Below are positions 1 through 64,000 of a stretch of DNA of 64,000 nucleotides, one piece after another. The stretch is from assembly GCA_029262895.1 (NCBI GenBank), contig JAJCYM010000029.1, positions 1 through 64,000 of the forward strand, given 5' to 3'. A program made the position numbers and the translations under genes. The notes beneath the pieces are model-generated. The model had not been told where the DNA came from and did not search any database. It saw nothing but the letters and a program-made list of their open reading frames with translations. Each line of letters begins with the position of its first letter. Within the stretch, counting starts at the first letter, position 1. The DNA is from Roseivirga sp. GTDB taxonomy: Bacteria > Bacteroidota > Bacteroidia > Cytophagales > Cyclobacteriaceae.

Positions 1-678
1 GGTGTTGGCGGAATGCACGTTTACACCCCCTGGTGGTTGAATGATAAAAAACTAGATTTCCCTCGCGGCTATCATATAGAAGTGTGGGGAGGAATGGGGA
101 TGCCCGGCTACGGTTTTGGATTTAACCCTAATGACCTGAACAAAATAGTTGGTGGCACCGTAGGCGGTTATGGCGATTCCTTGCGTGATGATGTGAAACG
201 ATATTACGGGGCCGTTGTAGGTATTTCCGGAAGGGGAGAAAGCGTTCCACAAAAGGATAACCGCTGTGAAATTGACAATGAAGTGGTTGATGAATGGGGT
301 ATCCCAGTGCTTAAGTTCAACTATAAGTGGACAAAGCATGAGATTCTTCAGACAAAACACATGCAGGATACTTTTGAAGAAATTCTGGGAGCCACAGGCG
401 GAACATTGCTTGGCGATAAACCGGGAGCTGATCGCAATTATGGCCTTACCCAACCGGGTGAAATTATTCACGAAGTTGGTACCACCAGAATGGGCAATGA
501 CAAGCGCACTTCGGTGACTAACAAATACAATCAATTGCATGATGCTGAAAATGTGTTTGTCATGGATGCAGGTCCGTTTGTTTCACAAGCAGACAAAAAC
601 CCAACCTGGACTATTTTGGCCCTGGCATGGAGAGCATCTGATTATCTGATAGAACAAGTAAAACAAAGAAATATATAA
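1..678 (+). CDS. GMC family oxidoreductase, C-terminal part (5' end outside window)
   Basis: The open frame enters from before base 1 and 225 residues are visible. The C-terminal GMC domain is clear: HEVGTTRMG, followed by a segment reading NVFVMDAGPF and NPTWTILALAWRASDYL, which is the usual end of GMC flavoenzymes and carries the catalytic His and Asn (family knowledge). The FAD-binding N-terminus lies outside the window. The gene 4 bp downstream encodes a gluconate 2-dehydrogenase subunit 3-like protein, so this is probably the catalytic subunit of a membrane-associated sugar or alcohol dehydrogenase. The substrate cannot be told from the sequence. Confidence 0.9.
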   Translation, partial: GVGGMHVYTPWWLNDKKLDFPRGYHIEVWGGMGMPGYGFGFNPNDLNKIVGGTVGGYGDSLRDDVKRYYGAVVGISGRGESVPQKDNRCEIDNEVVDEWGIPVLKFNYKWTKHEILQTKHMQDTFEEILGATGGTLLGDKPGADRNYGLTQPGEIIHEVGTTRMGNDKRTSVTNKYNQLHDAENVFVMDAGPFVSQADKNPTWTILALAWRASDYLIEQVKQRNI

Positions 679-682
679 GCGC

Positions 683-1387
683 ATGGACAGACGTAATTCA
701 CTCAAAACCTTATTAGTTGGTTCTGTTGCTGGTGGTCTCATGGTAACGGGTTGTGCACCGGCTGATTCCGCAAAAGTAGCCGAAGAGCAACCACAGATTC
801 CCGGTTATGGTCGAAATGAAAATGAGAAACTTCATGATCAAAAGATCTTAGCCGAGATTTTTCTAAATGAGCACGAATTAGAAACCATTGCCGTGCTTTG
901 TGATATCATTTTGCCTTCAAATGCAGACTTTGGTTCAGCCTCTGATGCAGGAGTACCAGAGTTTATTGAATTTATTGTAAAGGATATGCCTGATAATCAG
1001 CTACCTATGAGAGGGGGCATTGCCTGGCTTGATTCTCATTCGAACAAGTTGCACAACCTGGAGTTCAAAAAACTGACGGATGCGCAGCAGAAAGCGATGT
1101 GTGATACCATTGCCTATCCGGGGAAAACAGCACCTGAACTCTTACCAGGTGAAAAGTTCTTTACCAGAATGCGAAATCTGACCATGACCGGCTATTTTAC
1201 TTCTGAAATAGGAGTGAAAGACCTGGGGTATAAAGGTAATGCTCCAAACTTTTGGGATGGAGTACCTCAGGACATCCTTGACGATCACGGCCTTGCCTAT
1301 GATAAGGAATGGCTGGCAAAGTGCGTGGACCAATCCAAACGGGGTGATATCGCTGAATGGGATGAAGAAGGTAACCTGCTGACATGA
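683..1387 (+). CDS. Gluconate 2-dehydrogenase subunit 3 family protein, Tat-type lipoprotein
   Basis: 234 aa. The N-terminus carries a twin-arginine-like motif (DRRNSLK), a hydrophobic stretch and a lipobox ending in Cys (VTGCA), so the protein is probably exported folded and lipid-anchored. The body fits the gluconate_2-dh3 family, the small partner of GMC dehydrogenases: it contains an ETIAVLCDIILP segment and a GYFTSEIGVKDLGYKG segment near the end. It starts 4 bp after the GMC gene and overlaps the rhodanese start by 4 bp (ATGA), so the three genes are one translationally coupled operon. The role as chaperone or electron-transfer subunit of the dehydrogenase is inferred from the family. 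Confidence 0.85.
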   Translation: MDRRNSLKTLLVGSVAGGLMVTGCAPADSAKVAEEQPQIPGYGRNENEKLHDQKILAEIFLNEHELETIAVLCDIILPSNADFGSASDAGVPEFIEFIVKDMPDNQLPMRGGIAWLDSHSNKLHNLEFKKLTDAQQKAMCDTIAYPGKTAPELLPGEKFFTRMRNLTMTGYFTSEIGVKDLGYKGNAPNFWDGVPQDILDDHGLAYDKEWLAKCVDQSKRGDIAEWDEEGNLLT

Positions 1388-1770
1388 TGAAAAAACTACT
1401 GCCAATATTGACCCTATGTTTTTTGACCTTTGCCTGTTATGGGCAAAAGTCCCTGGTGCAAGACGCCAAAACATTTAAAAAGACCATTGAGGAGACCAAG
1501 GACATCCAGCTAGTAGATGTGCGTACGAAAAAGGAGTTTGATCAAGGAAGGATTCCCAACGCGGTAATGGTAGACTTCTACCAGAAAGATTTCCGTGAAC
1601 AGATGAACAAGTTGGACAAAAACAAACCAATAGCCGTTTACTGCACAATTGGAGGTAGGAGTGGAACCACAGGTAAAATGCTAGTCCAAATGGGTTTTAA
1701 GAACGTTTATGACCTTGATGGTGGAATCATAGGCTGGCAGAAAGCAGGCTATAAGCTGGTAAAAGACTAG
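1384..1770 (+). CDS. Exported rhodanese-like protein
   Basis: 128 aa with a signal peptide (ends near CYGQ, residue 21) and one rhodanese domain. The active-site loop has Cys87 in YCTIGGRSG, the typical CxxGxR form, so it should be able to carry a persulfide. VDVRTKKEFDQGRIPNA is the usual N-terminal rhodanese signature. Two ATG codons are adjacent and either could start the protein. It is coupled to the upstream dehydrogenase subunit by an ATGA overlap and ends the operon. It converges tail to tail with the M23 peptidase gene, with no gap. Confidence 0.88.
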   Translation: MMKKLLPILTLCFLTFACYGQKSLVQDAKTFKKTIEETKDIQLVDVRTKKEFDQGRIPNAVMVDFYQKDFREQMNKLDKNKPIAVYCTIGGRSGTTGKMLVQMGFKNVYDLDGGIIGWQKAGYKLVKD

Positions 1771-2658
1771 CTACAGCGCAGTGTAATTTTCGCCAATCAC
1801 AAGACTGCCTTGAGAATTCAAGGGACCATCAGAATTACTGAAATTGATAGGAAGAGAGTATTGTCTGTCATAGGGGCCGGCCTGTCTATAAACCTGTACG
1901 TGAACATGTGGACCTGCGGAGCATCCTGAGTTTCCACTTTGTGCCAGAAGTTGCCCTTGATTGACCCTATCTCCAACCTCAACCATGACGCTATTTTGCT
2001 TGAAATGTCCGTAAAAGGCTACACTACCATCACTATGTTGGATGAACACGATATTGCCTCCTCCAACACTACAGTCAGGAACATCAGGCTGATGGGAGAT
2101 TGAAGCGATAACAGTGCCTCCACGCATGGCTAAAATGTTCGTTCCCATTGGGGTTCCGAAATCATATGCAAATGTCCTTTGATGACCCCAATTCGGATTT
2201 GTTGGGCAATTACCATTTTGCAATTTATAAGTTTGCCTTGGTTCAAAGGGCAGGATATATTCGGAATCCGCTGGATCTCCAAAGTTAGTGCCGCATACAA
2301 TCTCCCCAAGCGTGACCTGAATGTCAGTTCTTTGAATAGCAGTGTCAATCCCATTGGTTGCCATTATCTTAACCCTAAAACTTGAGTTCAAACGGTCCCA
2401 GTCTGGTGTTCCGCTGACTTTGTTTTCACTTTTATCATAATTCAACCATGCGGGAGCCTCAATTTTGAAGGTTAGAGCATCTCCATTCTTGTGGGTGGCC
2501 TGGGGTTGAAATGAAAAAACAGAGGTGTGGCCAACCTGAGCACTGGGTTGAGTGATAAAAGTAATGTTGTCAGGATTAGAGCCAGGTGCACCTTCATCAC
2601 CACCGCAACTCATAAGCGCAATCATAAGGGTCAGCGAAAACGAAAAGTAGTATCTCAT
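1771..2658 (-). CDS. M23 family metallopeptidase, lipoprotein with N-terminal putative Ig-like domain
   Basis: 295 aa from the ATG that gives a clean lipoprotein signal (MRYYFSFSLTLMIALMSCGG). An earlier in-frame ATG 48 bp upstream would put 16 residues before the signal and is less likely. Residues about 30-115 look like a putative Ig domain (WLNYDKSENKVSGTPDW). The C-terminal half is an LytM/M23 peptidase: HQRTFAYDFGTPMG carries the first zinc ligands and HVHVQV the last His. The expected role is cleavage of peptidoglycan cross-links or another cell-surface peptide. A consensus -7 box lies 28 nt before the chosen start. Confidence 0.85.
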   Translation of the reverse strand: MRYYFSFSLTLMIALMSCGGDEGAPGSNPDNITFITQPSAQVGHTSVFSFQPQATHKNGDALTFKIEAPAWLNYDKSENKVSGTPDWDRLNSSFRVKIMATNGIDTAIQRTDIQVTLGEIVCGTNFGDPADSEYILPFEPRQTYKLQNGNCPTNPNWGHQRTFAYDFGTPMGTNILAMRGGTVIASISHQPDVPDCSVGGGNIVFIQHSDGSVAFYGHFKQNSVMVEVGDRVNQGQLLAQSGNSGCSAGPHVHVQVYRQAGPYDRQYSLPINFSNSDGPLNSQGSLVIGENYTAL

Positions 2659-2691
2659 AACCCAAATAACTCCATCCATTAAGAAAGACCA

Positions 2692-2699
2692 CAAACCTA
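2692..2699 (-). promoter_or_regulatory. Probable -7 box of the M23 peptidase gene
   Basis: On the minus strand this reads TAGGTTTG, an exact match to the Bacteroidota -7 consensus TAnnTTTG. It lies about 33 nt before the chosen ATG. No clear TTG-type -33 element is visible, so the call rests on the -7 box and its position. Confidence 0.5.
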
Positions 2700-2736
2700 T
2701 GTGCAAAAGAGATCGAAATACACATAAATATGTGAA

Positions 2737-2780
2737 CCCAAAACAACAAAAGCCTCTACAGAGGCTTTTGTTGTTTTGGG
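2737..2780 (-). terminator. Strong hairpin terminator after the DinB gene
   Basis: A perfect 20-bp inverted repeat with a TACA loop. Both arms end in A/T-rich tracts, so it could stop transcription from either side. It lies 11 bp after the stop of the DinB-like gene and before the promoter of the M23 gene, so it ends the SRPBCC-ArsR-DinB operon. Confidence 0.85.
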
Positions 2781-2791
2781 TATTAGTTGCC

Positions 2792-3400
2792 TTATTGCCT
2801 TGGAAAAGAAGCGTTGGCCATTACCTCCTCAATTTGCTTAGTATGCCTTCTTGTATGTGCCGATATAAAGAGTAACACCTGATAGGCATCTGTTTTGCCG
2901 AATGGAAACTCATAGTATCGGTTTCTCAAATCATCTTTGGATGCCTTTATAAACTTCACGTGTTCTTTGCGCAGCTTTTTAAAGTTAGTCATGGCATCTT
3001 TCATAGAACCAGTGTTGTTCTGAGGCTCAAGATTTGGGAATGTTTTCACCTTCTGACTTCGGTCTTCAAGGAACATCATTACCTGCTCATCAGTCACTTG
3101 AACTTCAGCTCTTTTTGAAGCATCAGGAGCGGTTTTCAAAGCGCCCTCAACAATTTGCCAGGTGAATCCTTCCGAAATAGAGATGTGTTTCACGCATTCT
3201 GCAACTGACCAGGTATTGGCATCAGGTTTGAAATTCATTTGCTCCTCAGAGAGGCCTTTAACTGCCTTAGCTAATTGCTCAGCAGTTTCATTCATATACT
3301 TTACCGCGAAATCTCGCTCTTCTTTGGTCATTTGAGCATTAGCCAGACTGCTAACGCACAATAAGACCATCATTAAAAATGTTGATAATTTGCTTTTCAT
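2792..3400 (-). CDS. Exported DinB-family (DinB_2) protein
   Basis: 202 aa. A signal peptide (MKSKLSTFLMMVLLCVSSLANAQ) precedes a four-helix DinB_2-type domain. Three histidines in the family positions can bind a metal: His72 in ECVKHI, and His182 and His186 in AHTRRH near the C-terminus. Members of the superfamily include metal-dependent thiol transferases, but no substrate can be named here. It is the third gene of the minus-strand operon, 28 bp after the ArsR gene, and is closed by a strong terminator. An exported member of this mostly cytoplasmic superfamily is unusual but known in Bacteroidota. Confidence 0.85.
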   Translation of the reverse strand: MKSKLSTFLMMVLLCVSSLANAQMTKEERDFAVKYMNETAEQLAKAVKGLSEEQMNFKPDANTWSVAECVKHISISEGFTWQIVEGALKTAPDASKRAEVQVTDEQVMMFLEDRSQKVKTFPNLEPQNNTGSMKDAMTNFKKLRKEHVKFIKASKDDLRNRYYEFPFGKTDAYQVLLFISAHTRRHTKQIEEVMANASFPRQ

Positions 3401-3428
3401 AACTTCTAATTGGAATTGGATAATTTGA

Positions 3429-3758
3429 TTAAGTCTTGTTTTTCTCGTCCAGGAATTTGCCTAAACCAGTGAGCTTATTTTCCCAGAATTTCTCATAGGT
3501 TTTTAGCCAGGTATTAATCTCCTGCAAGGGGGCGGCATCGGCCAGACAGAACCTTTCCCTGCCTTCCTGCCTCATCTCCACCAAGCCTGCATCTTCAAGC
3601 ATGCGAATGTGCTTGGTGACTCCCTGCCGACTGATCTCAAAATGCTCCGAAATCTGTGTTATCGTTAAGGCCGTAGCCGCCAGAATAAGCACATTGAAAA
3701 TCTCCCGCCTCGTGGGATCTGCAATAGCCTTGAATATTTTGTTGATTTTGCTAGACAC
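3429..3758 (-). CDS. ArsR-family winged-helix transcriptional regulator
   Basis: 109 aa. IADPTRREIFNVL is the classic ArsR start. A helix-turn-helix follows (LTITQISEHFEISRQGVTKHIRMLEDAGLV) and then the wing (MRQEGRERFCL). No metal-binding Cys cluster is present, so it belongs with the SdpR-like, non-metal ArsR regulators often paired with SRPBCC genes. It overlaps the upstream SRPBCC gene by 8 bp. Two 16-bp near-palindromes at the operon promoter are its likely operators, which would make it an autorepressor (inference). Confidence 0.92.
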   Translation of the reverse strand: MSSKINKIFKAIADPTRREIFNVLILAATALTITQISEHFEISRQGVTKHIRMLEDAGLVEMRQEGRERFCLADAAPLQEINTWLKTYEKFWENKLTGLGKFLDEKNKT

Positions 3759-4170
3759 TGGCAGGGTCGTTTAAATACTTGGCTAGGTTTCCGGCACAGC
3801 CTACCCAGCCATTGCTAAAGTTGGTGAACATGGCCGTAATCATCTCATCGTTAGGGTAGTTCTCAATGCCCGAATGCTCAATATTGAGTACGGTTTCATC
3901 GCCTTCTTCCTTAAGCTTCCAACGGACGGTAGTTTCTACACCTGTTCCCTTAACTATCCAGGTATACACTAGGGTATGTACAGGACTGGCTTCTAATACC
4001 TTTCCCTCAATCACCGTACTTTCGTGGGTGAATGTATAATCATAGCCAACCTCTGCCTTGAAATCAGCTTTGATAAACCATGCTGAAATCTCTTCAGCGC
4101 TTGAAATCGCATTCCATACGTCATTGATGTTATGCTTGTAGCGATGTTCTTGTCGAATTGTTTTTTCCAT
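3751..4170 (-). CDS. SRPBCC (AHSA1-like) domain protein
   Basis: 139 aa from the ATG giving MEKTIRQEHRYKH. The longer frame starting at 4233 would begin inside the operator and promoter region, so the shorter start is chosen. The fold signature is typical of AHSA1/START-like ligand-binding proteins: VWNAISSAEEISAWF, then YTFTHESTVIEGKVLE, VYTWIVKGTGVETTVRWKL and a final helix GWVGCAGNLAKYL. Such proteins bind small hydrophobic ligands, and this one has no assigned ligand. It is the first gene of an operon with ArsR (8-bp overlap) and DinB. In most such pairs the ArsR gene comes first, so the order here is reversed. Confidence 0.88.
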   Translation of the reverse strand: MEKTIRQEHRYKHNINDVWNAISSAEEISAWFIKADFKAEVGYDYTFTHESTVIEGKVLEASPVHTLVYTWIVKGTGVETTVRWKLKEEGDETVLNIEHSGIENYPNDEMITAMFTNFSNGWVGCAGNLAKYLNDPASV

Positions 4171-4188
4171 GTCTTTAAATAGATATAC

Positions 4189-4204
4189 GCAACTATATGG
4201 TTGC
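4189..4204. promoter_or_regulatory. ArsR operator, copy 1 (over -7/+1)
   Basis: GCAACTATATGGTTGC, an imperfect 16-bp palindrome. It differs from copy 2 only in the central bases. It abuts the last base of the -7 box and would cover the transcription start, which is a repressing position. Confidence 0.7.
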
Positions 4205-4233
4205 AAATATAAAGACAAAAATTTAATGCGCAA
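4204..4233 (-). promoter_or_regulatory. Promoter of the SRPBCC-ArsR-DinB operon
   Basis: On the minus strand the -7 box TATATTTG (4211 down to 4204) matches TAnnTTTG exactly. A TTG lies 19 nt upstream at 4233-4231, a normal -33 spacing for Bacteroidota. The -33 TTG sits inside operator copy 2 and the -7 G is the first base of copy 1. The start codon is about 33 nt downstream. Confidence 0.7.
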
Positions 4234-4245
4234 CTAATTGGTTGC
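4230..4245. promoter_or_regulatory. ArsR operator, copy 2 (over -33)
   Basis: GCAACTAATTGGTTGC, the second copy of the palindrome. The copies are 41 bp apart centre to centre, close to four helical turns, so two dimers would sit on the same DNA face. It contains the -33 TTG. Confidence 0.7.
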
Positions 4246-4300
4246 TTAAAATTTCGATTATCTATCTGGTTGAAAGGCTGCCGAGGGGAGAGTGTGCTAA

Positions 4301-4531
4301 TTAATTACCGGCTCTGTCCATTTCCTCCATCTTCTTACGAAGAGATAATGGACGCATGTCTGTCCATACTTCTTCTATGTAATCCAGACACTCCTGCTTG
4401 GTACCTTGCTTGCCCACAGCTTTCCAGCCTAAGGGCATTTCTCTATCAGCTGGCCAAATGGAGTATTGTTCTTCATGATTTACCACCACTACATATTGGC
4501 GATCATCTTCTTCTTGGTTCCAGTTGCTCAT
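4301..4531 (-). CDS. MbtH-like protein (orphan)
   Basis: 76 aa. The whole protein matches the MbtH family: [19 protein letters not shown], a middle [20 protein letters not shown], and the diagnostic [10 protein letters not shown]. MbtH-like proteins bind adenylation domains of non-ribosomal peptide synthetases and are needed for their solubility or activity. No NRPS, carrier protein or siderophore gene is in the window, so it must act in trans if it works that way. It stands alone: the SRPBCC operon starts 131 bp downstream, and the AraC gene is divergent. The overlapping plus-strand frame of 87 codons is its antisense shadow. Confidence 0.93.
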
Positions 4532-4668
4532 GATGTTCTATTTTAAATCCGATTTCATTGCCGACATTAATCGATGTTAAAAATATCATTTTTCTGCGGG
4601 TTGCGTAATGGCTAATACCAATTCAGCTGTGAAATGGCGCGAATAGAAATGATTTGTATCCGTCATAT

Positions 4669-4676
4669 TATATTTG
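4669..4676 (+). promoter_or_regulatory. Probable -7 box of the AraC-type gene
   Basis: TATATTTG matches TAnnTTTG exactly and lies 24 nt before the start codon. A TTTG 12 nt upstream is too close to be a standard -33, so only the -7 is supported. Confidence 0.45.
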
Positions 4677-4700
4677 ATTTGGTATAACATATATTAGACA

Positions 4701-5525
4701 ATGATTAATCTAGATCTGGCAATTTTTCTTGGAGCCTTAACTGGAGTTGGGGCAGCTGTCCTCATTTTTTTAATCTGGAGAAGGCTAAAAATATATGGAC
4801 CAGTCGCATGGAGGCATTCTTACACTTTCATGGTATTGGCGGGCTTGCTGCTTTCCTTTATTACAAGCAGCCTGCTCGAGAGTTACAGGGCTCCAATACG
4901 TGTACAAGTCAGCTATCAGAGGGATGCGCTACCTGCTTATTTGGCTGATGCTTCTAATGGGCAAGAGGTGAAAAGAATGCAAATAACTCATCCAAGTAGC
5001 GCGGGTCTTGGGTTAAAGTGGCAGCCTGTATACAAAAACCAGCTGATTTTCGGAGCCATCACACTAGTGTTACTTTTAGTACTCGACTCAAATCAAGTTA
5101 AATCAATACTAGGCAGAAAAGAATTGACTTTCGTTGGAGTCGGGAATCCAAAGACGGGCTATAGACCATTAAATGTAGACAGCAAGCTGATTTTGAATAA
5201 GCTAGAGGTTGCTATGATCGAAAGGAAATTGTACACCGATCCGACCCTCAACCTCGATAGCCTCTCAACTGAAATGGGTATCTCCAGGTATCACCTTTCT
5301 CAGATTATGAACGAGGAACTGGATAAAAACTTCTATGACCTGGTGAATGGATATAGAGTGAAGGAAGCGATACGCATGATAGAAGGACCCGAATTTAATA
5401 CCGTGAATCTCCTCCAATTAGGTTTTGAGGTGGGTTTTAATAGCAAAGCCTCATTTTATAGAGCATTCAAGAAAATGACGAATACCACACCTGCCGCCTA
5501 TCGCGATTCCGTTAAAGAGTGTTAA
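4701..5525 (+). CDS. AraC-family regulator with N-terminal membrane segments
   Basis: 274 aa. The N-terminal half has three hydrophobic segments (about residues 5-26, 44-61 and 113-130). The C-terminus is a full AraC/XylS DNA-binding domain with two helix-turn-helix units: LSTEMGISRYHLSQIMNEEL, then LLQLGFEVGFNSKASFYRAFKKMTNTTPAAYR. Membrane-anchored AraC regulators are common in this phylum and usually sense an envelope or extracellular signal. The target is unknown; the S41 peptidase 85 bp downstream is the nearest candidate. Confidence 0.88.
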   Translation: MINLDLAIFLGALTGVGAAVLIFLIWRRLKIYGPVAWRHSYTFMVLAGLLLSFITSSLLESYRAPIRVQVSYQRDALPAYLADASNGQEVKRMQITHPSSAGLGLKWQPVYKNQLIFGAITLVLLLVLDSNQVKSILGRKELTFVGVGNPKTGYRPLNVDSKLILNKLEVAMIERKLYTDPTLNLDSLSTEMGISRYHLSQIMNEELDKNFYDLVNGYRVKEAIRMIEGPEFNTVNLLQLGFEVGFNSKASFYRAFKKMTNTTPAAYRDSVKEC

Positions 5526-5610
5526 ACCTCTGAAGTCCGAAGTCTCATCCGTTTTTCTGCAACGAATTTATAATCTGGAACGCTCATTTTGGCCTTAAAA
5601 AGTCAAAACC

Positions 5611-6993
5611 ATGCGAAGAATTTTCTCAATTGCCATTTTACTTCTCTTGTCGTTTCAATTTTATGGACAGGACGTTGAAATCACACCCAAGACCAAAAAA
5701 GCCATTCAGCGAAAGCTGGTGAAACACATAAAAGAGAATTATGCATTTCCTGGAGAAGTCGAAAACATTAAGGAAATGCTTTCAAAATTGGTCAAATCGG
5801 ATGAGTACAAGAATGCCAACACAACAAGTTTATTTGGCCGTTTGGTGACAGGAGCACTTCGAGAATTCACCAATGACCCCCATTTTAATGTACTATACAA
5901 TCCTCAAATGTTCGGTCCGCTGGAGGCCATTAACAATGGAGATGAAGGTGAAGCGGAGGGAATCAGTCTTTCTGCAATGACTGGAGGTTCTCCCGACCTA
6001 AAGAGAAACTTCAATTTCCAGAAACTTGAAGTATTACCAGGGAATATTGGCTACATGAGAATTACACAAATACCAAACATCAATCAGGCTAAGCCTACAC
6101 TAGATGCAGCAATGGCCTTTCTGCAACATACTGATGCTTTCATTCTGGATTTGAGAAGCAACCCCGGCGGGGTAGGCGGTTTTATCTCCTATTTGGGCAG
6201 TTACTTCTTTCCTGAAGAGAAGAAATTACTCTTCACAAGAGAATTTCCAGCTTATGATAGCACGACATATTTCTACACTGAGCCGGAATTACCAGGTAAA
6301 AGGTTGGAAGAACAGCCCCTCTATGTTTTGATTGACAGATTTACCGGTTCAGCGGCCACTAACTTCTCTTACTTCATGCAAAAACATGGCAGAGCATTGA
6401 TAGTTGGCGAAATAACCGGAGAAGGTAGAGAAGGTGGTCACTCGGCCGGTGGTTTTGCCTTGGCTGAAGGCTTTATTGCTACTGTGCCAATTGCCAAGGT
6501 TGTGCATCCGGTTACAGGAACAGATTTTGGCATGACCGGGGTAGTTCCTGATTATCCAACTGATCCTGAAGAGGCACTGACCGAGGCGAATAAACTAATT
6601 TTACAATCTCTTATAGAAAAAGAATCAGATGGTGCCTCAAAGGATATAATGCAGGAGGCACTTAAGGAGTTGATGCAATCCCCCGAGAAGGAGGTCGAAA
6701 AAGAGGAAGTTGATGTATCTCAGTTGGAAGCCTTTGTTGGTGAATATGAAGGGAATCGAAACGTGTTAGTGGAAAACGGAAAACTCCTTTATCTCAGAAT
6801 GGGACAATCTAAATTGGAAATGGCAAAAGTGGATAAAGACACTTATAAACTCGTTCTTCCATCAAATGTCAGATCAGCAGGAACCCTCCCTTTAATACGG
6901 TTTGATAGAGGTAGTGATGGAAGTGTTACTCAGATTTCCTTCGTGATGGAGGAAGACGGTAATGTGGTGAGTACCGCGAAAAAATCAAATTAA
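5611..6993 (+). CDS. S41 family peptidase (exported)
   Basis: 460 aa with a signal peptide ending near FYGQ (residue 20). The C-terminal-processing-peptidase-like core is visible: LDLRSNPGGVGG (182-190) and the nucleophile Ser247 in DRFTGSAATNFSYF, then VGEITGEGREGG. There is no PDZ domain between the helical N-terminus and the core, so it is closer to the IRBP/retinol-binding-like S41 type. Residues from about 370 form an extra beta-rich domain (LEAFVGEYEGNRNVLVENGKL). The likely place of action is periplasm or surface; the substrate is unknown. Confidence 0.88.
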   Translation: MRRIFSIAILLLLSFQFYGQDVEITPKTKKAIQRKLVKHIKENYAFPGEVENIKEMLSKLVKSDEYKNANTTSLFGRLVTGALREFTNDPHFNVLYNPQMFGPLEAINNGDEGEAEGISLSAMTGGSPDLKRNFNFQKLEVLPGNIGYMRITQIPNINQAKPTLDAAMAFLQHTDAFILDLRSNPGGVGGFISYLGSYFFPEEKKLLFTREFPAYDSTTYFYTEPELPGKRLEEQPLYVLIDRFTGSAATNFSYFMQKHGRALIVGEITGEGREGGHSAGGFALAEGFIATVPIAKVVHPVTGTDFGMTGVVPDYPTDPEEALTEANKLILQSLIEKESDGASKDIMQEALKELMQSPEKEVEKEEVDVSQLEAFVGEYEGNRNVLVENGKLLYLRMGQSKLEMAKVDKDTYKLVLPSNVRSAGTLPLIRFDRGSDGSVTQISFVMEEDGNVVSTAKKSN

Positions 6994-7003
6994 TGATGGT
7001 TTA

Positions 7004-7037
7004 AATAAGGTTGGAGATTCATTACTTCAACCTTATT
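7004..7037 (+). terminator. Hairpin after the S41 gene
   Basis: Arms AATAAGGTTG and CAACCTTATT with a 14-nt loop, 10 bp after the stop codon. No long T-run follows, so terminator activity is only likely. Confidence 0.45.
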
Positions 7038-7152
7038 AGAACGAATAAGTTATGTCAGGAGCTTTCAAATGAGGGTTTTCAAAAAAATGTGAACCAAATT
7101 GCAAGAAAAAATGCTTTCTTGAGACTAATGATGGTAACTAAACATTTTTAGA

Positions 7153-8052
7153 ATGATAAATAAAACGAGCCTGCCTCTAATAAGCAACTTGACAAGACAT
7201 ATACTCACCATCACATTTGGCATCTGCCTTTTTCTTACCCAATCTCTTAACGGACAGGAATCCAATGAGGCTTCACTACTTTGGAAAGTTGAAGGCCCCG
7301 ATATCAAAACGTCTTACGTCTACGGTACTTTCCATTTGCTTCCTCAAGCGGACTTTGAATTGAAAGAAAAAGTAAAGAAGGCCTTTGAATCTTCCGAAGA
7401 GCTGGTACTGGAGCTGGATATGGATGATCCAGCCATGCAGTTGGAAGTATTGAAATATGCGAACATGAAAGATGGCGGCACTTTGGATAAGCTTTTATCT
7501 GAAGAGAATTTTCAGAAACTTGACTCGGCAATGAAAGAGGTCATGGGTGTTGGAGTTCGGTTAATGAATAGCTTTAAACCATTTGTGATCACCTCAGTAA
7601 TCACAGCAAGCTTTATCGATGGCACACCCGCGAGTTTTGAAGGTACATTTGTTGAGATGGCCCAGAAAAGAGAAATGGAGGTGCTTGGCCTTGAAACGGT
7701 TCAACAGCAAATGGATGTTTTCGATCGCATTCCTTACGAAAGTCAAGCTGAAGAGCTGATGGAGTTAATCAATGATCCCAACGATGCAAGATCACAGTTC
7801 TCTCAAATGCTCGATATGTACTATTCGGAGGACATCGATAGAATGTATCGGGTAACCAGTGAGTATATGGACGATGATAATGAGGTGGATGTATTACTCA
7901 ATGAGCGCAACAAGAACTGGATTCCTTTAATTGGAAAAATGGCCAAAGAGAAATCACTATTTATTGGCGTTGGGGCAGGGCACCTCGGTGGGCCGGAGGG
8001 TGTCGTGAATCTGCTGAAGAAGGCAGGTTACAAATTGACACCAATCCACTAA
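7153..8052 (+). CDS. TraB/GumN family protein (exported)
   Basis: 299 aa. A signal peptide (to about NGQ, residue 34) is followed by the TraB/GumN fold: LLWKVEGPDIKTSYVYGTFH with the family GTxH at 58-61, an acidic LVLELDMDDP, and the C-terminal GVGAGHLGG with His277, then a closing GYKLTPI. The two conserved GxxH motifs are thought to form a metal-dependent hydrolase or peptidase site (family proposal, not proven). It stands alone between the S41 gene and the ilv region. The frame starts with a clear signal sequence, so the start is likely right. Confidence 0.88.
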   Translation: MINKTSLPLISNLTRHILTITFGICLFLTQSLNGQESNEASLLWKVEGPDIKTSYVYGTFHLLPQADFELKEKVKKAFESSEELVLELDMDDPAMQLEVLKYANMKDGGTLDKLLSEENFQKLDSAMKEVMGVGVRLMNSFKPFVITSVITASFIDGTPASFEGTFVEMAQKREMEVLGLETVQQQMDVFDRIPYESQAEELMELINDPNDARSQFSQMLDMYYSEDIDRMYRVTSEYMDDDNEVDVLLNERNKNWIPLIGKMAKEKSLFIGVGAGHLGGPEGVVNLLKKAGYKLTPIH

Positions 8053-8083
8053 TTTTTCCAAAAATGAATCTCTCCTTTTTTAT

Positions 8084-8123
8084 CCCTCCTTTAAGGAGGG
8101 TGTCCGAAAGGCGGGAGGTGTCC
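8084..8123. repeat. Repeat A, copy 1
   Basis: A CCTCCTTTAAGGAGG palindrome followed by GTGTCCGAAAGGCGGGAGG. Copies 2 and 3 lie near 8279 and 37944. The element looks like a small dispersed Bacteroidota intergenic repeat that folds into a hairpin. Confidence 0.7.
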
Positions 8124-8133
8124 TAAAATTCAG

Positions 8134-8157
8134 GGCCTTCTCGTTTCCGGGAAGGCC
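8134..8157 (+). terminator. Hairpin after the TraB/GumN gene
   Basis: GGCCTTC and GAAGGCC arms with a 10-nt loop, followed by TTCTTCGTTT. It is a possible weak terminator of the upstream gene. Confidence 0.4.
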
Positions 8158-8164
8158 TTCTTCG

Positions 8165-8240
8165 TTTAGTGTTATTGCGAAGAAGCTGGAGCATGGCGGA
8201 AGGTGATGTGGCAATCCGCCTGTTCTAGATTGCTACTGTC
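8165..8240. repeat. Degraded dispersed intergenic element
   Basis: Starts TTATTGCGAAGAAGC and contains GGCAATCCGCC and TTCTAGATTGCTAC. This resembles the TCATTGCGAGGAACGAAGCAATCT type of short repeat scattered in many Bacteroidota genomes. The match is from memory of that family and the copy is imperfect. Confidence 0.4.
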
Positions 8241-8275
8241 CTGAACAGGCAAACCTGTCCGTCAGGACTTTTTTT
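8238..8275 (+). terminator. Strong terminator upstream of the ilv leader
   Basis: Nested stem GTCCTGA-ACAGG / CCTGT-(CCG)-TCAGGAC with a CAAA loop and seven Ts. It should stop read-through from the TraB/GumN side, so the ilv transcript needs its own start after this point. Confidence 0.75.
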
Positions 8276-8278
8276 ATT

Positions 8279-8316
8279 CCCTCCTTGAGGAGGGTGTCCG
8301 AAGGACGGGAGGTGTA
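8279..8316. repeat. Repeat A, copy 2
   Basis: CCCTCCTTGAGGAGGG, then GTGTCCGAAGGACGGGAGG. It is nearly identical to copy 1 and ends about 24 bp before the leader peptide start, so the ilv promoter must overlap it or lie in the short gap after it. Confidence 0.7.
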
Positions 8317-8339
8317 ATGGCCTCACATAGAGTATTTAA

Positions 8340-8393
8340 ATGAAACAGTTAACAGTCATTATTAGCGTCATTATTATTTCTCCCTCTGGGTGA
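8340..8393 (+). CDS. Branched-chain amino acid leader peptide
   Basis: A 17-codon frame, MKQLTVIISVIIISPSG, ending in TGA. Five Ile codons (all ATT, as a pair and a triplet), two Val and one Leu make 8 of 17 codons for the end products of the downstream ilv and leu genes. It starts after an A/T-rich stretch (TATTTAA) with no Shine-Dalgarno site, as is usual in this phylum. Its stop codon lies inside the first arm of the attenuator. This is the expected form of a ribosome-stalling control peptide, like E. coli ilvL. It is too short for normal gene finding. Confidence 0.82.
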   Translation: MKQLTVIISVIIISPSG

Positions 8394-8433
8394 GAGAAGC
8401 GCTGATATGTATCAAAAAAAGCCTTTCTCACCC
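8388..8433 (+). promoter_or_regulatory. Antiterminator pairing of the ilv attenuator
   Basis: GGGTGAGAGAAG (8388-8399) can pair with CTTTCTCACCC (8423-8433): eight continuous pairs, a one-base bulge, then three more. This pairing uses the same bases as the 5' arm of the terminator, so only one structure can form. Arm 1 begins at the last sense codon of the leader peptide. A ribosome stalled on the ATT triplet (8370-8378) would leave most of it free; one at the stop codon would mask it. Confidence 0.75.
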
Positions 8434-8452
8434 TGTGAGGAAGGCTTTTTTT
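8414..8452 (+). terminator. ilv attenuator terminator
   Basis: An 18-bp stem with one G-U pair and a three-base loop; GCCTTTCTCAC pairs with GTGAGGAAGGC, and the base of the stem is seven A-U pairs whose 3' side is the U-tract. No gene ends just before it apart from the leader peptide. That position, 150 bp before ilvD and on the same strand, fits an attenuator rather than an ordinary gene-end terminator. Confidence 0.85.
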
Positions 8453-8602
8453 ATGTTCAAAACAGAGTATTGAACAATGTAATTCAACAAACTATAAAGT
8501 GTTGATAAACAAATGAGTAGGACAGTAAAAAGCCTTTTGAAAAACGTAGGAACTTGAAAAAAAGATTAAACAATACTCAATAGCTCAAATAGGTTTGCAT
8601 CG

Positions 8603-10291
8603 ATGGATTCTGAAAGAATGGAATTGAACAAGTATAGCAAACGACTAACTCAGGACGAGACCCAACCCGCTTCTCAAGCGATGCTTTATGGTATTGGGTT
8701 GACAGAGGAAGATATGCAAAAAGCTCAGGTGGGTATAGTCAGTACCGGCTATGAGGGTAATACTTGCAATATGCACCTCAACGGCCTTGCCGATCAGGTA
8801 AAGGCAGGCGTTTGGAAGGAAGGCTTGGTTGGGTTGATCTATCATACCATTGGAGTCAGCGATGGTATTTCAAATGGTACCTCAGGAATGCGGTATTCTC
8901 TTGTCTCCAGAGAAATTATTGCAGACTCCATCGAAGCTGTGGCAGGTGCTCATTACTATGATGGTTTGGTCGCTGTTGTTGGCTGCGATAAGAATATGCC
9001 GGGAGCATTGATGGCAATGGGAAGGTTGAACAGGCCCTCCTTGATGGTTTATGGAGGAACGATAGCTTCCGGTTGCTACAAAGACAAAAAACTCAACATA
9101 GTTTCCTCATTTGAGGCTTTAGGTGAAAAGTTTGCCGGAACCATTTCGGATGAGGACTACAAAGGTATTATCAAGAACTCATGTCCGGGAGCAGGAGCAT
9201 GTGGAGGCATGTATACGGCCAATACCATGTCATCAGCCATCGAGGCATTGGGCATGTCATTGCCCTATAGTTCTTCAAATCCAGCAGTGGGAAAAGACAA
9301 AACCACCGAATGTGAAGAAGTGGGCAAGGCGATCAAACGTCTCCTGGAGCTTGATCTAAAGCCCAGGGACATTCTGACCAAAAAGTCGTTTGAGAATGCC
9401 ATTCGATTGATCACCGTCCTTGGTGGTTCAACGAATGCGGTGATGCACTTGATTGCAATAGCTCATAGTGTGGATATCGAACTTACACTTCATGATTTTC
9501 AAAAAATCAGCGATGAAATACCATTTCTGGCCGATTTAAAACCAAGTGGGAAATACCTTATGGAAGACCTGCATGAGGCTGGTGGAGTACCTGCTGTAAT
9601 GAAATTCATGTTGGAAAAAGGCATGCTCCATGGAGGTTGTATGACGGTAACAGGTTACACCCTAGCTGAAAACCTAAAAAGTGTAGAGGGGCTTAGTTCA
9701 GACCAACAAATTATCAAAGATTTAGACAAGCCTGTAAAGGAGACAGGCCACCTGCAAATGCTCTTTGGTAACCTGGCCGAGGAGGGAGCAGTGGCCAAAA
9801 TTACAGGCAAGGAAGGTGAGCGGTTTGAAGGAAAGGCGATTGTTTTCGAAGATGAATTTTCGGCAATTGAAGGAATTGGTAATGGGTCAGTGAAGGCCGG
9901 TCATGTCATTGTGATTCGTTATGAAGGTCCGAAGGGAGCACCGGGAATGCCGGAAATGCTCAAACCTACTTCGGCTATCATGGGAGCGGGCCTTGGTAAG
10001 TCCGTGGCCATGATCACAGACGGTAGATTTTCTGGTGGAAGTCATGGCTTTGTGGTAGGACATGTCACGCCCGAAGCCCAGGCTGGAGGGACAATTGCCT
10101 TAGTTGAAAATGGTGATCCGATTACAATTGACGCAATCCAAAATACTATTACGCTGGACATTCCAAAAGAAGAAATCGAATCGCGGAGATCGAAATGGGA
10201 AGCCCCACAGCTAAAGGTATCCAGAGGAGCTCTTTATAAATATGCCAAAACCGTGGAATCAGCCTCTAAAGGCTGTGTAACTGACTTTTAG
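8603..10291 (+). CDS. ilvD: Dihydroxy-acid dehydratase
   Basis: 562 aa, the family's usual length. It dehydrates 2,3-dihydroxy-isovalerate and -methylvalerate to the keto acids for Val/Leu and Ile. Iron-sulfur ligand cysteines are in place: Cys55 (GNTCNMH), Cys128 ([10 protein letters not shown]) and Cys200 ([10 protein letters not shown]). Three ligands suggest a cluster with an open site for substrate. The C-terminal [21 protein letters not shown] motif is standard. An ATG five codons in (MELNKYS) is an equally likely start. It is the first gene of ilvD-ilvB-ilvN-ilvC, behind the attenuator. Confidence 0.97.
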
Positions 10292-10301
10292 ATAGACTAA
10301 T

Positions 10302-12023
10302 ATGGAGGCACTACTAACACAACAAGTCGATCAAAATATTAAAACCACCGGAGCAGATGCCGTTTTGAGAGCATTGATTGCTGAAGAAACTTCTTTGATC
10401 TTCGGCTATCCGGGAGGTGCCATTATGCCTATTTACGATGCGCTTTATCATTATCAGGAAGAGGTGAGACATGTATTGACTCGCCATGAGCAGGGAGCAA
10501 TTCACGCTGCTCAGGGATACGCCCGTGCAACCGGTAAAGTTGGTGTGGTGATGGCGACTTCTGGGCCTGGTGCAACCAATCTCATTACTGGCATCGCAGA
10601 TGCCATGATCGATTCTACGCCCTTAGTTTGTATCACGGGTCAGGTAGGTTCAAACCTTTTAGGTTCGGATGCATTTCAGGAAACAGACATCATCAGTATT
10701 TCCATGCCTGTTACCAAATGGAACTATCAGGTAACAAAGGCCGAAGAATTACCTGAGGCATTGGCCAAGGCTTTCTATATCGCAAAGTCAGGACGACCGG
10801 GACCGGTATTGATAGATATTACCAAAGATGCTCAGTTTGGCAGCCTTGAATTTATCTATGAAAAATGTGAGGTCATACGGAGCTACAGACCAGTTCCTAA
10901 GTTGGAATTGGACCAACTATCAAAAGCAGCCGAGCTTATCAATGGTGCTCAAAGGCCATTCGTGCTATTTGGGCAGGGCGTAATTCTGGGCAATGCAGAG
11001 AAGGAATTCAAAATCTTTATAGAAAAAACCGGTATTCCGTCCGCATGGACGCTCTTGGGGCTTTCCGCCCTGCCAACAGATCATCCGCTTAATGTTGGAA
11101 TGTTGGGTATGCATGGAAACTACGGACCCAATAAACTTACCAATGAATGTGATGTTCTAATTGCCATCGGTATGCGATTCGATGACCGGGTGACCGGCAA
11201 TCTGGAAACCTATGCGAAACAAGCCAAAGTCATTCACTTCGACATCGATCCTGCCGAAATCAATAAGAATGTCAAAGCCGACATTGCGGTTTTGGGTGAC
11301 TGTAAGGAAGTTTTGGTCGAACTTACCCGATTGGCGAGGATGAACAGTCACCCGGTTTGGCGCGAACAATTCAGAGAGTTTACCAGAATTGAAGAAGAGC
11401 AAGTTGTAAAGAAAGAACTCCAGCCTTCCCAGGGCCAAATAACAATGGGAGAGGTGGTTAATGGAATTAATGATGAAACCAAAGGAGAAGCACTTTTGGT
11501 AACCGATGTTGGCCAGCACCAAATGGTGGCCTGCCGATATACAAAGTTCAATCAAAGCAAAAGCAGTATAACCTCAGGCGGCTTGGGAACAATGGGTTTC
11601 TGCCTGCCAGCTGCCCTGGGTGCAAAACTGGGAAATCCTGAAAGAGAGGTGATAGCAGTCATTGGAGATGGAGGCTTTCAAATGACTATACAGGAATTAG
11701 GAACCATATTTCAAACTCAGACCGCTGTGAAAATAGTCATCCTCAACAATTCCTTTTTGGGCATGGTGCGCCAATGGCAGCAGCTATTCTTTGATAAGAG
11801 ATACTCGAGCACAGAAATGGAAAACCCGGATTTTGTGACCATAGCCAAGGGGTATGGCATTGAAGGCAAATCTATTGATGATCGAACCGACCTTCAAAAT
11901 GCTATTCAAGAGATGCTTTCTCATGATGGAAGCTATTTGCTCGAAGTGCATGTAGGCAAGGAAGACAACGTTTTTCCAATGGTTCCAAGCGGAGCCTCAG
12001 TTTCAGAAGTGAGATTGTCTTAA
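10302..12023 (+). CDS. ilvB: Acetolactate synthase, large subunit
   Basis: 573 aa. ThDP- and FAD-dependent enzyme that condenses pyruvate with pyruvate or 2-ketobutyrate, the committed step to Val/Leu and Ile. The catalytic Glu63 is in RHEQGAIHAAQGYAR, and the ThDP motif begins GDGGFQMTIQELGT and ends with NN. The N-terminal region (GADAVLRALIAEE, FGYPGGAIMPIYDAL) and the MVRQWQQLFF segment are typical of acetohydroxyacid synthases rather than other ThDP enzymes. It starts 10 bp after ilvD and its stop directly abuts the ilvN start. Confidence 0.97.
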   Translation: MEALLTQQVDQNIKTTGADAVLRALIAEETSLIFGYPGGAIMPIYDALYHYQEEVRHVLTRHEQGAIHAAQGYARATGKVGVVMATSGPGATNLITGIADAMIDSTPLVCITGQVGSNLLGSDAFQETDIISISMPVTKWNYQVTKAEELPEALAKAFYIAKSGRPGPVLIDITKDAQFGSLEFIYEKCEVIRSYRPVPKLELDQLSKAAELINGAQRPFVLFGQGVILGNAEKEFKIFIEKTGIPSAWTLLGLSALPTDHPLNVGMLGMHGNYGPNKLTNECDVLIAIGMRFDDRVTGNLETYAKQAKVIHFDIDPAEINKNVKADIAVLGDCKEVLVELTRLARMNSHPVWREQFREFTRIEEEQVVKKELQPSQGQITMGEVVNGINDETKGEALLVTDVGQHQMVACRYTKFNQSKSSITSGGLGTMGFCLPAALGAKLGNPEREVIAVIGDGGFQMTIQELGTIFQTQTAVKIVILNNSFLGMVRQWQQLFFDKRYSSTEMENPDFVTIAKGYGIEGKSIDDRTDLQNAIQEMLSHDGSYLLEVHVGKEDNVFPMVPSGASVSEVRLS

Positions 12024-12548
12024 ATGGAAAAGTCATTTACCATATCGATTTTCACGGAAAATAGCATCGGTTTGCTCAACCGTATTACCTCCATGTTCAC
12101 CAGGCGGCATTTGAACATTGATAGCTTGAACACTTCGGAATCAGAGCTTGCTGGGGTTCATAGGTTTACCATAGTTGTCAAAACCACTGCCGAACAAGTC
12201 AAAAAACTTGTGCTGCAAATTGAGAAACAAGTGGAAGTTTTAAGAGCCGTCTACCATCAGGACGATGAAACGGTTTTCCAGGAAATAGCACTGTATAAGG
12301 TCTCCACCAAATCAGTTGCTGACGGGAACCTGGTGGAAAAGCTCATTCGGGATAATCACGCCAGAATATTATCAATGGAACAAGATTTCATGATCATTGA
12401 GAAGACCGGTCATAAAGAGGAAACACAAGAACTACTCGAATTTTTAAAGCCCTATGGGCTGATCGAGTTTGTCCGATCAGGACGCGTATCGGTAATGAAG
12501 CCGATGGAAGAATCAAATGAATTAAGAAAACGAATATCAAACTTTTAA
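12024..12548 (+). CDS. ilvN: Acetolactate synthase, regulatory small subunit
   Basis: 174 aa. An N-terminal ACT domain (ISIFTENSIGLLNRITSMFTRRHLNIDSL) is followed by the C-terminal small-subunit domain. It binds valine and sets feedback inhibition of the large subunit (family knowledge). The ATG follows the ilvB TAA with no gap, so translation is probably coupled and gives matched subunit amounts. Named ilvN for its place beside ilvB; ilvH would be equally valid. Confidence 0.95.
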   Translation: MEKSFTISIFTENSIGLLNRITSMFTRRHLNIDSLNTSESELAGVHRFTIVVKTTAEQVKKLVLQIEKQVEVLRAVYHQDDETVFQEIALYKVSTKSVADGNLVEKLIRDNHARILSMEQDFMIIEKTGHKEETQELLEFLKPYGLIEFVRSGRVSVMKPMEESNELRKRISNF

Positions 12549-12558
12549 AATCAGAAAA

Positions 12559-13638
12559 ATGGCAAAAATTAATTTCGGAGGGGTAGAAGAAAACGTAGTT
12601 ACCCGGGATGAATTTCCATTATCAAAAGCACAAGAAGTGCTTCAAAACGAGACAGTTGCAGTGATTGGTTATGGCGTACAAGGCCCAGGACAATCACTTA
12701 ATTTGAAAGATAACGGCATTAATGTGATTGTTGGCCAGCGTCAGGAATCAAAAACCTGGGATAAGGCTATTGCCGATGGTTGGGAGCCTGGGGTCACTTT
12801 ATTCCCGATTGAACAAGCTTTGGAAAGGGCCTCCATCATTTGTTATCTCTTGTCAGATGCAGCCCAAATTCAACTATGGCCAACGGTCGAAAAACACCTG
12901 ACTCCTGGTAAAATGCTTTATTTCTCCCATGGATTTGGTGTAGCCTATTCTGAGAAAACGGGAATTGTTCCTCCATCGGATGTTGACGTTGCCTTAGTAG
13001 CTCCAAAGGGATCAGGCACCTCACTTCGAAGCCTATTTGTGGAAGGTAAAGGATTGAACTCCTCCTTCGCAATTCATCAGGATGCTACCGGATCAGCAAG
13101 AGATCGAGTAGTGGCGTTGGGAATAGCAGTAGGGTCAGGATATCTATTTGAGACTGATTTTTATAAGGAAGTAACCTCAGATCTTACAGGAGAAAGAGGA
13201 ACATTGATGGGTGCTATTCAAGGCCTGTTTCAAGCGCAATATGAAGTGTTGAGAGCTAACGGACATTCACCATCTGAAGCTTTTAACGAAACTGTGGAGG
13301 AGGCTACCCAATCGCTTTACCCGCTTATCGCAGATAATGGAATGGATTGGATGTATGCCAATTGCTCTACCACTGCGCAACGAGGTGCTCTGGATTGGAA
13401 AGACAAGTTCTATGAAGCCACAAAGCCTGTCTTCGAGCAATTATACCAATCCGTAACGGATGGAATTGAGGCGCAGAATTCAATCAATTCGAATTCACAA
13501 GCTGACTATCGGGAAAAACTCCAGGTAGAATTGGATGCACTTCATAATTCAGAAATGTGGAGAGCGGGAAAGGCAGTAAGGGCATTAAGACCTGAAAATG
13601 CACCAACAGTGGAGAAAGAAGAACCAATATTGGTCTAG
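12559..13638 (+). CDS. ilvC: Ketol-acid reductoisomerase
   Basis: 359 aa. It isomerises and reduces acetolactate or acetohydroxybutyrate with NADPH and Mg2+. The Rossmann motif is GYGVQGPGQSLNLKDNG rather than the common GYGSQGHA; the SQGH-to-VQGP variant is usual in Bacteroidota. VALVAPKGSGTSLR and the helical C-terminal domain (ETVEEATQSLYPLIADNGMDWMYANCSTTAQRGA) are recognisable. The length lies between the common class I (about 330) and class II (about 490) forms. It starts 10 bp after ilvN and ends the first ilv block. Confidence 0.95.
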   Translation: MAKINFGGVEENVVTRDEFPLSKAQEVLQNETVAVIGYGVQGPGQSLNLKDNGINVIVGQRQESKTWDKAIADGWEPGVTLFPIEQALERASIICYLLSDAAQIQLWPTVEKHLTPGKMLYFSHGFGVAYSEKTGIVPPSDVDVALVAPKGSGTSLRSLFVEGKGLNSSFAIHQDATGSARDRVVALGIAVGSGYLFETDFYKEVTSDLTGERGTLMGAIQGLFQAQYEVLRANGHSPSEAFNETVEEATQSLYPLIADNGMDWMYANCSTTAQRGALDWKDKFYEATKPVFEQLYQSVTDGIEAQNSINSNSQADYREKLQVELDALHNSEMWRAGKAVRALRPENAPTVEKEEPILV

Positions 13639-13646
13639 TTGCCATT

Positions 13647-13675
13647 ACTCTCGCGGGTTCTCTGAACCCGTGAGT
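13647..13675 (+). terminator. Hairpin after ilvC
   Basis: Arms ACTC and CGGGTTC pair with GAACCCG and GAGT around a TCT loop, 8 bp after the ilvC stop. No T-run follows, so it may be an RNA end-stabilising or processing hairpin more than a terminator. A second small palindrome (AGGTTCGGAGAACCT, about 13840-13854) lies before ilvA. Confidence 0.4.
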
Positions 13676-13718
13676 GCTATGGAGGTTAGAACTCTGTTCA
13701 TTCTCCCAGCTAGAACCC

Positions 13719-13746
13719 CTCAGAGTTATCCTCTGGAAACTCTGAG
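13719..13746. repeat. Repeat B, copy 1 (28-bp palindromic repeat)
   Basis: CTCAGAGTT-ATCCTCTGGA-AACTCTGAG: 9-bp inverted arms around a 10-bp centre of the form ATCCnnnGGA. Four clear relatives and one diverged copy lie around the amidohydrolase gene at 35.5-37.4 kb. Confidence 0.75.
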
Positions 13747-13875
13747 TTTTCGAAACTGAATCAAGATGAAGGCTCTCTTTACATGACTTTAAGGGTAGCG
13801 TCTACTCTTGGATAGAGTCCAATTCTTCATAAAAATAACAGGTTCGGAGAACCTGCGACAGATTAGTAATAAATA

Positions 13876-15135
13876 ATGCAAACAACGACCTATATACCGG
13901 ACTTAAAGGATATTGAGACTGCTGCGGAGTGTCTCGAAGGCGTGGCGGTGCACACCCCCTTAACGCCCAACCTGACCTTTTCAGAGAAGTATAAGGCAAA
14001 TGTACTTTTCAAAAGAGAGGATCTTCAGGTCGTTCGATCTTATAAAATCCGAGGAGCTTATAATAAGATTAGCCACCTTTCTGAGGACGAAATGCAGAAA
14101 GGTGTGATCTGTGCAAGTGCGGGGAATCATGCACAGGGAGTTGCCTATTCCTGTCAATTACTGGGTGTGAAGGCCACCATTTTTATGCCTGCACCTACAC
14201 CCAAACAAAAAGTGGAACAGGTTCGATTTTTCGGGAAGGAATTCGTTGAAATCGTATTGATCGGAGACACCTTTGATGATGCCTATGAATTGGCAAAAGA
14301 ATTTTCAATTAAAACAGGAAGTGAATTTATACATCCTTTTGATAATGAGAAAATTATAGAAGGACAAGGCACAGTAGGGTTAGAGCTTCTAAAGGACTCA
14401 AATAGCCAGATTGATTTCCTGATTCTTCCCATTGGAGGTGGCGGACTGGCCGCAGGAGTATCCAGTGTTATTAAGCAACTGAGTCCTGAGACAAGGATAA
14501 TTGGAGTTGAGCCTGAAGGTGCTCCTTCCATGAAAGATTCTCTTGAGGCAGGGCATAGAATTACCCTAGATACCATTGACAAGTTTGTTGATGGTGCAGC
14601 TGTCAAATCAGTAGGAGATAAGACCTTTGACATTGTTAGGGAGAATCTAGAGAAGGTGATTACCGTTCCTGAGGGCCTTGTATGCTCCACCATGCTGGAA
14701 CTCTACGAGAGGGATGCGATCGTGCTTGAACCTGCCGGAACTTTGAGTATAGCGGCTTTAGAGCAACTCAAAGAAGAGATCACAGGAAAAACCGTGGTTT
14801 GCCTGCTTTCAGGTAATAATAATGACATCTCCAGAACAGAGGAGATCAGGGAGCGTGCGCTGTTATATCAAGGGCTCAAACATTACTTCCTGGTTCAATT
14901 TCCTCAACGTGCCGGGGCTTTGAAAGAATTTTTGGTTGAAGTATTAGGTCCAGACGATGATATCGTACTCTTTGAGTACACTAAAAAAACAGCCAAAGAG
15001 AAGGGGCCCGCATTGATTGGTATTGAATTAAAATCCAAAGCAGATTTTAGGCCTCTAGTGGCGAGAATGGAAGTCCTGAAAATTCAGATAGAGTATTTGA
15101 ATCAAAAACCAGAAATACTTCAGTATTACATCTGA
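13876..15135 (+). CDS. ilvA: Threonine ammonia-lyase (threonine dehydratase)
   Basis: 419 aa. PLP enzyme making 2-ketobutyrate for isoleucine. Lys57 in RSYKIRGAYNK is the Schiff-base lysine, and GGGGLAAGVSS binds the PLP phosphate. FMPAPTPKQKVEQVRFFG is characteristic of the short biosynthetic form. The C-terminal ACT-like region (about 335-419, HYFLVQFPQRAGALKEFL) is single, unlike the double one in E. coli IlvA. It is 237 bp after ilvC, with repeats between them, so it may be on a separate transcript. Confidence 0.95.
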   Translation: MQTTTYIPDLKDIETAAECLEGVAVHTPLTPNLTFSEKYKANVLFKREDLQVVRSYKIRGAYNKISHLSEDEMQKGVICASAGNHAQGVAYSCQLLGVKATIFMPAPTPKQKVEQVRFFGKEFVEIVLIGDTFDDAYELAKEFSIKTGSEFIHPFDNEKIIEGQGTVGLELLKDSNSQIDFLILPIGGGGLAAGVSSVIKQLSPETRIIGVEPEGAPSMKDSLEAGHRITLDTIDKFVDGAAVKSVGDKTFDIVRENLEKVITVPEGLVCSTMLELYERDAIVLEPAGTLSIAALEQLKEEITGKTVVCLLSGNNNDISRTEEIRERALLYQGLKHYFLVQFPQRAGALKEFLVEVLGPDDDIVLFEYTKKTAKEKGPALIGIELKSKADFRPLVARMEVLKIQIEYLNQKPEILQYYI

Positions 15136-15172
15136 TTAATCTTTAATTTGACCTTACATTTTTTAATCGGTC

Positions 15173-15865
15173 ATGGAGTTAAACCTTATTGAAGAATTTT
15201 TACTTATCGCCTTGGATGACGATAAGGGTCAATTTGTGACCGATTCTACCCATTTGTACTATGGTTTTGCAGGTGCGGTACTGCTCGAGCTTGCTGTTCG
15301 CGAAAAAATCAGAATTTTTAATGACAAGGTGGAGTTGACTAATGACGCCTATGAAAAGGAGATTGTGATCAACAAAACCATTGATATGCTCAAGGAGTCT
15401 GATAAATATCGAAAGATTGACTACTGGGTAAATAAACTGGCGGATAATGCAAAACAGCTTAAGGAGGACACCTTGAAGGGACTAATGCACAAGGGCATAT
15501 TGAATAGGGAAGACAGTAAAATACTTTGGATTATTCCTAACACTAAGTACCCAACTCAAAACCTAACACCTGAAAATAAAATCAGGCAACGTCTGCATGA
15601 TGTAATGCTGGAAGGTGCGAAATCCAACCCAAGGGACATTATGCTCTTAAGCCTGATTGACGTTAGTGAATTGACCAGAGAAGCCTTTAGGGATAAGGAG
15701 GAGTACAAGATTGTTAAGAAAAAGATCAAAGAAGTCACGCAGGACATCAAAATTAGCAACGTGATCAATCGGACGATTCGTGAGATTCAGGCCACCGTGA
15801 TGATTGCAGTTACCGCAGCGGTCATTGTTACCACTACAACAGCTGCAACCTCTGGGAGCAATTAG
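15173..15865 (+). CDS. GOLPH3/VPS74 (GPP34) family protein
   Basis: 230 aa. The sequence follows the GPP34 pattern from the start: LNLIEEFLLIALDDDKGQF, then YYGFAGAVLLELAVREKI, a KLADNAKQLKEDTLKGLMHKGIL helix-loop, and RQRLHDVMLEG...PRDIMLLSLIDVSEL. In eukaryotes GOLPH3 binds PI4P and Golgi enzymes; the bacterial role is unknown. Unlike the eukaryotic protein, it ends in a hydrophobic segment (about 205-225, Ala/Val/Thr rich) that may insert in the membrane. It follows ilvA by 37 bp on the same strand. Confidence 0.85.
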   Translation: MELNLIEEFLLIALDDDKGQFVTDSTHLYYGFAGAVLLELAVREKIRIFNDKVELTNDAYEKEIVINKTIDMLKESDKYRKIDYWVNKLADNAKQLKEDTLKGLMHKGILNREDSKILWIIPNTKYPTQNLTPENKIRQRLHDVMLEGAKSNPRDIMLLSLIDVSELTREAFRDKEEYKIVKKKIKEVTQDIKISNVINRTIREIQATVMIAVTAAVIVTTTTAATSGSN

Positions 15866-15870
15866 AAAAA

Positions 15871-17415
15871 TTACTTCAGGGACAAGAATTTTTCCTGACC
15901 TATTTCCAGCGTTGTTTTGTTCTCAAATTTGCTTTCAAGCCAGGTTAGAATATCCAAATAGAGAAACGGTCTTTTTTCATAAATATCCAACCTAAGTACA
16001 GTTAATCTCTCGTGCAATGCTTTGAATTCGTCTTTCACACTGTCTGGCGTCATCCGATCTACCTCACGGATAAATTTGAAGATTTCTTTTTGCACTCCTT
16101 GTTGGTCATTCATTCTTCCCAGAAAATGATAAGTGCTTTTGATCTGGTACTCCAATTGATCGTCTTGCCCATCTTCATAATGGGCGATGAGGTTTAGAAT
16201 CCTGGCAAAACAGTGAATGTCCTCTCTAAGTGTTACATCTTTGAAATAGACAATTTGATTTAGAAAGTAGATGGCCTTTCTATAATTGCCGTTGCCAAAG
16301 TATAGAGATGCAATTTTGTAATAGAACATCAATACCCGTTCAGGATCAATTTTGCCTTTATACTGCTCAAGCTTTTCCAATAACTCAGGTACCAGCTCAA
16401 CACCCAGATCAAACCGACCTTCCATAAACAGCTTGTTGATTTTTGCGGTGTAAAGAAATTTGAAGACCAACACTTCTGTGTTAAGGTCAGAAATCAGTGT
16501 TTTGTTTCGACTCAGATTCTCGACTTCTTCCAAAACCAGGCAAAACTTGGAATAATGCTGAAGATGGAAGAGCGCAGACAGGCAGTTGTGAAGCCCTTTG
16601 ATATACTGCTCAGGATGCTTATTCCTCATAACGGCATCTTTCCTGAAGAGGTCACACCAGTACTTTGCGTGTCTATAGCAGTTAGGAAAATCCTGAATAA
16701 TATAATTGTACCAGACATAAGTCTGATGATAATATAATCGTTCGTAGAAGGATAGCTTATCAAAATCTACTTTTGGAAGGCGCTCTTCGAAATATGCTTT
16801 GACCTTGTCAAAATCGTCTTTGTTTCTAACATAGCCCTTTTTTAGGTAAAGACCGTATAGCTTGAGCGCCAGATTTGAAAGCTGGTGGGCACTGGCAATC
16901 ACCTGACCCGTCTCGTCAATTTCTTTGGTGAGCTCTTCAGCTCTTGTCTCTATGCTTCGAGTGATGTATTGGGATTCAATGAGTTTTTCAAACTCCAAAA
17001 TCTCGAGTCTAAGGGTGTAATATCTATTGCCTTTGGCTACGGCCTTTGATCGCTCCAATATCTTGAGCGCCTGTTTATAAAATCCCTTATTATAAAGCAC
17101 CTTGGCATAGTCAAGGTTTTCCCTCAATTGCATGTCTAAATTTTGACCTGCGTGATACTGCCTGAGACTTGCCAGAATATGCTTATAGAGGTTTGCCTTT
17201 TGGTTCGAGAATTGTGCCTTTTTTATGCTCTGAACTTTTTTCAGAATGGTGACATCGTCATACTTTTTCATCGAGTCCATGGCATCAAAGAGCTTGATGA
17301 ACTTCAAATCCTCAGTGTTGCCGGTGCGATTAACAAACAGCCTGAAGTGACGCTTTTCTGACTTCGTCAGAGATTTTATCAGCTCAAATAGGGGATCACT
17401 TTTCACGGTAGCCAT
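15871..17415 (-). CDS. Large alpha-helical (TPR-like) protein of unknown function
   Basis: 514 aa, no signal peptide. It is almost wholly helical, with many pairs of helices having the look of degenerate TPR units (for example YNKGFYKQALKILERSKAVAKG and YFGNGNYRKAIYFLNQIVYF). The N-terminus FELIKSLTKSEKRHFRLFVNR is a segment I associate with a Bacteroidota-conserved hypothetical family. No catalytic motif is visible. It lies on the opposite strand between the ilvA-GOLPH3 pair and leuA, with its end only 5 bp from the GOLPH3 end. Confidence 0.75.
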   Translation of the reverse strand: MATVKSDPLFELIKSLTKSEKRHFRLFVNRTGNTEDLKFIKLFDAMDSMKKYDDVTILKKVQSIKKAQFSNQKANLYKHILASLRQYHAGQNLDMQLRENLDYAKVLYNKGFYKQALKILERSKAVAKGNRYYTLRLEILEFEKLIESQYITRSIETRAEELTKEIDETGQVIASAHQLSNLALKLYGLYLKKGYVRNKDDFDKVKAYFEERLPKVDFDKLSFYERLYYHQTYVWYNYIIQDFPNCYRHAKYWCDLFRKDAVMRNKHPEQYIKGLHNCLSALFHLQHYSKFCLVLEEVENLSRNKTLISDLNTEVLVFKFLYTAKINKLFMEGRFDLGVELVPELLEKLEQYKGKIDPERVLMFYYKIASLYFGNGNYRKAIYFLNQIVYFKDVTLREDIHCFARILNLIAHYEDGQDDQLEYQIKSTYHFLGRMNDQQGVQKEIFKFIREVDRMTPDSVKDEFKALHERLTVLRLDIYEKRPFLYLDILTWLESKFENKTTLEIGQEKFLSLK

Positions 17416-17588
17416 TGTAAATGTTACTTTTTTATATCCTTGTTTATCAGTTGTTTATGGCGCCAATGGCAATGATTAGAAATAGTAATCAATCAGGCAT
17501 TCAGCTTTGCCTCTGTATAAGGACACCATAAATTTATTTGATAAGAAAAGGAGTGTAAAAATTGTAACTGATCGCACTCAAATAAACG

Positions 17589-18752
17589 ATGGATAAACAG
17601 AAAATACAAATTTTCGACACTACCCTTAGGGATGGTGAGCAAGTACCAGGCTGTAAGCTTGATACTGCTGAGAAAATAGAGGTGGCCCTTAGGCTTGAGC
17701 AATTGGGAGTCGATGTGATTGAAGCAGGCTTCCCAATTTCAAGTCCCGGTGATTTTGAGTCCGTTCACTCGATCGCAAGAGTGATTCGTGAGGCTACCGT
17801 TTGTGGTTTATCCAGGGCGGTGGAGAAAGACATCATTACCGCTGCGGAGGCCTTAAAAGGAGCGGTAAGGCCACGAATACATACTGGTATTGGTACCTCA
17901 GATTCGCATGTAGTCCATAAGCTTCAAACCACAAGAGAAAAGGTGGTGGAACGTGCTATTGCAGCCGTGAAACTGGCTAAAAGCTTTGTGGAGGACGTGG
18001 AGTTTTATGCCGAGGATGCAGGCCGAACTGACAATCAATTTCTGGCCTATGTGTGTGAGGAGGCACTTAAAGCTGGAGCCACTGTACTCAATATCCCTGA
18101 TACCACAGGGTACTGTTTGCCCGATGAATATGGGGCTAAAATCAAATATTTGAAGGAAAATGTGAAAGGTGTGCATAAGGCAACCCTGTCTACGCATTGC
18201 CACAATGATCTGGGCCTGGCCACCGCCAATTCAATTGCAGGGGTAATTCATGGAGCTACGCAGATTGAATGCACGATCAATGGTATTGGAGAGCGTGCAG
18301 GTAATACGGCCTTGGAAGAAATAGTGATGGTGATGAGACAACATCCGGATTTAAAGAAATACACGGACGTTGATACGACTATGCTGAGTGCTATGTCGGC
18401 CTATGTTTCGGATACTATGAGAGTGCCGGTGCAGCCTAACAAAGCCATTGTTGGGGCCAATGCATTTGCACATTCATCGGGAATTCACCAGGATGGGGTA
18501 ATTAAGAACCGTGAAACCTATGAGATCATCGATCCAAAGGATGTCGGTGTTAACAATTCGTCCATAATACTGACCGCCAGAAGTGGCAGGGCTGCATTAG
18601 CCTACCGCATGAAAAATATTGGATATGAATTGACCCGTGATGAATTAGATATTGTTTACGACAGTTTTCTGAAAGTGGCGGACGAAAAGAAAGAAGTGCT
18701 GGATGATGATTTGCACCAAATTGCAGAGCTTAGACATAAAGTAGCTGTTTGA
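17589..18752 (+). CDS. leuA: 2-isopropylmalate synthase
   Basis: 387 aa, the short form without the C-terminal leucine-binding LeuA dimer domain (full forms are over 500 aa). It condenses acetyl-CoA with 2-ketoisovalerate. [13 protein letters not shown] at the N-terminus gives the metal-binding Asp10, and [15 protein letters not shown] gives the HxH metal ligands; [14 protein letters not shown] is also standard. Because the regulatory domain is absent, feedback inhibition by leucine may be missing or different. First gene of leuA-leuC-leuD-leuB. The homologous homocitrate synthases are excluded by the leu context. Confidence 0.93.
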
Positions 18753-18754
18753 TT

Positions 18755-20149
18755 ATGGGCAAGACTTTATTTGATAAGGTTTGGGATGCACATATTGTGC
18801 ACCAGATAGAAGGGGGACTCGATGTGCTTTACATCGATAGGCACTTGATCCATGAGGTGACAAGTCCGCAGGCATTTGAAGAGCTCAAGGAACGGGACTT
18901 GCCGCTGTTTAGAAAGGAAAAAATGGTGGCTACTCCAGACCACAACATACCTACCAAAAATCAGCACTTACCTATTAAAGATGCTCTCTCTAAGCATCAG
19001 GTAGACACTTTACTAAAGAACTGTGAGGAACAGGGAGTGGAGCTTTACGGTTTGGGACATCCGTTTCAGGGCATTGTACATGTGATTGGTCCGGAGTTAG
19101 GAATTACCCTGCCCGGAAGGACAATGGTTTGTGGCGATAGTCATACCTCAACGCATGGTGCTTTTGGCGCAATTGCCTTCGGTATTGGCACCAGCCAGGT
19201 AGCCCAGGTGATGGCCAGTCAGTGTCTGTTGCAAGCCAAGCCAAAAACAATGAGGATTACCATTAATGGTGAACTGAAACAAGGGGTGCTGGCCAAGGAT
19301 GTAATCCTTTACATTATTTCAAAATTGACAGCCGCTGGTGGTACAGGATATTTTGTAGAGTATGCCGGTTCGGCAATTGAGGCCTTATCCATGGAAGCTC
19401 GCATGACCATTTGCAATATGAGCATTGAAATGGGAGCGAGGGGCGGCATGATTGCTCCTGATCAAGTCACCTTCGATTACATAAAGGGTCGTGAATTTGC
19501 TCCTAAAGGAGAAGAATTTGAAAAAGCACTTGATTTTTGGAGAACACTCTATTCTGATCAGGAGGCGGTCTTTGACAAGGAATACAATTTTTCCGCAGAA
19601 GATATTGCGCCCATGATTACCTACGGGACTAATCCTGGTATGGGCATTAAAATCACTGAAAACGTGCCCCAACATTTGGGCAATGGCTCTCAGGATAGTT
19701 TTCTCAAATCGCTTAGTTATATGGGACTCGAGCCAGGAGAATCATTGCTGGGCAAGGAAATCAACCATGTTTTTATCGGCAGTTGTACTAATTCGAGAAT
19801 TGAAGACCTACGAATTGTCGCTGACTATGTCAAAGGCAAAAGAAAGGCTAAGCATGTTAGTGCCATGATCGTACCAGGTTCTAAGCAAGTGGAAACACAA
19901 GCTAAAGCGGAGGGACTTGATCAAGTATTGGCAGCTGCAGGTTTTGAATTGAGAGAACCCGGATGTTCAGCCTGCTTGGGGATGAATGAAGATAAGGTGC
20001 CGGCTGGTGCTTATTGTGTTTCTACTTCCAATAGAAATTTTGAAGGAAGGCAGGGGCCCGGGGCCAGAACGCTACTGGCCAGTCCCTTGGTGGCGGCCAT
20101 CACGGCAGTGGAAGGAAAAATTGTCGACATAACAGCACATTTGAATTGA
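18755..20149 (+). CDS. leuC: 3-isopropylmalate dehydratase, large subunit
   Basis: 464 aa from ATG ([16 protein letters not shown]); the upstream in-frame TTG is not needed. Aconitase-family protein holding a [4Fe-4S] cluster: Cys in FIGSCTNSR, and the pair in [11 protein letters not shown]. It isomerises 2- to 3-isopropylmalate with LeuD. The start lies 2 bp after the leuA stop and leuD starts one base after its own stop, so the set is one operon. Confidence 0.97.
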
Positions 20150-20150
20150 T

Positions 20151-20738
20151 ATGGAGAAGTTTGACAAAGTCATAAGTACTGCTGTTCCGCTACCAAACGA
20201 GGACATAGATACAGATCAGATTATTCCGGCAAGATTCCTGAAGGCCACCTCTAAGGAAGGTTTTGGGGAAAATTTGTTCAGGGATTGGAGATTTGACAAA
20301 GACAACTCCGCCAAGAAAGATTTTGTATTAAATGATTCCACTTATTCAGGCAGCATTCTGGTTGCCGGAAGAAATTTTGGCTGTGGATCTTCAAGGGAGC
20401 ATGCCGCTTGGGCCCTTGCCGATTATGGATTTAAAGTAGTCGTGTCCAGTTTTTTTGCAGACATATTCAAAGGAAATGCCTTGAACAATGGCCTTTTGCC
20501 GGTTCAGGTTTCTGATGCCTTTTTAGCCAAACTGATTGGTGCTATTCAAACGGATCCATCAACAGATTGCACTGTTGATTTGAACGACCAGACTATTTCT
20601 TTTGATGATCATCAAGAACACTTTGAGGTGAATTCCTATAAGAAAGAATGTTTGCTGAACGGATACGATGACATTGACTACTTAGTCAGCATAAAAGATA
20701 AGATAACCGCCTTCGAAAGAGAGGCGATAACGATTTGA
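20151..20738 (+). CDS. leuD: 3-isopropylmalate dehydratase, small subunit
   Basis: 195 aa, the usual length. The aconitase swivel domain is recognisable from [19 protein letters not shown] and [17 protein letters not shown], the latter being the substrate-binding loop. It pairs with LeuC. The gene is separated from leuC by one base, and leuB starts 5 bp after it. Confidence 0.97.
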
Positions 20739-20743
20739 GCGTG

Positions 20744-21850
20744 ATGAATAAAAAGATTGGTATACTACCCGGAGATGGTATTGGACCAGAGGTGGTAAAA
20801 GAAGGCAAAAAAGTGCTGGATACTATTGCCGAAAAGTACGGTCATACTTTTGAATATGAGTATGGAGATGTGGGCGCTATTGCTATTGATAAAACGGGGA
20901 CTCCACTTCCGGATGCCACGCTGGCTATCTGCGAATCATCTGATGCATTTCTCTTTGGAGCTATTGGTGATCCAAAATATGACAATGATCCTTCGGCCAA
21001 AGTAAGACCCGAACAGGGGCTTCTCAAGTTGAGAAAGAGCCTTGGACTTTTTGCGAACATTCGACCAGTTACAGCTTATGAAAGCTTGTTGCACATGTCG
21101 CCATTGAAGGTAGATCGTATTAAAGGTGTTGATATCGTGGTATATCGTGAGTTGACGGGAGGTATATATTTTGGCGAAAAGGGTAGAACAGAGGATGGCG
21201 CTTATGACCATTGCGTTTATTCCAACTATGAAATTGATCGAATAGCGCACCTGGCATTTCAGGCTGCGGAAAACAGGAACAAGCATGTGACCCTTGTGGA
21301 CAAGGCCAATGTGCTCGAAACCTCGAGGCTTTGGCGCGAACGCGTAACGGAAATTGCCAAGAGCTACCCTGATATTACGCTGGATAGCATGTTTGTAGAT
21401 AATGCCGCCATGCAGATGATCCAGAACCCGAAACACTTTGATGTTATTCTTACGGAAAACATGTTTGGCGATATCATTTCAGATGAAGCCAGTGTTATCG
21501 GAGGGTCTCTGGGTCTGTTGCCTTCAGCATCAATAGGAGATAAAACGGGTATGTTTGAGCCAATCCATGGCTCATATCCTGAAGCGGCCGGACAGAATGT
21601 TGCCAATCCTATTGCAACGATTTTAAGTGCAGCCATGCTTTTGGACCACCTCGGCATGGTTGATGAAGCCATTGACGTAAGACAAGCGGTCAACTATTCT
21701 CTAAAAATGGGAATGGTCACCGAAGATATTTCAAATGAACAGGGTTATGGCACTGATCGAGTGGGTGATTTCATTGTGAATCACATATTGGAAGGAGAAG
21801 AGGAAGGAGTCAGTTCTAATATATCCCTGGGAATGAGTACGATAATTTAA
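20744..21850 (+). CDS. leuB: 3-isopropylmalate dehydrogenase
   Basis: 368 aa from the ATG giving MNKKIGILPGDGIGPE; TTG and GTG codons 9 and 3 bp upstream are possible but unneeded. NAD-dependent oxidative decarboxylase of the isocitrate/isopropylmalate family: VYRELTGGIYFGEKGR carries substrate-binding residues and NMFGDIISDEASVIGGSLG the Mg2+ Asp ligands, with GSYPEAAGQNVANP for NAD. Last gene of the leu operon, followed after about 130 bp by a terminator. Confidence 0.96.
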   Translation: MNKKIGILPGDGIGPEVVKEGKKVLDTIAEKYGHTFEYEYGDVGAIAIDKTGTPLPDATLAICESSDAFLFGAIGDPKYDNDPSAKVRPEQGLLKLRKSLGLFANIRPVTAYESLLHMSPLKVDRIKGVDIVVYRELTGGIYFGEKGRTEDGAYDHCVYSNYEIDRIAHLAFQAAENRNKHVTLVDKANVLETSRLWRERVTEIAKSYPDITLDSMFVDNAAMQMIQNPKHFDVILTENMFGDIISDEASVIGGSLGLLPSASIGDKTGMFEPIHGSYPEAAGQNVANPIATILSAAMLLDHLGMVDEAIDVRQAVNYSLKMGMVTEDISNEQGYGTDRVGDFIVNHILEGEEEGVSSNISLGMSTII

Positions 21851-21981
21851 TCTGGCTTGCTAGAGCTACGGCAGACGAGAAGACCATATTCAATATCCAT
21901 AGACATTGTTTGGATCGGGAGGAATGGTTTCAAAGACACTAGGATAATTTAAATGGTTCATATACCATTGGGTTTGTAAGT

Positions 21982-22012
21982 AAAAGGCCTCGGAGAAATC
22001 TGAGGCCTTTTT
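21982..22012 (+). terminator. Terminator of the leu operon
   Basis: AAAAGGCCTC and GAGGCCTTTT arms with a 10-nt loop; the 3' arm supplies the T-run. It is the first strong terminator after leuB. Confidence 0.75.
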
Positions 22013-22031
22013 GATGATCTTTCTATAAGCT

Positions 22032-22055
22032 GCTGTTTGTGTCCTCACAAACAGC
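22032..22055. repeat. GCTGTTTGTG hairpin
   Basis: Perfect 10-bp arms GCTGTTTGTG / CACAAACAGC with a TCCT loop and no T-run. A second hairpin on the same word follows 38 bp later. Confidence 0.5.
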
Positions 22056-22093
22056 TTTCATGTGAGATGTTAATTTTGAGAAGTTCACCAGTT

Positions 22094-22113
22094 CGTTTGT
22101 GGCGACACAAACG
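22094..22113. repeat. CGTTTGTG hairpin
   Basis: Perfect 8-bp arms CGTTTGTG / CACAAACG with a GCGA tetraloop. It shares the GTTTGTG core with the preceding hairpin. Confidence 0.5.
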
Positions 22114-22150
22114 GAGGCATTTGTCGCAGTAAAAACAGTAAAAGAAACAG

Positions 22151-22240
22151 TCATTCCGTAACGAAGTGAAGGAATCTTTTTCAGGAGTATAAGTGCGACT
22201 TGTATTTGGTGAAAAGGTCTCTCCGCAGGCTACGAGATGG
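22151..22240. repeat. Probable dispersed element (GTCATTCCGTAACGAAGTGA type)
   Basis: Begins CATTCCGTAACGAAGTGAAG, then GAATCTTTTTCAGGAG, and ends near AAAAGGTCTCTCCGCAGGC. This layout recalls short palindromic elements with GTCATTCC ends that are scattered between genes in Bacteroidota. There is only one copy in the window, so the call relies on family memory. Confidence 0.4.
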
Positions 22241-22391
22241 CGTATTAAATAGGTCAATAATTGGTTTTCAGCAGCCGCTGTTTGTGTTCCATCTCAGGTC
22301 TTTTGCTTGAGATCAGATTAAATCCAATTAAATTTTTCTATTTAATTTGGTTTTAGGAAACATATAGTTTTTAATTGCGTCTACTGAAAGA

Positions 22392-25046
22392 ATGACGCTT
22401 CAAAAAACTTCACCACCATCCTGGCCTGGCCGCTTGCTTAAGCGACTCTGTACTGAAGAACAACTGGAGATTCTCTACGGTGATGTGGAGGAGGTGTTTT
22501 ACAGGAGACTCGAACAGGGAGGGAAGTTCAAGGCCAAACTGCTCTTTTATCGAGACGCCTTTAGTTTGCTTAGGCCCTTTGCTTTGAAGAAGGCTGAAGA
22601 ATATCATCCCACCTTAAATTACCTACACATGCTAAAGATTCATTTCAAATCAAGCCTAAGAAGCTTGCGTAAAAATCCGCTCTCGTCTTACATCAATATT
22701 TTTGGTTTGACCGTGGGCATGACTGCGGTGTTGCTGATTGCTCAGTATGCCATGTTCGAATTAAATTACGACAAGTTTCACGAGCGTGCCGATGATATCT
22801 ATCGGGTGAGTTTTAATCGCTCAACTGACAACCAAGTGGTCTTTAATGCGGCTACAATCTTTTTGCCTGTAGGTCCGGAAATCCAAAAGGCCTTTCCTGA
22901 AGTAGAAAACCAGGTCAGATTTTATTACCCCTTTACCCATGGCGAAATCAAATATGGCGATGAGTCCTTTAATGAGGAAAAACCTGTGTTTACCGATCCC
23001 TCATACTTTGATGTGTTTTCGTACCCCTTAAAATCTGGAAACCCGAAAACAGCACTTTCAGAGCCAAACAAAGTGGTTTTCTCAGAAGAGCTCGCTCTCC
23101 GGTATTTTGGGAATGAAGAGGCTATAGGCAAACTCATAGAATTCTCGTTTGAAGATGGAGAAACCACTTTGCAGGTGACTGGAGTGTTGGAAAGTCCCAG
23201 GAAAGACTCACACCTTCGTTTGAACATGCTTATTTCCATAAGCACACTTGATCAGTGGCCTACTTTTGAAAGGAGCAAATGGGCCTTACCCTTTTATCAT
23301 ACCTACGTGCTATTTAATCAGAAACCTGATGTGGCTGCTTTTGAATTCCAGGCTTCGGAACTCGTAAGAGGGTTCAGGGCCGCCAGCACCGAAAAGAACG
23401 TGGTAGAAAGTATCGCGCTTCAGCGGCTAAGAGATATTCACCTTGATTCTGACCTTACCTTCGAGCTGTTTGAGAATGGTGATAGACAATCGGTTAACCT
23501 GATTATTCTGGTGGCCAGTATGATCTTGCTAATCGCCTATCTGAATTATATCAATTTGGCTACAGCCAGATCAGTAAAAAGGGCCAAAGAAGTAGGAGTA
23601 AGAAAGATTTTGGGTTCACGAAAGCGACAGCTGATCCATCAGTTTTTGACGGAGTCCTTTATGCTCAATTTTGCGGCATTGGCCTTTGCCATATTGGGTA
23701 TGTCGGTACTTGTTCCGTTTTTCTCAGAGCTCCTGGCAAGAGATTTTCATGTTACAAGAGACCCGATCTTTTGGGGCGCAACCTTTCTTTTTGTAATAGT
23801 AGGCTGCCTTGTTTCAGGTTTATACCCAGCATTTGTGTTGTCATCTTATCAACCTATATCTGTGTTGAGGGGTAATTTCTCCAATTCTATTAAAGGAAGC
23901 TTGTTAAGAAGAGTGCTGGTCACCTTTCAGTTTATAGTTGCTGTGGCCATGATTGGAGGAACCATGCTGCTGTTAGGACAGACCAATTTTTTAATGAATA
24001 AGGATTTGGGCTTTGCTGCAGAACAGGTGATGGTGGTTAATGCTCCACGTACTGCACAAAACACGGAAAATTATTTGTCATTGGTGAGGGCCTTTGCTGG
24101 TCGAGCTCAGAACTTACCCAACGTAAACAACTTTACACATAGTGGAAGCATTCCGGGCAAAGTGATGGCCTCAGGAATGTTTCAAAAGAAGGGTGATGTC
24201 TCAGGAGAGCCATCATCAATGCAGCTCAATACTACGGACTTTGGATACTTTGAAACCTACGGCTTGGAATTTTTAAGCGGCAGGGGGTTTGATAAGGACA
24301 TTATGACGGATAGAACAGGACTGATTATCAATGAAGCCGCTATGAGAGCTTTGCGTTTTGAAAACGCTGAACAAGCTATAAATAGTAAAGTGATTGCCTC
24401 TGGCAATGACAGAGAATACAACATTTTGGGTGTGGTAAGCAACTACCATCATTCTTCTTTGAAGAAGTCATACGAGCCGATCATCTTCGCCTTTATGCCA
24501 GATAGAACGATTTACTTCAGTTTCAATGTCAATACAGATGCTGTGGTCAACACAGTGGCATCAATAGAAGCACTGATGCTTGAGATGTTTCCAGAGAGTC
24601 CTTTTGAATACAATTTTTTGGATGATGCCTTCGATGCAGAATTCAAATCAGAACTGAGGTTCGCTGACATTTTCAAATCCTTTTCATTGCTGTCCATATT
24701 ACTTGGAGGCTTGGGCTTATTTGGTCTTGCTTCGTTTGCAGCCAATCAAAAAGTCAAAGAGATCAGCATAAGAAAAGTATTGGGTGCTTCTCTGGGGGAC
24801 ATATTACGACTATTAGCTTCCACATTCACACCTTCCTTTATTATAGGAAGCTTAATGGCCTGGGTACTGCTGTATTTTGGTGGAATGTCATGGTTAGATA
24901 ACTACGCTTTCAGAATCAATCTGCAATGGCAGTTTTTTATGATCCCTGTGATCTTTGTTCTGGCACTGGCGATTTTGACTATTGGTTTTCAAGCACTTCG
25001 CGCCACAAAGGCCGAACCTGCTCAAATATTAAGAAATAATGATTAG
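22392..25046 (+). CDS. FtsX/MacB-type ABC permease with permease-prefix domain
   Basis: 884 aa. An N-terminal prefix domain (about residues 8-72: WPGRLLKRLCTEEQLEILYGDVEEVF) precedes a duplicated MacB periplasmic-core plus FtsX permease layout. The first membrane helix is in INIFGLTVGMTAVLLIA; a three-helix FtsX block follows the first soluble domain (VGVRKILGSRKRQLIHQFLTES), and the second block is at the end (EISIRKVLGASLGDILRL). It has no ATPase neighbour. The PadR regulator starts 3 bp downstream, so the pair is co-transcribed. Export of a small toxic molecule or lipoprotein is the usual guess for such permeases. Confidence 0.9.
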   Translation: MTLQKTSPPSWPGRLLKRLCTEEQLEILYGDVEEVFYRRLEQGGKFKAKLLFYRDAFSLLRPFALKKAEEYHPTLNYLHMLKIHFKSSLRSLRKNPLSSYINIFGLTVGMTAVLLIAQYAMFELNYDKFHERADDIYRVSFNRSTDNQVVFNAATIFLPVGPEIQKAFPEVENQVRFYYPFTHGEIKYGDESFNEEKPVFTDPSYFDVFSYPLKSGNPKTALSEPNKVVFSEELALRYFGNEEAIGKLIEFSFEDGETTLQVTGVLESPRKDSHLRLNMLISISTLDQWPTFERSKWALPFYHTYVLFNQKPDVAAFEFQASELVRGFRAASTEKNVVESIALQRLRDIHLDSDLTFELFENGDRQSVNLIILVASMILLIAYLNYINLATARSVKRAKEVGVRKILGSRKRQLIHQFLTESFMLNFAALAFAILGMSVLVPFFSELLARDFHVTRDPIFWGATFLFVIVGCLVSGLYPAFVLSSYQPISVLRGNFSNSIKGSLLRRVLVTFQFIVAVAMIGGTMLLLGQTNFLMNKDLGFAAEQVMVVNAPRTAQNTENYLSLVRAFAGRAQNLPNVNNFTHSGSIPGKVMASGMFQKKGDVSGEPSSMQLNTTDFGYFETYGLEFLSGRGFDKDIMTDRTGLIINEAAMRALRFENAEQAINSKVIASGNDREYNILGVVSNYHHSSLKKSYEPIIFAFMPDRTIYFSFNVNTDAVVNTVASIEALMLEMFPESPFEYNFLDDAFDAEFKSELRFADIFKSFSLLSILLGGLGLFGLASFAANQKVKEISIRKVLGASLGDILRLLASTFTPSFIIGSLMAWVLLYFGGMSWLDNYAFRINLQWQFFMIPVIFVLALAILTIGFQALRATKAEPAQILRNND

Positions 25047-25049
25047 CCT

Positions 25050-25388
25050 ATGAAAAGCACGGATTTAGGAGCATTTGAAGAAATCGCCTTGATGGCCATT
25101 GGCATACTTGGCAAAGAAGCCTATGGTGTAACTATTAAGGATGAAATCGAGAAACAAACCAGAAGAAGACCCAGTGTCGGGGCGCTGCATTCTGCCTTGT
25201 ACCGTCTTGAGGAGAAGGGCTATGTAAAGTCCTTTGAGGCTGGTGCCACTGCTGAAAGAGGAGGGAGAAGAAAGCGCTTCTACGAGATGACGGCAGCTGG
25301 TAAGGAAGTACTGCTGAAGGCCTATGAGCTTCGAAGTGGAATGTTGAATTTAATACCAGGCATTGATCTGGGTAACCAAAGCTCTTAG
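25050..25388 (+). CDS. PadR-family transcriptional regulator
   Basis: 112 aa. A winged-helix PadR domain fills the protein: FEEIALMAIGILGKEAYGVTIKDEIE, the recognition helix SVGALHSALYRLEEKGYV, and the wing with ERGGRRKRFYEMTAAG. It follows the permease by 3 bp and probably controls it. Prefix-domain permeases and PadR regulators occur together repeatedly in Bacteroidota. Confidence 0.92.
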   Translation: MKSTDLGAFEEIALMAIGILGKEAYGVTIKDEIEKQTRRRPSVGALHSALYRLEEKGYVKSFEAGATAERGGRRKRFYEMTAAGKEVLLKAYELRSGMLNLIPGIDLGNQSS

Positions 25389-25393
25389 GACAT

Positions 25394-26041
25394 ATGGAAA
25401 AGAACATAGTACTGATTCATGCCGGTTTGGGCGTGCTATTCCTCCTCTATTTACTAATCAGGTTGTTTATCTCACTATTCGGGCTTTCAGACAAGGAGTA
25501 CCAAAATACAATCAGGGCCAAATTCAGAATTCCTGACTGGGTTTTTATTGTTCTGATTACGATTACGGGGCTGTACCCCATAGTGCTGATCGGACAATTC
25601 GAGTTGTATCACATATTAAAAACGTTGTCTCTTGCCCTGCTTATTTGGCTCAGTAGGTATAAGAAAAGTCTCAATTTTGCAGCAGCAAGCTTAATGGCCA
25701 TTGTCCTCACCATTTTTGCTGCCTTCACTTCCTTTTCTGATAAACCAACCTTTCCGAGGAAGGCCAGTACTTTCGAAAAGGATCATCCCGAGATAGCCCA
25801 GTTGCCTCTAATAGAGAAGGGGCGAACAATATTCACGACCCTATGTGTCCAATGTCATGGCAGCGATGGTACCATGGGGAGGTTCGGGGCGGCTGATTTA
25901 TCCCAGTCGAAGCTTGACCTTGAGGAGAAGATAGAGATGATCACAAACGGAAGCCCTTTAACGGTGATGCGTTCGTTTAAAGACCAACTCTCTGAAGATG
26001 AAATTGTGGCGGTTGCCACTTATATAGAAGCCTTGAAGTAG
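25394..26041 (+). CDS. Membrane-bound c-type cytochrome (four helices plus cytochrome c domain)
   Basis: 215 aa. About four membrane helices (roughly residues 7-29, 49-67, 73-88, 95-113), of the SirB2-like kind, are fused to a C-terminal cytochrome c domain with the haem motif CVQCH (151-155) and a probable Met ligand in TVMRSF. The haem domain should face the periplasm. It starts 5 bp after the padR stop, so it may be in the same transcript, which would be an odd mixture. The electron partner is unknown. Confidence 0.8.
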   Translation: MEKNIVLIHAGLGVLFLLYLLIRLFISLFGLSDKEYQNTIRAKFRIPDWVFIVLITITGLYPIVLIGQFELYHILKTLSLALLIWLSRYKKSLNFAAASLMAIVLTIFAAFTSFSDKPTFPRKASTFEKDHPEIAQLPLIEKGRTIFTTLCVQCHGSDGTMGRFGAADLSQSKLDLEEKIEMITNGSPLTVMRSFKDQLSEDEIVAVATYIEALK

Positions 26042-26090
26042 AAATACAACCGTATACTTGTACTTTCGTATCAGTCCACAAAAAGAATTT

Positions 26091-26567
26091 ATGCGGTATA
26101 TTTTCGTAATTATCCTTCTCGGTTTTTCAGTTGCCGGAATAGCTCAATCTGAGGAATACCAGAAAAAAAAGAAATCTAAACTAGCTGTAAAGTCCCCCTT
26201 TGAGAAGATTTGGGATGGTGAACTACCAGCTGACGTGGTTTATAAGGACAAGGAGATTATCGCCTTTGTGCCTTTACGAAGACAGACTCCGGTTCATTTT
26301 CTCATTGTACCTAAAAAACGCATTACGACCATCACGGATTTGGAAGATTCGGATGCAGGGCTCGTTGGAAGAATGTTTATAGTGGCCCGAAATCTGGCCA
26401 AGAAACACGGTATTTCTGAGACTGGATTTCGGCTTGCTATCAATACAAATGAGGATGCTGGTCAATCAGTATTTCACCTACATATTCACTTGATGGGAGG
26501 CATGAAGACCGGGCCAATGGTGACCCAGTCTTATGTTGATCCGAATGCAAAAAAGGAGAAAGACTAG
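26091..26567 (+). CDS. Exported HIT-family protein
   Basis: 158 aa from the ATG that gives a signal peptide (MRYIFVIILLGFSVAGIAQ); the longer TTG frame adds 11 residues without sense. The HIT domain is complete: SPFEKIWDGELPADVVYKD, FLIVPKK, NTNEDAGQSVFHLHIHLMGG with the His triad. HINT/HIT hydrolases cleave nucleoside phosphoramidates or AMP conjugates and are normally cytoplasmic. An exported copy would meet extracellular nucleotides or act as a scaffold, which is unexplained. It lies 49 bp after the cytochrome gene and converges with the TlpA-like gene. Confidence 0.85.
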   Translation: MRYIFVIILLGFSVAGIAQSEEYQKKKKSKLAVKSPFEKIWDGELPADVVYKDKEIIAFVPLRRQTPVHFLIVPKKRITTITDLEDSDAGLVGRMFIVARNLAKKHGISETGFRLAINTNEDAGQSVFHLHIHLMGGMKTGPMVTQSYVDPNAKKEKD

Positions 26568-26572
26568 ATGGC

Positions 26573-27820
26573 TTATTTTTCTTCAGACAAAACCAACATG
26601 TCAATTTTCCTTTTGGCCTTTTCCAACTTGAGCCCCAGCTTTGCCATAGCTTCTTGAAAACTCCCTTTATCCTCGGGAGCATAGGAAAAATCGAATTCAT
26701 AGAATCCTTCTATGCCTGTCTCATCGATTACTGGTAGACTTGTCAGACCATGTGATTCAAGATAGTTACCAAATTTTTTCACAGGTGCTCCGGCCATTTT
26801 GAAATAGTCGCCTCTGGATGATCCACCACCCGGTTTTTCAACCTTTATTGCAGTAAAGGGGTTGGTGTCATGCTTTTTCAATACAAAAACATCCATTTCG
26901 CGTTTCTCTATTCTTGCCTTTATGTGTAGCATTTCATTCAATTCTTCTTTTAAGATATCGAAGAGCTTAGTCGCATCCTTTTCGGCCACAATTAAGTCCA
27001 TGCAATACCGGTTCTTAGGATCATCAAAATTGTCATATGATGGATTTTCTTCAGCAAACACGAGTCGCTTACGGCTTGTGACCTGGAATGCCGACATGTA
27101 CATATTAGCAATAGTTGTATTTAAACTGCTAATCCTTCTTTTTGAAAAAACACCTCTTCCTCTTGTGGTAAACCCTGGTATGTTAGGATTTCCAGGTTGA
27201 AGTACGAAATACTCTACTGTGCTGCTATCTACATCGAAATAATCATCTTTGAACATGTCGAATTCCATATTGTCCTTCTTAATAGGGAGATCGATTGCTT
27301 CTCCATTGATTACTTTTCGAATAACCTCCTTGGTAACGTCTTTGGAATTCGTGATTGCAAGCACCTTTCCTTCGGCATTCATTAATACGGTATGTGGCAA
27401 AGCGCGATAGGGGAATAGCTTTCGGAGCATTTCTGCTCCGTCCCTCAAATAGGTGAAACTGTAGGGTCTTTTCTTAGCGAACTTTTCGAGTCGATTTTTT
27501 TCCTCATGACTCACCGATAGAATTGCCAATTGGTTGTTAAATTCTTTTTGTAGTTCATCCAGACGAGGCATTTCAACGATGCAGGCCCCACACCAGGTAG
27601 CCCAGAAGTCAATTAAAATCAATTTCCCTGCGATGAGTTTTGTCAAGTCAAGTGTCGAAGCATTTTCTGACAATTTCTCGAGGTTGATTGCTGATAGCAT
27701 ATCATTTATTGGGATCGTTTGACCAATTTCTACCCCCTGACCTAAAACATCGTCCTGGGAAAAAACGAAACTTGTTTGCATGCATAAGAACACGCTGAGT
27801 AATAACCTTTTTGTTTTCAT
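26573..27820 (-). CDS. TlpA-like thioredoxin-fold protein with long C-terminal extension
   Basis: 415 aa from the ATG beginning a signal peptide (MKTKRLLLSV...FVFSQ). The thioredoxin-like domain (about 30-175) holds the CxxC pair Cys77/Cys80 in FWATWCGACIVEMP and a cis-Pro in YRALPHTVL. The remaining 240 residues form an extension seen in Bacteroidota DUF3738-like proteins, ending AMAKLGLKLEKAKRKIDMLVL. It is a likely periplasmic thiol oxidoreductase with an unknown partner. It stands alone, divergent from the histidine kinase gene. Confidence 0.85.
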   Translation of the reverse strand: MKTKRLLLSVFLCMQTSFVFSQDDVLGQGVEIGQTIPINDMLSAINLEKLSENASTLDLTKLIAGKLILIDFWATWCGACIVEMPRLDELQKEFNNQLAILSVSHEEKNRLEKFAKKRPYSFTYLRDGAEMLRKLFPYRALPHTVLMNAEGKVLAITNSKDVTKEVIRKVINGEAIDLPIKKDNMEFDMFKDDYFDVDSSTVEYFVLQPGNPNIPGFTTRGRGVFSKRRISSLNTTIANMYMSAFQVTSRKRLVFAEENPSYDNFDDPKNRYCMDLIVAEKDATKLFDILKEELNEMLHIKARIEKREMDVFVLKKHDTNPFTAIKVEKPGGGSSRGDYFKMAGAPVKKFGNYLESHGLTSLPVIDETGIEGFYEFDFSYAPEDKGSFQEAMAKLGLKLEKAKRKIDMLVLSEEK

Positions 27821-27944
27821 AACATTTAATTTTTCTTCTAAAGTATGTTGCAAGTCTATGCGCTATAGTTAAGGGTTGTGGAAAGAAGTGTAAATGTTTG
27901 TTAATGCATTCTTTATAAGGACTGCCAGCCTTTATATTTAAACG

Positions 27945-29393
27945 ATGATCAAGCCCCAAAAACCCTTAGTAATGCTCATAGTAATCTCATTACTGACGGT
28001 CATTGTCTTGCAAGGATATTATGCCTATCAGGACTTTAGGCTAAAGACAGAAGACTATCAAAGAGATATAAACACAGCTTTGGTGGAAGCTATTGACTGG
28101 GCAGATAAAGTCAGGATTGACTCAATACAGTTACGATTTGGCACAGAGTTAAGAGATTCATCTATGTACCATATTGAGCCATCGGCTAACAGGGATACGG
28201 TCAGAATTATCGATGCGCGTACTGGTATTATACGTTCTTCTATTATCGTTCGAGATCGAGAGAGGCGATTATTCAACAGCGAGGAACTGTATGAGTTGGT
28301 ACTAAAACGAAATAGAGGGCTGTTGGAAGACAATATAGTGACCTATTGGGCCGATTCCCTAGGGAAAGTGCTCAATGAATATATGGGTACCATCAGAATG
28401 TCTCGTGACGAACTTAATAGTGCTTTTGACAGGGCATTAGAAAAGAGGTCGATTGCATCGGAATACAAGCTTATATACCTGAAAAGGGACTCCGTGTTTG
28501 AAGCGGATAATGAAGAGGACATCATGGTAACGCTCACTCAGGAGTTGAGAATGGCAGATGCTCATAAAGTCTTAGCGGTTTTCGAAAAACCGTTTATTGG
28601 TATACTCATAAGGTCATGGAAAGTGCTTGCTATTTCGCTGTTGGTATTGGCAATTTTGGGATACAGTTTTTCATTTTTGTTGAAGACTATTAACAGACAG
28701 AGGCGCCTTTCAGAGTTGAAGGATGATTTCATTGACAACGTAACTCATGAGTTGCTCACTCCAATTTCTACCTTGAGTTTGGCACTGGAAAGTATGCACA
28801 AAGATGAGGTGTTGGCAGATACCGAGAAAACTATTCGTTACCTCAATGTCTCGCAGCTTGAGCTCAACAGAATTTCCGACTTGGTTCAGAACGTACTTTT
28901 AACAAGTATTTATGATGACGGAAAACCATCTCTTAATATTCAGAGATTCGATTTAAATCAACTTATAAAAGGAGCCATAGAATACCATAAAGCCACTTCG
29001 ACCAAACCTTTGCAAGTCATTTTTGATGAGAAGGATGAAGTAAGCCTGATTGCTGACAAACAGCATTTTGCCAATGTGATCCACAATCTCATGGACAATG
29101 CAATCAAGTATTCTCATGAAGAAGGAGTTGAAATAAAGATAGATATCGAGAAGAAACCCGATAAAATTCAAGTAAGACTAGCCGATAATGGCAAGGGAAT
29201 CCCAAAGGGAGATCAGGTAAGCGTCTTCGATAAATTTCACAGAGTCGTTTCAAATGACGTCCATGACGTTAAGGGTTTGGGAGTAGGCTTGTACTATGTT
29301 AAAACTATTCTGGCACAAATGAATGGAGATATTTTCTTGTCAGGATCAACAAAAAAAGGAAGCACTTTTCTGATAACCATGAGTAATAGCTAA
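27945..29393 (+). CDS. Sensor histidine kinase
   Basis: 482 aa. Two membrane helices (about 7-27 and 226-246) frame a periplasmic sensor region of about 195 residues with no recognised domain. The HisKA phospho-accepting His is in NVTHELLTPISTL, followed by HATPase_c with the N box (NVIHNLMDNAIKYS), DNGKGIP and GLGVGLYYVK. The stop codon directly abuts the ATG of the response regulator, so the two are coupled. Confidence 0.93.
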   Translation: MIKPQKPLVMLIVISLLTVIVLQGYYAYQDFRLKTEDYQRDINTALVEAIDWADKVRIDSIQLRFGTELRDSSMYHIEPSANRDTVRIIDARTGIIRSSIIVRDRERRLFNSEELYELVLKRNRGLLEDNIVTYWADSLGKVLNEYMGTIRMSRDELNSAFDRALEKRSIASEYKLIYLKRDSVFEADNEEDIMVTLTQELRMADAHKVLAVFEKPFIGILIRSWKVLAISLLVLAILGYSFSFLLKTINRQRRLSELKDDFIDNVTHELLTPISTLSLALESMHKDEVLADTEKTIRYLNVSQLELNRISDLVQNVLLTSIYDDGKPSLNIQRFDLNQLIKGAIEYHKATSTKPLQVIFDEKDEVSLIADKQHFANVIHNLMDNAIKYSHEEGVEIKIDIEKKPDKIQVRLADNGKGIPKGDQVSVFDKFHRVVSNDVHDVKGLGVGLYYVKTILAQMNGDIFLSGSTKKGSTFLITMSNS

Positions 29394-30095
29394 ATGAAGA
29401 ACCTGGTTAAAGTGCTTTTGGTCGAGGATGAACTGTCATTGGCCATGTTGGTGAAAGAGAATCTAGAAGAAGAAGGCTATGAAGTGTGCCATTGTGAAAA
29501 TGGGGATATGGCCTTGAAGTCCTTTTTCTCTGAGAAACCAGACCTCGTAATACTCGATGTGATGATGCCAAAAATCAATGGTTTCAACGTGGCCAAAACT
29601 ATCAGAAACACCGACAGAAAGACACCAATACTGTTTCTCACAGCCAAAGTACAGGTTAAAGATGTGGTCAAGGGTTTTGAGTCTGGGGGAAATGATTATA
29701 TCCGTAAACCCTTTAGCATTGAGGAGCTTTTGATCAGAATGCGCGTAATGCTGAATGATGAACGCCTAATAGACAAAGCAGCCGAGAATGACGAGGTGAT
29801 CTTTGAATTGGGAGCCTATTTATTTGATAGTAGAAAGTTGTTGATCCGAGACAAACTAGGGGGTGAGACAAAACTTACTGCCAGAGAATCTGAACTGTTA
29901 AAGCTATTATGCCAAAACCAAAATCAGCTGCTTACCAAGAAGAGTATTCTGCTCAAAGTTTGGGATGATGATTCTTTTTTTAACTCTCGAAGCATGGATG
30001 TTTTTATTTCGCGACTGCGTAAATACCTGAAAGAAGAGTCACAGGTTAATATCATCAACGTTAGGGGAGTTGGTTATAAGTTACTGGTGGATTGA
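29394..30095 (+). CDS. OmpR-family response regulator
   Basis: 233 aa. The receiver domain has Asp55 in VILDVMMPK and the conserved Lys in RKPFSIEELL. The C-terminal winged helix is of the OmpR/PhoB type (LTARESELLKLLCQNQNQLLTKKSIL, SRSMDVFISRLRKYL, INVRGVGYKLLVD). It is translationally coupled to the upstream kinase, its presumed partner. Targets are not visible; the divergent TlpA-like gene is one candidate. Confidence 0.94.
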   Translation: MKNLVKVLLVEDELSLAMLVKENLEEEGYEVCHCENGDMALKSFFSEKPDLVILDVMMPKINGFNVAKTIRNTDRKTPILFLTAKVQVKDVVKGFESGGNDYIRKPFSIEELLIRMRVMLNDERLIDKAAENDEVIFELGAYLFDSRKLLIRDKLGGETKLTARESELLKLLCQNQNQLLTKKSILLKVWDDDSFFNSRSMDVFISRLRKYLKEESQVNIINVRGVGYKLLVD

Positions 30096-30133
30096 TCGAC
30101 CATTTTCAGATCAATCAATCCAAAAATTAGTCT

Positions 30134-30643
30134 TTAGAATATCAGTGCTTTTCCTTTGGCCCAATCTGCCTCCGAAACTTTATGTCCATTGATATCATTG
30201 GTATCCCAATCCTGGGCGATTTTCCACTGGCCGGATTCTTTTCTCAGCACCACATGAAAGCGAGCGTAGTAATTTTGCTCTTCCTGGTTGGGCACCTTAA
30301 CAGAGATTTTATAATAGCCTACTTCATAACCCATATTGCCTGAATAGACGCGATGTTCAAACCAGAATTGGATGTTCCTTTCGGCAGTACCACCCGAACC
30401 TTTTTGCATATTGGCAGTATTACTTTTTTTATATTCTTCCCCAACTTTGATTTCCCAGGCGTTGACCCGAAGTACATCATCTGTATGTATGCTGTTGAAC
30501 ACTTTGTGATCATTGGCTTTCCAGGATTCGACAAAGGTTTTCCACAGAGTTTCATTGACCTCTTTCTCAATGTCTTTCTGAGCGAATACAGAAGACGTGA
30601 TAAATAGAAAGAGTAGGGTGATAATTGTTTTTTGAGTTTTCAT
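30134..30643 (-). CDS. Exported NTF2-like (SnoaL/DUF4440-type) protein
   Basis: 169 aa with a signal peptide ending near VFAQ (residue 22). The rest has the shape of a cone-like NTF2 fold: an N-terminal helix (VNETLWKTFVESWKANDHKVFNSIHTDDVLRV), then beta strands with FWFEHRVYSGNMGYEVGYYKI and FHVVLRKESGQWKIAQDWDTND. Such proteins bind or turn over small molecules; none is named here. The promoter region has a CCCC...GGGG palindrome also found before the adjacent AraC-type gene, which probably controls it. Confidence 0.8.
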   Translation of the reverse strand: MKTQKTIITLLFLFITSSVFAQKDIEKEVNETLWKTFVESWKANDHKVFNSIHTDDVLRVNAWEIKVGEEYKKSNTANMQKGSGGTAERNIQFWFEHRVYSGNMGYEVGYYKISVKVPNQEEQNYYARFHVVLRKESGQWKIAQDWDTNDINGHKVSEADWAKGKALIF

Positions 30644-30657
30644 ATTGTCTTTTGTTT

Positions 30658-30687
30658 CAACAATAGAAATGAAAAAACAACCCCCAA
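30658..30687 (-). promoter_or_regulatory. Promoter of the NTF2-like gene
   Basis: On the minus strand: TTG at 30687-30685, 19 nt, then TATTGTTG (30665-30658), one mismatch from TAnnTTTG. The same TATTGTTG box precedes the AraC gene (31811-31804). Confidence 0.45.
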
Positions 30688-30710
30688 GCTCTTCATATTA
30701 TAATCCGGGG
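30682..30710. promoter_or_regulatory. Putative AraC operator 1
   Basis: On the minus strand it begins CCCCGGATTATAATATGA and ends CTTGGGG; it covers the -33 of the NTF2-like gene. It shares the 13-nt word CCCCGRATTATAA with operator 2. Confidence 0.45.
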
Positions 30711-30714
30711 ATGC

Positions 30715-31758
30715 TTATTCAGGATTATTTTCCTTTCGAAATTGGTTCGGTGGGGTTCCGACCATTTTTTTAAATACCGTATTAAAGGTGGAAAGCCCAT
30801 TGAATCCACACTCAAAAGCAATGGCAACAATTTTGGTTTTTCGGTGCAATGGATCGCTGAGTAAAGCTTTGGCTTTTTCTATCCTATGTTGATTGATATA
30901 ATCGGTAAAACTCCTCTGGTGTTCTGTATTGATGAGTTGGGAAAGGGCATTTGGAGAGATACCTAATTCTTTTGCCAATTTGGAGAGTGATAAATTTGAG
31001 TCCAGATATCTTGAATCATGAATCACCACTTGTTCCAATTGTCTTTTAAGGGTTTCGGATTGTGCTGATTTGATTGATGAGCCAGGATACCTATGTTGAA
31101 AGAATGCAAAGAACCGTCCTTTGCCCAGGACCAAGGCACTAACAAAGTAAATGCCAAGGGCATAAAGTACGGCCCCTCCAATATATCCGATGTACTTAAA
31201 GAGGGCGGGAGAGTAGGCCAAAAGCAACAACCCGCAAATAATGAGCAGGTTGCGAAGCCATTTTAAGCCCTCATTGAAACCTTCTGTTTTTAGCGCTTTT
31301 ACAAAGACCCATGTAGCGCCTACAAAGTAAGCCAGTATAGAAATATAGGAGAGCCAAAGGCCCCAGGAAGCCCAGGAAGCCCATTCTTGAAAAGGGCTAT
31401 AAGCCATCATCAGTGCATATGGTGCAAAATGCCAGAGATAGCCCTTGGTGAACCTGAATTTGTCATTGGTCCGGATCAAAAAGAACAGCAGGAATAATGG
31501 ACCAATAGCAAACTGATGGGTGATGCCAATATTCACCAATAGACGCCATATCTCAGGAGACATTTGAATATCAGGATCGATTTGCCTGATATGAACCACA
31601 ATGTTCTTTGCAATTCTAATGCTCGTAGCAAAAAGTAGCAGGGCAAAAATTTTATCTGCCTGTTTCGATTTATTTCGAAACCATAAAATCAAAGAAAAAA
31701 GGATTCCCTGAATAGCTCCGAAAGCAGCAAAAAGTGTGATTAAATCTACCCTGAACAT
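30715..31758 (-). CDS. AraC-family regulator with seven-helix membrane domain
   Basis: 347 aa. About seven hydrophobic helices occupy residues 1-225 (for example LITLFAAFGAIQGILFSLILWF and FAIGPLFLLFFLI). The C-terminal AraC domain has both helix-turn-helix units: LSKLAKELGISPNALSQLIN and VAIAFECGFNGLSTFNTVFKKMVGTPPNQFR. It is a membrane-bound sensor-regulator of a type common in Bacteroidota. Its gene lies 71 bp upstream of the NTF2-like gene, and a shared palindrome before both suggests autoregulation plus control of its neighbour. Confidence 0.9.
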   Translation of the reverse strand: MFRVDLITLFAAFGAIQGILFSLILWFRNKSKQADKIFALLLFATSIRIAKNIVVHIRQIDPDIQMSPEIWRLLVNIGITHQFAIGPLFLLFFLIRTNDKFRFTKGYLWHFAPYALMMAYSPFQEWASWASWGLWLSYISILAYFVGATWVFVKALKTEGFNEGLKWLRNLLIICGLLLLAYSPALFKYIGYIGGAVLYALGIYFVSALVLGKGRFFAFFQHRYPGSSIKSAQSETLKRQLEQVVIHDSRYLDSNLSLSKLAKELGISPNALSQLINTEHQRSFTDYINQHRIEKAKALLSDPLHRKTKIVAIAFECGFNGLSTFNTVFKKMVGTPPNQFRKENNPE

Positions 31759-31803
31759 AGGAATCGAATCATATTACAATTCAATCAAAAAAAGGCAGCC
31801 TAT

Positions 31804-31837
31804 CAACAATATTAGTCCCCGAATTATAAGATTGGGG
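31804..31837 (-). promoter_or_regulatory. Promoter box and putative AraC operator 2
   Basis: A -7-like TATTGTTG (31811-31804, minus strand) with a palindrome at 31817-31837 (plus strand CCCCGAATTATAA...TTGGGG) in the place of a -33 element. An activator or repressor at this site would act directly on the regulator's own promoter. Confidence 0.45.
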
Positions 31838-31921
31838 ATTAATAAACATATTTTTCGGTCGGTATTCATTCTAGTAGCCAAGACTTTTTAATTTTGATTC
31901 GATTTTAAGCAGACAATAAAG

Positions 31922-32650
31922 ATGGGTAGAGCATTTGAATTTCGTAAGGGAAGAAAAATGAAACGCTGGGGGATGATGTCCCGCGTTTTTCCAAAGCTAG
32001 GTAAGGCCATTACCATGGCAGCCAAAGAGGGGGGGGCTGATCCGGACATGAATGCTGCACTGCGCACAGCAATCCAAAATGCCAAGGCGCAGAATATGCC
32101 GAAGGACAATATTGATGGTGCAATCAAGAGGGCTACAAGTAAAGATGTCGAGGCTTTTGTAGAGATGAACTACGAGGGGAAAGGACCTCATGGTGTGTTG
32201 GTCTTTGTGGAATGTGCCACGGACAATCAAAATCGTACTGTAGCAAATGTAAAATCCTATTTCAATAAGTTGGATGGCAGCCTGGTTCCAACGGGCTCTT
32301 TAGAATTCATGTTTGCAAGAAAGGCCGTGTTTGAATTTGACAAAACAGAGGACATGGACCTGGAGGAACTTGAATTCGAATTGATAGATGCTGGTCTAGA
32401 AGAAATTGAGGAGCACACCGATGAGGAAGAAGAGGTCACAACTGTCTACGTATATGGAGACTATACCAACTTTGGCTCACTTCAAACTGCCCTTGAAGGA
32501 ATGTCGATAGAGGTGAAAAGCGCGAATCTTAAACGCTTTCCCACAACACCTGTTGAATTTACTGATGAACAGGTTGAGGAGATTGAAAAACTCCTTGATA
32601 AGCTTGAGGAGGACGATGACGTTCAGGCGGTTTATTCGAATATTGCTTAA
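31922..32650 (+). CDS. YebC/PmpR family protein
   Basis: 242 aa, the usual length. The N-terminus ([38 protein letters not shown]) and the region [26 protein letters not shown] are diagnostic, as is the middle [20 protein letters not shown]. Members act as transcription factors or, as shown more recently for some, as factors easing ribosome stalling at proline stretches. The start [11 protein letters not shown] differs from the common AGHSKWANIKHRK, a variant usual in this phylum. The gene stands alone. Confidence 0.93.
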
Positions 32651-32753
32651 GATAATTTTCAATTCAAGACTGGCCGCTTGCCTTTGGTGTAGCATTAATT
32701 CTCCTTTTGAAAAATAGGTTGTAGATTCAACCTGATAACAAAAACTCAGAAAC

Positions 32754-35513
32754 ATGCCACATTTTTTTAAGGCCGGTATAAGGCCTGTATTTACCCTGAT
32801 CTGTATTCTTCTCTTGTTTGTTAGCCCTGATTCTTTTGCTCAGGACTTGAAAAAGCTGACCATTCAGGACTATGGACAGTGGGAAAGCCTGGGATTTAGT
32901 CGCACTTTTTCAGAGGATGGTAATTGGTTTATCTATGATGTACGAAGGAACAATGACAAAAACGAACTTCGTCTGCATCACCTCAGTGATAAGTCTCTAA
33001 AAGTATTAGCCGAGGGTTCTCGAGCCCAATTTTCTTCTGACAGCAAATGGCTGGGCTATTTTATCAATCCCACTGCCGCTGCCAGAAAAAAGAGTAAAAC
33101 GCCACTTCGAAGTCAATTCAGATTGTTGAACCTGGGTGGAGGTGATAGTCTTACGGTCAAAGATGTTAACTCCTTTGCATTCAGTGATGACAGCCGCTTT
33201 TTAGCTATGAAGCACTACACAGCCAAAGGCAAAAAGAGCAAAGGGGCTGACTTAATTATAAGAAACTTAGCAGATGGCACCGAATTCAACTTCGGTAACG
33301 TATCTGATTTTGGATGGCAAGATGATGGAAACCTATTGGCAATGATCATTGATGCTGATGGCCAGGCCGGTAACGGTATTCAACTGTTTGATGCCAATTC
33401 TGGAAACTTGAAAATCCTTGATAGTAAGGAAGCCAGCTATTCAGGTCTTAAATGGAGGAAAGAAAGTGATGACCTGGCGGTATTTAGATCATCCAGGAAC
33501 AAAGATTTTGAAGACAGTACCAACCACGTTTTGGCTTGGCAGAAACTGGCAGGTAAAAAGACTACTTCTGCCGTCTTTGATCAAAGTCAAATGAATGGGT
33601 TTTCAGAAGAAAGTAGAATCACGAGTAACAGACCATTGACCTGGTCTGATGATGGGGCAACCCTCTTTTTCTATACACAGGAATGGACACGAAAGCCGGT
33701 TAAATCTGACTCGGCTAAGAAAAAAGAAGATAAGAAGGTGCAAGACTTGACAAAGGAGGCTCCTGATTTACAGATTTGGCACAGCAAAGATGTGCAGGTC
33801 ATTCCGGAACAAAAACAACGCGCTCAGCGCAAGCGGGAAGATCAATATTTGGCTGCCTGGCATTTGGATGGATCGTTCGTTCAGTTGGCCGATGAATTGG
33901 TCGAATCCCTAAAACTTCAAACTGACACCAAAACTTTGCTTGGCTATGATGCCACCCCATATGACCAAGAAACCATGTTTGGTCGAGGAAGCGTAGACGT
34001 GTATGCAGTTGACCTCGCCACAGGGGCGAGACAACGGATTTTGACAAAGGTAAACTACACTTATAATGTTGATGCTTCGGGCCAATTTGTGCCTTACGTG
34101 GAAGGAAAGGATGTTCGAATATTCGATTTGAAAGCCAAATCAAGTAAAAACCTATCTGAGAATACGGATGGTCTGTTTGTTAATTCAGACGATGATCATC
34201 CTACACCCAACAGACGACCTTATGGTTTTTTGGCTTGGGAAAAGTCGGGCAAATCGTTCTTTGTGAATTCTAAATATGATGTTTGGCAATTTTGGGCCGA
34301 TGGCTCTAAATCAAGGAAATTAACCGATGGTAAAGCACAAGAAATTCGACATCGCTACTCCTACATAGATTTTGAAGATTATATCAATGAAAAGGATGCA
34401 ATGTATCTGAGTACATTCGGCATTAAATCAAAAAAATCCGGTTACGCTTCAGTGGTGCCTGGAAAGGCTACGAAAAACCTCATTTGGCAAGATGCCAGGG
34501 TAAGTAGATTGGTCAAGGCTGAAAATGCGGATCGTTTTGCTTTTACTTCGGAAACATTCAGCGATTCTCCAGACTACTTTGTCGCTTCTGGTGATTTGAG
34601 TGATGCGAGCCAAATTTCAAATACCAATCCATTTCAAAAGGATTATGCCTGGGGCAAATCGGAATTGATTGAGTACACCAATCACAATGGAAAAAAATTG
34701 CAAGGGAACTTGTTTTATCCGGCTAACTACGAGCCAGGCAAAAAGTACCCAATGATTACTTATATCTATGAGCTACTATCTGATGGTCTCCATACCTATA
34801 CAGCACCATCACAGCGCAACTATTATAATACTACTGTCTTTACACAAGAGGGCTATTTTGTGTTAAGACCAGATATTGTTTTTGATGCGGGTGACCCAGG
34901 GATATCTTCTGTGAGAACAATGGAAGCAGCTGTCAAGGCAGTTGTTGATAAGGGAGTGGTAGATGAGAAAAAAGTAGGGTTGATTGGTCATTCATGGGGC
35001 GGTTACCAGGCGGGATACGCAGTAACTCAAACTGATATTTTTGCCGCAAGCGTTGCTGGTGCTGGATTAACCAATCTAACGAGTATGTGGGGTATGATTG
35101 CCTGGGCATTCGGAGGTGCACCGGAAAGTGCTCACTTTGAGGTAAGTCAGGAAAGAATGATGGTACCACCCTTCGAAGATGTGGAAAGTTACATCCGAAA
35201 CTCCTCTGTATTTAATGTTAATAAACTCAATACACCTTTGTTGTTCGAAGTTGGTGATGCCGATCAGAACGTAGATTGGAGACAAGGCATAGAATATTAC
35301 AACGCAGCCAGAAGGGCCCGAAAGCAATTCGTACTGCTTGTTTACGCTAAGGAAGGGCATGGTTTGCGTCAGGATAAGAATCGCTCTGATTATCAGATGA
35401 GAATTCTGAAGTGGTTTGGTCATTACCTGAAAGGAGATCCAACCGAACCCTGGATTGAGCAAGGCATCCCTTATGAAAAGCAGGTGAAGACGCTTAAAGA
35501 CTGGAAGAAGTAA
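32754..35513 (+). CDS. S9 family peptidase (prolyl-oligopeptidase type), exported
   Basis: 919 aa. A signal peptide ends near SFAQ (residue 29). A beta-propeller-like region follows, and the alpha/beta-hydrolase domain starts near residue 635. The nucleophile is Ser747 in LIGHSWGGYQAGY; the acid is in DADQNVDWRQG and the His in KEGHGLRQ. It is likely a periplasmic or surface dipeptidyl/oligopeptidase working on peptides from protein degradation. It has no operon partner; repeat B copies follow. Confidence 0.93.
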   Translation: MPHFFKAGIRPVFTLICILLLFVSPDSFAQDLKKLTIQDYGQWESLGFSRTFSEDGNWFIYDVRRNNDKNELRLHHLSDKSLKVLAEGSRAQFSSDSKWLGYFINPTAAARKKSKTPLRSQFRLLNLGGGDSLTVKDVNSFAFSDDSRFLAMKHYTAKGKKSKGADLIIRNLADGTEFNFGNVSDFGWQDDGNLLAMIIDADGQAGNGIQLFDANSGNLKILDSKEASYSGLKWRKESDDLAVFRSSRNKDFEDSTNHVLAWQKLAGKKTTSAVFDQSQMNGFSEESRITSNRPLTWSDDGATLFFYTQEWTRKPVKSDSAKKKEDKKVQDLTKEAPDLQIWHSKDVQVIPEQKQRAQRKREDQYLAAWHLDGSFVQLADELVESLKLQTDTKTLLGYDATPYDQETMFGRGSVDVYAVDLATGARQRILTKVNYTYNVDASGQFVPYVEGKDVRIFDLKAKSSKNLSENTDGLFVNSDDDHPTPNRRPYGFLAWEKSGKSFFVNSKYDVWQFWADGSKSRKLTDGKAQEIRHRYSYIDFEDYINEKDAMYLSTFGIKSKKSGYASVVPGKATKNLIWQDARVSRLVKAENADRFAFTSETFSDSPDYFVASGDLSDASQISNTNPFQKDYAWGKSELIEYTNHNGKKLQGNLFYPANYEPGKKYPMITYIYELLSDGLHTYTAPSQRNYYNTTVFTQEGYFVLRPDIVFDAGDPGISSVRTMEAAVKAVVDKGVVDEKKVGLIGHSWGGYQAGYAVTQTDIFAASVAGAGLTNLTSMWGMIAWAFGGAPESAHFEVSQERMMVPPFEDVESYIRNSSVFNVNKLNTPLLFEVGDADQNVDWRQGIEYYNAARRARKQFVLLVYAKEGHGLRQDKNRSDYQMRILKWFGHYLKGDPTEPWIEQGIPYEKQVKTLKDWKK

Positions 35514-35565
35514 GGAAGCCTCTTTATAGAGCACACTCCAATAGGCTTAACAGGTCTGCACCCCC

Positions 35566-35593
35566 CTCCGAGTTATCCGCAGGAAACTCTGAG
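35566..35593. repeat. Repeat B, copy 2
   Basis: CTCCGAGTT-ATCCGCAGGA-AACTCTGAG, 28 bp. One arm mismatch relative to copy 1. Confidence 0.75.
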
Positions 35594-35626
35594 GGCAGAA
35601 GGCTTACGCTTAGGGTATCTAACTCA

Positions 35627-35654
35627 CTCTGAGTTATCCATCGGAAACTCTGAG
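35627..35654. repeat. Repeat B, copy 3
   Basis: CTCTGAGTT-ATCCATCGGA-AACTCTGAG, 28 bp, 61 bp start to start from copy 2. Confidence 0.75.
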
Positions 35655-35777
35655 GGTTTCACCCCTGAATAATGGATTTCACGGCAAACCAATGGTGGTG
35701 CCTTGGAATTAGGACTCCTATTTGACTTCTTGGAAGTTTTCAGAATTGCTTAGCATTAAACTCGGGTTAAACCATCT

Positions 35778-37205
35778 ATGAGAGTGATCAAGTTGTCCAT
35801 ATTCTTATTAACAGCCTGCTGCTTTTTTGCCGAAGCTCAGCAATATGTGCTGCGCAATGTCAACGTGATCCCAATGGATCAGGAAACCGTGCTTAAACAG
35901 CGAGATGTCCTGATCAAGGACGGTTTGATTGAGAGTCTTGTGCCCTATAGCAAGGCCGCTACACACTCAGGTTATGAGGTAATTGAAGGCAATGGCCGCT
36001 ATTTAATACCGGGTTTGGCTGATATGCACATGCACTTTCTGGCCGATGATCGTATTGCCGATGAATATCGGAAAGATGAATTGCTGGTGCCCTTAAAGTA
36101 TGGCGTACTGAGAGGAAGGGTTCCGATCGGTAATCCTGGTTTGCTCAGAGACAAGGGGAAAATCACTGGCGGGCAATTGTTGGGGCCATCGTTGCTTGTG
36201 GGAAGTCCACAGTTGGCTGGTGTGAACTTTAGTGCAGTTTTTTCAGGGAGTCTGGTGAAAAGCTTTCAGGAAGGATACGATGCTGTTAAGCGGTATAGCG
36301 AGCAGGGATATAGCTTTATAAAAATCACTTTTGGCTTGAACGAAGAGGCCTATCGTGGTATAGTAAAAGCTGGTGAGGATTTCAATATCCCAATTGCAGG
36401 GCACGTACCCGTTGCGATAAAAATCAGAGAAGCCATTAAAGCGGGTCAAGATGTGGAACACCTCGACCAATATATGGATGCCATCTTGAAGGAGGACAGT
36501 CCCACAAAAACCGGACTTTCGGCTTTTGGAATATTTCAGAAGAAATCCTGGGCAACTATGAATTTTATCGATGCTCAAAAAGTAGAGGAGTTGATTGCGC
36601 TTACTGTGGATGCTGGGATTTGGAATACACCGACAAACCATTTTTTCATTTCTTCCTTTGCACGTTTTATTCCGGAGGATGTACTCAGTGCCGGACCTTC
36701 CTACTCCTTGGTTTCTCCGGAGGTGAGAACCGAATTGCTTGATTATAGAGACCGATATTGGAGCGAATCAGCTGAGAAAGAGCTTAGGGAGAAGTATGTC
36801 GAAATGCGGTCTTACCTAATTAGGGAGATATTCAGGAAGAACGGTCGAATATTGGCTGGCTCAGATTCCCCCGAATGGCTCAATTTATACGGATATGCAC
36901 TTCACCAGGAGCTTGAAAATTTTGTTAACGTGGTAGGCCTCACACCCTATGAGGCCTTGCAGACTGCTACCACCAAACCCTCAGAATATATGAACACTCC
37001 TAATATTGGAATGGTGAGAGTAGGGCAGAAGGCTGAGCTTGTGCTGCTAAAAGCGAACCCGCTGAGTGATATTCGAAATATTAGAGATGTTGATGGGGTA
37101 ATGCTCAATGGTAAATGGCTGAGCAAGGAAAAACTAGATCAACTCTATCAACAAGCCAAACAAAGTATACAGAAAGCACCTCTGAGATCGGAATTTAAAA
37201 GGTAA
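35778..37205 (+). CDS. Amidohydrolase family protein, exported
   Basis: 475 aa with a signal peptide ending near AEAQ (residue 21). It has the composite amidohydrolase layout: an N-terminal beta part with RNVNVIPMD, then IPGLADMHMHF with the metal ligands His84/His86, a carboxylated-lysine candidate in SFIKITFG, GHVP and VEHLDQ His ligands, and the late Asp in LAGSDSPEW. The C-terminal VGQKAELVLLKANPL is the returning beta part. It looks like an imidazolonepropionase- or prolidase-like member; the substrate is unknown. Palindromic repeats flank it on both sides. Confidence 0.88.
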   Translation: MRVIKLSIFLLTACCFFAEAQQYVLRNVNVIPMDQETVLKQRDVLIKDGLIESLVPYSKAATHSGYEVIEGNGRYLIPGLADMHMHFLADDRIADEYRKDELLVPLKYGVLRGRVPIGNPGLLRDKGKITGGQLLGPSLLVGSPQLAGVNFSAVFSGSLVKSFQEGYDAVKRYSEQGYSFIKITFGLNEEAYRGIVKAGEDFNIPIAGHVPVAIKIREAIKAGQDVEHLDQYMDAILKEDSPTKTGLSAFGIFQKKSWATMNFIDAQKVEELIALTVDAGIWNTPTNHFFISSFARFIPEDVLSAGPSYSLVSPEVRTELLDYRDRYWSESAEKELREKYVEMRSYLIREIFRKNGRILAGSDSPEWLNLYGYALHQELENFVNVVGLTPYEALQTATTKPSEYMNTPNIGMVRVGQKAELVLLKANPLSDIRNIRDVDGVMLNGKWLSKEKLDQLYQQAKQSIQKAPLRSEFKR

Positions 37206-37245
37206 TCGGTTCTCTCTCACAATTGAGTTTTGGTAAACCTCATTT

Positions 37246-37273
37246 CTCAGAGTCCTCAATGAGTGACTCTGAG
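37246..37273. repeat. Repeat B, related copy (different centre)
   Basis: CTCAGAGTC...GACTCTGAG: same 9-bp arm length and 28-bp total, but the centre is not ATCCnnnGGA. Confidence 0.5.
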
Positions 37274-37293
37274 TGGTTCTTCACACACTATCC

Positions 37294-37321
37294 CTCAGAG
37301 TTATCCGCAGGAAACTCTGAG
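37294..37321. repeat. Repeat B, copy 4
   Basis: CTCAGAGTT-ATCCGCAGGA-AACTCTGAG, 28 bp, perfect arms. The centre is the same as copy 2. Confidence 0.75.
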
Positions 37322-37340
37322 ATTGGTCTGTTTCCTCATC

Positions 37341-37367
37341 CACGGAGTTATCCTTAGGAAGCTCTGA
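37341..37367. repeat. Repeat B, diverged copy 5
   Basis: CACGGAGTT-ATCCTTAGGA-AGCTCTGAA; several arm changes, centre kept. Confidence 0.6.
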
Positions 37368-37443
37368 AGCACAGAAGACAACGATTTTGAGTTTGGCATG
37401 CAATTTGGAAATGTACCTGACATAACAACAAACTCAGGTCATT

Positions 37444-37857
37444 ATGAAAAAATATTTACTCGGAATATCAGTTATACTATTGATATCAAGTTGCGATATC
37501 CACATTATCGAAGAAGCTCCTTACGATCCTAGGGATAACTTCACGGGTCATTTTGAAGCCGAAGAGTACAGTGAGACCTTAGATGTCTATACTTACTTCA
37601 ACCTACGAATACTTAAAGATTCAGACCCTCGTAGCCGGATTGTCTACTTGCGAAATTTCTATGGTGAAAACATGGAAATATATGCAGAAGTGTATGGTGA
37701 TCGGATCACCATACCAAGACAGGTCAATGGTTATTATATCATTGAGGGTTTTGGAAGTTTGGACTACGATGAGCTAGTCATGACTTACACTGTTGAAGAT
37801 ACTTTTCCTGGAAACAGATTCGTGGATTACCTCCACACAGTTTCCTACAGACGATAA
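37444..37857 (+). CDS. Small lipoprotein of unknown function
   Basis: 137 aa. A lipoprotein signal peptide with Cys17 (LLISSCDIH) is followed by about 115 residues predicted to be mostly beta strands (YSETLDVYTYFNLRIL, RIVYLRNFYGENMEIYAEVYGDRITIP, YDELVMTYTVED). I do not recognise a family. A lipocalin-like or small beta-barrel fold would fit the alternating strand pattern. It is a single gene between repeat B copies and a terminator. Confidence 0.75.
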   Translation: MKKYLLGISVILLISSCDIHIIEEAPYDPRDNFTGHFEAEEYSETLDVYTYFNLRILKDSDPRSRIVYLRNFYGENMEIYAEVYGDRITIPRQVNGYYIIEGFGSLDYDELVMTYTVEDTFPGNRFVDYLHTVSYRR

Positions 37858-37876
37858 TGTTGTTGTTTTGAGTTTA

Positions 37877-37895
37877 TCCGCCTTTGGCGGGTTTT
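37877..37895 (+). terminator. Terminator after the small lipoprotein gene
   Basis: CCGCC-TTT-GGCGG stem followed by GTTTTG, 20 bp after the stop. A second possible hairpin (GAAGAGCC...GGCTCTTC, then GCTTTT) lies at about 37901-37940. Confidence 0.6.
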
Positions 37896-37943
37896 GATTT
37901 GAAGAGCCTTACCGATTGACCGCGGTGGGCTCTTCGCTTTTGT

Positions 37944-37980
37944 CCTCCTTGGGAGGAGGTGCCCGAATGGCGGAGGAGGG
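37944..37980. repeat. Repeat A, copy 3
   Basis: CCTCCTTGGGAGGAGG, then TGCCCGAATGGCGGAGGAGGG. It is a diverged copy of the element near 8084 and 8279. Confidence 0.6.
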
Positions 37981-37988
37981 CAGTCAAC

Positions 37989-38021
37989 ATCGGTCTGACC
38001 GCTTTGAGCGGTCGTACCGAT
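37989..38021. repeat. Repeat C, copy 1
   Basis: ATCGGTctGACCGCT-TTG-AGCGGTCgtACCGAT hairpin just after the end of the GH20 gene (which is on the minus strand). Copy 2 is near 63351. Confidence 0.6.
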
Positions 38022-38029
38022 AGCTATTC

Positions 38030-39571
38030 TTACCAATCCACCTTAGGTGATCTATAAAAATCAATGTCCATTACTTCCCAACGGACACCATGACCAGGAA
38101 GCCTCTTTCTATATGCCTCCCATTCCCCTGAACCTGACCATCCGAGCTCAGCATAACCTGGCATACGTGGAAAGACCATATACTCGATTTCATCCATGTT
38201 CGTGACCGTTTCGCTCCATAGTGGTGCTTCAATACCCAGGATGTTATCTTCATTTACACCTTCCATATATTGAGCAGGATCCCAGGAATAACCATGATCT
38301 ACTTCAATGTATCCTGCCCATGTTAAACCTAGGACGGTGGTGGAGTCATATTTCAGGTCCATATAAGTTCTACTGGCTGGGGACATAATCAGCTTAGCGC
38401 CCTTGCTAATGGCCTGAAGGGCGAACTCTTTGTTAGCCCAGAGTTGAGTTACAGAGGTTGAGGTGAGATTGGCTTGGGCTGTTTCATCCCAGCCGATCAT
38501 TTCTTTGCCATGAGACCTCACAATACCCTGAACCCGATTGACGAACTTTAAATAATCTGCTTTCTCAGTGGCATGGCTTTCATCCCCTCCAATATGGATA
38601 TAAGGCCCAGGGGTGAGTGCTGCCACTTCTCTGATAACATCATCTATAAACTCATAGGTGAGTTCCTTATCTACACATAAGGAGCTAAAGCCAACTCTGG
38701 TACCCGTATAAAGTTCTGGTGCCTTGCCATCACAATTCAGCTCAGGATAGGAGGCAAGGGCAGCATTGGTATGCCCCGGCATATCGATTTCAGGAATTAT
38801 GGTGATATATCGATCTGAGGCATACTGAACAATTTCCTTGTATTGTTCCTGTGTATAGAATCCTCCGGTACCTCCACCAACTTCAGTACTACCTCCATGC
38901 GCTGTAAGGTTCGGCCAAGACTTGATTTCAATTCGCCAGCCTTGGTCATCGGCAAGATGGAGGTGTAGTCTATTCATTTTATATAAAGTGAGAAAGTCTA
39001 TATAGCGCTTGACTTCATCAACATCGAAGAAATGTCTTGATACGTCAAGCATTGCACCTCTGTAACTATATTTTGGAGTATCTTGAATAGCAATTACCGG
39101 AAGCGCCAGACCTTCATTGTATTGACCTTGTTGTTCAATTGAAGGGGGTAACAGCTGACGGATAGTCTGAATGCCCCTGAAGATACCAGCTGATCGATAT
39201 GCGGTAAGGACAACCCTCTTACGTGTTATTTCTAACTCATAACCTTCATCTCCCAAGTCAGATTTATCAGGGCTTAGTCGCAGATTAAAATGCTTGTTCT
39301 TTATTGAACCGGATTGAATCACCTCAAAATCAAAGTCCGTGGCCGGATTCAACAGGTTGGAAAGGTAATCGGCTGATCCTTTAATTTCCTGATTGCCATC
39401 AAAGTAGATTTTACTACCAGACTTTAGGATGAAGGAACCTGAGTCTAGTGTGACATTGTCAGGTTGTGGAATTAACGGCTGTAGTGCCACATTTTTCTTG
39501 CTTTCATCCGTACAGGAGAACAAAAGGCAAATGGCTAAGACACATAGAGCAGATTTGATAGACGTATTCAT
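38030..39571 (-). CDS. Beta-N-acetylhexosaminidase, GH20, lipoprotein
   Basis: 513 aa. Lipobox Cys20 (CLLFSC), a GH20b N-terminal alpha/beta domain, and the TIM barrel from about residue 168 (YSYRGAMLDVSRHFF). The catalytic pair Asp330-Glu331 is in HIGGDESHATEKADY; MNRLHLHLADDQGW and EIDMPGHTNA are also standard. It removes terminal GlcNAc or GalNAc from chitin oligomers or glycans by substrate-assisted catalysis. It diverges from a PIG-L deacetylase gene with a symporter behind it, suggesting an amino-sugar use locus. Confidence 0.95.
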   Translation of the reverse strand: MNTSIKSALCVLAICLLFSCTDESKKNVALQPLIPQPDNVTLDSGSFILKSGSKIYFDGNQEIKGSADYLSNLLNPATDFDFEVIQSGSIKNKHFNLRLSPDKSDLGDEGYELEITRKRVVLTAYRSAGIFRGIQTIRQLLPPSIEQQGQYNEGLALPVIAIQDTPKYSYRGAMLDVSRHFFDVDEVKRYIDFLTLYKMNRLHLHLADDQGWRIEIKSWPNLTAHGGSTEVGGGTGGFYTQEQYKEIVQYASDRYITIIPEIDMPGHTNAALASYPELNCDGKAPELYTGTRVGFSSLCVDKELTYEFIDDVIREVAALTPGPYIHIGGDESHATEKADYLKFVNRVQGIVRSHGKEMIGWDETAQANLTSTSVTQLWANKEFALQAISKGAKLIMSPASRTYMDLKYDSTTVLGLTWAGYIEVDHGYSWDPAQYMEGVNEDNILGIEAPLWSETVTNMDEIEYMVFPRMPGYAELGWSGSGEWEAYRKRLPGHGVRWEVMDIDFYRSPKVDW

Positions 39572-39716
39572 TAATGGCAGATGTTGTGAAGTTATATTGT
39601 GATGTTAAACTACATATTATTTTGCGACTCGCCACCCAAAAAATAACCAACGGCAGAATAGCTGAAACATCCTATATTGCCCCCCGTTATAAACCCACTA
39701 TACCATTGCTAAAGAC

Positions 39717-42257
39717 ATGAAGCGCACTTTAAGACCACTTCTGGTTAGTTTAATTGCAATCACCTTTTTTTCAACCCATTCCTTCTCCCAAGCTCCTAGG
39801 AAGCTTAATGCTGCCGAAATCAAGGCTGCATTGAATAAATTAGAGGTATTGGGATCGGTGCTCTACGTTGCTGCTCACCCGGATGACGAGAATACCAGAT
39901 TGATTGGCTATATGTCCCTTGAGAAAAACCTTCGGGCGGGTTATATGGCCATGACCAGAGGAGACGGGGGGCAAAACCTGATTGGCACAGAGATCAGAGA
40001 ATATCTGGGCATCATAAGAACCCAAGAGCTTTTGGCTGCAAGAAGACAAGATGGTAGCGAGCAGTTTTTTACCAGAGCAAATGATTTTGGCTTTTCAAAA
40101 AACCCGGACGAAACCTTTAATACCTGGGATAGGGAAGATGCTTTGGCAGATGTAGTCTGGAATGTAAGGAGGTTCCGTCCTGATGTGATGATCGCAAGGT
40201 TTGATACCACGAGTGGCAGACCTGGAATGCATGGACATCACACTGCGTCAGCTTTGTTGGCTTTGGAAGCATTCGATATTGCCAATGACCCAAATGTTTA
40301 TCCGGAACAACTGAAATATGTGGAGCCATGGCAGCCTAAAGGGCTTTATTGGAATACCTATAACTTCGGTAGAGGTGGTGCAGACCATGAAGGGAAACCT
40401 GGGTATTACACGCTTGATTTCGGCACCTATAACGAACTACTCGGCAAATCATATGGAGAAATTGCAGCGCTCAGTAGCAGTGAGCACAAATCTCAAGGCT
40501 TTGGGCGGATGAGCTCTAGGGGAGAGAATAAGGAATTTTTGATGCGCTGGAAGGGTGAAGAACCTGAGGGTGATATTTTTGCCAATATCGATCAAACCTG
40601 GAACCGGGTCAAGGGTGGTAAGGCCGTGGAGAGACTAATAAAAAGAGCAAATCAGAATTTTGATTTCCAGAATCCATCAACCATAGTTTCTGACTTGTTG
40701 CAGGCCAGAGAAGCTTTATTGAAAATAGAGGACAAATATTGGAAGAATGTAAAGCTCAAAGAACTGGATGTGGTAATTAAGTCTGCCATGGGATTATATC
40801 TGGAGGTGGCAGCCAGAGCCTACAGTGCTGTACCGGGCGAAGAAGTGCCTATTTACTTCGAGGCGATCAATCGTACCGGAATTCAAGCCTCACTTAAATC
40901 CATTAATATTCCTGCTCTGGGAAAAAGAATCAGCGTCAACAAGGCTTTGGCTAATAACAAGCGTCTATTACAGAATGACACCATGCAAATTGCTACCGAC
41001 ATGGCTTATTCACAGCCTTACTGGTTGGTCGATGATGGGTCATTGGGTATGTATCGGGTAGATGATCAGCAGATGATTGGGCTGGCCGAAAATCCTGCAG
41101 CAATCTCAGCTACCTTCGAGATGGAGATTGATAATATACCATATAGCTATGAGACAGACATTATCTACAAACGCAGTGATCGTGTAAAAGGAGAAGTATA
41201 TCGTCCGTTCGTCATTACACCCCCTGTGATGGCTGAAATCAAAGAAAGTGTTTTAATCTTCCCTGACAATGAGCCTAAGACGGTGAATGTAGTAGTCAAG
41301 TCCGGTCGGACAAATGTTAAAGGAAGAGTTAGTCTGAATTTACCTCGGGGATGGAAGTCCAATCCTGCATCTGTTGATTATGACTTAAAGAGCAAGAATC
41401 AGGAACTGTCGGTTACCTTCAGCGTCTTACCTCCGGCCAGGCCCGAAGAAGCATATATAGGTGTGAATGCCACCTACAATGGCAAAACCTACGATAGGGG
41501 TTTGAAGACCATTGAGTACGATCATATACCAGTTCAAACGATCTTTCCTAAGAGTAATACGAAGGTCGTGCGGGTAGATATTCAGAGAACGAGTCAGTAT
41601 GTAGGCTATATCATGGGTTCAGGCGATGCCATTCCTGAGAGCTTGGAGCAGGTCGGTTATACGGTCACTTTGCTTGATCCCAACACCATTACCGCAGAGA
41701 GCCTCGAAGCCTTTGATGCAGTAATTGTAGGAGTGAGGGCCTATAATACCATTGAAAGGATGAATGTGGTTCAACCACGGCTTATGGAGTATGTGAAAGG
41801 TGGAGGAACAGTAATAAACCAGTATAACACCTCAATGAGAAATCAGCCCGACATTGGGCCTTATCCATTCCAGATATCCAGAGACCGGGTTACCGTAGAG
41901 GAGGCTCAGGTGACTATTTTGGCTCCGGATCACCCAATCATTAACGGACCCAATAAGATTACACAAAAGGATTTTGAAGGTTGGGTACAGGAAAGAGGCC
42001 TTTATTTCCCTAACAAATGGGACCCTAAATACACCCCAATCCTTTCTAGTAATGATCCTGGAGAAACGCCTAAAGACGGAGGGCTATTAGTTGGAAAATA
42101 TGGCGAAGGTTATTTTATCTATTCGGGTTATTCCTGGTTCAGAGAATTGCCGGCTGGTGTCCCTGGGGCATTCAGGATTTTCACAAATATGATCTCCATT
42201 GGCAAAGAAAAGCCTAAAAATGCTAACTTGAATTCGGTAGAAAACAATAAAAAATGA
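39717..42257 (+). CDS. PIG-L family deacetylase, large exported form
   Basis: 846 aa with a signal peptide to about FSQ (residue 25). The PIG-L/LmbE domain has AAHPDDEN (His54, Asp56, Asp57) and the later HGHHTASALLALEAF His ligand. Residues about 370-600 look like beta-sandwich domains, and the last 200 are a ThuA/glutamine-amidotransferase-like fold (DAVIVGVRAYN, YVKGGGTVINQYNT). PIG-L enzymes deacetylate N-acetylglucosamine derivatives. The stop overlaps the start of a 45-codon membrane protein gene (ATGA), which in turn overlaps the symporter. Confidence 0.9.
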   Translation: MKRTLRPLLVSLIAITFFSTHSFSQAPRKLNAAEIKAALNKLEVLGSVLYVAAHPDDENTRLIGYMSLEKNLRAGYMAMTRGDGGQNLIGTEIREYLGIIRTQELLAARRQDGSEQFFTRANDFGFSKNPDETFNTWDREDALADVVWNVRRFRPDVMIARFDTTSGRPGMHGHHTASALLALEAFDIANDPNVYPEQLKYVEPWQPKGLYWNTYNFGRGGADHEGKPGYYTLDFGTYNELLGKSYGEIAALSSSEHKSQGFGRMSSRGENKEFLMRWKGEEPEGDIFANIDQTWNRVKGGKAVERLIKRANQNFDFQNPSTIVSDLLQAREALLKIEDKYWKNVKLKELDVVIKSAMGLYLEVAARAYSAVPGEEVPIYFEAINRTGIQASLKSINIPALGKRISVNKALANNKRLLQNDTMQIATDMAYSQPYWLVDDGSLGMYRVDDQQMIGLAENPAAISATFEMEIDNIPYSYETDIIYKRSDRVKGEVYRPFVITPPVMAEIKESVLIFPDNEPKTVNVVVKSGRTNVKGRVSLNLPRGWKSNPASVDYDLKSKNQELSVTFSVLPPARPEEAYIGVNATYNGKTYDRGLKTIEYDHIPVQTIFPKSNTKVVRVDIQRTSQYVGYIMGSGDAIPESLEQVGYTVTLLDPNTITAESLEAFDAVIVGVRAYNTIERMNVVQPRLMEYVKGGGTVINQYNTSMRNQPDIGPYPFQISRDRVTVEEAQVTILAPDHPIINGPNKITQKDFEGWVQERGLYFPNKWDPKYTPILSSNDPGETPKDGGLLVGKYGEGYFIYSGYSWFRELPAGVPGAFRIFTNMISIGKEKPKNANLNSVENNKK

Positions 42258-42391
42258 CCGAAGAAACAAGAGAGGTTGATGAAGGCAAACCTCCATTTTT
42301 TGATTCCTGGTCTAAGATGTATGCACTCGTAATGGGCGTCTTAGCAGTCTTAATCCTCTTATTTTATCTCTTTACTGAATATTATTCATGA
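42254..42391 (+). CDS. 45-aa single-helix membrane protein upstream of the symporter
   Basis: An ATG-TGA frame, 45 codons, too short for the usual cut-off. It begins MTEETREVDEGKPPFFDSWS and has one clear membrane helix (about 22-40, YALVMGVLAVLILLFYLF), then TEYYS. The start overlaps the deacetylase stop (ATGA) and the stop overlaps the symporter start (ATGA). This double coupling and the sensible composition argue that it is translated. It may be a small accessory subunit of the symporter; small partners such as DUF485/DUF3311 proteins are known for other SSS transporters (analogy only). Confidence 0.8.
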   Translation: MTEETREVDEGKPPFFDSWSKMYALVMGVLAVLILLFYLFTEYYS

Positions 42392-44094
42392 GCACTATTG
42401 ATTGGATTGTACTATTCGGTACGCTCATTTCTATTGTGGCTTACGGAGTTTGGAAAACTCGTGGCACTAAAGATATGGACGGTTACCTCAGAGGAGGTAG
42501 TGATGTGAAATGGTGGGCAATTGGCCTTTCAATTATGGCCACACAAGCCAGTGCTATTACTTTCTTGTCCACTCCGGGGCAAGCCTATAATGATGGCATG
42601 GGCTTTATCCAGTTTTATTTTGGATTGCCTATCGCAATGATTCTGATTGCCGTATTCTTTTTGCCTATCTACTATAAACTTAAAGTCTATACGGCCTACG
42701 AATACCTAGAGACTCGTTTTGATATGAAAACGAGGATGTTGGCAGCGTTTATCTTCTTAATACAGAGGGGTTTAGGTGCTGGTATTACAATCTATGCTCC
42801 ATCTATTATTTTATCGTCTTTGCTAGATTGGGATCTGAGAGCTACAAACATAGTAATTGGAGTGCTGGTGATCATTTATACCGTGTCTGGTGGTACTAAA
42901 GCAGTTACCCAGACGCAAAAAATCCAAATGGGTGTAATGATGGGTGGAATGGTTCTGGCTGGAATATTCGTGATTACTTCATTACCAGGCGGTGTGGGCT
43001 TTGGCGATGCCCTTCAGGTTGCAGGCAAAATGGACAAGCTGAATGTGGTTGATTTCGAATTTGATTTGAAGAATCGCTATAGCTTTTGGTCTGGAATCAC
43101 AGGAGCTGTATTCTTGTTCATGTCTTATTTTGGTACAGACCAGTCTCAGGTACAACGCTACCTTTCGGGAAAATCACTGTCTGAAGGTCGTTTAGGCCTT
43201 ATGATGAACGGCCTGCTCAAAGTGCCGATGCAATTTATCATCCTGTTCATTGGCGCTATGGTGTTTGTCTTTTACCAATACAATCAACCACCAGTCTTCT
43301 TTAATGATACAGTAAAGCAGCAAGTCTACGAAACGGAATATGCCGATGATTTTAGAGCATTAGAGTCTGAATATGAATTAGTTTTTGAGAATAAGTTAGA
43401 GGCGGTCAACGAACTAACCGCGGCTGTCGATTCTGAAAACGAAATAGCAATTGCAAGCGCTCGAAAAGAACTGAACCAAATGCAGGCGCAGTCCGATGAA
43501 ATTCGGGATCAGGCCAAGGACATGATCGCCTTAGCTGTACCTGGTGCAGAGATCAATGACAAAGACTACGTCTTTATGTCCTTTGTAACGAATGTGCTGC
43601 CAATTGGCATAGTCGGCCTTCTGTTTGCAGTTATCTTTTCTGCGGCCATGTCTTCCACCTCTTCAGAACTCAATGCCTTAGGAGGGACTACAACCATTGA
43701 TTTCTATAAAAGAAGGATCAAACAAGATGGGGACGACCTGCATTACCTAAAGTCTTCCAAAATGTTTACCCTGGCATGGGGTATATTGGCAATCATTATC
43801 GCTTCCACACTCTCGCTCTTCGAGAATTTAATTCAAGCGGTAAATCTGATTGGGTCACTATTCTACCCAACAGTACTAGGAATCTTCGTGGTGGCCTTTT
43901 TCTTTAAATCCATCAAGTCGAATGCGGTCTTTATTGCTGCGGTTATCAGTCAATTGCTAATTATTTTGATTCATTACCTGAATACACAGGGTACTGCTGG
44001 TGTTTTCACTATGGGTTTCTTGTGGTACAACGCCTTGGGTTGTATCATGGTAGTGATCTTTAGCTTTGTGATTAAGATTATCAGGGATAAATAG
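42388..44094 (+). CDS. Sodium:solute symporter (SSS family)
   Basis: 568 aa with about 13 membrane helices of the SSS family (MAINLY helical; ATQASAITFLSTPGQAYNDGMGF and YFGTDQSQVQRYLSGKS are standard signatures). A hydrophilic, coil-rich insert (about 305-385, YETEYADDFRALESEYELVFENK...) interrupts the membrane domain before the LPIGIVGLLFAVIFSAAMSSTSSELNALGG helix. Substrate is unknown; the GH20 and PIG-L neighbours suggest a sugar or amino sugar. It is coupled to the 45-aa gene by ATGA. Confidence 0.93.
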   Translation: MSTIDWIVLFGTLISIVAYGVWKTRGTKDMDGYLRGGSDVKWWAIGLSIMATQASAITFLSTPGQAYNDGMGFIQFYFGLPIAMILIAVFFLPIYYKLKVYTAYEYLETRFDMKTRMLAAFIFLIQRGLGAGITIYAPSIILSSLLDWDLRATNIVIGVLVIIYTVSGGTKAVTQTQKIQMGVMMGGMVLAGIFVITSLPGGVGFGDALQVAGKMDKLNVVDFEFDLKNRYSFWSGITGAVFLFMSYFGTDQSQVQRYLSGKSLSEGRLGLMMNGLLKVPMQFIILFIGAMVFVFYQYNQPPVFFNDTVKQQVYETEYADDFRALESEYELVFENKLEAVNELTAAVDSENEIAIASARKELNQMQAQSDEIRDQAKDMIALAVPGAEINDKDYVFMSFVTNVLPIGIVGLLFAVIFSAAMSSTSSELNALGGTTTIDFYKRRIKQDGDDLHYLKSSKMFTLAWGILAIIIASTLSLFENLIQAVNLIGSLFYPTVLGIFVVAFFFKSIKSNAVFIAAVISQLLIILIHYLNTQGTAGVFTMGFLWYNALGCIMVVIFSFVIKIIRDK

Positions 44095-44121
44095 CCCACT
44101 GAGATTTGAATAAGTAATAGG

Positions 44122-44892
44122 CTATTTTATCAATCCCGAAATAGCCTCTTTATATGATCGACTAGATTTCAATTTGGTCTTGTCTTTAAGGTGTATAAAA
44201 TACTCTCCATTAAAATAAGGCTCGATTTCAAGGATTTCGTCAATGTTCACGATTGTTGATCGGTGAATGCGCATAAACCGTTTGGGGTCTAGCTTTTCAG
44301 CCATTTGATTCATGCTATCGTTGAGCAAATACTTATCATTCAAGCTGTGGATACAGACGTAATCTCCTGAAGCTTCAATCCATCGAATATGCTCAGTTTT
44401 GATTAAGCGAATCTTGTTTTTTTGCCTTACAGTCACCTTGTCTACATAGCGAGCTGACCCCTTAGACTTAAGTGTTTCATAATCATCCAGGAGGGAAGCA
44501 ATAGTAGCAGAAAACTCCCCTTTGCCCATAAGGCTCAATCGCTTTTTTGCACGATCTAGTGAATCATTAAAACGCTCTCTGTCAAATGGTTTAAGAAGGT
44601 AATCTAAAGCATTAGCTTCAAAGGCAGGAATGGCATATTGGTCATATGCTGTTGTGAAAATGATCAAGGGCATTTCATTGGCGTTAAGCGTTTGAATTAC
44701 CTCAAAGCCATTCATGTCGGGCATTTCAACATCCAGAAACACGATATCCGGTTGATGTTGTATAATCGAATCAACAGCCAATTTCCCGTTAGAGCATTCC
44801 ACCACAATCTCGATACCATCGTGATCTTCAAGGAGAGTCTTAATCACATCTCTGGCTAGTGGTTCATCGTCAACGATTATTGCTTTAATCAT
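44122..44892 (-). CDS. LytTR response regulator
   Basis: 256 aa from the ATG giving MIKAIIVDDEPLARDV; an ATG five codons earlier is possible. The receiver domain has Asp54 in VFLDVEMPD and Lys in LLKPFDRERF. The C-terminal LytTR domain is clear (IRLIKTEHIRWIEASGDYVCIHSL, FMRIHRSTIVNIDEI, LKSSRSYKEAI). It overlaps the end of the kinase gene by 8 bp. Converges with the symporter gene, whose locus may be under its control. Confidence 0.94.
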   Translation of the reverse strand: MIKAIIVDDEPLARDVIKTLLEDHDGIEIVVECSNGKLAVDSIIQHQPDIVFLDVEMPDMNGFEVIQTLNANEMPLIIFTTAYDQYAIPAFEANALDYLLKPFDRERFNDSLDRAKKRLSLMGKGEFSATIASLLDDYETLKSKGSARYVDKVTVRQKNKIRLIKTEHIRWIEASGDYVCIHSLNDKYLLNDSMNQMAEKLDPKRFMRIHRSTIVNIDEILEIEPYFNGEYFIHLKDKTKLKSSRSYKEAISGLIK

Positions 44893-45982
44893 TTTCTGTG
44901 TTGTCATCTATGGTAGGTATTTCTATAGTCACTTTGAATCCCATGGGTTCAACATTACCGGTTTCCATTTTGAAATCATCTTCAAACAGGTGTTTGAGCC
45001 TGCTTTTAGTTGTTTTAAGCCCTATGCCTTGTTCAATTTCGAGACTCTCAATTTCCTTACAGCCTGGCCCGTCATCTTGTATTTCTATCAAAACGTGATT
45101 TTCAATCTGGCTTATGGTAATTGACAATTCTCCGGCTGTTGAGGACTTGGCAATACCATGCTGTAACGCATTTTCGATCAGGGGCTGAAGTAGCATGAGA
45201 GGGAAGAACTTATCCAGTAAACTTTGATCAATATTCATATTGACCTTTAAGCGATCGCTAAACCGAGTCTTGTGTATATCAAGATAGGTTTCCAAAATAC
45301 CTAGTTCTTCTTTGAGCAGCACGAATTGTTGATCGCCCAAATCAAGGGTTTTGCGCAACAGATCGCTCAGTTTTGTGAGCATGGAAATGGCCTTATCATT
45401 TTCACCCTTCATCATCAATGCCATGATATTATGATGAGTATTGAATAGAAAGTGCGGCTGAATTTGTCTTTTTAAAGAAGTCAGTTTTGCTTCATTGAGC
45501 AGTGCTTCCAGGCTTGCTTTTTCCACTTCCAATTGACGTGATCTCCTGAGGTAATCAACCGTATAGGAAGCACCAGCTACAAATAGAAACACAAATACAT
45601 TGACATGGTATTTATAATAAAATGAACCATAAAATTCTTCAATGGGCTTAGCTGAGACAATAGAGTTCCATAATGTATACTGAAGCAGAATGTCCAGAAC
45701 ACAATGTATCATGGCAAAGCCCATGGCAATCAGAATATTCCTGATCACGAACCTGGCGTTGACCTGACCAACAATCGGGTTTCGCTTAACCAGCAAAAAT
45801 ATTAAGGGAGTGTAGATGATCCACAACAGCCAGCCTGATGCATAGATAAGCTGTTCTGCCCAGATAAACTCCCAGCCTCTGGCGAAGCTGGAAAGGTAGG
45901 TCTGGCTGATGTTTAGTGTGGCAATAAGCAGCCAAAAAAGTGATACGGCTGGTATAAAAAAGCTCTTTTTATTGAAATCCAT
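44885..45982 (-). CDS. LytS-type sensor histidine kinase
   Basis: 365 aa. Four membrane helices (about 10-28, 44-64, 83-101, 131-145) are followed by a coiled segment and the His_kinase domain: QIQPHFLFNTHHNIMALMMKGEN with the phospho-accepting His, then HATPase_c with LIENALQHGIAKS and DDGPGCKE. It is the partner of the LytTR regulator downstream (8-bp overlap). The FtsX permease gene lies 20 bp upstream on the same strand, so all three may be co-transcribed. Confidence 0.94.
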   Translation of the reverse strand: MDFNKKSFFIPAVSLFWLLIATLNISQTYLSSFARGWEFIWAEQLIYASGWLLWIIYTPLIFLLVKRNPIVGQVNARFVIRNILIAMGFAMIHCVLDILLQYTLWNSIVSAKPIEEFYGSFYYKYHVNVFVFLFVAGASYTVDYLRRSRQLEVEKASLEALLNEAKLTSLKRQIQPHFLFNTHHNIMALMMKGENDKAISMLTKLSDLLRKTLDLGDQQFVLLKEELGILETYLDIHKTRFSDRLKVNMNIDQSLLDKFFPLMLLQPLIENALQHGIAKSSTAGELSITISQIENHVLIEIQDDGPGCKEIESLEIEQGIGLKTTKSRLKHLFEDDFKMETGNVEPMGFKVTIEIPTIDDNTEND

Positions 45983-46002
45983 ATGAACTGAAGATAAGCG
46001 AA

Positions 46003-48405
46003 TTATTCGTTACGAAGGATTTCTGTTGGATTGGATATAACACCTTTAATCACCTGCCCGGACATTGTTAGAAGGGCGATGCAAATGGAGATTAAAGCCG
46101 CAACGATCATAAAGAATGGACTGATGTCAATCTGGTAGGCAAAATTTTGTAAGAGTCTCTTGCCACCCAACCATGCCAATGGCCAGGCAATCAAATTGGC
46201 AATGATTAATAACCATAGCACCTCTTTTGAAATAAGCCAAATGATCTTACCGGCAGCCGCACCGAGGACCTTGCGGATTCCTATCTCTTTTAACCTGCGT
46301 TGAACAGAGAACGAAACCATACCAAAAAGCCCCATACATGCCAAAACAATGGCAAGTGTTGAGAATACCAGGATTCTCTTTCCCCAGGCTTCTTCAACCG
46401 CGTATGTGGCCTCAAAAGTGTCATCAAGAAAAAAATACTCAAATGGTTTTCCAGGCACCACTTCCTTCCAACTTTTTTCAAGGTGTTCCAGCGATGCATT
46501 AAGATTATCAGGAGTCAACTTGACGGAGATGTAGAAATACCAATAGGGCTTGATCATAAAAATCATTGGTCTGATTTCTTGCTGAAGGGGCTCAAAGTGA
46601 AAATCACTGACTACCCCAATAATCTGTCCATTCCGGGTTTCAGTAGGCTGGTTGAGATTGCCTGTCGCATAGGTTGTCGATAAGGATTCACCTAAGGGTT
46701 GACCGAGAGCCAATAGTTTTTTAGCACTTTCATTAATTATAAAGGCATTTTGCATATCAGATCCAATACCTTCCATGAAGTTTCTGCCTTCCAACAACTT
46801 TATGTCATAAGTATCCAAAAAGTCGTGATCCACAGAGACAGTGGCAATATTTATGGGTTCTCCCTGTTGATTTTTGGAAGTATGTACAGGGATTTGAATT
46901 CCAATATTTTGAGATGGTGTGTTAACAGAAAGCGATACGCTTTTGATACTTGAATGCTTTAAGAACTCTGTCTTTAAAGGCTTGGTGTTGAATCTCACCA
47001 TTCTGCCATGAGGGATCACCAGAATTTGCTCCTTCTCAAATCCCAGGGCCTTATTTTGAATAAAATCGAGTTGTCGATATAAAACAAGTGTCCCGGAAAT
47101 CAAGATGATAGTCATAGTAAACTGAATGACTACCAGGATTTTCCTCACTTGAAATTTCGATGTGCCTTTGCTTAGAATTCCCCTCATCATGTCTAAGCCA
47201 GAGTAGGACGAAAGTACAATGGCAGGGTAGAGGCCGGAGAAAAAACCGATGGCTATGGTACCTAATATAGCCGCTGCCAGTACTGTAGGGTTCAATAGCG
47301 CTTGCGTATCGAGGCCGATATCGAAGAGTGAGTTGACAAGTGGAATGATGAGCATGAGAATACCCAATGCTAAGGCCAAAGACAGAAGGCTGATAAGAAC
47401 AGCTTCCGTTAAAAACTGTTGCCGTATTTGGGATTTCATAGCGCCAGCTACTTTTTTGATCCCAATTTCCTTGGCCCTGGTATGAGACCTGGCCACTGCG
47501 AGATTCGTAAAGTTAATGCAGGCTATTATGAGGATTAATGCACCTAACAGTTCAGCCAGAAGCAAATAGGAAGCATCACCTCCGGTATGTACATCTCCCT
47601 GAGCCTGGCTTTTCAAATGAATATCCAACAGTGGTTGCAACTTGCTCTCAAAAGGGCTTTGTCCATCGGCATCATTGGCCACATGCCTTGAAACCGCCTC
47701 GTTGAGCTGAGACTGTAGTTGTAATCGTGGCAACCCTTCCGGTAGCTTCAGGTAGGTATAGCAGTAGTTCATATTCCAGGCTTTTGGAATTCCACCGGGA
47801 AATGCCTGTTCTGCAGATTTGAAGGAAACCAACATATCAAACTTTAAATGAGAGTTCTCTGGGAAGTCTTTCAAGACTGCCACAATCTCCAAAGGATAGT
47901 CGATGTCGTTCCAACTCATTGTGATGAACTCGCCCAATGCGTTCGTGTTGCTAAAATATTTAATGGCCGTGCTTTCATTTATGGCCAGCTTAAAGGGTTC
48001 ATCAAATCGACTTTCAGGATTGCCTGATAGTGCATCAAAAGAAAAAACATTAAAAAATTCTCTATCTGCCCATGCCATCCCATCTTCATAGAACAGGTCA
48101 TCATTTCTTTTGAATAGAACTTTGGACCGGTCCTTGAAAATTTTGGTGAGTGTTAAGTCAGGGAAATCACTTCTAAGTGTTTCGGCCAGAACAAAAGGGG
48201 TGGTAGCCCTTAAGCCTGTATCTGTTTGCCTGATAAAACGTTCGATCCGATTGCTGTCTTTATGAAAACTATCGTAACTACGTTCGAAATTGACGAAAAG
48301 AAAGACGAGCAAGGCACTGGTAATGCCAACGGCCAAACCAAAAATGTTTATAAATGTGGTGAGCCTGTGGCGCGCAATGTTCCTAAGTGCTATTTTTAAG
48401 TTCAT
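46003..48405 (-). CDS. FtsX/MacB-type ABC permease
   Basis: 800 aa. Standard layout: helix 1 in INIFGLAVGITSALLVFLFV, a MacB periplasmic core, a three-helix FtsX block (KEIGIKKVAGAMKSQIRQQFLTEA), a second core and a second block (RRLKEIGIRKVLGAAAGKIIWLI). No prefix domain and no ATPase nearby. It is immediately upstream of the LytS/LytTR pair, 20 bp away on the same strand, so a sensor-permease relation is possible. Confidence 0.92.
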   Translation of the reverse strand: MNLKIALRNIARHRLTTFINIFGLAVGITSALLVFLFVNFERSYDSFHKDSNRIERFIRQTDTGLRATTPFVLAETLRSDFPDLTLTKIFKDRSKVLFKRNDDLFYEDGMAWADREFFNVFSFDALSGNPESRFDEPFKLAINESTAIKYFSNTNALGEFITMSWNDIDYPLEIVAVLKDFPENSHLKFDMLVSFKSAEQAFPGGIPKAWNMNYCYTYLKLPEGLPRLQLQSQLNEAVSRHVANDADGQSPFESKLQPLLDIHLKSQAQGDVHTGGDASYLLLAELLGALILIIACINFTNLAVARSHTRAKEIGIKKVAGAMKSQIRQQFLTEAVLISLLSLALALGILMLIIPLVNSLFDIGLDTQALLNPTVLAAAILGTIAIGFFSGLYPAIVLSSYSGLDMMRGILSKGTSKFQVRKILVVIQFTMTIILISGTLVLYRQLDFIQNKALGFEKEQILVIPHGRMVRFNTKPLKTEFLKHSSIKSVSLSVNTPSQNIGIQIPVHTSKNQQGEPINIATVSVDHDFLDTYDIKLLEGRNFMEGIGSDMQNAFIINESAKKLLALGQPLGESLSTTYATGNLNQPTETRNGQIIGVVSDFHFEPLQQEIRPMIFMIKPYWYFYISVKLTPDNLNASLEHLEKSWKEVVPGKPFEYFFLDDTFEATYAVEEAWGKRILVFSTLAIVLACMGLFGMVSFSVQRRLKEIGIRKVLGAAAGKIIWLISKEVLWLLIIANLIAWPLAWLGGKRLLQNFAYQIDISPFFMIVAALISICIALLTMSGQVIKGVISNPTEILRNE

Positions 48406-48525
48406 AGAGATAATCTTACGCAGGTTAACTTTTAAAGTAGACCGCGCGGTGGACGTAAATTAACTAATTCTTCGAGTTGACATTTTAGGAAGCTGAATTG
48501 AATATATATTTCTTTGAACTGACCA

Positions 48526-49875
48526 TTGTACGCCATTGTAGATATAGAGACCACGGGTGCCTCGGCTGCCCACAATAAGGTAACGGAAGTTGCAGTGCTC
48601 ATTCATGATGGTGTTCAGGTTGTCGATGAATATCAAACCCTTGTCAACCCTGAATGTGGAATACCTATTGGGATCACTTCACTCACTGGTATTTCCAATG
48701 AGATGGTGGCGGACGCACCTAAGTTTTTTGAGGTGGCTAAAGACATTTATGAATTGCTCGATGGCAATATCTTCGTAGCCCATAATGTCAATTTTGATTA
48801 CTCTTTTCTCAAAAGGGAATTTCAGGAGCTGGGAGGGAACATCAATCTCAATAAGCTTTGCACCGTGCGTTTGTCAAGAAAGATATTGCCGGGATACAAG
48901 TCTTATAGCTTGGGCAGACTTTGTGATGAGCTGGGAATTGCGAATCATGCCAGACACAGGGCCATGGGTGATGCCAGAGCCACAGCCGAGCTGATGACAC
49001 TTTTGATTCAAAAGGACTCCCAAGGTGATATTGAAACGGCCCTAAAGCGCAATTCCAAAGAGGCAGACCTCCCACCTTATTTACCCAAAAAGGTATTTGA
49101 TGAACTACCTGATGGTACGGGAGTATATTACTTCCATGATGAGCATGGTAAGGTGATTTATGTGGGCAAGGCTAATGATATAAAGAAAAGGATCAGAGGG
49201 CATTTCTCATCTACCGATGTGGTATACAAGCAAGGGCTTAAAGACAAGCTATACGATATTACCTATGAGATTTGTGGAGATGAGATGATCGCTTTTTTGT
49301 TGGAATCTTATGAGATCAAAAGGCTGTTTCCTATGTTCAACAAGGCACAGAAATTTCCAACGGGTCGATATGGCCTGTATCATTATGAAGATGGGAGAGG
49401 CTTTCATCGATTGTCAATTGGTAAAGTGGCCAAAGGCCATGCCCCGTTAATTAGTTTCACCTCTTTTGACAGGGCGAGGAGCTATCTCATCCAGAAGGTG
49501 AAAGAGTTCAATCTGAACCCAGAGCTTTGCAGCCTTCCGGCAACTATGATGAAATATTTTGGCTACTCGTTTAAGACATCGACTCAAGAAGAAATCGATA
49601 TTCAAAATGATCTGGTGGAACAGGCCATTCGAGCTATAAAGGATGATACACAAACTTTTTGCCTTCTGGGCCGTGGTCGGCAATACCCTGAAAAGTCCGT
49701 AGTGCTTGTTGAGGCAGGCACTTACAAGGGCTTTGGCTACTACGAAGATGCCGATCGCTCATTTGATACCATCGAAAGTGTCAAGGAAGTGATTAAACCA
49801 TTTCCTGATAACCCTGATGTCCAAAGAATAGTCAACCAGTTTTACAACAAAAGAGAATCAGTTGTATTTGACTGA
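48526..49875 (+). CDS. DnaQ-like 3'-5' exonuclease fused to a GIY-YIG nuclease domain
   Basis: 449 aa. Residues 1-165 are a DEDDh exonuclease: Asp6/Glu8 in IVDIETTG, then HNVNFDYSFL and HRAMGDARATAEL. Residues about 195-280 are a GIY-YIG domain like the UvrC/Cho N-terminus (GVYYFHDEHGKVIYVGKANDIKKRI), with Glu in LLESYEIKRLFPMFN. The rest has no recognised domain. The start must be TTG: a stop codon lies two codons upstream and the first beta strand follows at once. A role in DNA repair is inferred. Confidence 0.9.
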   Translation: MYAIVDIETTGASAAHNKVTEVAVLIHDGVQVVDEYQTLVNPECGIPIGITSLTGISNEMVADAPKFFEVAKDIYELLDGNIFVAHNVNFDYSFLKREFQELGGNINLNKLCTVRLSRKILPGYKSYSLGRLCDELGIANHARHRAMGDARATAELMTLLIQKDSQGDIETALKRNSKEADLPPYLPKKVFDELPDGTGVYYFHDEHGKVIYVGKANDIKKRIRGHFSSTDVVYKQGLKDKLYDITYEICGDEMIAFLLESYEIKRLFPMFNKAQKFPTGRYGLYHYEDGRGFHRLSIGKVAKGHAPLISFTSFDRARSYLIQKVKEFNLNPELCSLPATMMKYFGYSFKTSTQEEIDIQNDLVEQAIRAIKDDTQTFCLLGRGRQYPEKSVVLVEAGTYKGFGYYEDADRSFDTIESVKEVIKPFPDNPDVQRIVNQFYNKRESVVFD

Positions 49876-49937
49876 ACGAGTCTCAAGTTGCAAGTTTTAA
49901 GCTCTAAGCCACAAATTCACATACTCAATTCTCGAAG

Positions 49938-52364
49938 CTATTCGCTTCTCAACGCTTTAATGGGATTGGCCACTGCGGCTTTGATAGATTGAAAGCTAAC
50001 CGTTATCCAAGCTACAGCCAAGGCAAGCAAGCCACCGTACAAGAAATTTTGCCATTGAATGCTTTCGTGATAAGCAAAACCATCAAGCCATGGTCTCATG
50101 ATCAGTATGGTAATTGGCAAGGCAATTATAATCGAAAGCATGACTAATTTGTTGAAATCCTTTAAGAGCAGAAATACCACTCCAGCAGCCGAGGCACCAA
50201 GAACTTTTCTAATTCCTATTTCCTTTACTCGATTTCCAACCATATAAGCAGCCAGCCCGAAAAGCCCGACACAGGCAATGGCAATGGCAATGGCCGTGAA
50301 TACCAAAAAGAGATAGCCGGAACGTTCTTCAGCATTGTAAAGTTGAGCAAGATTCTGATCCAGGAAGTTGTAGGAAAAAGGAATGTTGGGAGCCACTTCT
50401 GTCCAGATTGATTCAATGGATGCAATGGTAGATTGCAAGTCATTTGACTGGATTTTGATAGGGAAGAAGCCAGTGAAATTGTTTGAACTCTCATTACTGA
50501 AAATGGCCATTGGCGTAATCTCGGTATGAAGTGATTTGTAGTTGTAATTTCTAATCACTCCAACAATCTGATAACTTATATCACCTGTGGCATTGTTAGC
50601 ACCATTCACGTTGATGATTCGCTGCCCTACAGGATCTCCTTCTATACCCAGGGCTTTGGCACCCGCTTCATTGACCATGAGTGAAAGTGTATCACTGAAT
50701 TCTTTAGAGAAGCTTCTGCCAGCTACTACCGTCATGCCCATGGTTTCTACATATTGATCGTCAAAGACAGCACAGTTCAAAGCTACAGACTCATTTGCTC
50801 CAGGTGTTCTAAACGATGATCCGAAAAAATTCCCGTTGCCCGGCATCGCACTAGTGGATGCAACATTGATAACCTCAGAGAGATTCTTGACACGATCTTT
50901 GAAAGTTTGCTGGTTTTGTAGTGCAAATCCTTGCTCCACCACTAGAGTGTTTTCTCTATCGAACCCTAGCTCTTTATTTTGCAAATATTGCATCTGATCG
51001 TTTACTATCAGAGTGCAACAGATCAAAGTAATCGAAATCCCAAATTGGAAAACGACCAGACCGTTTCTGATCCATGCACCACTCCGGCCGCTAATTGCTT
51101 TACCCTTTAAAACAACTGCAGGACTGAATGTTGACAAAACAAAAGCAGGATAAATTCCCGCGACCAGACCAATCAAAAGGGCAAATGCAGCAAATCCTGG
51201 AATGATAAAGGCATTGCTTAAGAGGTCAAATTCGATTTGTTTTTGAGCCAATGTGTTGAAGTAGGGTAGAACAAGAAATACCAGGCCAATTCCGATGAGT
51301 GTGCCCAATAGCGAAACGATTGTTGACTCTACTAAAAACTGATTAATTAACTGTTTCTTGAAGGACCCTAAAACCTTTCTTATACCTACTTCTTTGGCTC
51401 TTTCAGTAGATCTCGCTGTGGCCAAATTGATGAAGTTCACCGCGGCCAGGGCTAGCACAAAGACGGAAATGGAAATAAATATGTAGATATAGGTGATGTT
51501 GCCGTTAGGTTCTGCTTCTGATTCCAAGTGCGATTTGAGATGAATATCCTGGACGGGCTGCAAAAAGTAGCGATAGCCATTGCCAGCAGCCTTGTAGTCA
51601 GCAAAAGAAATTCCTTGGGCCCGTTCTATTTGACCAGCGGCATAGGTTTCTACTATTTGATCGAATCGAGCATTGAAGTCTTCGGGATCATAACCGTCTT
51701 GTAGTACCACAAAATTGTAGACGGAAAAATTCACATAATTCGGCTGTTGTAAGAACCCCAGTAAGCTCGTGTTAGCCAAAAGATCATACTTAAAATGAGT
51801 GTTCTCCGGTACGTCCTCACTTATGCCGGTAACAATCAAATTACCAAAACCTCCCACCAGAGTTTTACCCATCGCATCTTCCGTACCAAAATATTTTGTA
51901 GCAGTACTCTCTGAGAGGACCACGGCATTTTGAACAGAAAATACATTTTCAGGATCCCCTTGAAGAAGCTCAATCCCAAATACTTGGAAAAAATTACTGT
52001 CGGCAGCCATAAATCTGGACTCCAAATAATTTTTATCCTCGAATTGAATGGCAACATCTCCAAAGGATTTCCAAACTCGCACGAAGGATTCAACTTCAGG
52101 AAAATCCTGATAGGCCTGAGACGCAATGGCAGCTGGTGTGATGGCATACAGAGATTTGTGATCCGGATAAATCCTTTCTAAACCAATCCTATAGAGGTTT
52201 TCTTTATTAGGGTGATAGCTATCATAAGATACCTCTGACTGAACGTAGAGTAGGATCAAGGTACAGACTGCAATACTGATGGCAAGACCTCCAACATTGA
52301 TGAAAGTGTAGATTTTGTTTTTCGTGAGGTTGCGAATGGCAATTTTTACAAAATTCTTAAACAT
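49938..52364 (-). CDS. FtsX/MacB-type ABC permease
   Basis: 808 aa with the same layout as the other permeases in the window: INVGGLAISIAVCTLILLYVQ, the first FtsX block (KEVGIRKVLGSFKKQLINQFLVES) and the second (NRVKEIGIRKVLGASAAGVVFLL). No prefix domain, no ATPase and no PadR. It is the second permease around the nuclease gene and clearly differs in sequence, so it is not a recent tandem duplicate. Confidence 0.92.
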   Translation of the reverse strand: MFKNFVKIAIRNLTKNKIYTFINVGGLAISIAVCTLILLYVQSEVSYDSYHPNKENLYRIGLERIYPDHKSLYAITPAAIASQAYQDFPEVESFVRVWKSFGDVAIQFEDKNYLESRFMAADSNFFQVFGIELLQGDPENVFSVQNAVVLSESTATKYFGTEDAMGKTLVGGFGNLIVTGISEDVPENTHFKYDLLANTSLLGFLQQPNYVNFSVYNFVVLQDGYDPEDFNARFDQIVETYAAGQIERAQGISFADYKAAGNGYRYFLQPVQDIHLKSHLESEAEPNGNITYIYIFISISVFVLALAAVNFINLATARSTERAKEVGIRKVLGSFKKQLINQFLVESTIVSLLGTLIGIGLVFLVLPYFNTLAQKQIEFDLLSNAFIIPGFAAFALLIGLVAGIYPAFVLSTFSPAVVLKGKAISGRSGAWIRNGLVVFQFGISITLICCTLIVNDQMQYLQNKELGFDRENTLVVEQGFALQNQQTFKDRVKNLSEVINVASTSAMPGNGNFFGSSFRTPGANESVALNCAVFDDQYVETMGMTVVAGRSFSKEFSDTLSLMVNEAGAKALGIEGDPVGQRIINVNGANNATGDISYQIVGVIRNYNYKSLHTEITPMAIFSNESSNNFTGFFPIKIQSNDLQSTIASIESIWTEVAPNIPFSYNFLDQNLAQLYNAEERSGYLFLVFTAIAIAIACVGLFGLAAYMVGNRVKEIGIRKVLGASAAGVVFLLLKDFNKLVMLSIIIALPITILIMRPWLDGFAYHESIQWQNFLYGGLLALAVAWITVSFQSIKAAVANPIKALRSE

Positions 52365-52536
52365 TTTGGTTAGTTCGTTTTGGTTAAAAAAACTTGAAAT
52401 GAGCCTTTATTCATTATTTGATACGGAGACTAATGGTTTACCGTTTATATAATTGTTATGAATGGACAATTATTACTGTAACAAATTCACGTAAACTTCG
52501 AATAACTAATTACTAACTATCGTACCAAGTATAAAA

Positions 52537-52731
52537 ATGAAACGAACAAGAGAAATAGGAGGAAAAATATTAAAGTACGCTGAAGAAAAACTTCAGGAAA
52601 GCAACTTTAATACAGACAAGATTAGAAAGTATGCTAGAAACATGAGTGACGTCAGCATGGAGTTGATGCATGCAAGCAGGCTTATGGCAGTGCATAAGAA
52701 AATTTTCGTTGATCCATCTCCGGAAGCCTAA
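52537..52731 (+). CDS. 64-aa helical protein of unknown function
   Basis: Begins MKRTREIGGKILKYAEEKLQ; highly charged and probably two helices (about 5-20 and 24-52), with no signal or membrane segment. I do not recognise a family. Support comes from the A-rich context before the ATG, the plausible composition, and a strong terminator 25 bp after the stop. A small DNA- or ribosome-associated protein would fit the charge, but that is a guess. Confidence 0.65.
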   Translation: MKRTREIGGKILKYAEEKLQESNFNTDKIRKYARNMSDVSMELMHASRLMAVHKKIFVDPSPEA

Positions 52732-52755
52732 ACAATTATCTTCACGAATAGAGCC

Positions 52756-52781
52756 AAAGTCAATTCTCTCGAATTGACTTT
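52756..52781 (+). terminator. Terminator after the 64-aa gene
   Basis: Perfect 11-bp stem (AAAGTCAATTC / GAATTGACTTT) with a TCTC loop. The 3' arm ends in TTT. Confidence 0.7.
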
Positions 52782-52786
52782 CTGGG

Positions 52787-52818
52787 TTTAGTTCATCCCC
52801 ACAATAGTCCTATCTTTG
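52787..52818 (+). promoter_or_regulatory. Probable promoter upstream of the Trm112/methyltransferase-like gene
   Basis: TTTA, 20 nt, then TATCTTTG, an exact TAnnTTTG match. The start of transcription would be near 52825, giving a 120-nt leader for the gene at 52946. Confidence 0.55.
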
Positions 52819-52824
52819 CAGCCT

Positions 52825-52908
52825 TTCTCAATATGGGATGCTGAAAAGAGAACATCTAATTTGTAAACAGTTGATAATCAGACCCTTTACTAAAAGGGTA
52901 GGGTTTTT
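52825..52908 (+). ncRNA. Possible short leader RNA or sRNA
   Basis: The span from the predicted start to a hairpin (ACCCTTT-ACTA-AAAGGGT, then AGGGTTTTT) is about 84 nt. A terminator between promoter and gene suggests either an attenuated 5' leader or a small RNA. No known family is recognised. Confidence 0.35.
52882..52908 (+). terminator. Hairpin with T-run inside the leader
   Basis: 7-bp stem, ACTA loop, then AGGG and five Ts. It lies 38 bp before the next start codon. Confidence 0.55.
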
Positions 52909-52945
52909 GCCTACATGCGCATATAATAGATGTCGTTAAAATAGG

Positions 52946-53872
52946 ATGAATCAAGAAACTGCAATTGCCCAATTATCGCTTATCTGTCCTTTCACGGGAA
53001 AGGACTTGATTGAATTGTCTGAAAAAGAAATCAATCGGATCAATCTCCAGATTTCTGAGGGAACCTACTTCTTCTATCACGGGGCTCCTGTCAATGTAGA
53101 ATTGAAACAGGCCTTTATTTCTTCTAACCATACCTACATTTACCCCGTCTTTGATGATATTTTGTTTCTAAAGAAGCTTACTGCAATCGTTCCTAAAAAC
53201 AGAACTCAAGAACCGAACAAGCGTGTTCCAGATCATTTGGCGAATGAATTCTATAAAGAATTTGGATTTGGTGAAGCCTTCAAAAAAGAGAAAGCCAAGA
53301 GTATAGATTTGCAAAGCGGTCCTTTAGATGCTGAACAAATTCGAGATCTCGGCAAGCTATTTCCAAGGTCTGGCCAAAGTTTTGTAAGCGTTGTCACCCA
53401 TGACATAGATTCAATTCACAATCTTGTTTTTGGCACCCACTTTGATCATTATATGCACTTGGATTTTTCTTTTGATCGCCTGAGGAGCGTGGTTGGTCAG
53501 CTTAAAGCAGGCACGCATTATATCTTAGCAGATCTATGTGATTTGCCACTAAAAACGGACTCTGTTGACGGGTTGTTTTCTTTTGACTACATCAACCAGT
53601 ATGACAAGGCAACTCAAAAGGAAGCTTACTCTGAAATGAGGAGAAGCATGTTGTCAGATGGAGTTTCAATTCTTTTATACGAACAGAATAAGCCATTGCA
53701 TGCAAAGAGTCAGCATAAAGCCGAACGAACTGCATTGAAGGCCATGAAGTTTGTGAAACCCTGGAAGAGGGCAAAAATACCAAGCATCTACTTTTACCCG
53801 GTTGGGGGTGATCAAAATACCGACCATCAGAACTTTGTTGTCAAAACGTCTTTAGGTAGTCAATTTTCATAA
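52946..53872 (+). CDS. Trm112-like domain plus divergent methyltransferase-like domain
   Basis: 308 aa. Residues about 8-75 resemble Trm112 (LICPFTGKDLIELSE ... YIYPVFDDILFL), though with a single Cys, so no zinc knuckle. The second part has the late class I methyltransferase signatures: ILADLCDLPLKTDSVDGLFSFDYINQYD and EMRRSMLSDGVSILLYE. The expected Gly-rich SAM motif I is missing; SVVTHDIDSIHNLVFG stands in its place. It is either a very divergent enzyme or a non-catalytic relative. Confidence 0.6.
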   Translation: MNQETAIAQLSLICPFTGKDLIELSEKEINRINLQISEGTYFFYHGAPVNVELKQAFISSNHTYIYPVFDDILFLKKLTAIVPKNRTQEPNKRVPDHLANEFYKEFGFGEAFKKEKAKSIDLQSGPLDAEQIRDLGKLFPRSGQSFVSVVTHDIDSIHNLVFGTHFDHYMHLDFSFDRLRSVVGQLKAGTHYILADLCDLPLKTDSVDGLFSFDYINQYDKATQKEAYSEMRRSMLSDGVSILLYEQNKPLHAKSQHKAERTALKAMKFVKPWKRAKIPSIYFYPVGGDQNTDHQNFVVKTSLGSQFS

Positions 53873-53931
53873 TTTCGAGTATCCATTGAACATTTTTCTC
53901 GTAAAGGTGTTTATCAAATAAATTAGGAGAG

Positions 53932-54468
53932 ATGAAAGTAAGAGTGATGTTAATTGCCGGGCTGATGATAGTATTGGTGACCAGCCTTATTTCTTTAAGA
54001 AGCGCTACGGTAAAAACAGAGGATCAGGATACCAAAAAGGAATACGAAATTCAACTCACAGAAGAAGAATGGAAGAAGCGCTTGACTCCGGAGCAATATT
54101 TTATTTTGAGAGAGCAAGGAACCGAAAGGGCTTTTACAGGAGAATATGACAAGGTTTATGAAAAGGGGACTTATTACTCGGCAGCCACTTTGCAGCCCGT
54201 TTTTAGTTCAGAAACCAAATTTGATTCTGGTAGTGGTTGGCCTAGCTTTTACAATCCAATAAGCAAAGATGCGATCAGGCTTGTAAAAGATACCACGTTT
54301 GGCATGGTAAGGTGGGAGGTCGTTGATGGCAAAAGTGGGTCTCACCTAGGACACGTTTTTGATGACGGTCCTGCACCAACCGGCAAAAGGTACTGCCTGA
54401 ATTCAGCTGCACTGATTTTTGTTCCTGAAGGAGGCAAGGCACCCACAGCTAAAAAAATAGACAACTAG
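53932..54468 (+). CDS. msrB: Peptide-methionine (R)-S-oxide reductase, exported
   Basis: 178 aa. An N-terminal membrane segment (about 5-22) is a signal peptide or anchor. The MsrB core is clear: [55 protein letters not shown] with the catalytic Cys155. Both CxxC zinc motifs of typical MsrB are gone (YYSAATLQP and DGKSGSH in their places), and the GCGW-type resolving Cys is Ser. It is a zinc-free form and reduction probably depends on an outside thiol. msrA lies 600 bp downstream. Confidence 0.93.
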
Positions 54469-54491
54469 CTTAGACACTGAAAATATTTACT

Positions 54492-54523
54492 TAAAATTGG
54501 TCTGATTTTTCAGACCAATTTTA
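54492..54523 (+). terminator. Terminator after msrB
   Basis: Perfect 14-bp stem TAAAATTGGTCTGA / TCAGACCAATTTTA with a TTTT loop, so the following genes have their own start. Confidence 0.75.
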
Positions 54524-54531
54524 TTTAACCC

Positions 54532-54996
54532 ATGGAAGAACCGAAACCACTCAATAGTGTAGCCGAATTTCACAAGACCTTTAAGCATCCTATTTTACCA
54601 GAACCCCAAATTCCATCCGCTGAGCGATGCAAATTAAGAGTCTCGTTGATTGCAGAAGAGCTTAGTGAGTTAGAAGAAGCGATTGCGGATAACGACTTAG
54701 TTGAAGTGGCCGATGCTCTTTGCGACATACAATATGTGTTGTCAGGCGCAATATTGGAATTTGGTTTGGGAGATAAATTCAAGGCCTTGTTTGACGAAGT
54801 ACAACGCTCAAACATGAGCAAAACTTGTAAGAGCATGGAAGAGGCCCAAGCTACGCAACAGCATTACCTGGACAAAGATGGTACCGAGAGTTATGTGGAG
54901 CAGTCTGATGGACATTACTTGGTTTATAGAAAGGTCGACAACAAGACACTTAAATCGGTAAACTATTCGCCAGCCGACCTTAAGAAGTTTCTTTAA
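54532..54996 (+). CDS. MazG-like/PRA-PH-type nucleotide pyrophosphohydrolase
   Basis: 154 aa. All-alpha NTP pyrophosphatase superfamily: SLIAEELSELEEAIADNDLVEVADALCDIQYVLSGAILEFGL holds the ExxE and ExxD metal ligands. The C-terminal 60 residues (HYLVYRKVDNKTLKSVNYSPADL) are an extension that looks like a small beta/alpha tail. It likely hydrolyses a (d)NTP or phosphoribosyl nucleotide; the substrate is unknown. It starts 8 bp after the msrB terminator. Confidence 0.85.
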   Translation: MEEPKPLNSVAEFHKTFKHPILPEPQIPSAERCKLRVSLIAEELSELEEAIADNDLVEVADALCDIQYVLSGAILEFGLGDKFKALFDEVQRSNMSKTCKSMEEAQATQQHYLDKDGTESYVEQSDGHYLVYRKVDNKTLKSVNYSPADLKKFL

Positions 54997-55058
54997 CCCA
55001 TTCCGAGAACCTAATTGGAGGTCTAATCGTTGGGTGAATAGAAAATAACCGAACTATC

Positions 55059-55709
55059 ATGTCGAATATCTATTTATTCTTTGTGTCATTTTTACTGAAC
55101 TTCTCAGTGGGTTCATGCAATTCAAGCAATCAGGTAGTTGCCGTAGATTTAGCCACGATCCAGGAGGGAACGGCCGTGGCCACCTTTGCAGGTGGTTGCT
55201 TTTGGTGTACCGAAGCTGTTTTTGAACGTTTGGTAGGAGTCAAGGATGTCGTGTCAGGATATACTGGTGGGGAAATTGAAAACCCGACTTATAAGCAGGT
55301 GAGTTATGGTCAAACTAAACATGCAGAGGCCGTGCAAATTTACTATGATCCAAAGGTCGTTTCATATCAGGAGCTATTAGAAGTCTTTTTTTACACCCAT
55401 TACCCTACGCAAGTCGATGGCCAAGGTCCTGATATAGGAAGGCAGTATAGATCAGCGGTTTTTTATCATAACGAAGACGAACGAAAACTAACCGAGGCAT
55501 ATATTCAGAAACTGCAGAACTCTGGTCAATATAAGAAACGAATAGTTACCGAGGTTAACGCTTATACTAAGTTCTACCTGGCAGAAGATTATCATCAGGA
55601 CTACTACGAGCTCAACCCAGGCAACGGTTATATTATATCCATCGCCAAGCCTAAGGTTCGGAAGTTCAAGAAACGTTTCCCCGATAAGGTGAAAAAGGAG
55701 TATAATTAA
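55059..55709 (+). CDS. msrA: Peptide-methionine (S)-S-oxide reductase, lipoprotein
   Basis: 216 aa. A lipoprotein-like signal ends in GSC (Cys20). The MsrA core follows with the catalytic Cys47 in AGGCFWCTEAVFERLVGV, then VSGYTGGEIENPTYKQVSYG and HAEAVQIYYDP. The C-terminus (about 190-216) is Lys-rich. Together with the nearby exported MsrB it gives a periplasmic or surface methionine-repair pair covering both sulfoxide epimers. Confidence 0.94.
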   Translation: MSNIYLFFVSFLLNFSVGSCNSSNQVVAVDLATIQEGTAVATFAGGCFWCTEAVFERLVGVKDVVSGYTGGEIENPTYKQVSYGQTKHAEAVQIYYDPKVVSYQELLEVFFYTHYPTQVDGQGPDIGRQYRSAVFYHNEDERKLTEAYIQKLQNSGQYKKRIVTEVNAYTKFYLAEDYHQDYYELNPGNGYIISIAKPKVRKFKKRFPDKVKKEYN

Positions 55710-55724
55710 GGATACCGACTTTTA

Positions 55725-56243
55725 TCAAAGTCTATTAAGCGCCTTCAAAGTTTTTCTTCCTCTCGCCCTAAACCCTGCAGAACCGTAAGGCATTTGATCT
55801 TCAATGAGGATCACCAATTCATCGGCTAATTCAGGCACCCGCTTGGTAATGTTGTAAAGTACCGTCATCGAAAAAACCTTGATAGCCACTGCTTCATCAT
55901 TAGATTGAAAGAATTTGAAGCATATATCAGCGGCCTCACCCAATAACTCTTCAGGAAGCTCTAACTCCTGCATGATTCTAAGTGTATTACGTTTTATGGC
56001 ATCATGGATTCCCGGGTTTTTTAAGTTAAGCACCATGCTTTCTAAATGTACCGCTACCAATTCGGGTTTGTTTCTCACGGCATCACCAACCACCCAGGCT
56101 GCTCGTTGGTTGACCCGATAAATGTCGCTCAGAAACAGCTCCATCAATTCAGCAAACTTCACAGAATCGGATCCAATATAGTTGACTACCCGATTGGTGT
56201 TTTCCTTTGAATGTTCAACAAGTAGCTGTTTTCTAATGTCCAT
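55725..56243 (-). CDS. HEAT-like repeat protein of unknown function
   Basis: 172 aa, no signal. It is all helical with four to five HEAT-like units (for example RAAWVVGDAVRNKPELV, HDAIKRNTLRIMQELELPEELL, AVAIKVFSMTVLYNITKRVPELADEL). I see it as one of the Bacteroidota-conserved adenylosuccinate-lyase-neighbour type HEAT proteins, but the function is unknown. It converges with msrA. Confidence 0.75.
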   Translation of the reverse strand: MDIRKQLLVEHSKENTNRVVNYIGSDSVKFAELMELFLSDIYRVNQRAAWVVGDAVRNKPELVAVHLESMVLNLKNPGIHDAIKRNTLRIMQELELPEELLGEAADICFKFFQSNDEAVAIKVFSMTVLYNITKRVPELADELVILIEDQMPYGSAGFRARGRKTLKALNRL

Positions 56244-56299
56244 TGATTAAAATTATCAGAAAATTGGACATCTTTAGTCACTCTTTAGCACTTTTCATT

Positions 56300-56779
56300 A
56301 TGGATATACTCTGGGTTGTTTTAGGCGGGATTTTGATGTTGGTAGGCATTGCAGGTTGTATTGTACCCATAGTACCAGGACCACCAATAAGTTTTGTAGG
56401 CTTGCTTTTGCTTCAATTGACAGAGACACCTCCATTTGATGAGAAATTTTTATGGACCTGGGGTATCATTACAGCCGCGGTTACGGTGCTAGATTATGTT
56501 ATTCCGATTTATGGTACAAAGAAATTTGGTGGGACCAAACGGGGCGTTTGGGGTAGTACCATTGGTCTGTTTGCAGGCCTGTTCTTCTTTCCCCCATTTG
56601 GCATTATCATAGGCCCGTTTATAGGAGCATTCATCGGAGAAATGAGTACTGGGAATGCCACTAATAAAATGGCCCTCAGGTCGGCTTTTGGTTCTTTCGT
56701 GGGTTTTGTTGCTGGAACATTGCTAAAGTTTATTGCTTGTTTTGCAATGGCCTACTATTTCGTTGTTAACATGTTTTGA
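56300..56779 (+). CDS. DUF456 membrane protein
   Basis: 159 aa from the ATG giving MDILWVVLGGILMLVGIAGC; an alternative TTG frame starting at 56243 would add 19 residues and is less likely. Three to four membrane segments with the family's Gly-Pro-rich loops (VPGPPISFVGLLLL, FFPPFGIIIGPFIGAFIGE). Function unknown. The stop is 5 bp before the TTG start of the TPR-HTH gene. Confidence 0.85.
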   Translation: MDILWVVLGGILMLVGIAGCIVPIVPGPPISFVGLLLLQLTETPPFDEKFLWTWGIITAAVTVLDYVIPIYGTKKFGGTKRGVWGSTIGLFAGLFFFPPFGIIIGPFIGAFIGEMSTGNATNKMALRSAFGSFVGFVAGTLLKFIACFAMAYYFVVNMF

Positions 56780-56784
56780 TTGTT

Positions 56785-58467
56785 TTGAAATACCTTTTGA
56801 CCGTCATATCATGCTTGCTGATCTTAGTCAATCAGGGTAAGGCTCAAAATGATATAGACAGCTTAAAATTTGTACTTGACAATTACAATTCTATTGACAC
56901 TGTTCGTGTTAATTTGCTCAATCAAATTGGCTTTGAATACTGGATAGTTGACCCTGAACAATCTGATAATTATGGCGAACAGGCTGCTGCCCTGGCAAAT
57001 CAGTTAGGCTTCACCAAAGGCGAGGCCTTTGCCCATAGAGTCATTGGAGTTGGCCATTGGACAAGAGGGAACTATGAATTGGGCTTGATTGAACTGCTCA
57101 AATCACTTGACCTTTATAAATCACTTGAAGACAAACTAGGAATAGCCAATTGCAACCTGAACATTGGTCTGATCTATTCAGATCAACAGAACTATGACAG
57201 AGCGCTAACGAATTACTTCGAAGCAATCACGGCTTTTGAATTGCTTGCAAGAAATGACCGATTAGCCACTACTTATAACAAAGTAGGAGAGGTATACATT
57301 GCACAGGATGAATTCGATCAAGCCTATGATTATCTAATTAAAGCCCTCAACATCCATCAAACGAATGGTTTCAGGTATGGTATTGCAGAGTCGAACAACC
57401 GACTTGGGCTATTATTTTTGAAGAGAAGCCAGTACGAACGCGGTTTGGACTATCTGTTTCAGGGCCTGGAAATTAGTGTGGAGATCAATGATAAGCAGGG
57501 TGTGGCTCGCAGTTACGAGAATATTGGTCGGGCCTATTTAAGCAACGGGAATCTTTCTAACGCACAAATGTATCTGGAAAAGGGAGTTGAAGCATCTAAA
57601 GAAGTGAGCTCTAAGAGATGGCTGAGAGACATTTACCAGGACCTCAAAGTTTTGGCGGTAAAAAGAAAAAACTATGCACAGGCCCTTCAGTACAATGACA
57701 TGTTTATGGCCATGAAAGACAGTCTCTTCAATGAACAGATGGCCAATCGGATCGCTGAGCTCGAAAAGAAAAATGAAATGGCCGTTAAAGAGAGAGAGCT
57801 GGACGCACTGAAATTAGAGCGGAGCCTTTTGGAGGAAAGAGACCGATTGAATTCAATGCTGAAGCTGCTTATGGCTGCCCTGTTGGTTTTACTGCTGGTA
57901 TCAGGCTATTTGATTATCACTAAGCAAAGAAACAGAATCAAATTAGATAAGGAGTACCATGCTGCTCAGCACTTGTTAGCAGAAGTCGAATTACAAAACT
58001 CACAATTAAGAGAGCAGGAATTGCAAAAGGAACTGGACTTTAAGAATAAGGAGTTGACATCGTATACCATCAATTTCATTCGGAAAAACGAGGTCATGGA
58101 AGAACTAAGAACGGCTGTTCAAGAGACGAGGAAAATGGCCAGCGCAGAAGTTTCATCCAAATTGGGCAAGTTGAATCGAATCATCGACAACACCCTGGAC
58201 GTGGATAAGGATTGGGAAGATTTCCGGCTTTACTTTGAGAATGTTCACAAAGACTTTTTCAAAAACTTAAAGACAAGTTTTCCTGATTTGGGTAATAGTG
58301 AACTCAAGCTTTGTGCTTTAGTAAAACTCAACTTGAATATGAAGGAGACTGCTGCCATAATGGGTATTTCGGCAGAAAGCGTCAAGACAGCAAGGTATCG
58401 ATTAAGGAAAAAACTGGACCCTCCTAAGGAGCAAACCCTTACTGATTTCATAATGACACTAGGTTGA
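56785..58467 (+). CDS. TPR protein with membrane helix and C-terminal LuxR-like HTH
   Basis: 560 aa. A TTG codon is the most natural start, giving MKYLLTVISCLLILVNQGKAQ, a signal peptide; another TTG three codons earlier is possible. Six to seven TPR units follow (about 60-300), then a coiled coil, a membrane helix (about 360-378), a second coiled coil and a C-terminal helix-turn-helix (LCALVKLNLNMKETAAIMGISAESVKTARYRLRKKL). This is the layout of Bacteroidota TPR-HTH regulators, with the sensor outside and the DNA-binding part inside. Targets unknown. Confidence 0.85.
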   Translation: MKYLLTVISCLLILVNQGKAQNDIDSLKFVLDNYNSIDTVRVNLLNQIGFEYWIVDPEQSDNYGEQAAALANQLGFTKGEAFAHRVIGVGHWTRGNYELGLIELLKSLDLYKSLEDKLGIANCNLNIGLIYSDQQNYDRALTNYFEAITAFELLARNDRLATTYNKVGEVYIAQDEFDQAYDYLIKALNIHQTNGFRYGIAESNNRLGLLFLKRSQYERGLDYLFQGLEISVEINDKQGVARSYENIGRAYLSNGNLSNAQMYLEKGVEASKEVSSKRWLRDIYQDLKVLAVKRKNYAQALQYNDMFMAMKDSLFNEQMANRIAELEKKNEMAVKERELDALKLERSLLEERDRLNSMLKLLMAALLVLLLVSGYLIITKQRNRIKLDKEYHAAQHLLAEVELQNSQLREQELQKELDFKNKELTSYTINFIRKNEVMEELRTAVQETRKMASAEVSSKLGKLNRIIDNTLDVDKDWEDFRLYFENVHKDFFKNLKTSFPDLGNSELKLCALVKLNLNMKETAAIMGISAESVKTARYRLRKKLDPPKEQTLTDFIMTLG

Positions 58468-58777
58468 CTTTAAAAGTGTCTCCAAACAATTTGGTGATAG
58501 ATTTGTCATGATTATGTTCACTTTTTGTTTACCCAGTTAATACTATTGATTTCGTTCTGTATACCTTGAAAACTAGTCGTTAACCTCAATACAGACTAGG
58601 TTCGAAAATAATTCTGGCGGAAATTCCCAAAGAGTTGGGTTAACCAGAAGCATTAGGATTTCAAACAGTTCTTTGCTGGGCTGAGGATACTGAGGCTCAA
58701 ATTGATTAAAATAAATAAGCATGGCTAAGCAGCCAACGAAATGAAAAGGTCGTATGGAAGTCAAAAGTTAAATAGAA
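58468..58777. other. Intergenic region without a supported gene
   Basis: I see no clear promoter, repeat or RNA. A minus-strand frame of 63 codons (58573-58764, MTSIRPFHFVGCLAMLIYF...) is present but has no recognised features, and the gap is at the upper end for chance ORFs. Confidence 0.6.
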
Positions 58778-59563
58778 ATGGATAAAAGAATTCTCACCCT
58801 ACTTTTTGCAATGCTCATACTGGTGATGGTCAATTGCACATCAGAAAAAGTGCCTGTACCTAACAATTGTACTGATCCCCCTGATATCAATCTTGGTACT
58901 AAGACTGATGCCAGTTGTAACCTGAGTGATGGTAGCGTGTCGGTTATCGGCACTGGAGGAGAAGGTACTTTAATGTATGCCATCAATGGGTCTGCAAAGC
59001 AGGTGTCACCTACGTTTTCCGGGCTCTCGGCTGGTAGTTATACTATTACTGTATCAGATGATAACAATTGCTCATCAGAATTGGTGGTGGATGTGGTTAA
59101 TACGAATGGGCTTAATATTGAGGTAGTGGCAATAGGCACCGCCTGCGGAGACAACAATGGTTCCATTACAGTGAACGCCACTGGGGCAACCGGAGCAGTA
59201 GAGTATCAACTTAACGAGAATCCGTTTCAAAACTCGAATCAATTCGCTGGACTTCCTCAGGGAGGCTTTACGATTACAGCACGTGACGCCAATGGATGCG
59301 TGGTGGAGCAGGAGGTGGATATAGAATCTGACATAGTATTCGGAGACATTCAGTCCATTGTTCAAACCAACTGTGCCATATCCGGTTGTCATAACGGAAC
59401 ACAAGCCCCTGATTTTAGGGTAACCAATAATATTCTTGGGAGGGCCGATAGAATAATGGCCAGAACAGGACAGAGAACCATGCCTCCTGGTGGCAGAAGT
59501 ATAAGCAATGCACAAATCGAAGCAATTGCTTGCTGGGTAGAGGATGGCGCAAAAGGAAACTGA
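58778..59563 (+). CDS. Lipoprotein with SprB repeats and a C-terminal cytochrome c-like domain
   Basis: 261 aa. Lipobox Cys20 (VMVNC), then two SprB repeats (about 35-108 and 110-183, TDASCNLSDGSVSVIG... and GTACGDNNGSITVNATG...). The C-terminus is a cytochrome c-like domain with CAISGCH (C-x4-CH, not the common CxxCH) and a likely Met ligand in RTMPPGG, ending IEAIACWVEDGAKGN. It heads a cluster with OB-fold, YceI, DUF5777 and TPR genes. The haem attachment by a C-x4-CH motif is an inference. Confidence 0.8.
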   Translation: MDKRILTLLFAMLILVMVNCTSEKVPVPNNCTDPPDINLGTKTDASCNLSDGSVSVIGTGGEGTLMYAINGSAKQVSPTFSGLSAGSYTITVSDDNNCSSELVVDVVNTNGLNIEVVAIGTACGDNNGSITVNATGATGAVEYQLNENPFQNSNQFAGLPQGGFTITARDANGCVVEQEVDIESDIVFGDIQSIVQTNCAISGCHNGTQAPDFRVTNNILGRADRIMARTGQRTMPPGGRSISNAQIEAIACWVEDGAKGN

Positions 59564-59577
59564 TTGAATTGAATATT

Positions 59578-60003
59578 ATGAAAAGGAAAACCTTCGTACT
59601 TATTGCTGCTGTGCTGGCTATCGCTGTAGGCCTTTATGTTTGGCAAAACTTTTTGAAAACAGCCCCGGCTATGCGAAAGCTAGAGGCCGAATATCGTGTC
59701 AATTCGAATGAATTCTATGCCGAATTTGAGGAGAATGAAGATGCTGCTAATGAGAAATATGTCAATCGTATTGTGGAGATAATAGGAGAACTGGAGAGTA
59801 TTGAGATGAATGAGGGTAGCAAGCCAGTAATTAACCTGAAGACCGAAGGGTTTGGTATGATAAAGTTTACCATGGAATCTAATCTTTCAAGTGGCGAATT
59901 GAACGAGCTGGAACTGAATTCCACGTTGCTAATCCGTGGAGAATGTATTGGTTACCTATTAGATGTTCTGATTGAACGGTCCATTATACTTGATCCATCT
60001 TAA
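59578..60003 (+). CDS. Exported OB-fold (tRNA_anti-like) protein
   Basis: 141 aa from the ATG giving MKRKTFVLIAAVLAIAVGLYV; the longer frame is in the end of the preceding gene. A membrane anchor is followed by an OB-fold domain of the tRNA_anti-like family (YVNRIVEIIGELESIEMNEGSKPVINLKTEG). Such proteins are found beside YceI genes in Bacteroidota. The role is not known. Confidence 0.8.
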   Translation: MKRKTFVLIAAVLAIAVGLYVWQNFLKTAPAMRKLEAEYRVNSNEFYAEFEENEDAANEKYVNRIVEIIGELESIEMNEGSKPVINLKTEGFGMIKFTMESNLSSGELNELELNSTLLIRGECIGYLLDVLIERSIILDPS

Positions 60004-60041
60004 CTATCTGTTAAATAGAGAATTACACTAAAAAATTAATC

Positions 60042-60599
60042 ATGAAATTTAATACCATTCTCACAATTATCCTTTTAGCTGCATGTACTAGCTTGAGCAT
60101 GGCTCAAGACCGGTATCTAACTCGTTCAGGATCTGTTAAGTTCTTTTCCACAGCTCCCTTGGAGGACATAGAGGCGCACACAAACAAGGCACTCAGTATA
60201 ATAGACATTAAGAAAGGCGAGGTGGCTGTGGATATACTTATCAAATCCTTTGAATTTGAAAAAAAACTGATGCAGGAACACTTCAATGAGAACTACATGG
60301 AGTCGGATAAATACTCGAAAGCGACCTTTAAGGGAAATTATGGATCCAACGAGAATATTGCGAACATGGTCGATGGTACCTACGATGTAGTGGCTAAAGG
60401 AGATCTTACCATCCATGGTGTGAAAAAGGCCATAGAAACCCCCGTAACGATCACAGTGAGTGGCGGAAAACTTTCAGCCAATATGGTCTTTATGGCGAAT
60501 GTGAAAGAATTTGGAATTAAAATCCCCAAAGTTGTAGTGAGAAACATTGCCGAGGAAGTAGAAGTTACCGCGTCCTTTGAATACGAACCTTACAAGTAA
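60042..60599 (+). CDS. YceI-family protein
   Basis: 185 aa with a signal peptide ending near SMAQ (residue 22). Lipocalin-like YceI fold: SGSVKFFSTAPLEDIEAHTNKALSIIDI, FNENYMESDKYSKATFKGN, DLTIHGVKKAIETPVTITVSGG. YceI proteins bind isoprenoid or other lipids in the periplasm (family knowledge). The stop overlaps the DUF5777 start by one base. Confidence 0.92.
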   Translation: MKFNTILTIILLAACTSLSMAQDRYLTRSGSVKFFSTAPLEDIEAHTNKALSIIDIKKGEVAVDILIKSFEFEKKLMQEHFNENYMESDKYSKATFKGNYGSNENIANMVDGTYDVVAKGDLTIHGVKKAIETPVTITVSGGKLSANMVFMANVKEFGIKIPKVVVRNIAEEVEVTASFEYEPYK

Positions 60600-61465
60600 T
60601 GAAACCTATGAACAGAATACTGATTATTGCATTTTTATTATCTACGGGCTTTGGATTAAAAGCCCAGGATGATCTGTTGGATCTTTTGAATAATGAGCAA
60701 ACTGAGGAGACCACTTTTGCCACCTCCACTTTCAAGGGAGCCAGGCTCATCAATGGTCACACTGTGGTCACAAGGAAAAAGAGCGAATTGGAATTTGTTA
60801 TTTCACACCGTTTTGGGCGAATTAACTCAGGTATTGATGATTTTTTTGGCTTGGATAATTCCAGTGCAAGGTTCTCTCTGGAATATGGAATTTCAGATAA
60901 CCTGACATTTGGCATAGGCAGAAACTCGTTCGAAAAGGTGTATGATGGCTTTCTTAAATATCGAATTTTTCGACAATCGGAGGGAGTGAAGAACATGCCA
61001 GTGACCATCACTGGATTTACCAGCATGGCGATCAGAACTCTGGACAACCCAAACTTTACGGATGATGATTTTTCCTCTAAAGTCTCTTATACGCATCAAG
61101 TTTTGGTGGCCAGGAAAATAAGCCCTGGGGTCTCCTTGCAAGTTGTACCAACTTATGTGCATAGAAACAAGGTTTTGGATAATCAGGAGAATGATATTTT
61201 CGCTTTAGGATTTGGAGGAAGGTTTAAACTGAATAAGCGGGTTTCCCTGAACGTAGAATACTACTCGAGATTAACCAGTGAACTGGCCGACAATATTAAA
61301 GACTCAATTGGCTTTGGAGTTGAGATTGAAACCGGTGGACATGTTTTTCATATCACCTTCACCAATTCCAGATCGATGGTTGAAAGAGGCTTTATTACCG
61401 AGACCACCGGAGATTTTTCTGGCGGAGATATTCACTTTGGCTTTAACATTTCAAGGGTTTTCTAA
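60599..61465 (+). CDS. DUF5777 beta-barrel protein
   Basis: 288 aa with a signal peptide to about LKAQ (residue 23). The rest alternates beta strands of an outer-membrane barrel (SELEFVISHRFGRINSGIDDFFGLDNSSARFSLEYG and so on), ending in GFNISRVF, a typical barrel C-terminus with a final aromatic residue. The start codon overlaps the yceI stop (TAATG). Co-transcribed with YceI; function unknown. Confidence 0.85.
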   Translation: MKPMNRILIIAFLLSTGFGLKAQDDLLDLLNNEQTEETTFATSTFKGARLINGHTVVTRKKSELEFVISHRFGRINSGIDDFFGLDNSSARFSLEYGISDNLTFGIGRNSFEKVYDGFLKYRIFRQSEGVKNMPVTITGFTSMAIRTLDNPNFTDDDFSSKVSYTHQVLVARKISPGVSLQVVPTYVHRNKVLDNQENDIFALGFGGRFKLNKRVSLNVEYYSRLTSELADNIKDSIGFGVEIETGGHVFHITFTNSRSMVERGFITETTGDFSGGDIHFGFNISRVF

Positions 61466-61495
61466 GCCCAATATTTAACCCAACAACAACCGAAA

Positions 61496-63247
61496 ATGAA
61501 ACAACTATTAAGAACGCCCACAGGCGTTCTCCTTCTACTCTTATGCCTTTTTTCTTGTGCGCAAAAGGAGGTGAGAACCTATCAAGCTCCTGTTTTTGAG
61601 GGACTTGGCAATCATTCTTTAAAAGTCACAGCTAAATCAAAGGATGCCCAAATGTTCTTTGATCAGGGTCTGACTTTGGCCTATGGCTTTAATCATCTAG
61701 AGGCCGCCCGTTCTTTCCGGGAAGCGATCCGTTTGGATTCTGAATTCGCCATGGCCCATTGGGGCTTGGCCTATGTGCTTGGCCCGAATATCAACGAAGG
61801 CATGAATCCTGATCATTTACAAGAGGCCTTTGAAGCTTCAAGAAAAGCGATGGCCTTGTCAGAGGATTTGCCAGATTGGGAACAAATGATGATCAAAGCT
61901 ATTAACGCCAGATATGATCAACCTGAAAAGGGAAGGGATGGCTTGGATGAGGCTTATGCCGATGCCATGCGAGCTGCATATGCTGAATATCCTGAAATGG
62001 ACGATGTTGCCTTTATCACAGCTGAATCCTTAATGGATTTGCACGCCTGGGACTATTATGAAAAGGATGGCACTTTAAAGCCTTGGACACCAGAGTTTAT
62101 GGAAATCATTCAGAACGGCCTCAAAATTAACAGAACTCATCCTTTGGGGAACCACCTCAATATCCATGCTACTGAAGCCTCGATGAATCCGGAAGAAGGT
62201 CTTGAAAGCGCCAGAATTTTGGAGACGCTCACGCCTAATGCCGGACATTTAGTGCATATGCCCTCTCATACCTATATCAGAACGGGAGATTATCATCTGG
62301 GCACGATCGCCAATGAACGCGCTGTCATTGTTGACAGTATTTATGTGGCCACTTGTGTCACAAGTGGTACTTATCCTTTAGCGCTGTATCCTCATAATTA
62401 TCATTTCCTGACCGCCACGGCCGCCTTGGAAGGCGCTGGAGCAAAGGCCATTCAATCAGCTTTTAAATTGGCTGAGATTACAGATAAGCAAGTCATGAGG
62501 CAAGATGGGTGGGGCACCCTTCAGCATTTCACGACCATTCCTTATAACCTCCTGGTAAAGTTTGCGCAATGGGAGAAAATCCAGGCCATGCCTGCACCGG
62601 ATGCCGATTTGGTTTATCCAACTGCGATTTGGCATTATGCCCAGGGAATGGCCAGGGCCAACATGGGAGACCTTGAGGGAGCTCAGGCAGCGCTTAATTC
62701 CGTAAATGCTTTGGTTGATAGACCGGAGGTTGTCGCTTTGACAATTTGGGATATCAATAGCGTAAACGAGCTGGTCAGAATCGCAAGTTACACCTTGGAA
62801 GCTGAGATAGCTGCCAAAAATGAGAATTACAAAGAAGCAGAAGAATTATTGCTTCAGGCGGTTGAGTTGGAAGATGCATTGTCTTACAATGAGCCGCCAG
62901 ATTGGTTTTTTTCGATACGACACACGCTGGGAGATCTATATATAAGAATAGGCGCCTATGAAAATGCGGTGCAAGTGTATCAGGCGGATCTGATCACATT
63001 TCCAAAAAACGGTTTTGCGTTGAAAGGAATGCACTCGGCCTTGAAATATTTGGGAAGAGACGATGAAGCCCAAGAGGTCTGGAACCAATTCGAAGAAGCT
63101 TGGAAATATGCTGACGTGACCCTGGAATATTCCAGGATTGACCCAAAATCAAGGGAAGACCTGAAGATCATTATTGATGAGAAAATACCATCCGATTTGC
63201 TGGCGATTGCCTTACAATTCTGCGGTATAGATAGAACAAGAAACTAG
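61496..63247 (+). CDS. TPR lipoprotein
   Basis: 583 aa. Lipobox Cys21 (CLFSCAQ). TPR-like helical pairs throughout (DAQMFFDQGLTLAYGFNHLEAARSFREAIRLDSEFAMAHWGLAYV near the start; YIRIGAYENAVQVYQADLITFPKNGFALKGMHSALKYLGRDDEAQEV near the end). It resembles the FixH-less cytochrome-associated TPR proteins seen with c-type cytochrome genes. No catalytic motif. It lies 30 bp after the DUF5777 gene and probably ends the operon. Confidence 0.85.
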   Translation: MKQLLRTPTGVLLLLLCLFSCAQKEVRTYQAPVFEGLGNHSLKVTAKSKDAQMFFDQGLTLAYGFNHLEAARSFREAIRLDSEFAMAHWGLAYVLGPNINEGMNPDHLQEAFEASRKAMALSEDLPDWEQMMIKAINARYDQPEKGRDGLDEAYADAMRAAYAEYPEMDDVAFITAESLMDLHAWDYYEKDGTLKPWTPEFMEIIQNGLKINRTHPLGNHLNIHATEASMNPEEGLESARILETLTPNAGHLVHMPSHTYIRTGDYHLGTIANERAVIVDSIYVATCVTSGTYPLALYPHNYHFLTATAALEGAGAKAIQSAFKLAEITDKQVMRQDGWGTLQHFTTIPYNLLVKFAQWEKIQAMPAPDADLVYPTAIWHYAQGMARANMGDLEGAQAALNSVNALVDRPEVVALTIWDINSVNELVRIASYTLEAEIAAKNENYKEAEELLLQAVELEDALSYNEPPDWFFSIRHTLGDLYIRIGAYENAVQVYQADLITFPKNGFALKGMHSALKYLGRDDEAQEVWNQFEEAWKYADVTLEYSRIDPKSREDLKIIIDEKIPSDLLAIALQFCGIDRTRN

Positions 63248-63275
63248 TAATTACATCAACCTCAATTTATTTTTG

Positions 63276-63310
63276 GAGTCATCCCGATGCTATCGGATGG
63301 CTCTTTTTTT
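63276..63310 (+). terminator. Terminator after the TPR lipoprotein gene
   Basis: GAGTCATCC(C)GAT / ATCGGATGGCTC stem with a three-base loop and seven Ts, 28 bp after the stop. Confidence 0.8.
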
Positions 63311-63350
63311 GAGCCAGACCGTGCTAGGGTATGAATCATCTGTTACGTCT

Positions 63351-63396
63351 ATCGGTCCGACCGTTATCTTCCCTTCGAAAGAGCGGTCGGACCGAT
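63351..63396. repeat. Repeat C, copy 2
   Basis: ATCGGTCCGACCG ... CGGTCGGACCGAT, perfect 13-bp arms with a 20-nt loop. Copy 1 near 37989 has the same arm ends (ATCGGT...ACCGAT). Confidence 0.6.
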
Positions 63397-63464
63397 TCCT
63401 CAATATGAATAGTTACCAACATTCAAAAAGTTCACGAATTTGGTTCCTCAATTCTTATATTGAC

Positions 63465-64000
63465 ATGATAATTGAATATCTCATGGAATCTTCAAAAGAG
63501 CACGGAGTTGAGGCGGTAAATCAAGAATTTAAGCGCTACGAACAGGTTGAAAAAGATCAGACCTACAATCTGGCTGAAAAGCAGGACATTGATCAATTTG
63601 ATGATGAATACGAAATCAAGACCTGTGATATGGATCAATTCTTCAATGGTGGAGAAGAGGGTAAAAAGCAGTTTGCAAGTGAGCTTGGTGAAGCGCTGGA
63701 GGGAATTGGTTTCGCAGTGCTCACTGGACATGGTGTGGATCCCGCACTTTATGATCGGGCCGAAGAAAAGGTGACGGAGATTTTTAAGGAAATTCCAAGG
63801 GAGGAGCGAATGCCTTTTGTGGCCGAGCGTTTTGGCTCGGTAAATCAAGGCTATTTTGCCATGAAGGAAACCACCATTATTCACCCTGATCTGGTAGAAG
63901 GCTGGGTGTTTTGCCGCAGAGCCTTTGATCTTCCTGGAAACAGAAACCCAAACTATAAAGAATCGAATTTTTGGCCGCGTGAGGGCTACGAGCCATTCTT
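63465..64000 (+). CDS. Isopenicillin N synthase-like 2-oxoglutarate/Fe(II) oxygenase, N-terminal part
   Basis: Open to the window end, 178 codons visible. ATG codons at 63405 and 63483 are in the same frame and could also start it. The DIOX_N domain is present: CDMDQFFNGGEEGKKQFASELGEALEGIGFAVLTGHGVDPALY, then IFKEIPREER and NQGYFAMKE. The catalytic HxD...H part lies outside the window, so activity cannot be judged. Starts after a terminator and a hairpin repeat. Confidence 0.8.
   Translation, partial: MIIEYLMESSKEHGVEAVNQEFKRYEQVEKDQTYNLAEKQDIDQFDDEYEIKTCDMDQFFNGGEEGKKQFASELGEALEGIGFAVLTGHGVDPALYDRAEEKVTEIFKEIPREERMPFVAERFGSVNQGYFAMKETTIIHPDLVEGWVFCRRAFDLPGNRNPNYKESNFWPREGYEPF

Follow-up and report, generated by a model that had tools for sequence, protein, structure and literature searches.

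A probable ribosome-mediated transcription attenuator preceding the ilv operon of a Roseivirga species and of many other Bacteroidota

The ilv operon in a 64,000-nucleotide stretch of Roseivirga sp. DNA (the window) is preceded by a short leader that, judged from its sequence, can be assigned with high confidence to the ribosome-mediated transcription attenuators. The leader very probably turns the operon on when isoleucine, valine, or leucine runs short, a reading that we prefer because many relatives have a leader of this design in front of their own ilv operon. A first-pass annotation of the window had proposed this kind of control, and the proposal is supported by leaders rich in branched-chain amino acids (BCAA) with terminators before the ilv operon of relatives and by conserved alternative pairing. 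Seen directly in the DNA are the open reading frame, two mutually exclusive hairpins, a stop codon within an antiterminator arm, conservation, covariation, and the downstream genes. The defining features of ribosome-mediated attenuators that a sequence can test are all present, the ribosome geometry only in part. The finding suggests a specific, testable mode of control for Ile, Val, and Leu synthesis in Bacteroidota.

Leader, hairpins, and operon in the window

The leader ORF lies within 550 nt 5' of ilvD (Table 1). The first-pass annotation had described a BCAA-rich peptide of 17 codons with an ATT pair and an ATT triplet, and the letters agree: Ile, Val, and Leu make up 8/17 residues (5 I, 2 V, 1 L), with ATT ATT at 8358-8363 and ATT ATT ATT at 8370-8378. 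The codons enriched in this short ORF are those of the products of the pathway, and a BCAA biosynthetic operon lies downstream. The genes were named by NCBIfam models; leuA lies further along in the window. The operon begins with ilvD, 150 nt past the U-tract, as had been annotated.

Table 1. Features of the ilv leader region and operon (window coordinates)
Feature	Positions	Strand	Basis
Terminator-like hairpin with T7, 5' of the leader	8238..8275	+	-16.7 kcal/mol, z -4.9
Leader ORF, 17 codons plus TGA, MKQLTVIISVIIISPSG	8340..8393	+	letter-by-letter check
Presumed control codons GTC ATT ATT AGC GTC ATT ATT ATT (V I I S V I I I)	8355..8378	+	sequence; similar codon preference in relatives
Possible protector arm, pairs with arm 1 in the full-length fold	8378..8386	+	fold
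Arm 1, GGGTGAGAGAAG, antiterminator 5' arm, holds the stop codon	8388..8399	+	folds, pairing across units, alignment A1
Intrinsic terminator; 5' A-tract 8414-8420, U-tract 8446-8452	8414..8452	+	folds
Arm 2, CTTTCTCACCC, antiterminator 3' arm and terminator 5' arm	8423..8433	+	folds, pairing across units, alignment A1
Arm 3, 3' arm of the terminator core	8435..8445	+	fold, terminator covariation in A1
ilvD, first structural gene	8603..10291	+	TIGR00110
ilvB	10302..12023	+	TIGR00118
ilvN (small subunit)	12024..12548	+	TIGR00119
ilvC	12559..13638	+	TIGR00465
ilvA, possibly same transcription unit	13876..15135	+	TIGR02079

An intrinsic terminator stands between the leader and the first structural gene. 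It had been annotated as an 18-bp hairpin followed by a 7-nt U-tract; the 18 pairs do fold (-22.9 kcal/mol), but the tract is not separate from them, as seven A-U pairs use those same U residues. The 11-pair core (8421-8445) has a folding energy of -15.9 kcal/mol and the antiterminator (8388-8433) one of -17.8 kcal/mol. The earlier claims on the topology were borne out as well: the TGA at 8391-8393 falls inside arm 1, and arm 2 both pairs with arm 1 and forms the 5' side of the terminator, so that the two hairpins, having arm 2 in common, exclude each other. Folding of 8340-8460 gave a z score of -5.3, equalled by none of 200 shuffles, and folding of 8380-8436 a z score of -3.5, equalled by 2 of 200. 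When the RNA was ended at 8436, before arm 3 is made, the fold of 8340-8436 had arms 1 and 2 paired (-19.4). The RNA that a ribosome at the stop codon would leave free (8404-8452) formed the terminator (-23.2). For the complete segment 8388-8452 the terminator was preferred at equilibrium (-24.8), and antitermination would therefore have to win by forming first. A simple consensus scan for terminators missed this one, which its rules for loop and tail exclude, and also missed the hairpin upstream of the leader.

From these features we infer translation of the leader, ribosome stalling, termination, and amino acid dependence in the following way. RNA polymerase would transcribe the leader while a ribosome translates it. 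A shortage of charged tRNA for Ile, Val, or Leu would stall the ribosome within V-I-I-S-V-I-I-I. When its A site holds the last Ile codon (8376), its front edge would lie near 8388 and arm 1 would be free to pair with arm 2 once the latter is made, which would block the terminator and permit transcription of ilvDBNC. A ribosome that reaches the stop codon would cover arm 1, and the terminator could fold. By the geometry of the window, the first position leaves 11 of the 12 arm 1 bases free and the second leaves none.

The terminator-like hairpin at 8238-8275 occupies the place where relatives with two units in series carry the terminator of the first unit, and no BCAA-rich leader precedes it. 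The promoter consensus of Bacteroidetes is TTG-N18-22-TAnnTTTG. With one mismatch allowed, no such promoter was recognized in 7901-8345; among relatives of the same family, 44 of 73 units have one within 120 nt, a raw count not set against chance. Two arrangements would account for this: an atypical promoter downstream of 8275 and ahead of the leader, or transcription that runs through the hairpin. Tentatively, the window may once have had a first unit that decayed and left the hairpin beside dispersed repeats.

Repeats of two kinds were noted in this DNA. The segment 8160-8250 is a dispersed repeat with 12 matches in its own genome including itself, the others being 81-92% identical and six of them lying on contig C64. 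In addition, two near-identical copies of a repeat GGAGGGTGTCCGAA-GNCGGGAGGTG (8095-8120 and 8289-8314) flank the intergenic space, the second ending 25 nt 5' of the leader; a repeat search found no further copies in the window's genome.

Occurrence and pairing in relatives

A detector was applied that accepts an ATG ORF of 9-48 codons with at least 6 I, L, or V in 9 codons, followed 13-55 nt past the stop by the start of a terminator of -10 kcal/mol or lower. On both strands of the 64-kb window it reported only the site at 8340-8452. Shuffled upstream DNA gave 1 match in 338,391 nt. Intergenic terminators are common, and other terminator-like hairpins occur in the upstream space, so an ordinary terminator next to an ORF that is hydrophobic by chance has to be considered. 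We regard this explanation as very improbable. The combination of ORF and terminator was found once in 948,325 nt of control DNA (for 80 named loci, the downstream DNA read on both strands and the upstream DNA read on the opposite strand) but 121 times in 239,743 nt of real DNA upstream of ilvD from 190 loci, the latter counted raw, with duplicates included and before cleaning by eye. Moreover, a plain terminator gives no role to arm 1 over the stop codon or to its covariation with arm 2.

The leader peptide and the alternative pairing were both checked in relatives, and both are conserved. In the family of the window, an IlvD match was present in 136 of 148 genomes, and upstream DNA was examined at 110 places in 109 of these 136. 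At least one unit of leader and terminator was found at 94 of the 110 loci (92 plus L063 and L101, earlier set aside as duplicates). Four of the 16 loci without a unit are truncated by contig ends (L011, L013, L036, and L045), and another, L088, is a second IlvD copy for which 1 kb was examined. Once duplicates had been removed, accepted units, a few of which are doubtful, remained at 48 of 80 named Bacteroidota loci; the carriers include Flavobacterium, Chryseobacterium, Tenacibaculum, Lutibacter, Chitinophaga, and Pedobacter. The family rows L020 and L017 are identical to those of the named records L127 (a Cyclobacteriaceae bacterium) and L129 (Chryseolinea lacunae), respectively, in keeping with Cyclobacteriaceae as the window's family. 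A phylum-wide sample gave convincing units, accepted by eye, at 8 of 48 loci (L264, L280-L284, L286, and L301), six of these among the 7 loci of one family, and none at the other 40. Matches in L274, L278, L287, L288, and L298 of that sample were rejected by eye. For L224-L303 and for the search for tandem units, thresholds were looser than in the first set (at least 5 I, L, or V in 9 and a terminator of -9). The unit is thus widespread in Bacteroidota and not universal.

The leaders of family f21 (L280-L284 and L286) have a different, shared C-terminal half, e.g. LVIIQIIGIPYRPGKAL, whose similarity from locus to locus is unusual for a leader peptide.

In many relatives the unit lies about 1.0-1.4 kb further upstream of ilvD. 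The intervening gene was sought in seven such loci; the script returned a tiny ORF for two of them (L003 and L141), and in all five others, which were tested, the gene is ilvE. Because the intervening gene is ilvE, the unit keeps its place before the first gene of the operon.

The automatic procedure accepted 133 units. Five were dropped by eye (one each at L132, L148, L157, L161, and L166). The remaining 128, which come from 115 loci and could serve as the starting set for a new RNA family, still contain a few doubtful ones, e.g. the units of L170 and L172 and, at L027, the second unit. Over the 133 units, the duplex of arm 1 and arm 2 had a mean energy of -14.8 kcal/mol, compared with -8.1 for dinucleotide-shuffled leaders and -9.1 when arm 2 was taken from other units. 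The pairing beat 95% of the unit's own 50 shuffles in 101 of the 133 units and failed to do so in 32; several Flavobacterium units pair weakly (-6.3 to -9.9).

Compensatory changes support an antiterminator that excludes the terminator. Alignment A1 comprises 18 of 26 units, and because these were preselected by an arm 1 motif, its conservation is favored by the choice. In A1, 89.6% of the antiterminator cells are paired, against 41-58% in slid versions, and 6 of 10 pairs are changed on both sides, which was reached by 2 of 500 shuffles. The A1 terminator has 95.1% of cells paired and 8 of 15 pairs changed on both sides (0 of 500 shuffles). Alignment A2, which contains all 19 deduplicated units of L091-L110, has 95.9% of the antiterminator and 99.5% of the terminator cells paired, with one pair per helix changed on both sides (reached by 465 and 441 of 500 shuffles, respectively). 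These two pairs share a single arm 2 position, whose changes are matched by arm 1 in 6 rows and by arm 3 in 5, which is what the attenuator model requires.

The position of the ribosome was evaluated with an assumed footprint of -15 to +12 at the stop codon. Arm 1 overlaps this footprint by at least 5 nt in 128/128 units, a result that is partly built in because the search for arm 1 was confined to the stretch that starts 24 nt before the stop and ends at the terminator. The stop codon lies inside arm 1 or within 3 nt of it in 104 of the 128. From the last control codon to arm 1 the median distance is 11 nt, with at least 9 nt in 103 and at least 12 nt in 62 of the 128 units; given such short gaps, arm 1 may stay covered in some units when the ribosome stalls at the final control codon. 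A test for a conserved protector arm before arm 1 across the 128 units, which misses the known arms of trpL, did not demonstrate one (16 units at p ≤ 0.05; mean -8.2 versus -7.6 for shuffled sequences).

With the stop codon inside arm 1, release of the ribosome would matter, and some leaders have Pro near their end. Both points would suit an arrest like that of TnaC, in which the nascent peptide, instead of tRNA scarcity, stalls the ribosome at the stop codon. Such an arrest is, like the plain terminator, very improbable here: no C-terminal residues are common across units, the conserved feature being the BCAA run, and the stop codons vary (77 TGA, 29 TAA, and 22 TAG).

Codon usage of the leaders

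In the 128 units the leaders consist of 24% Ile, 16% Val, and 10% Leu, compared with 7, 7, and 8.5% in ilvD. By these codon counts the leader would sense mainly Ile and Val, then Leu. Valine is encoded by GTC in 47% of the leader codons versus 9% in the ilvD DNA of the same loci, and GTC makes up 13% of the Val codons in all frames of the 120 nt upstream. Of 81 comparable units, 74 have a raised share of GTC in the leader and 7 a reduced one. For isoleucine, ATT accounts for 70% of the leader codons versus 50% in ilvD DNA. Among the 30 loci scanned of 39 tRNA matches in the window's genome, tRNA-Val occurs twice, once with anticodon GAC and once with TAC. GTC is decoded only by the tRNA-Val with anticodon GAC. 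The bias of leader Val codons to the rare GTC looks new as an addition to what is known of such leaders.

Theory predicts that attenuators use the codons whose tRNA is the first to lose its charge (PMC1183508). This theory may apply to the GTC bias of the leaders, which in turn would offer a natural test of it.

Leader peptides are short and hydrophobic, as a small functional (membrane) peptide might be, with the RNA structure secondary. We consider this even less probable than the two explanations above, as sequence and length vary widely (9-48 codons were allowed) while BCAA content and the arms persist, and as the GTC and ATT preferences of the leaders differ from those of ilvD. Equally remote is direct sensing of BCAA or tRNA by a riboswitch, T-box, or protein-binding RNA: these also use exclusive hairpins, but over the whole window no Rfam family, T-box and riboswitch families included, reached its gathering score, and the best full-length matches below threshold, Thr_leader (RF00506; 23.8 bits, cut-off 55, E 0.028) and Phe_leader (RF01859; 21.4 bits, cut-off 55, E 0.32), are themselves leader-peptide attenuators. 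They were among 28 subthreshold matches, mostly of unrelated kinds, in a permissive Rfam search of 8200-8650.

Known attenuators, tandem units, and other leaders

The ribosome-mediated attenuator proposed for the window was compared with known systems. The ilvGMEDA (ilvL) and ilvBN (ivbL) operons of E. coli likewise have a BCAA-rich leader ORF, a terminator soon past its stop, and an arm that pairs with the 5' side of the terminator. Their leader ORFs have 32 codons versus 17 in the window, their Val codons are mostly GTG whereas Bacteroidota leaders favor GTC, and the first structural gene in the window is ilvD. The arm-finding script placed arm 1 of ivbL on the stop codon, as in the window, and arm 1 of ilvL well before it. 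In four E. coli leaders used as a yardstick, the script set arm 1 before the stop in ilvL and leuL and chose the wrong arm in trpL; because of this error no difference in design from E. coli is claimed. The segment VISLVVISVVVIII of the ilvL peptide (L307) resembles the stretches IISLVIISV and ISLIIISVVV of Bacteroidota leaders (e.g. L012, L029, and L177), Ser and Leu positions included. Descent and convergence are indistinguishable in this case because of the low complexity.

Leader attenuators of ilvB in other phyla also combine a BCAA-rich leader ORF with a terminator and an antiterminator before an ilv gene, which is ilvB there and ilvD in the window. The ilvB-II antiterminator consists of the 3' shoulder of the terminator stem and the P1 loop, whereas in the window it is made of the 5' side of the terminator and the arm at the stop codon. 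The Bacteroid-trp RNA (RF01692), a trp leader attenuator, matches neither the window nor the genome that the window comes from. It is rated a cis-regulatory RNA of Bacteroidetes (PMC2864571). Our literature search found no description of ilv attenuation in Bacteroidota, although the 2010 survey of attenuation by Lopatovskaya et al. (PubMed 20198868), cited in PMC4833913 and PMC10272879, may list Bacteroidetes cases.

Two units in series were found at 18 distinct loci when 270 were scanned (L001-L190 and L224-L303) with the looser thresholds. One of these loci (L003) belongs to the window's own genus, L004 and L141 are further examples, and the pair at L027 is doubtful. The median spacing from the first terminator to the second leader is 19.5 nt. 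Both leaders are BCAA-rich, with means of 5.8 I, 3.3 V, and 0.9 L in the first and 5.6, 2.5, and 1.5 in the second. In 31 of 36 comparisons an arm 1 pairs better with the arm 2 of its own unit than with that of the other (means of -13.9 versus -8.1). A comparable arrangement is the mgtCBR leader of Salmonella, where two leader-ORF attenuators stand in series on one RNA and answer two different signals, ATP and proline (PMC3641672). In the tandem pairs described here both leaders are BCAA-rich, and the window itself has a single unit. Tandem BCAA units look like an addition to what is known, and if both units are functional the arrangement would be a new variant. Having two units for the same amino acids, it allows one to ask whether attenuators in series sharpen the response. 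Tentatively, and with more doubt than belief, the observations may be joined into one reading for many Bacteroidota: a ribosome at the stop codon would mask the antiterminator, valine would be sensed through the rare GTC and its one dedicated tRNA, and in some species two attenuators for the same amino acids in series, each of whose arms pair preferentially within their own unit, would provide two checkpoints and a steeper response.

Leaders for His and Trp are likely present elsewhere in the window's genome; they look new as well and suggest a wider use of attenuation in the clade. The sequence MRNYTSHNAWWWHVTELR precedes trpE (L305, contig C90); a terminator of -19.5 kcal/mol lies immediately 5' of the gene, and the script's arms 1 and 2 pair weakly (-6.7). 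A His-rich short ORF, MIELINTYYPGNAHHVHHFHHLS, precedes hisG (L304, contig C66) and is likely the leader of a His attenuator. The script found no terminator at this leader; on inspection by eye, CTGGC-GATAA-GCCAG and the TTTTT after it might form one.
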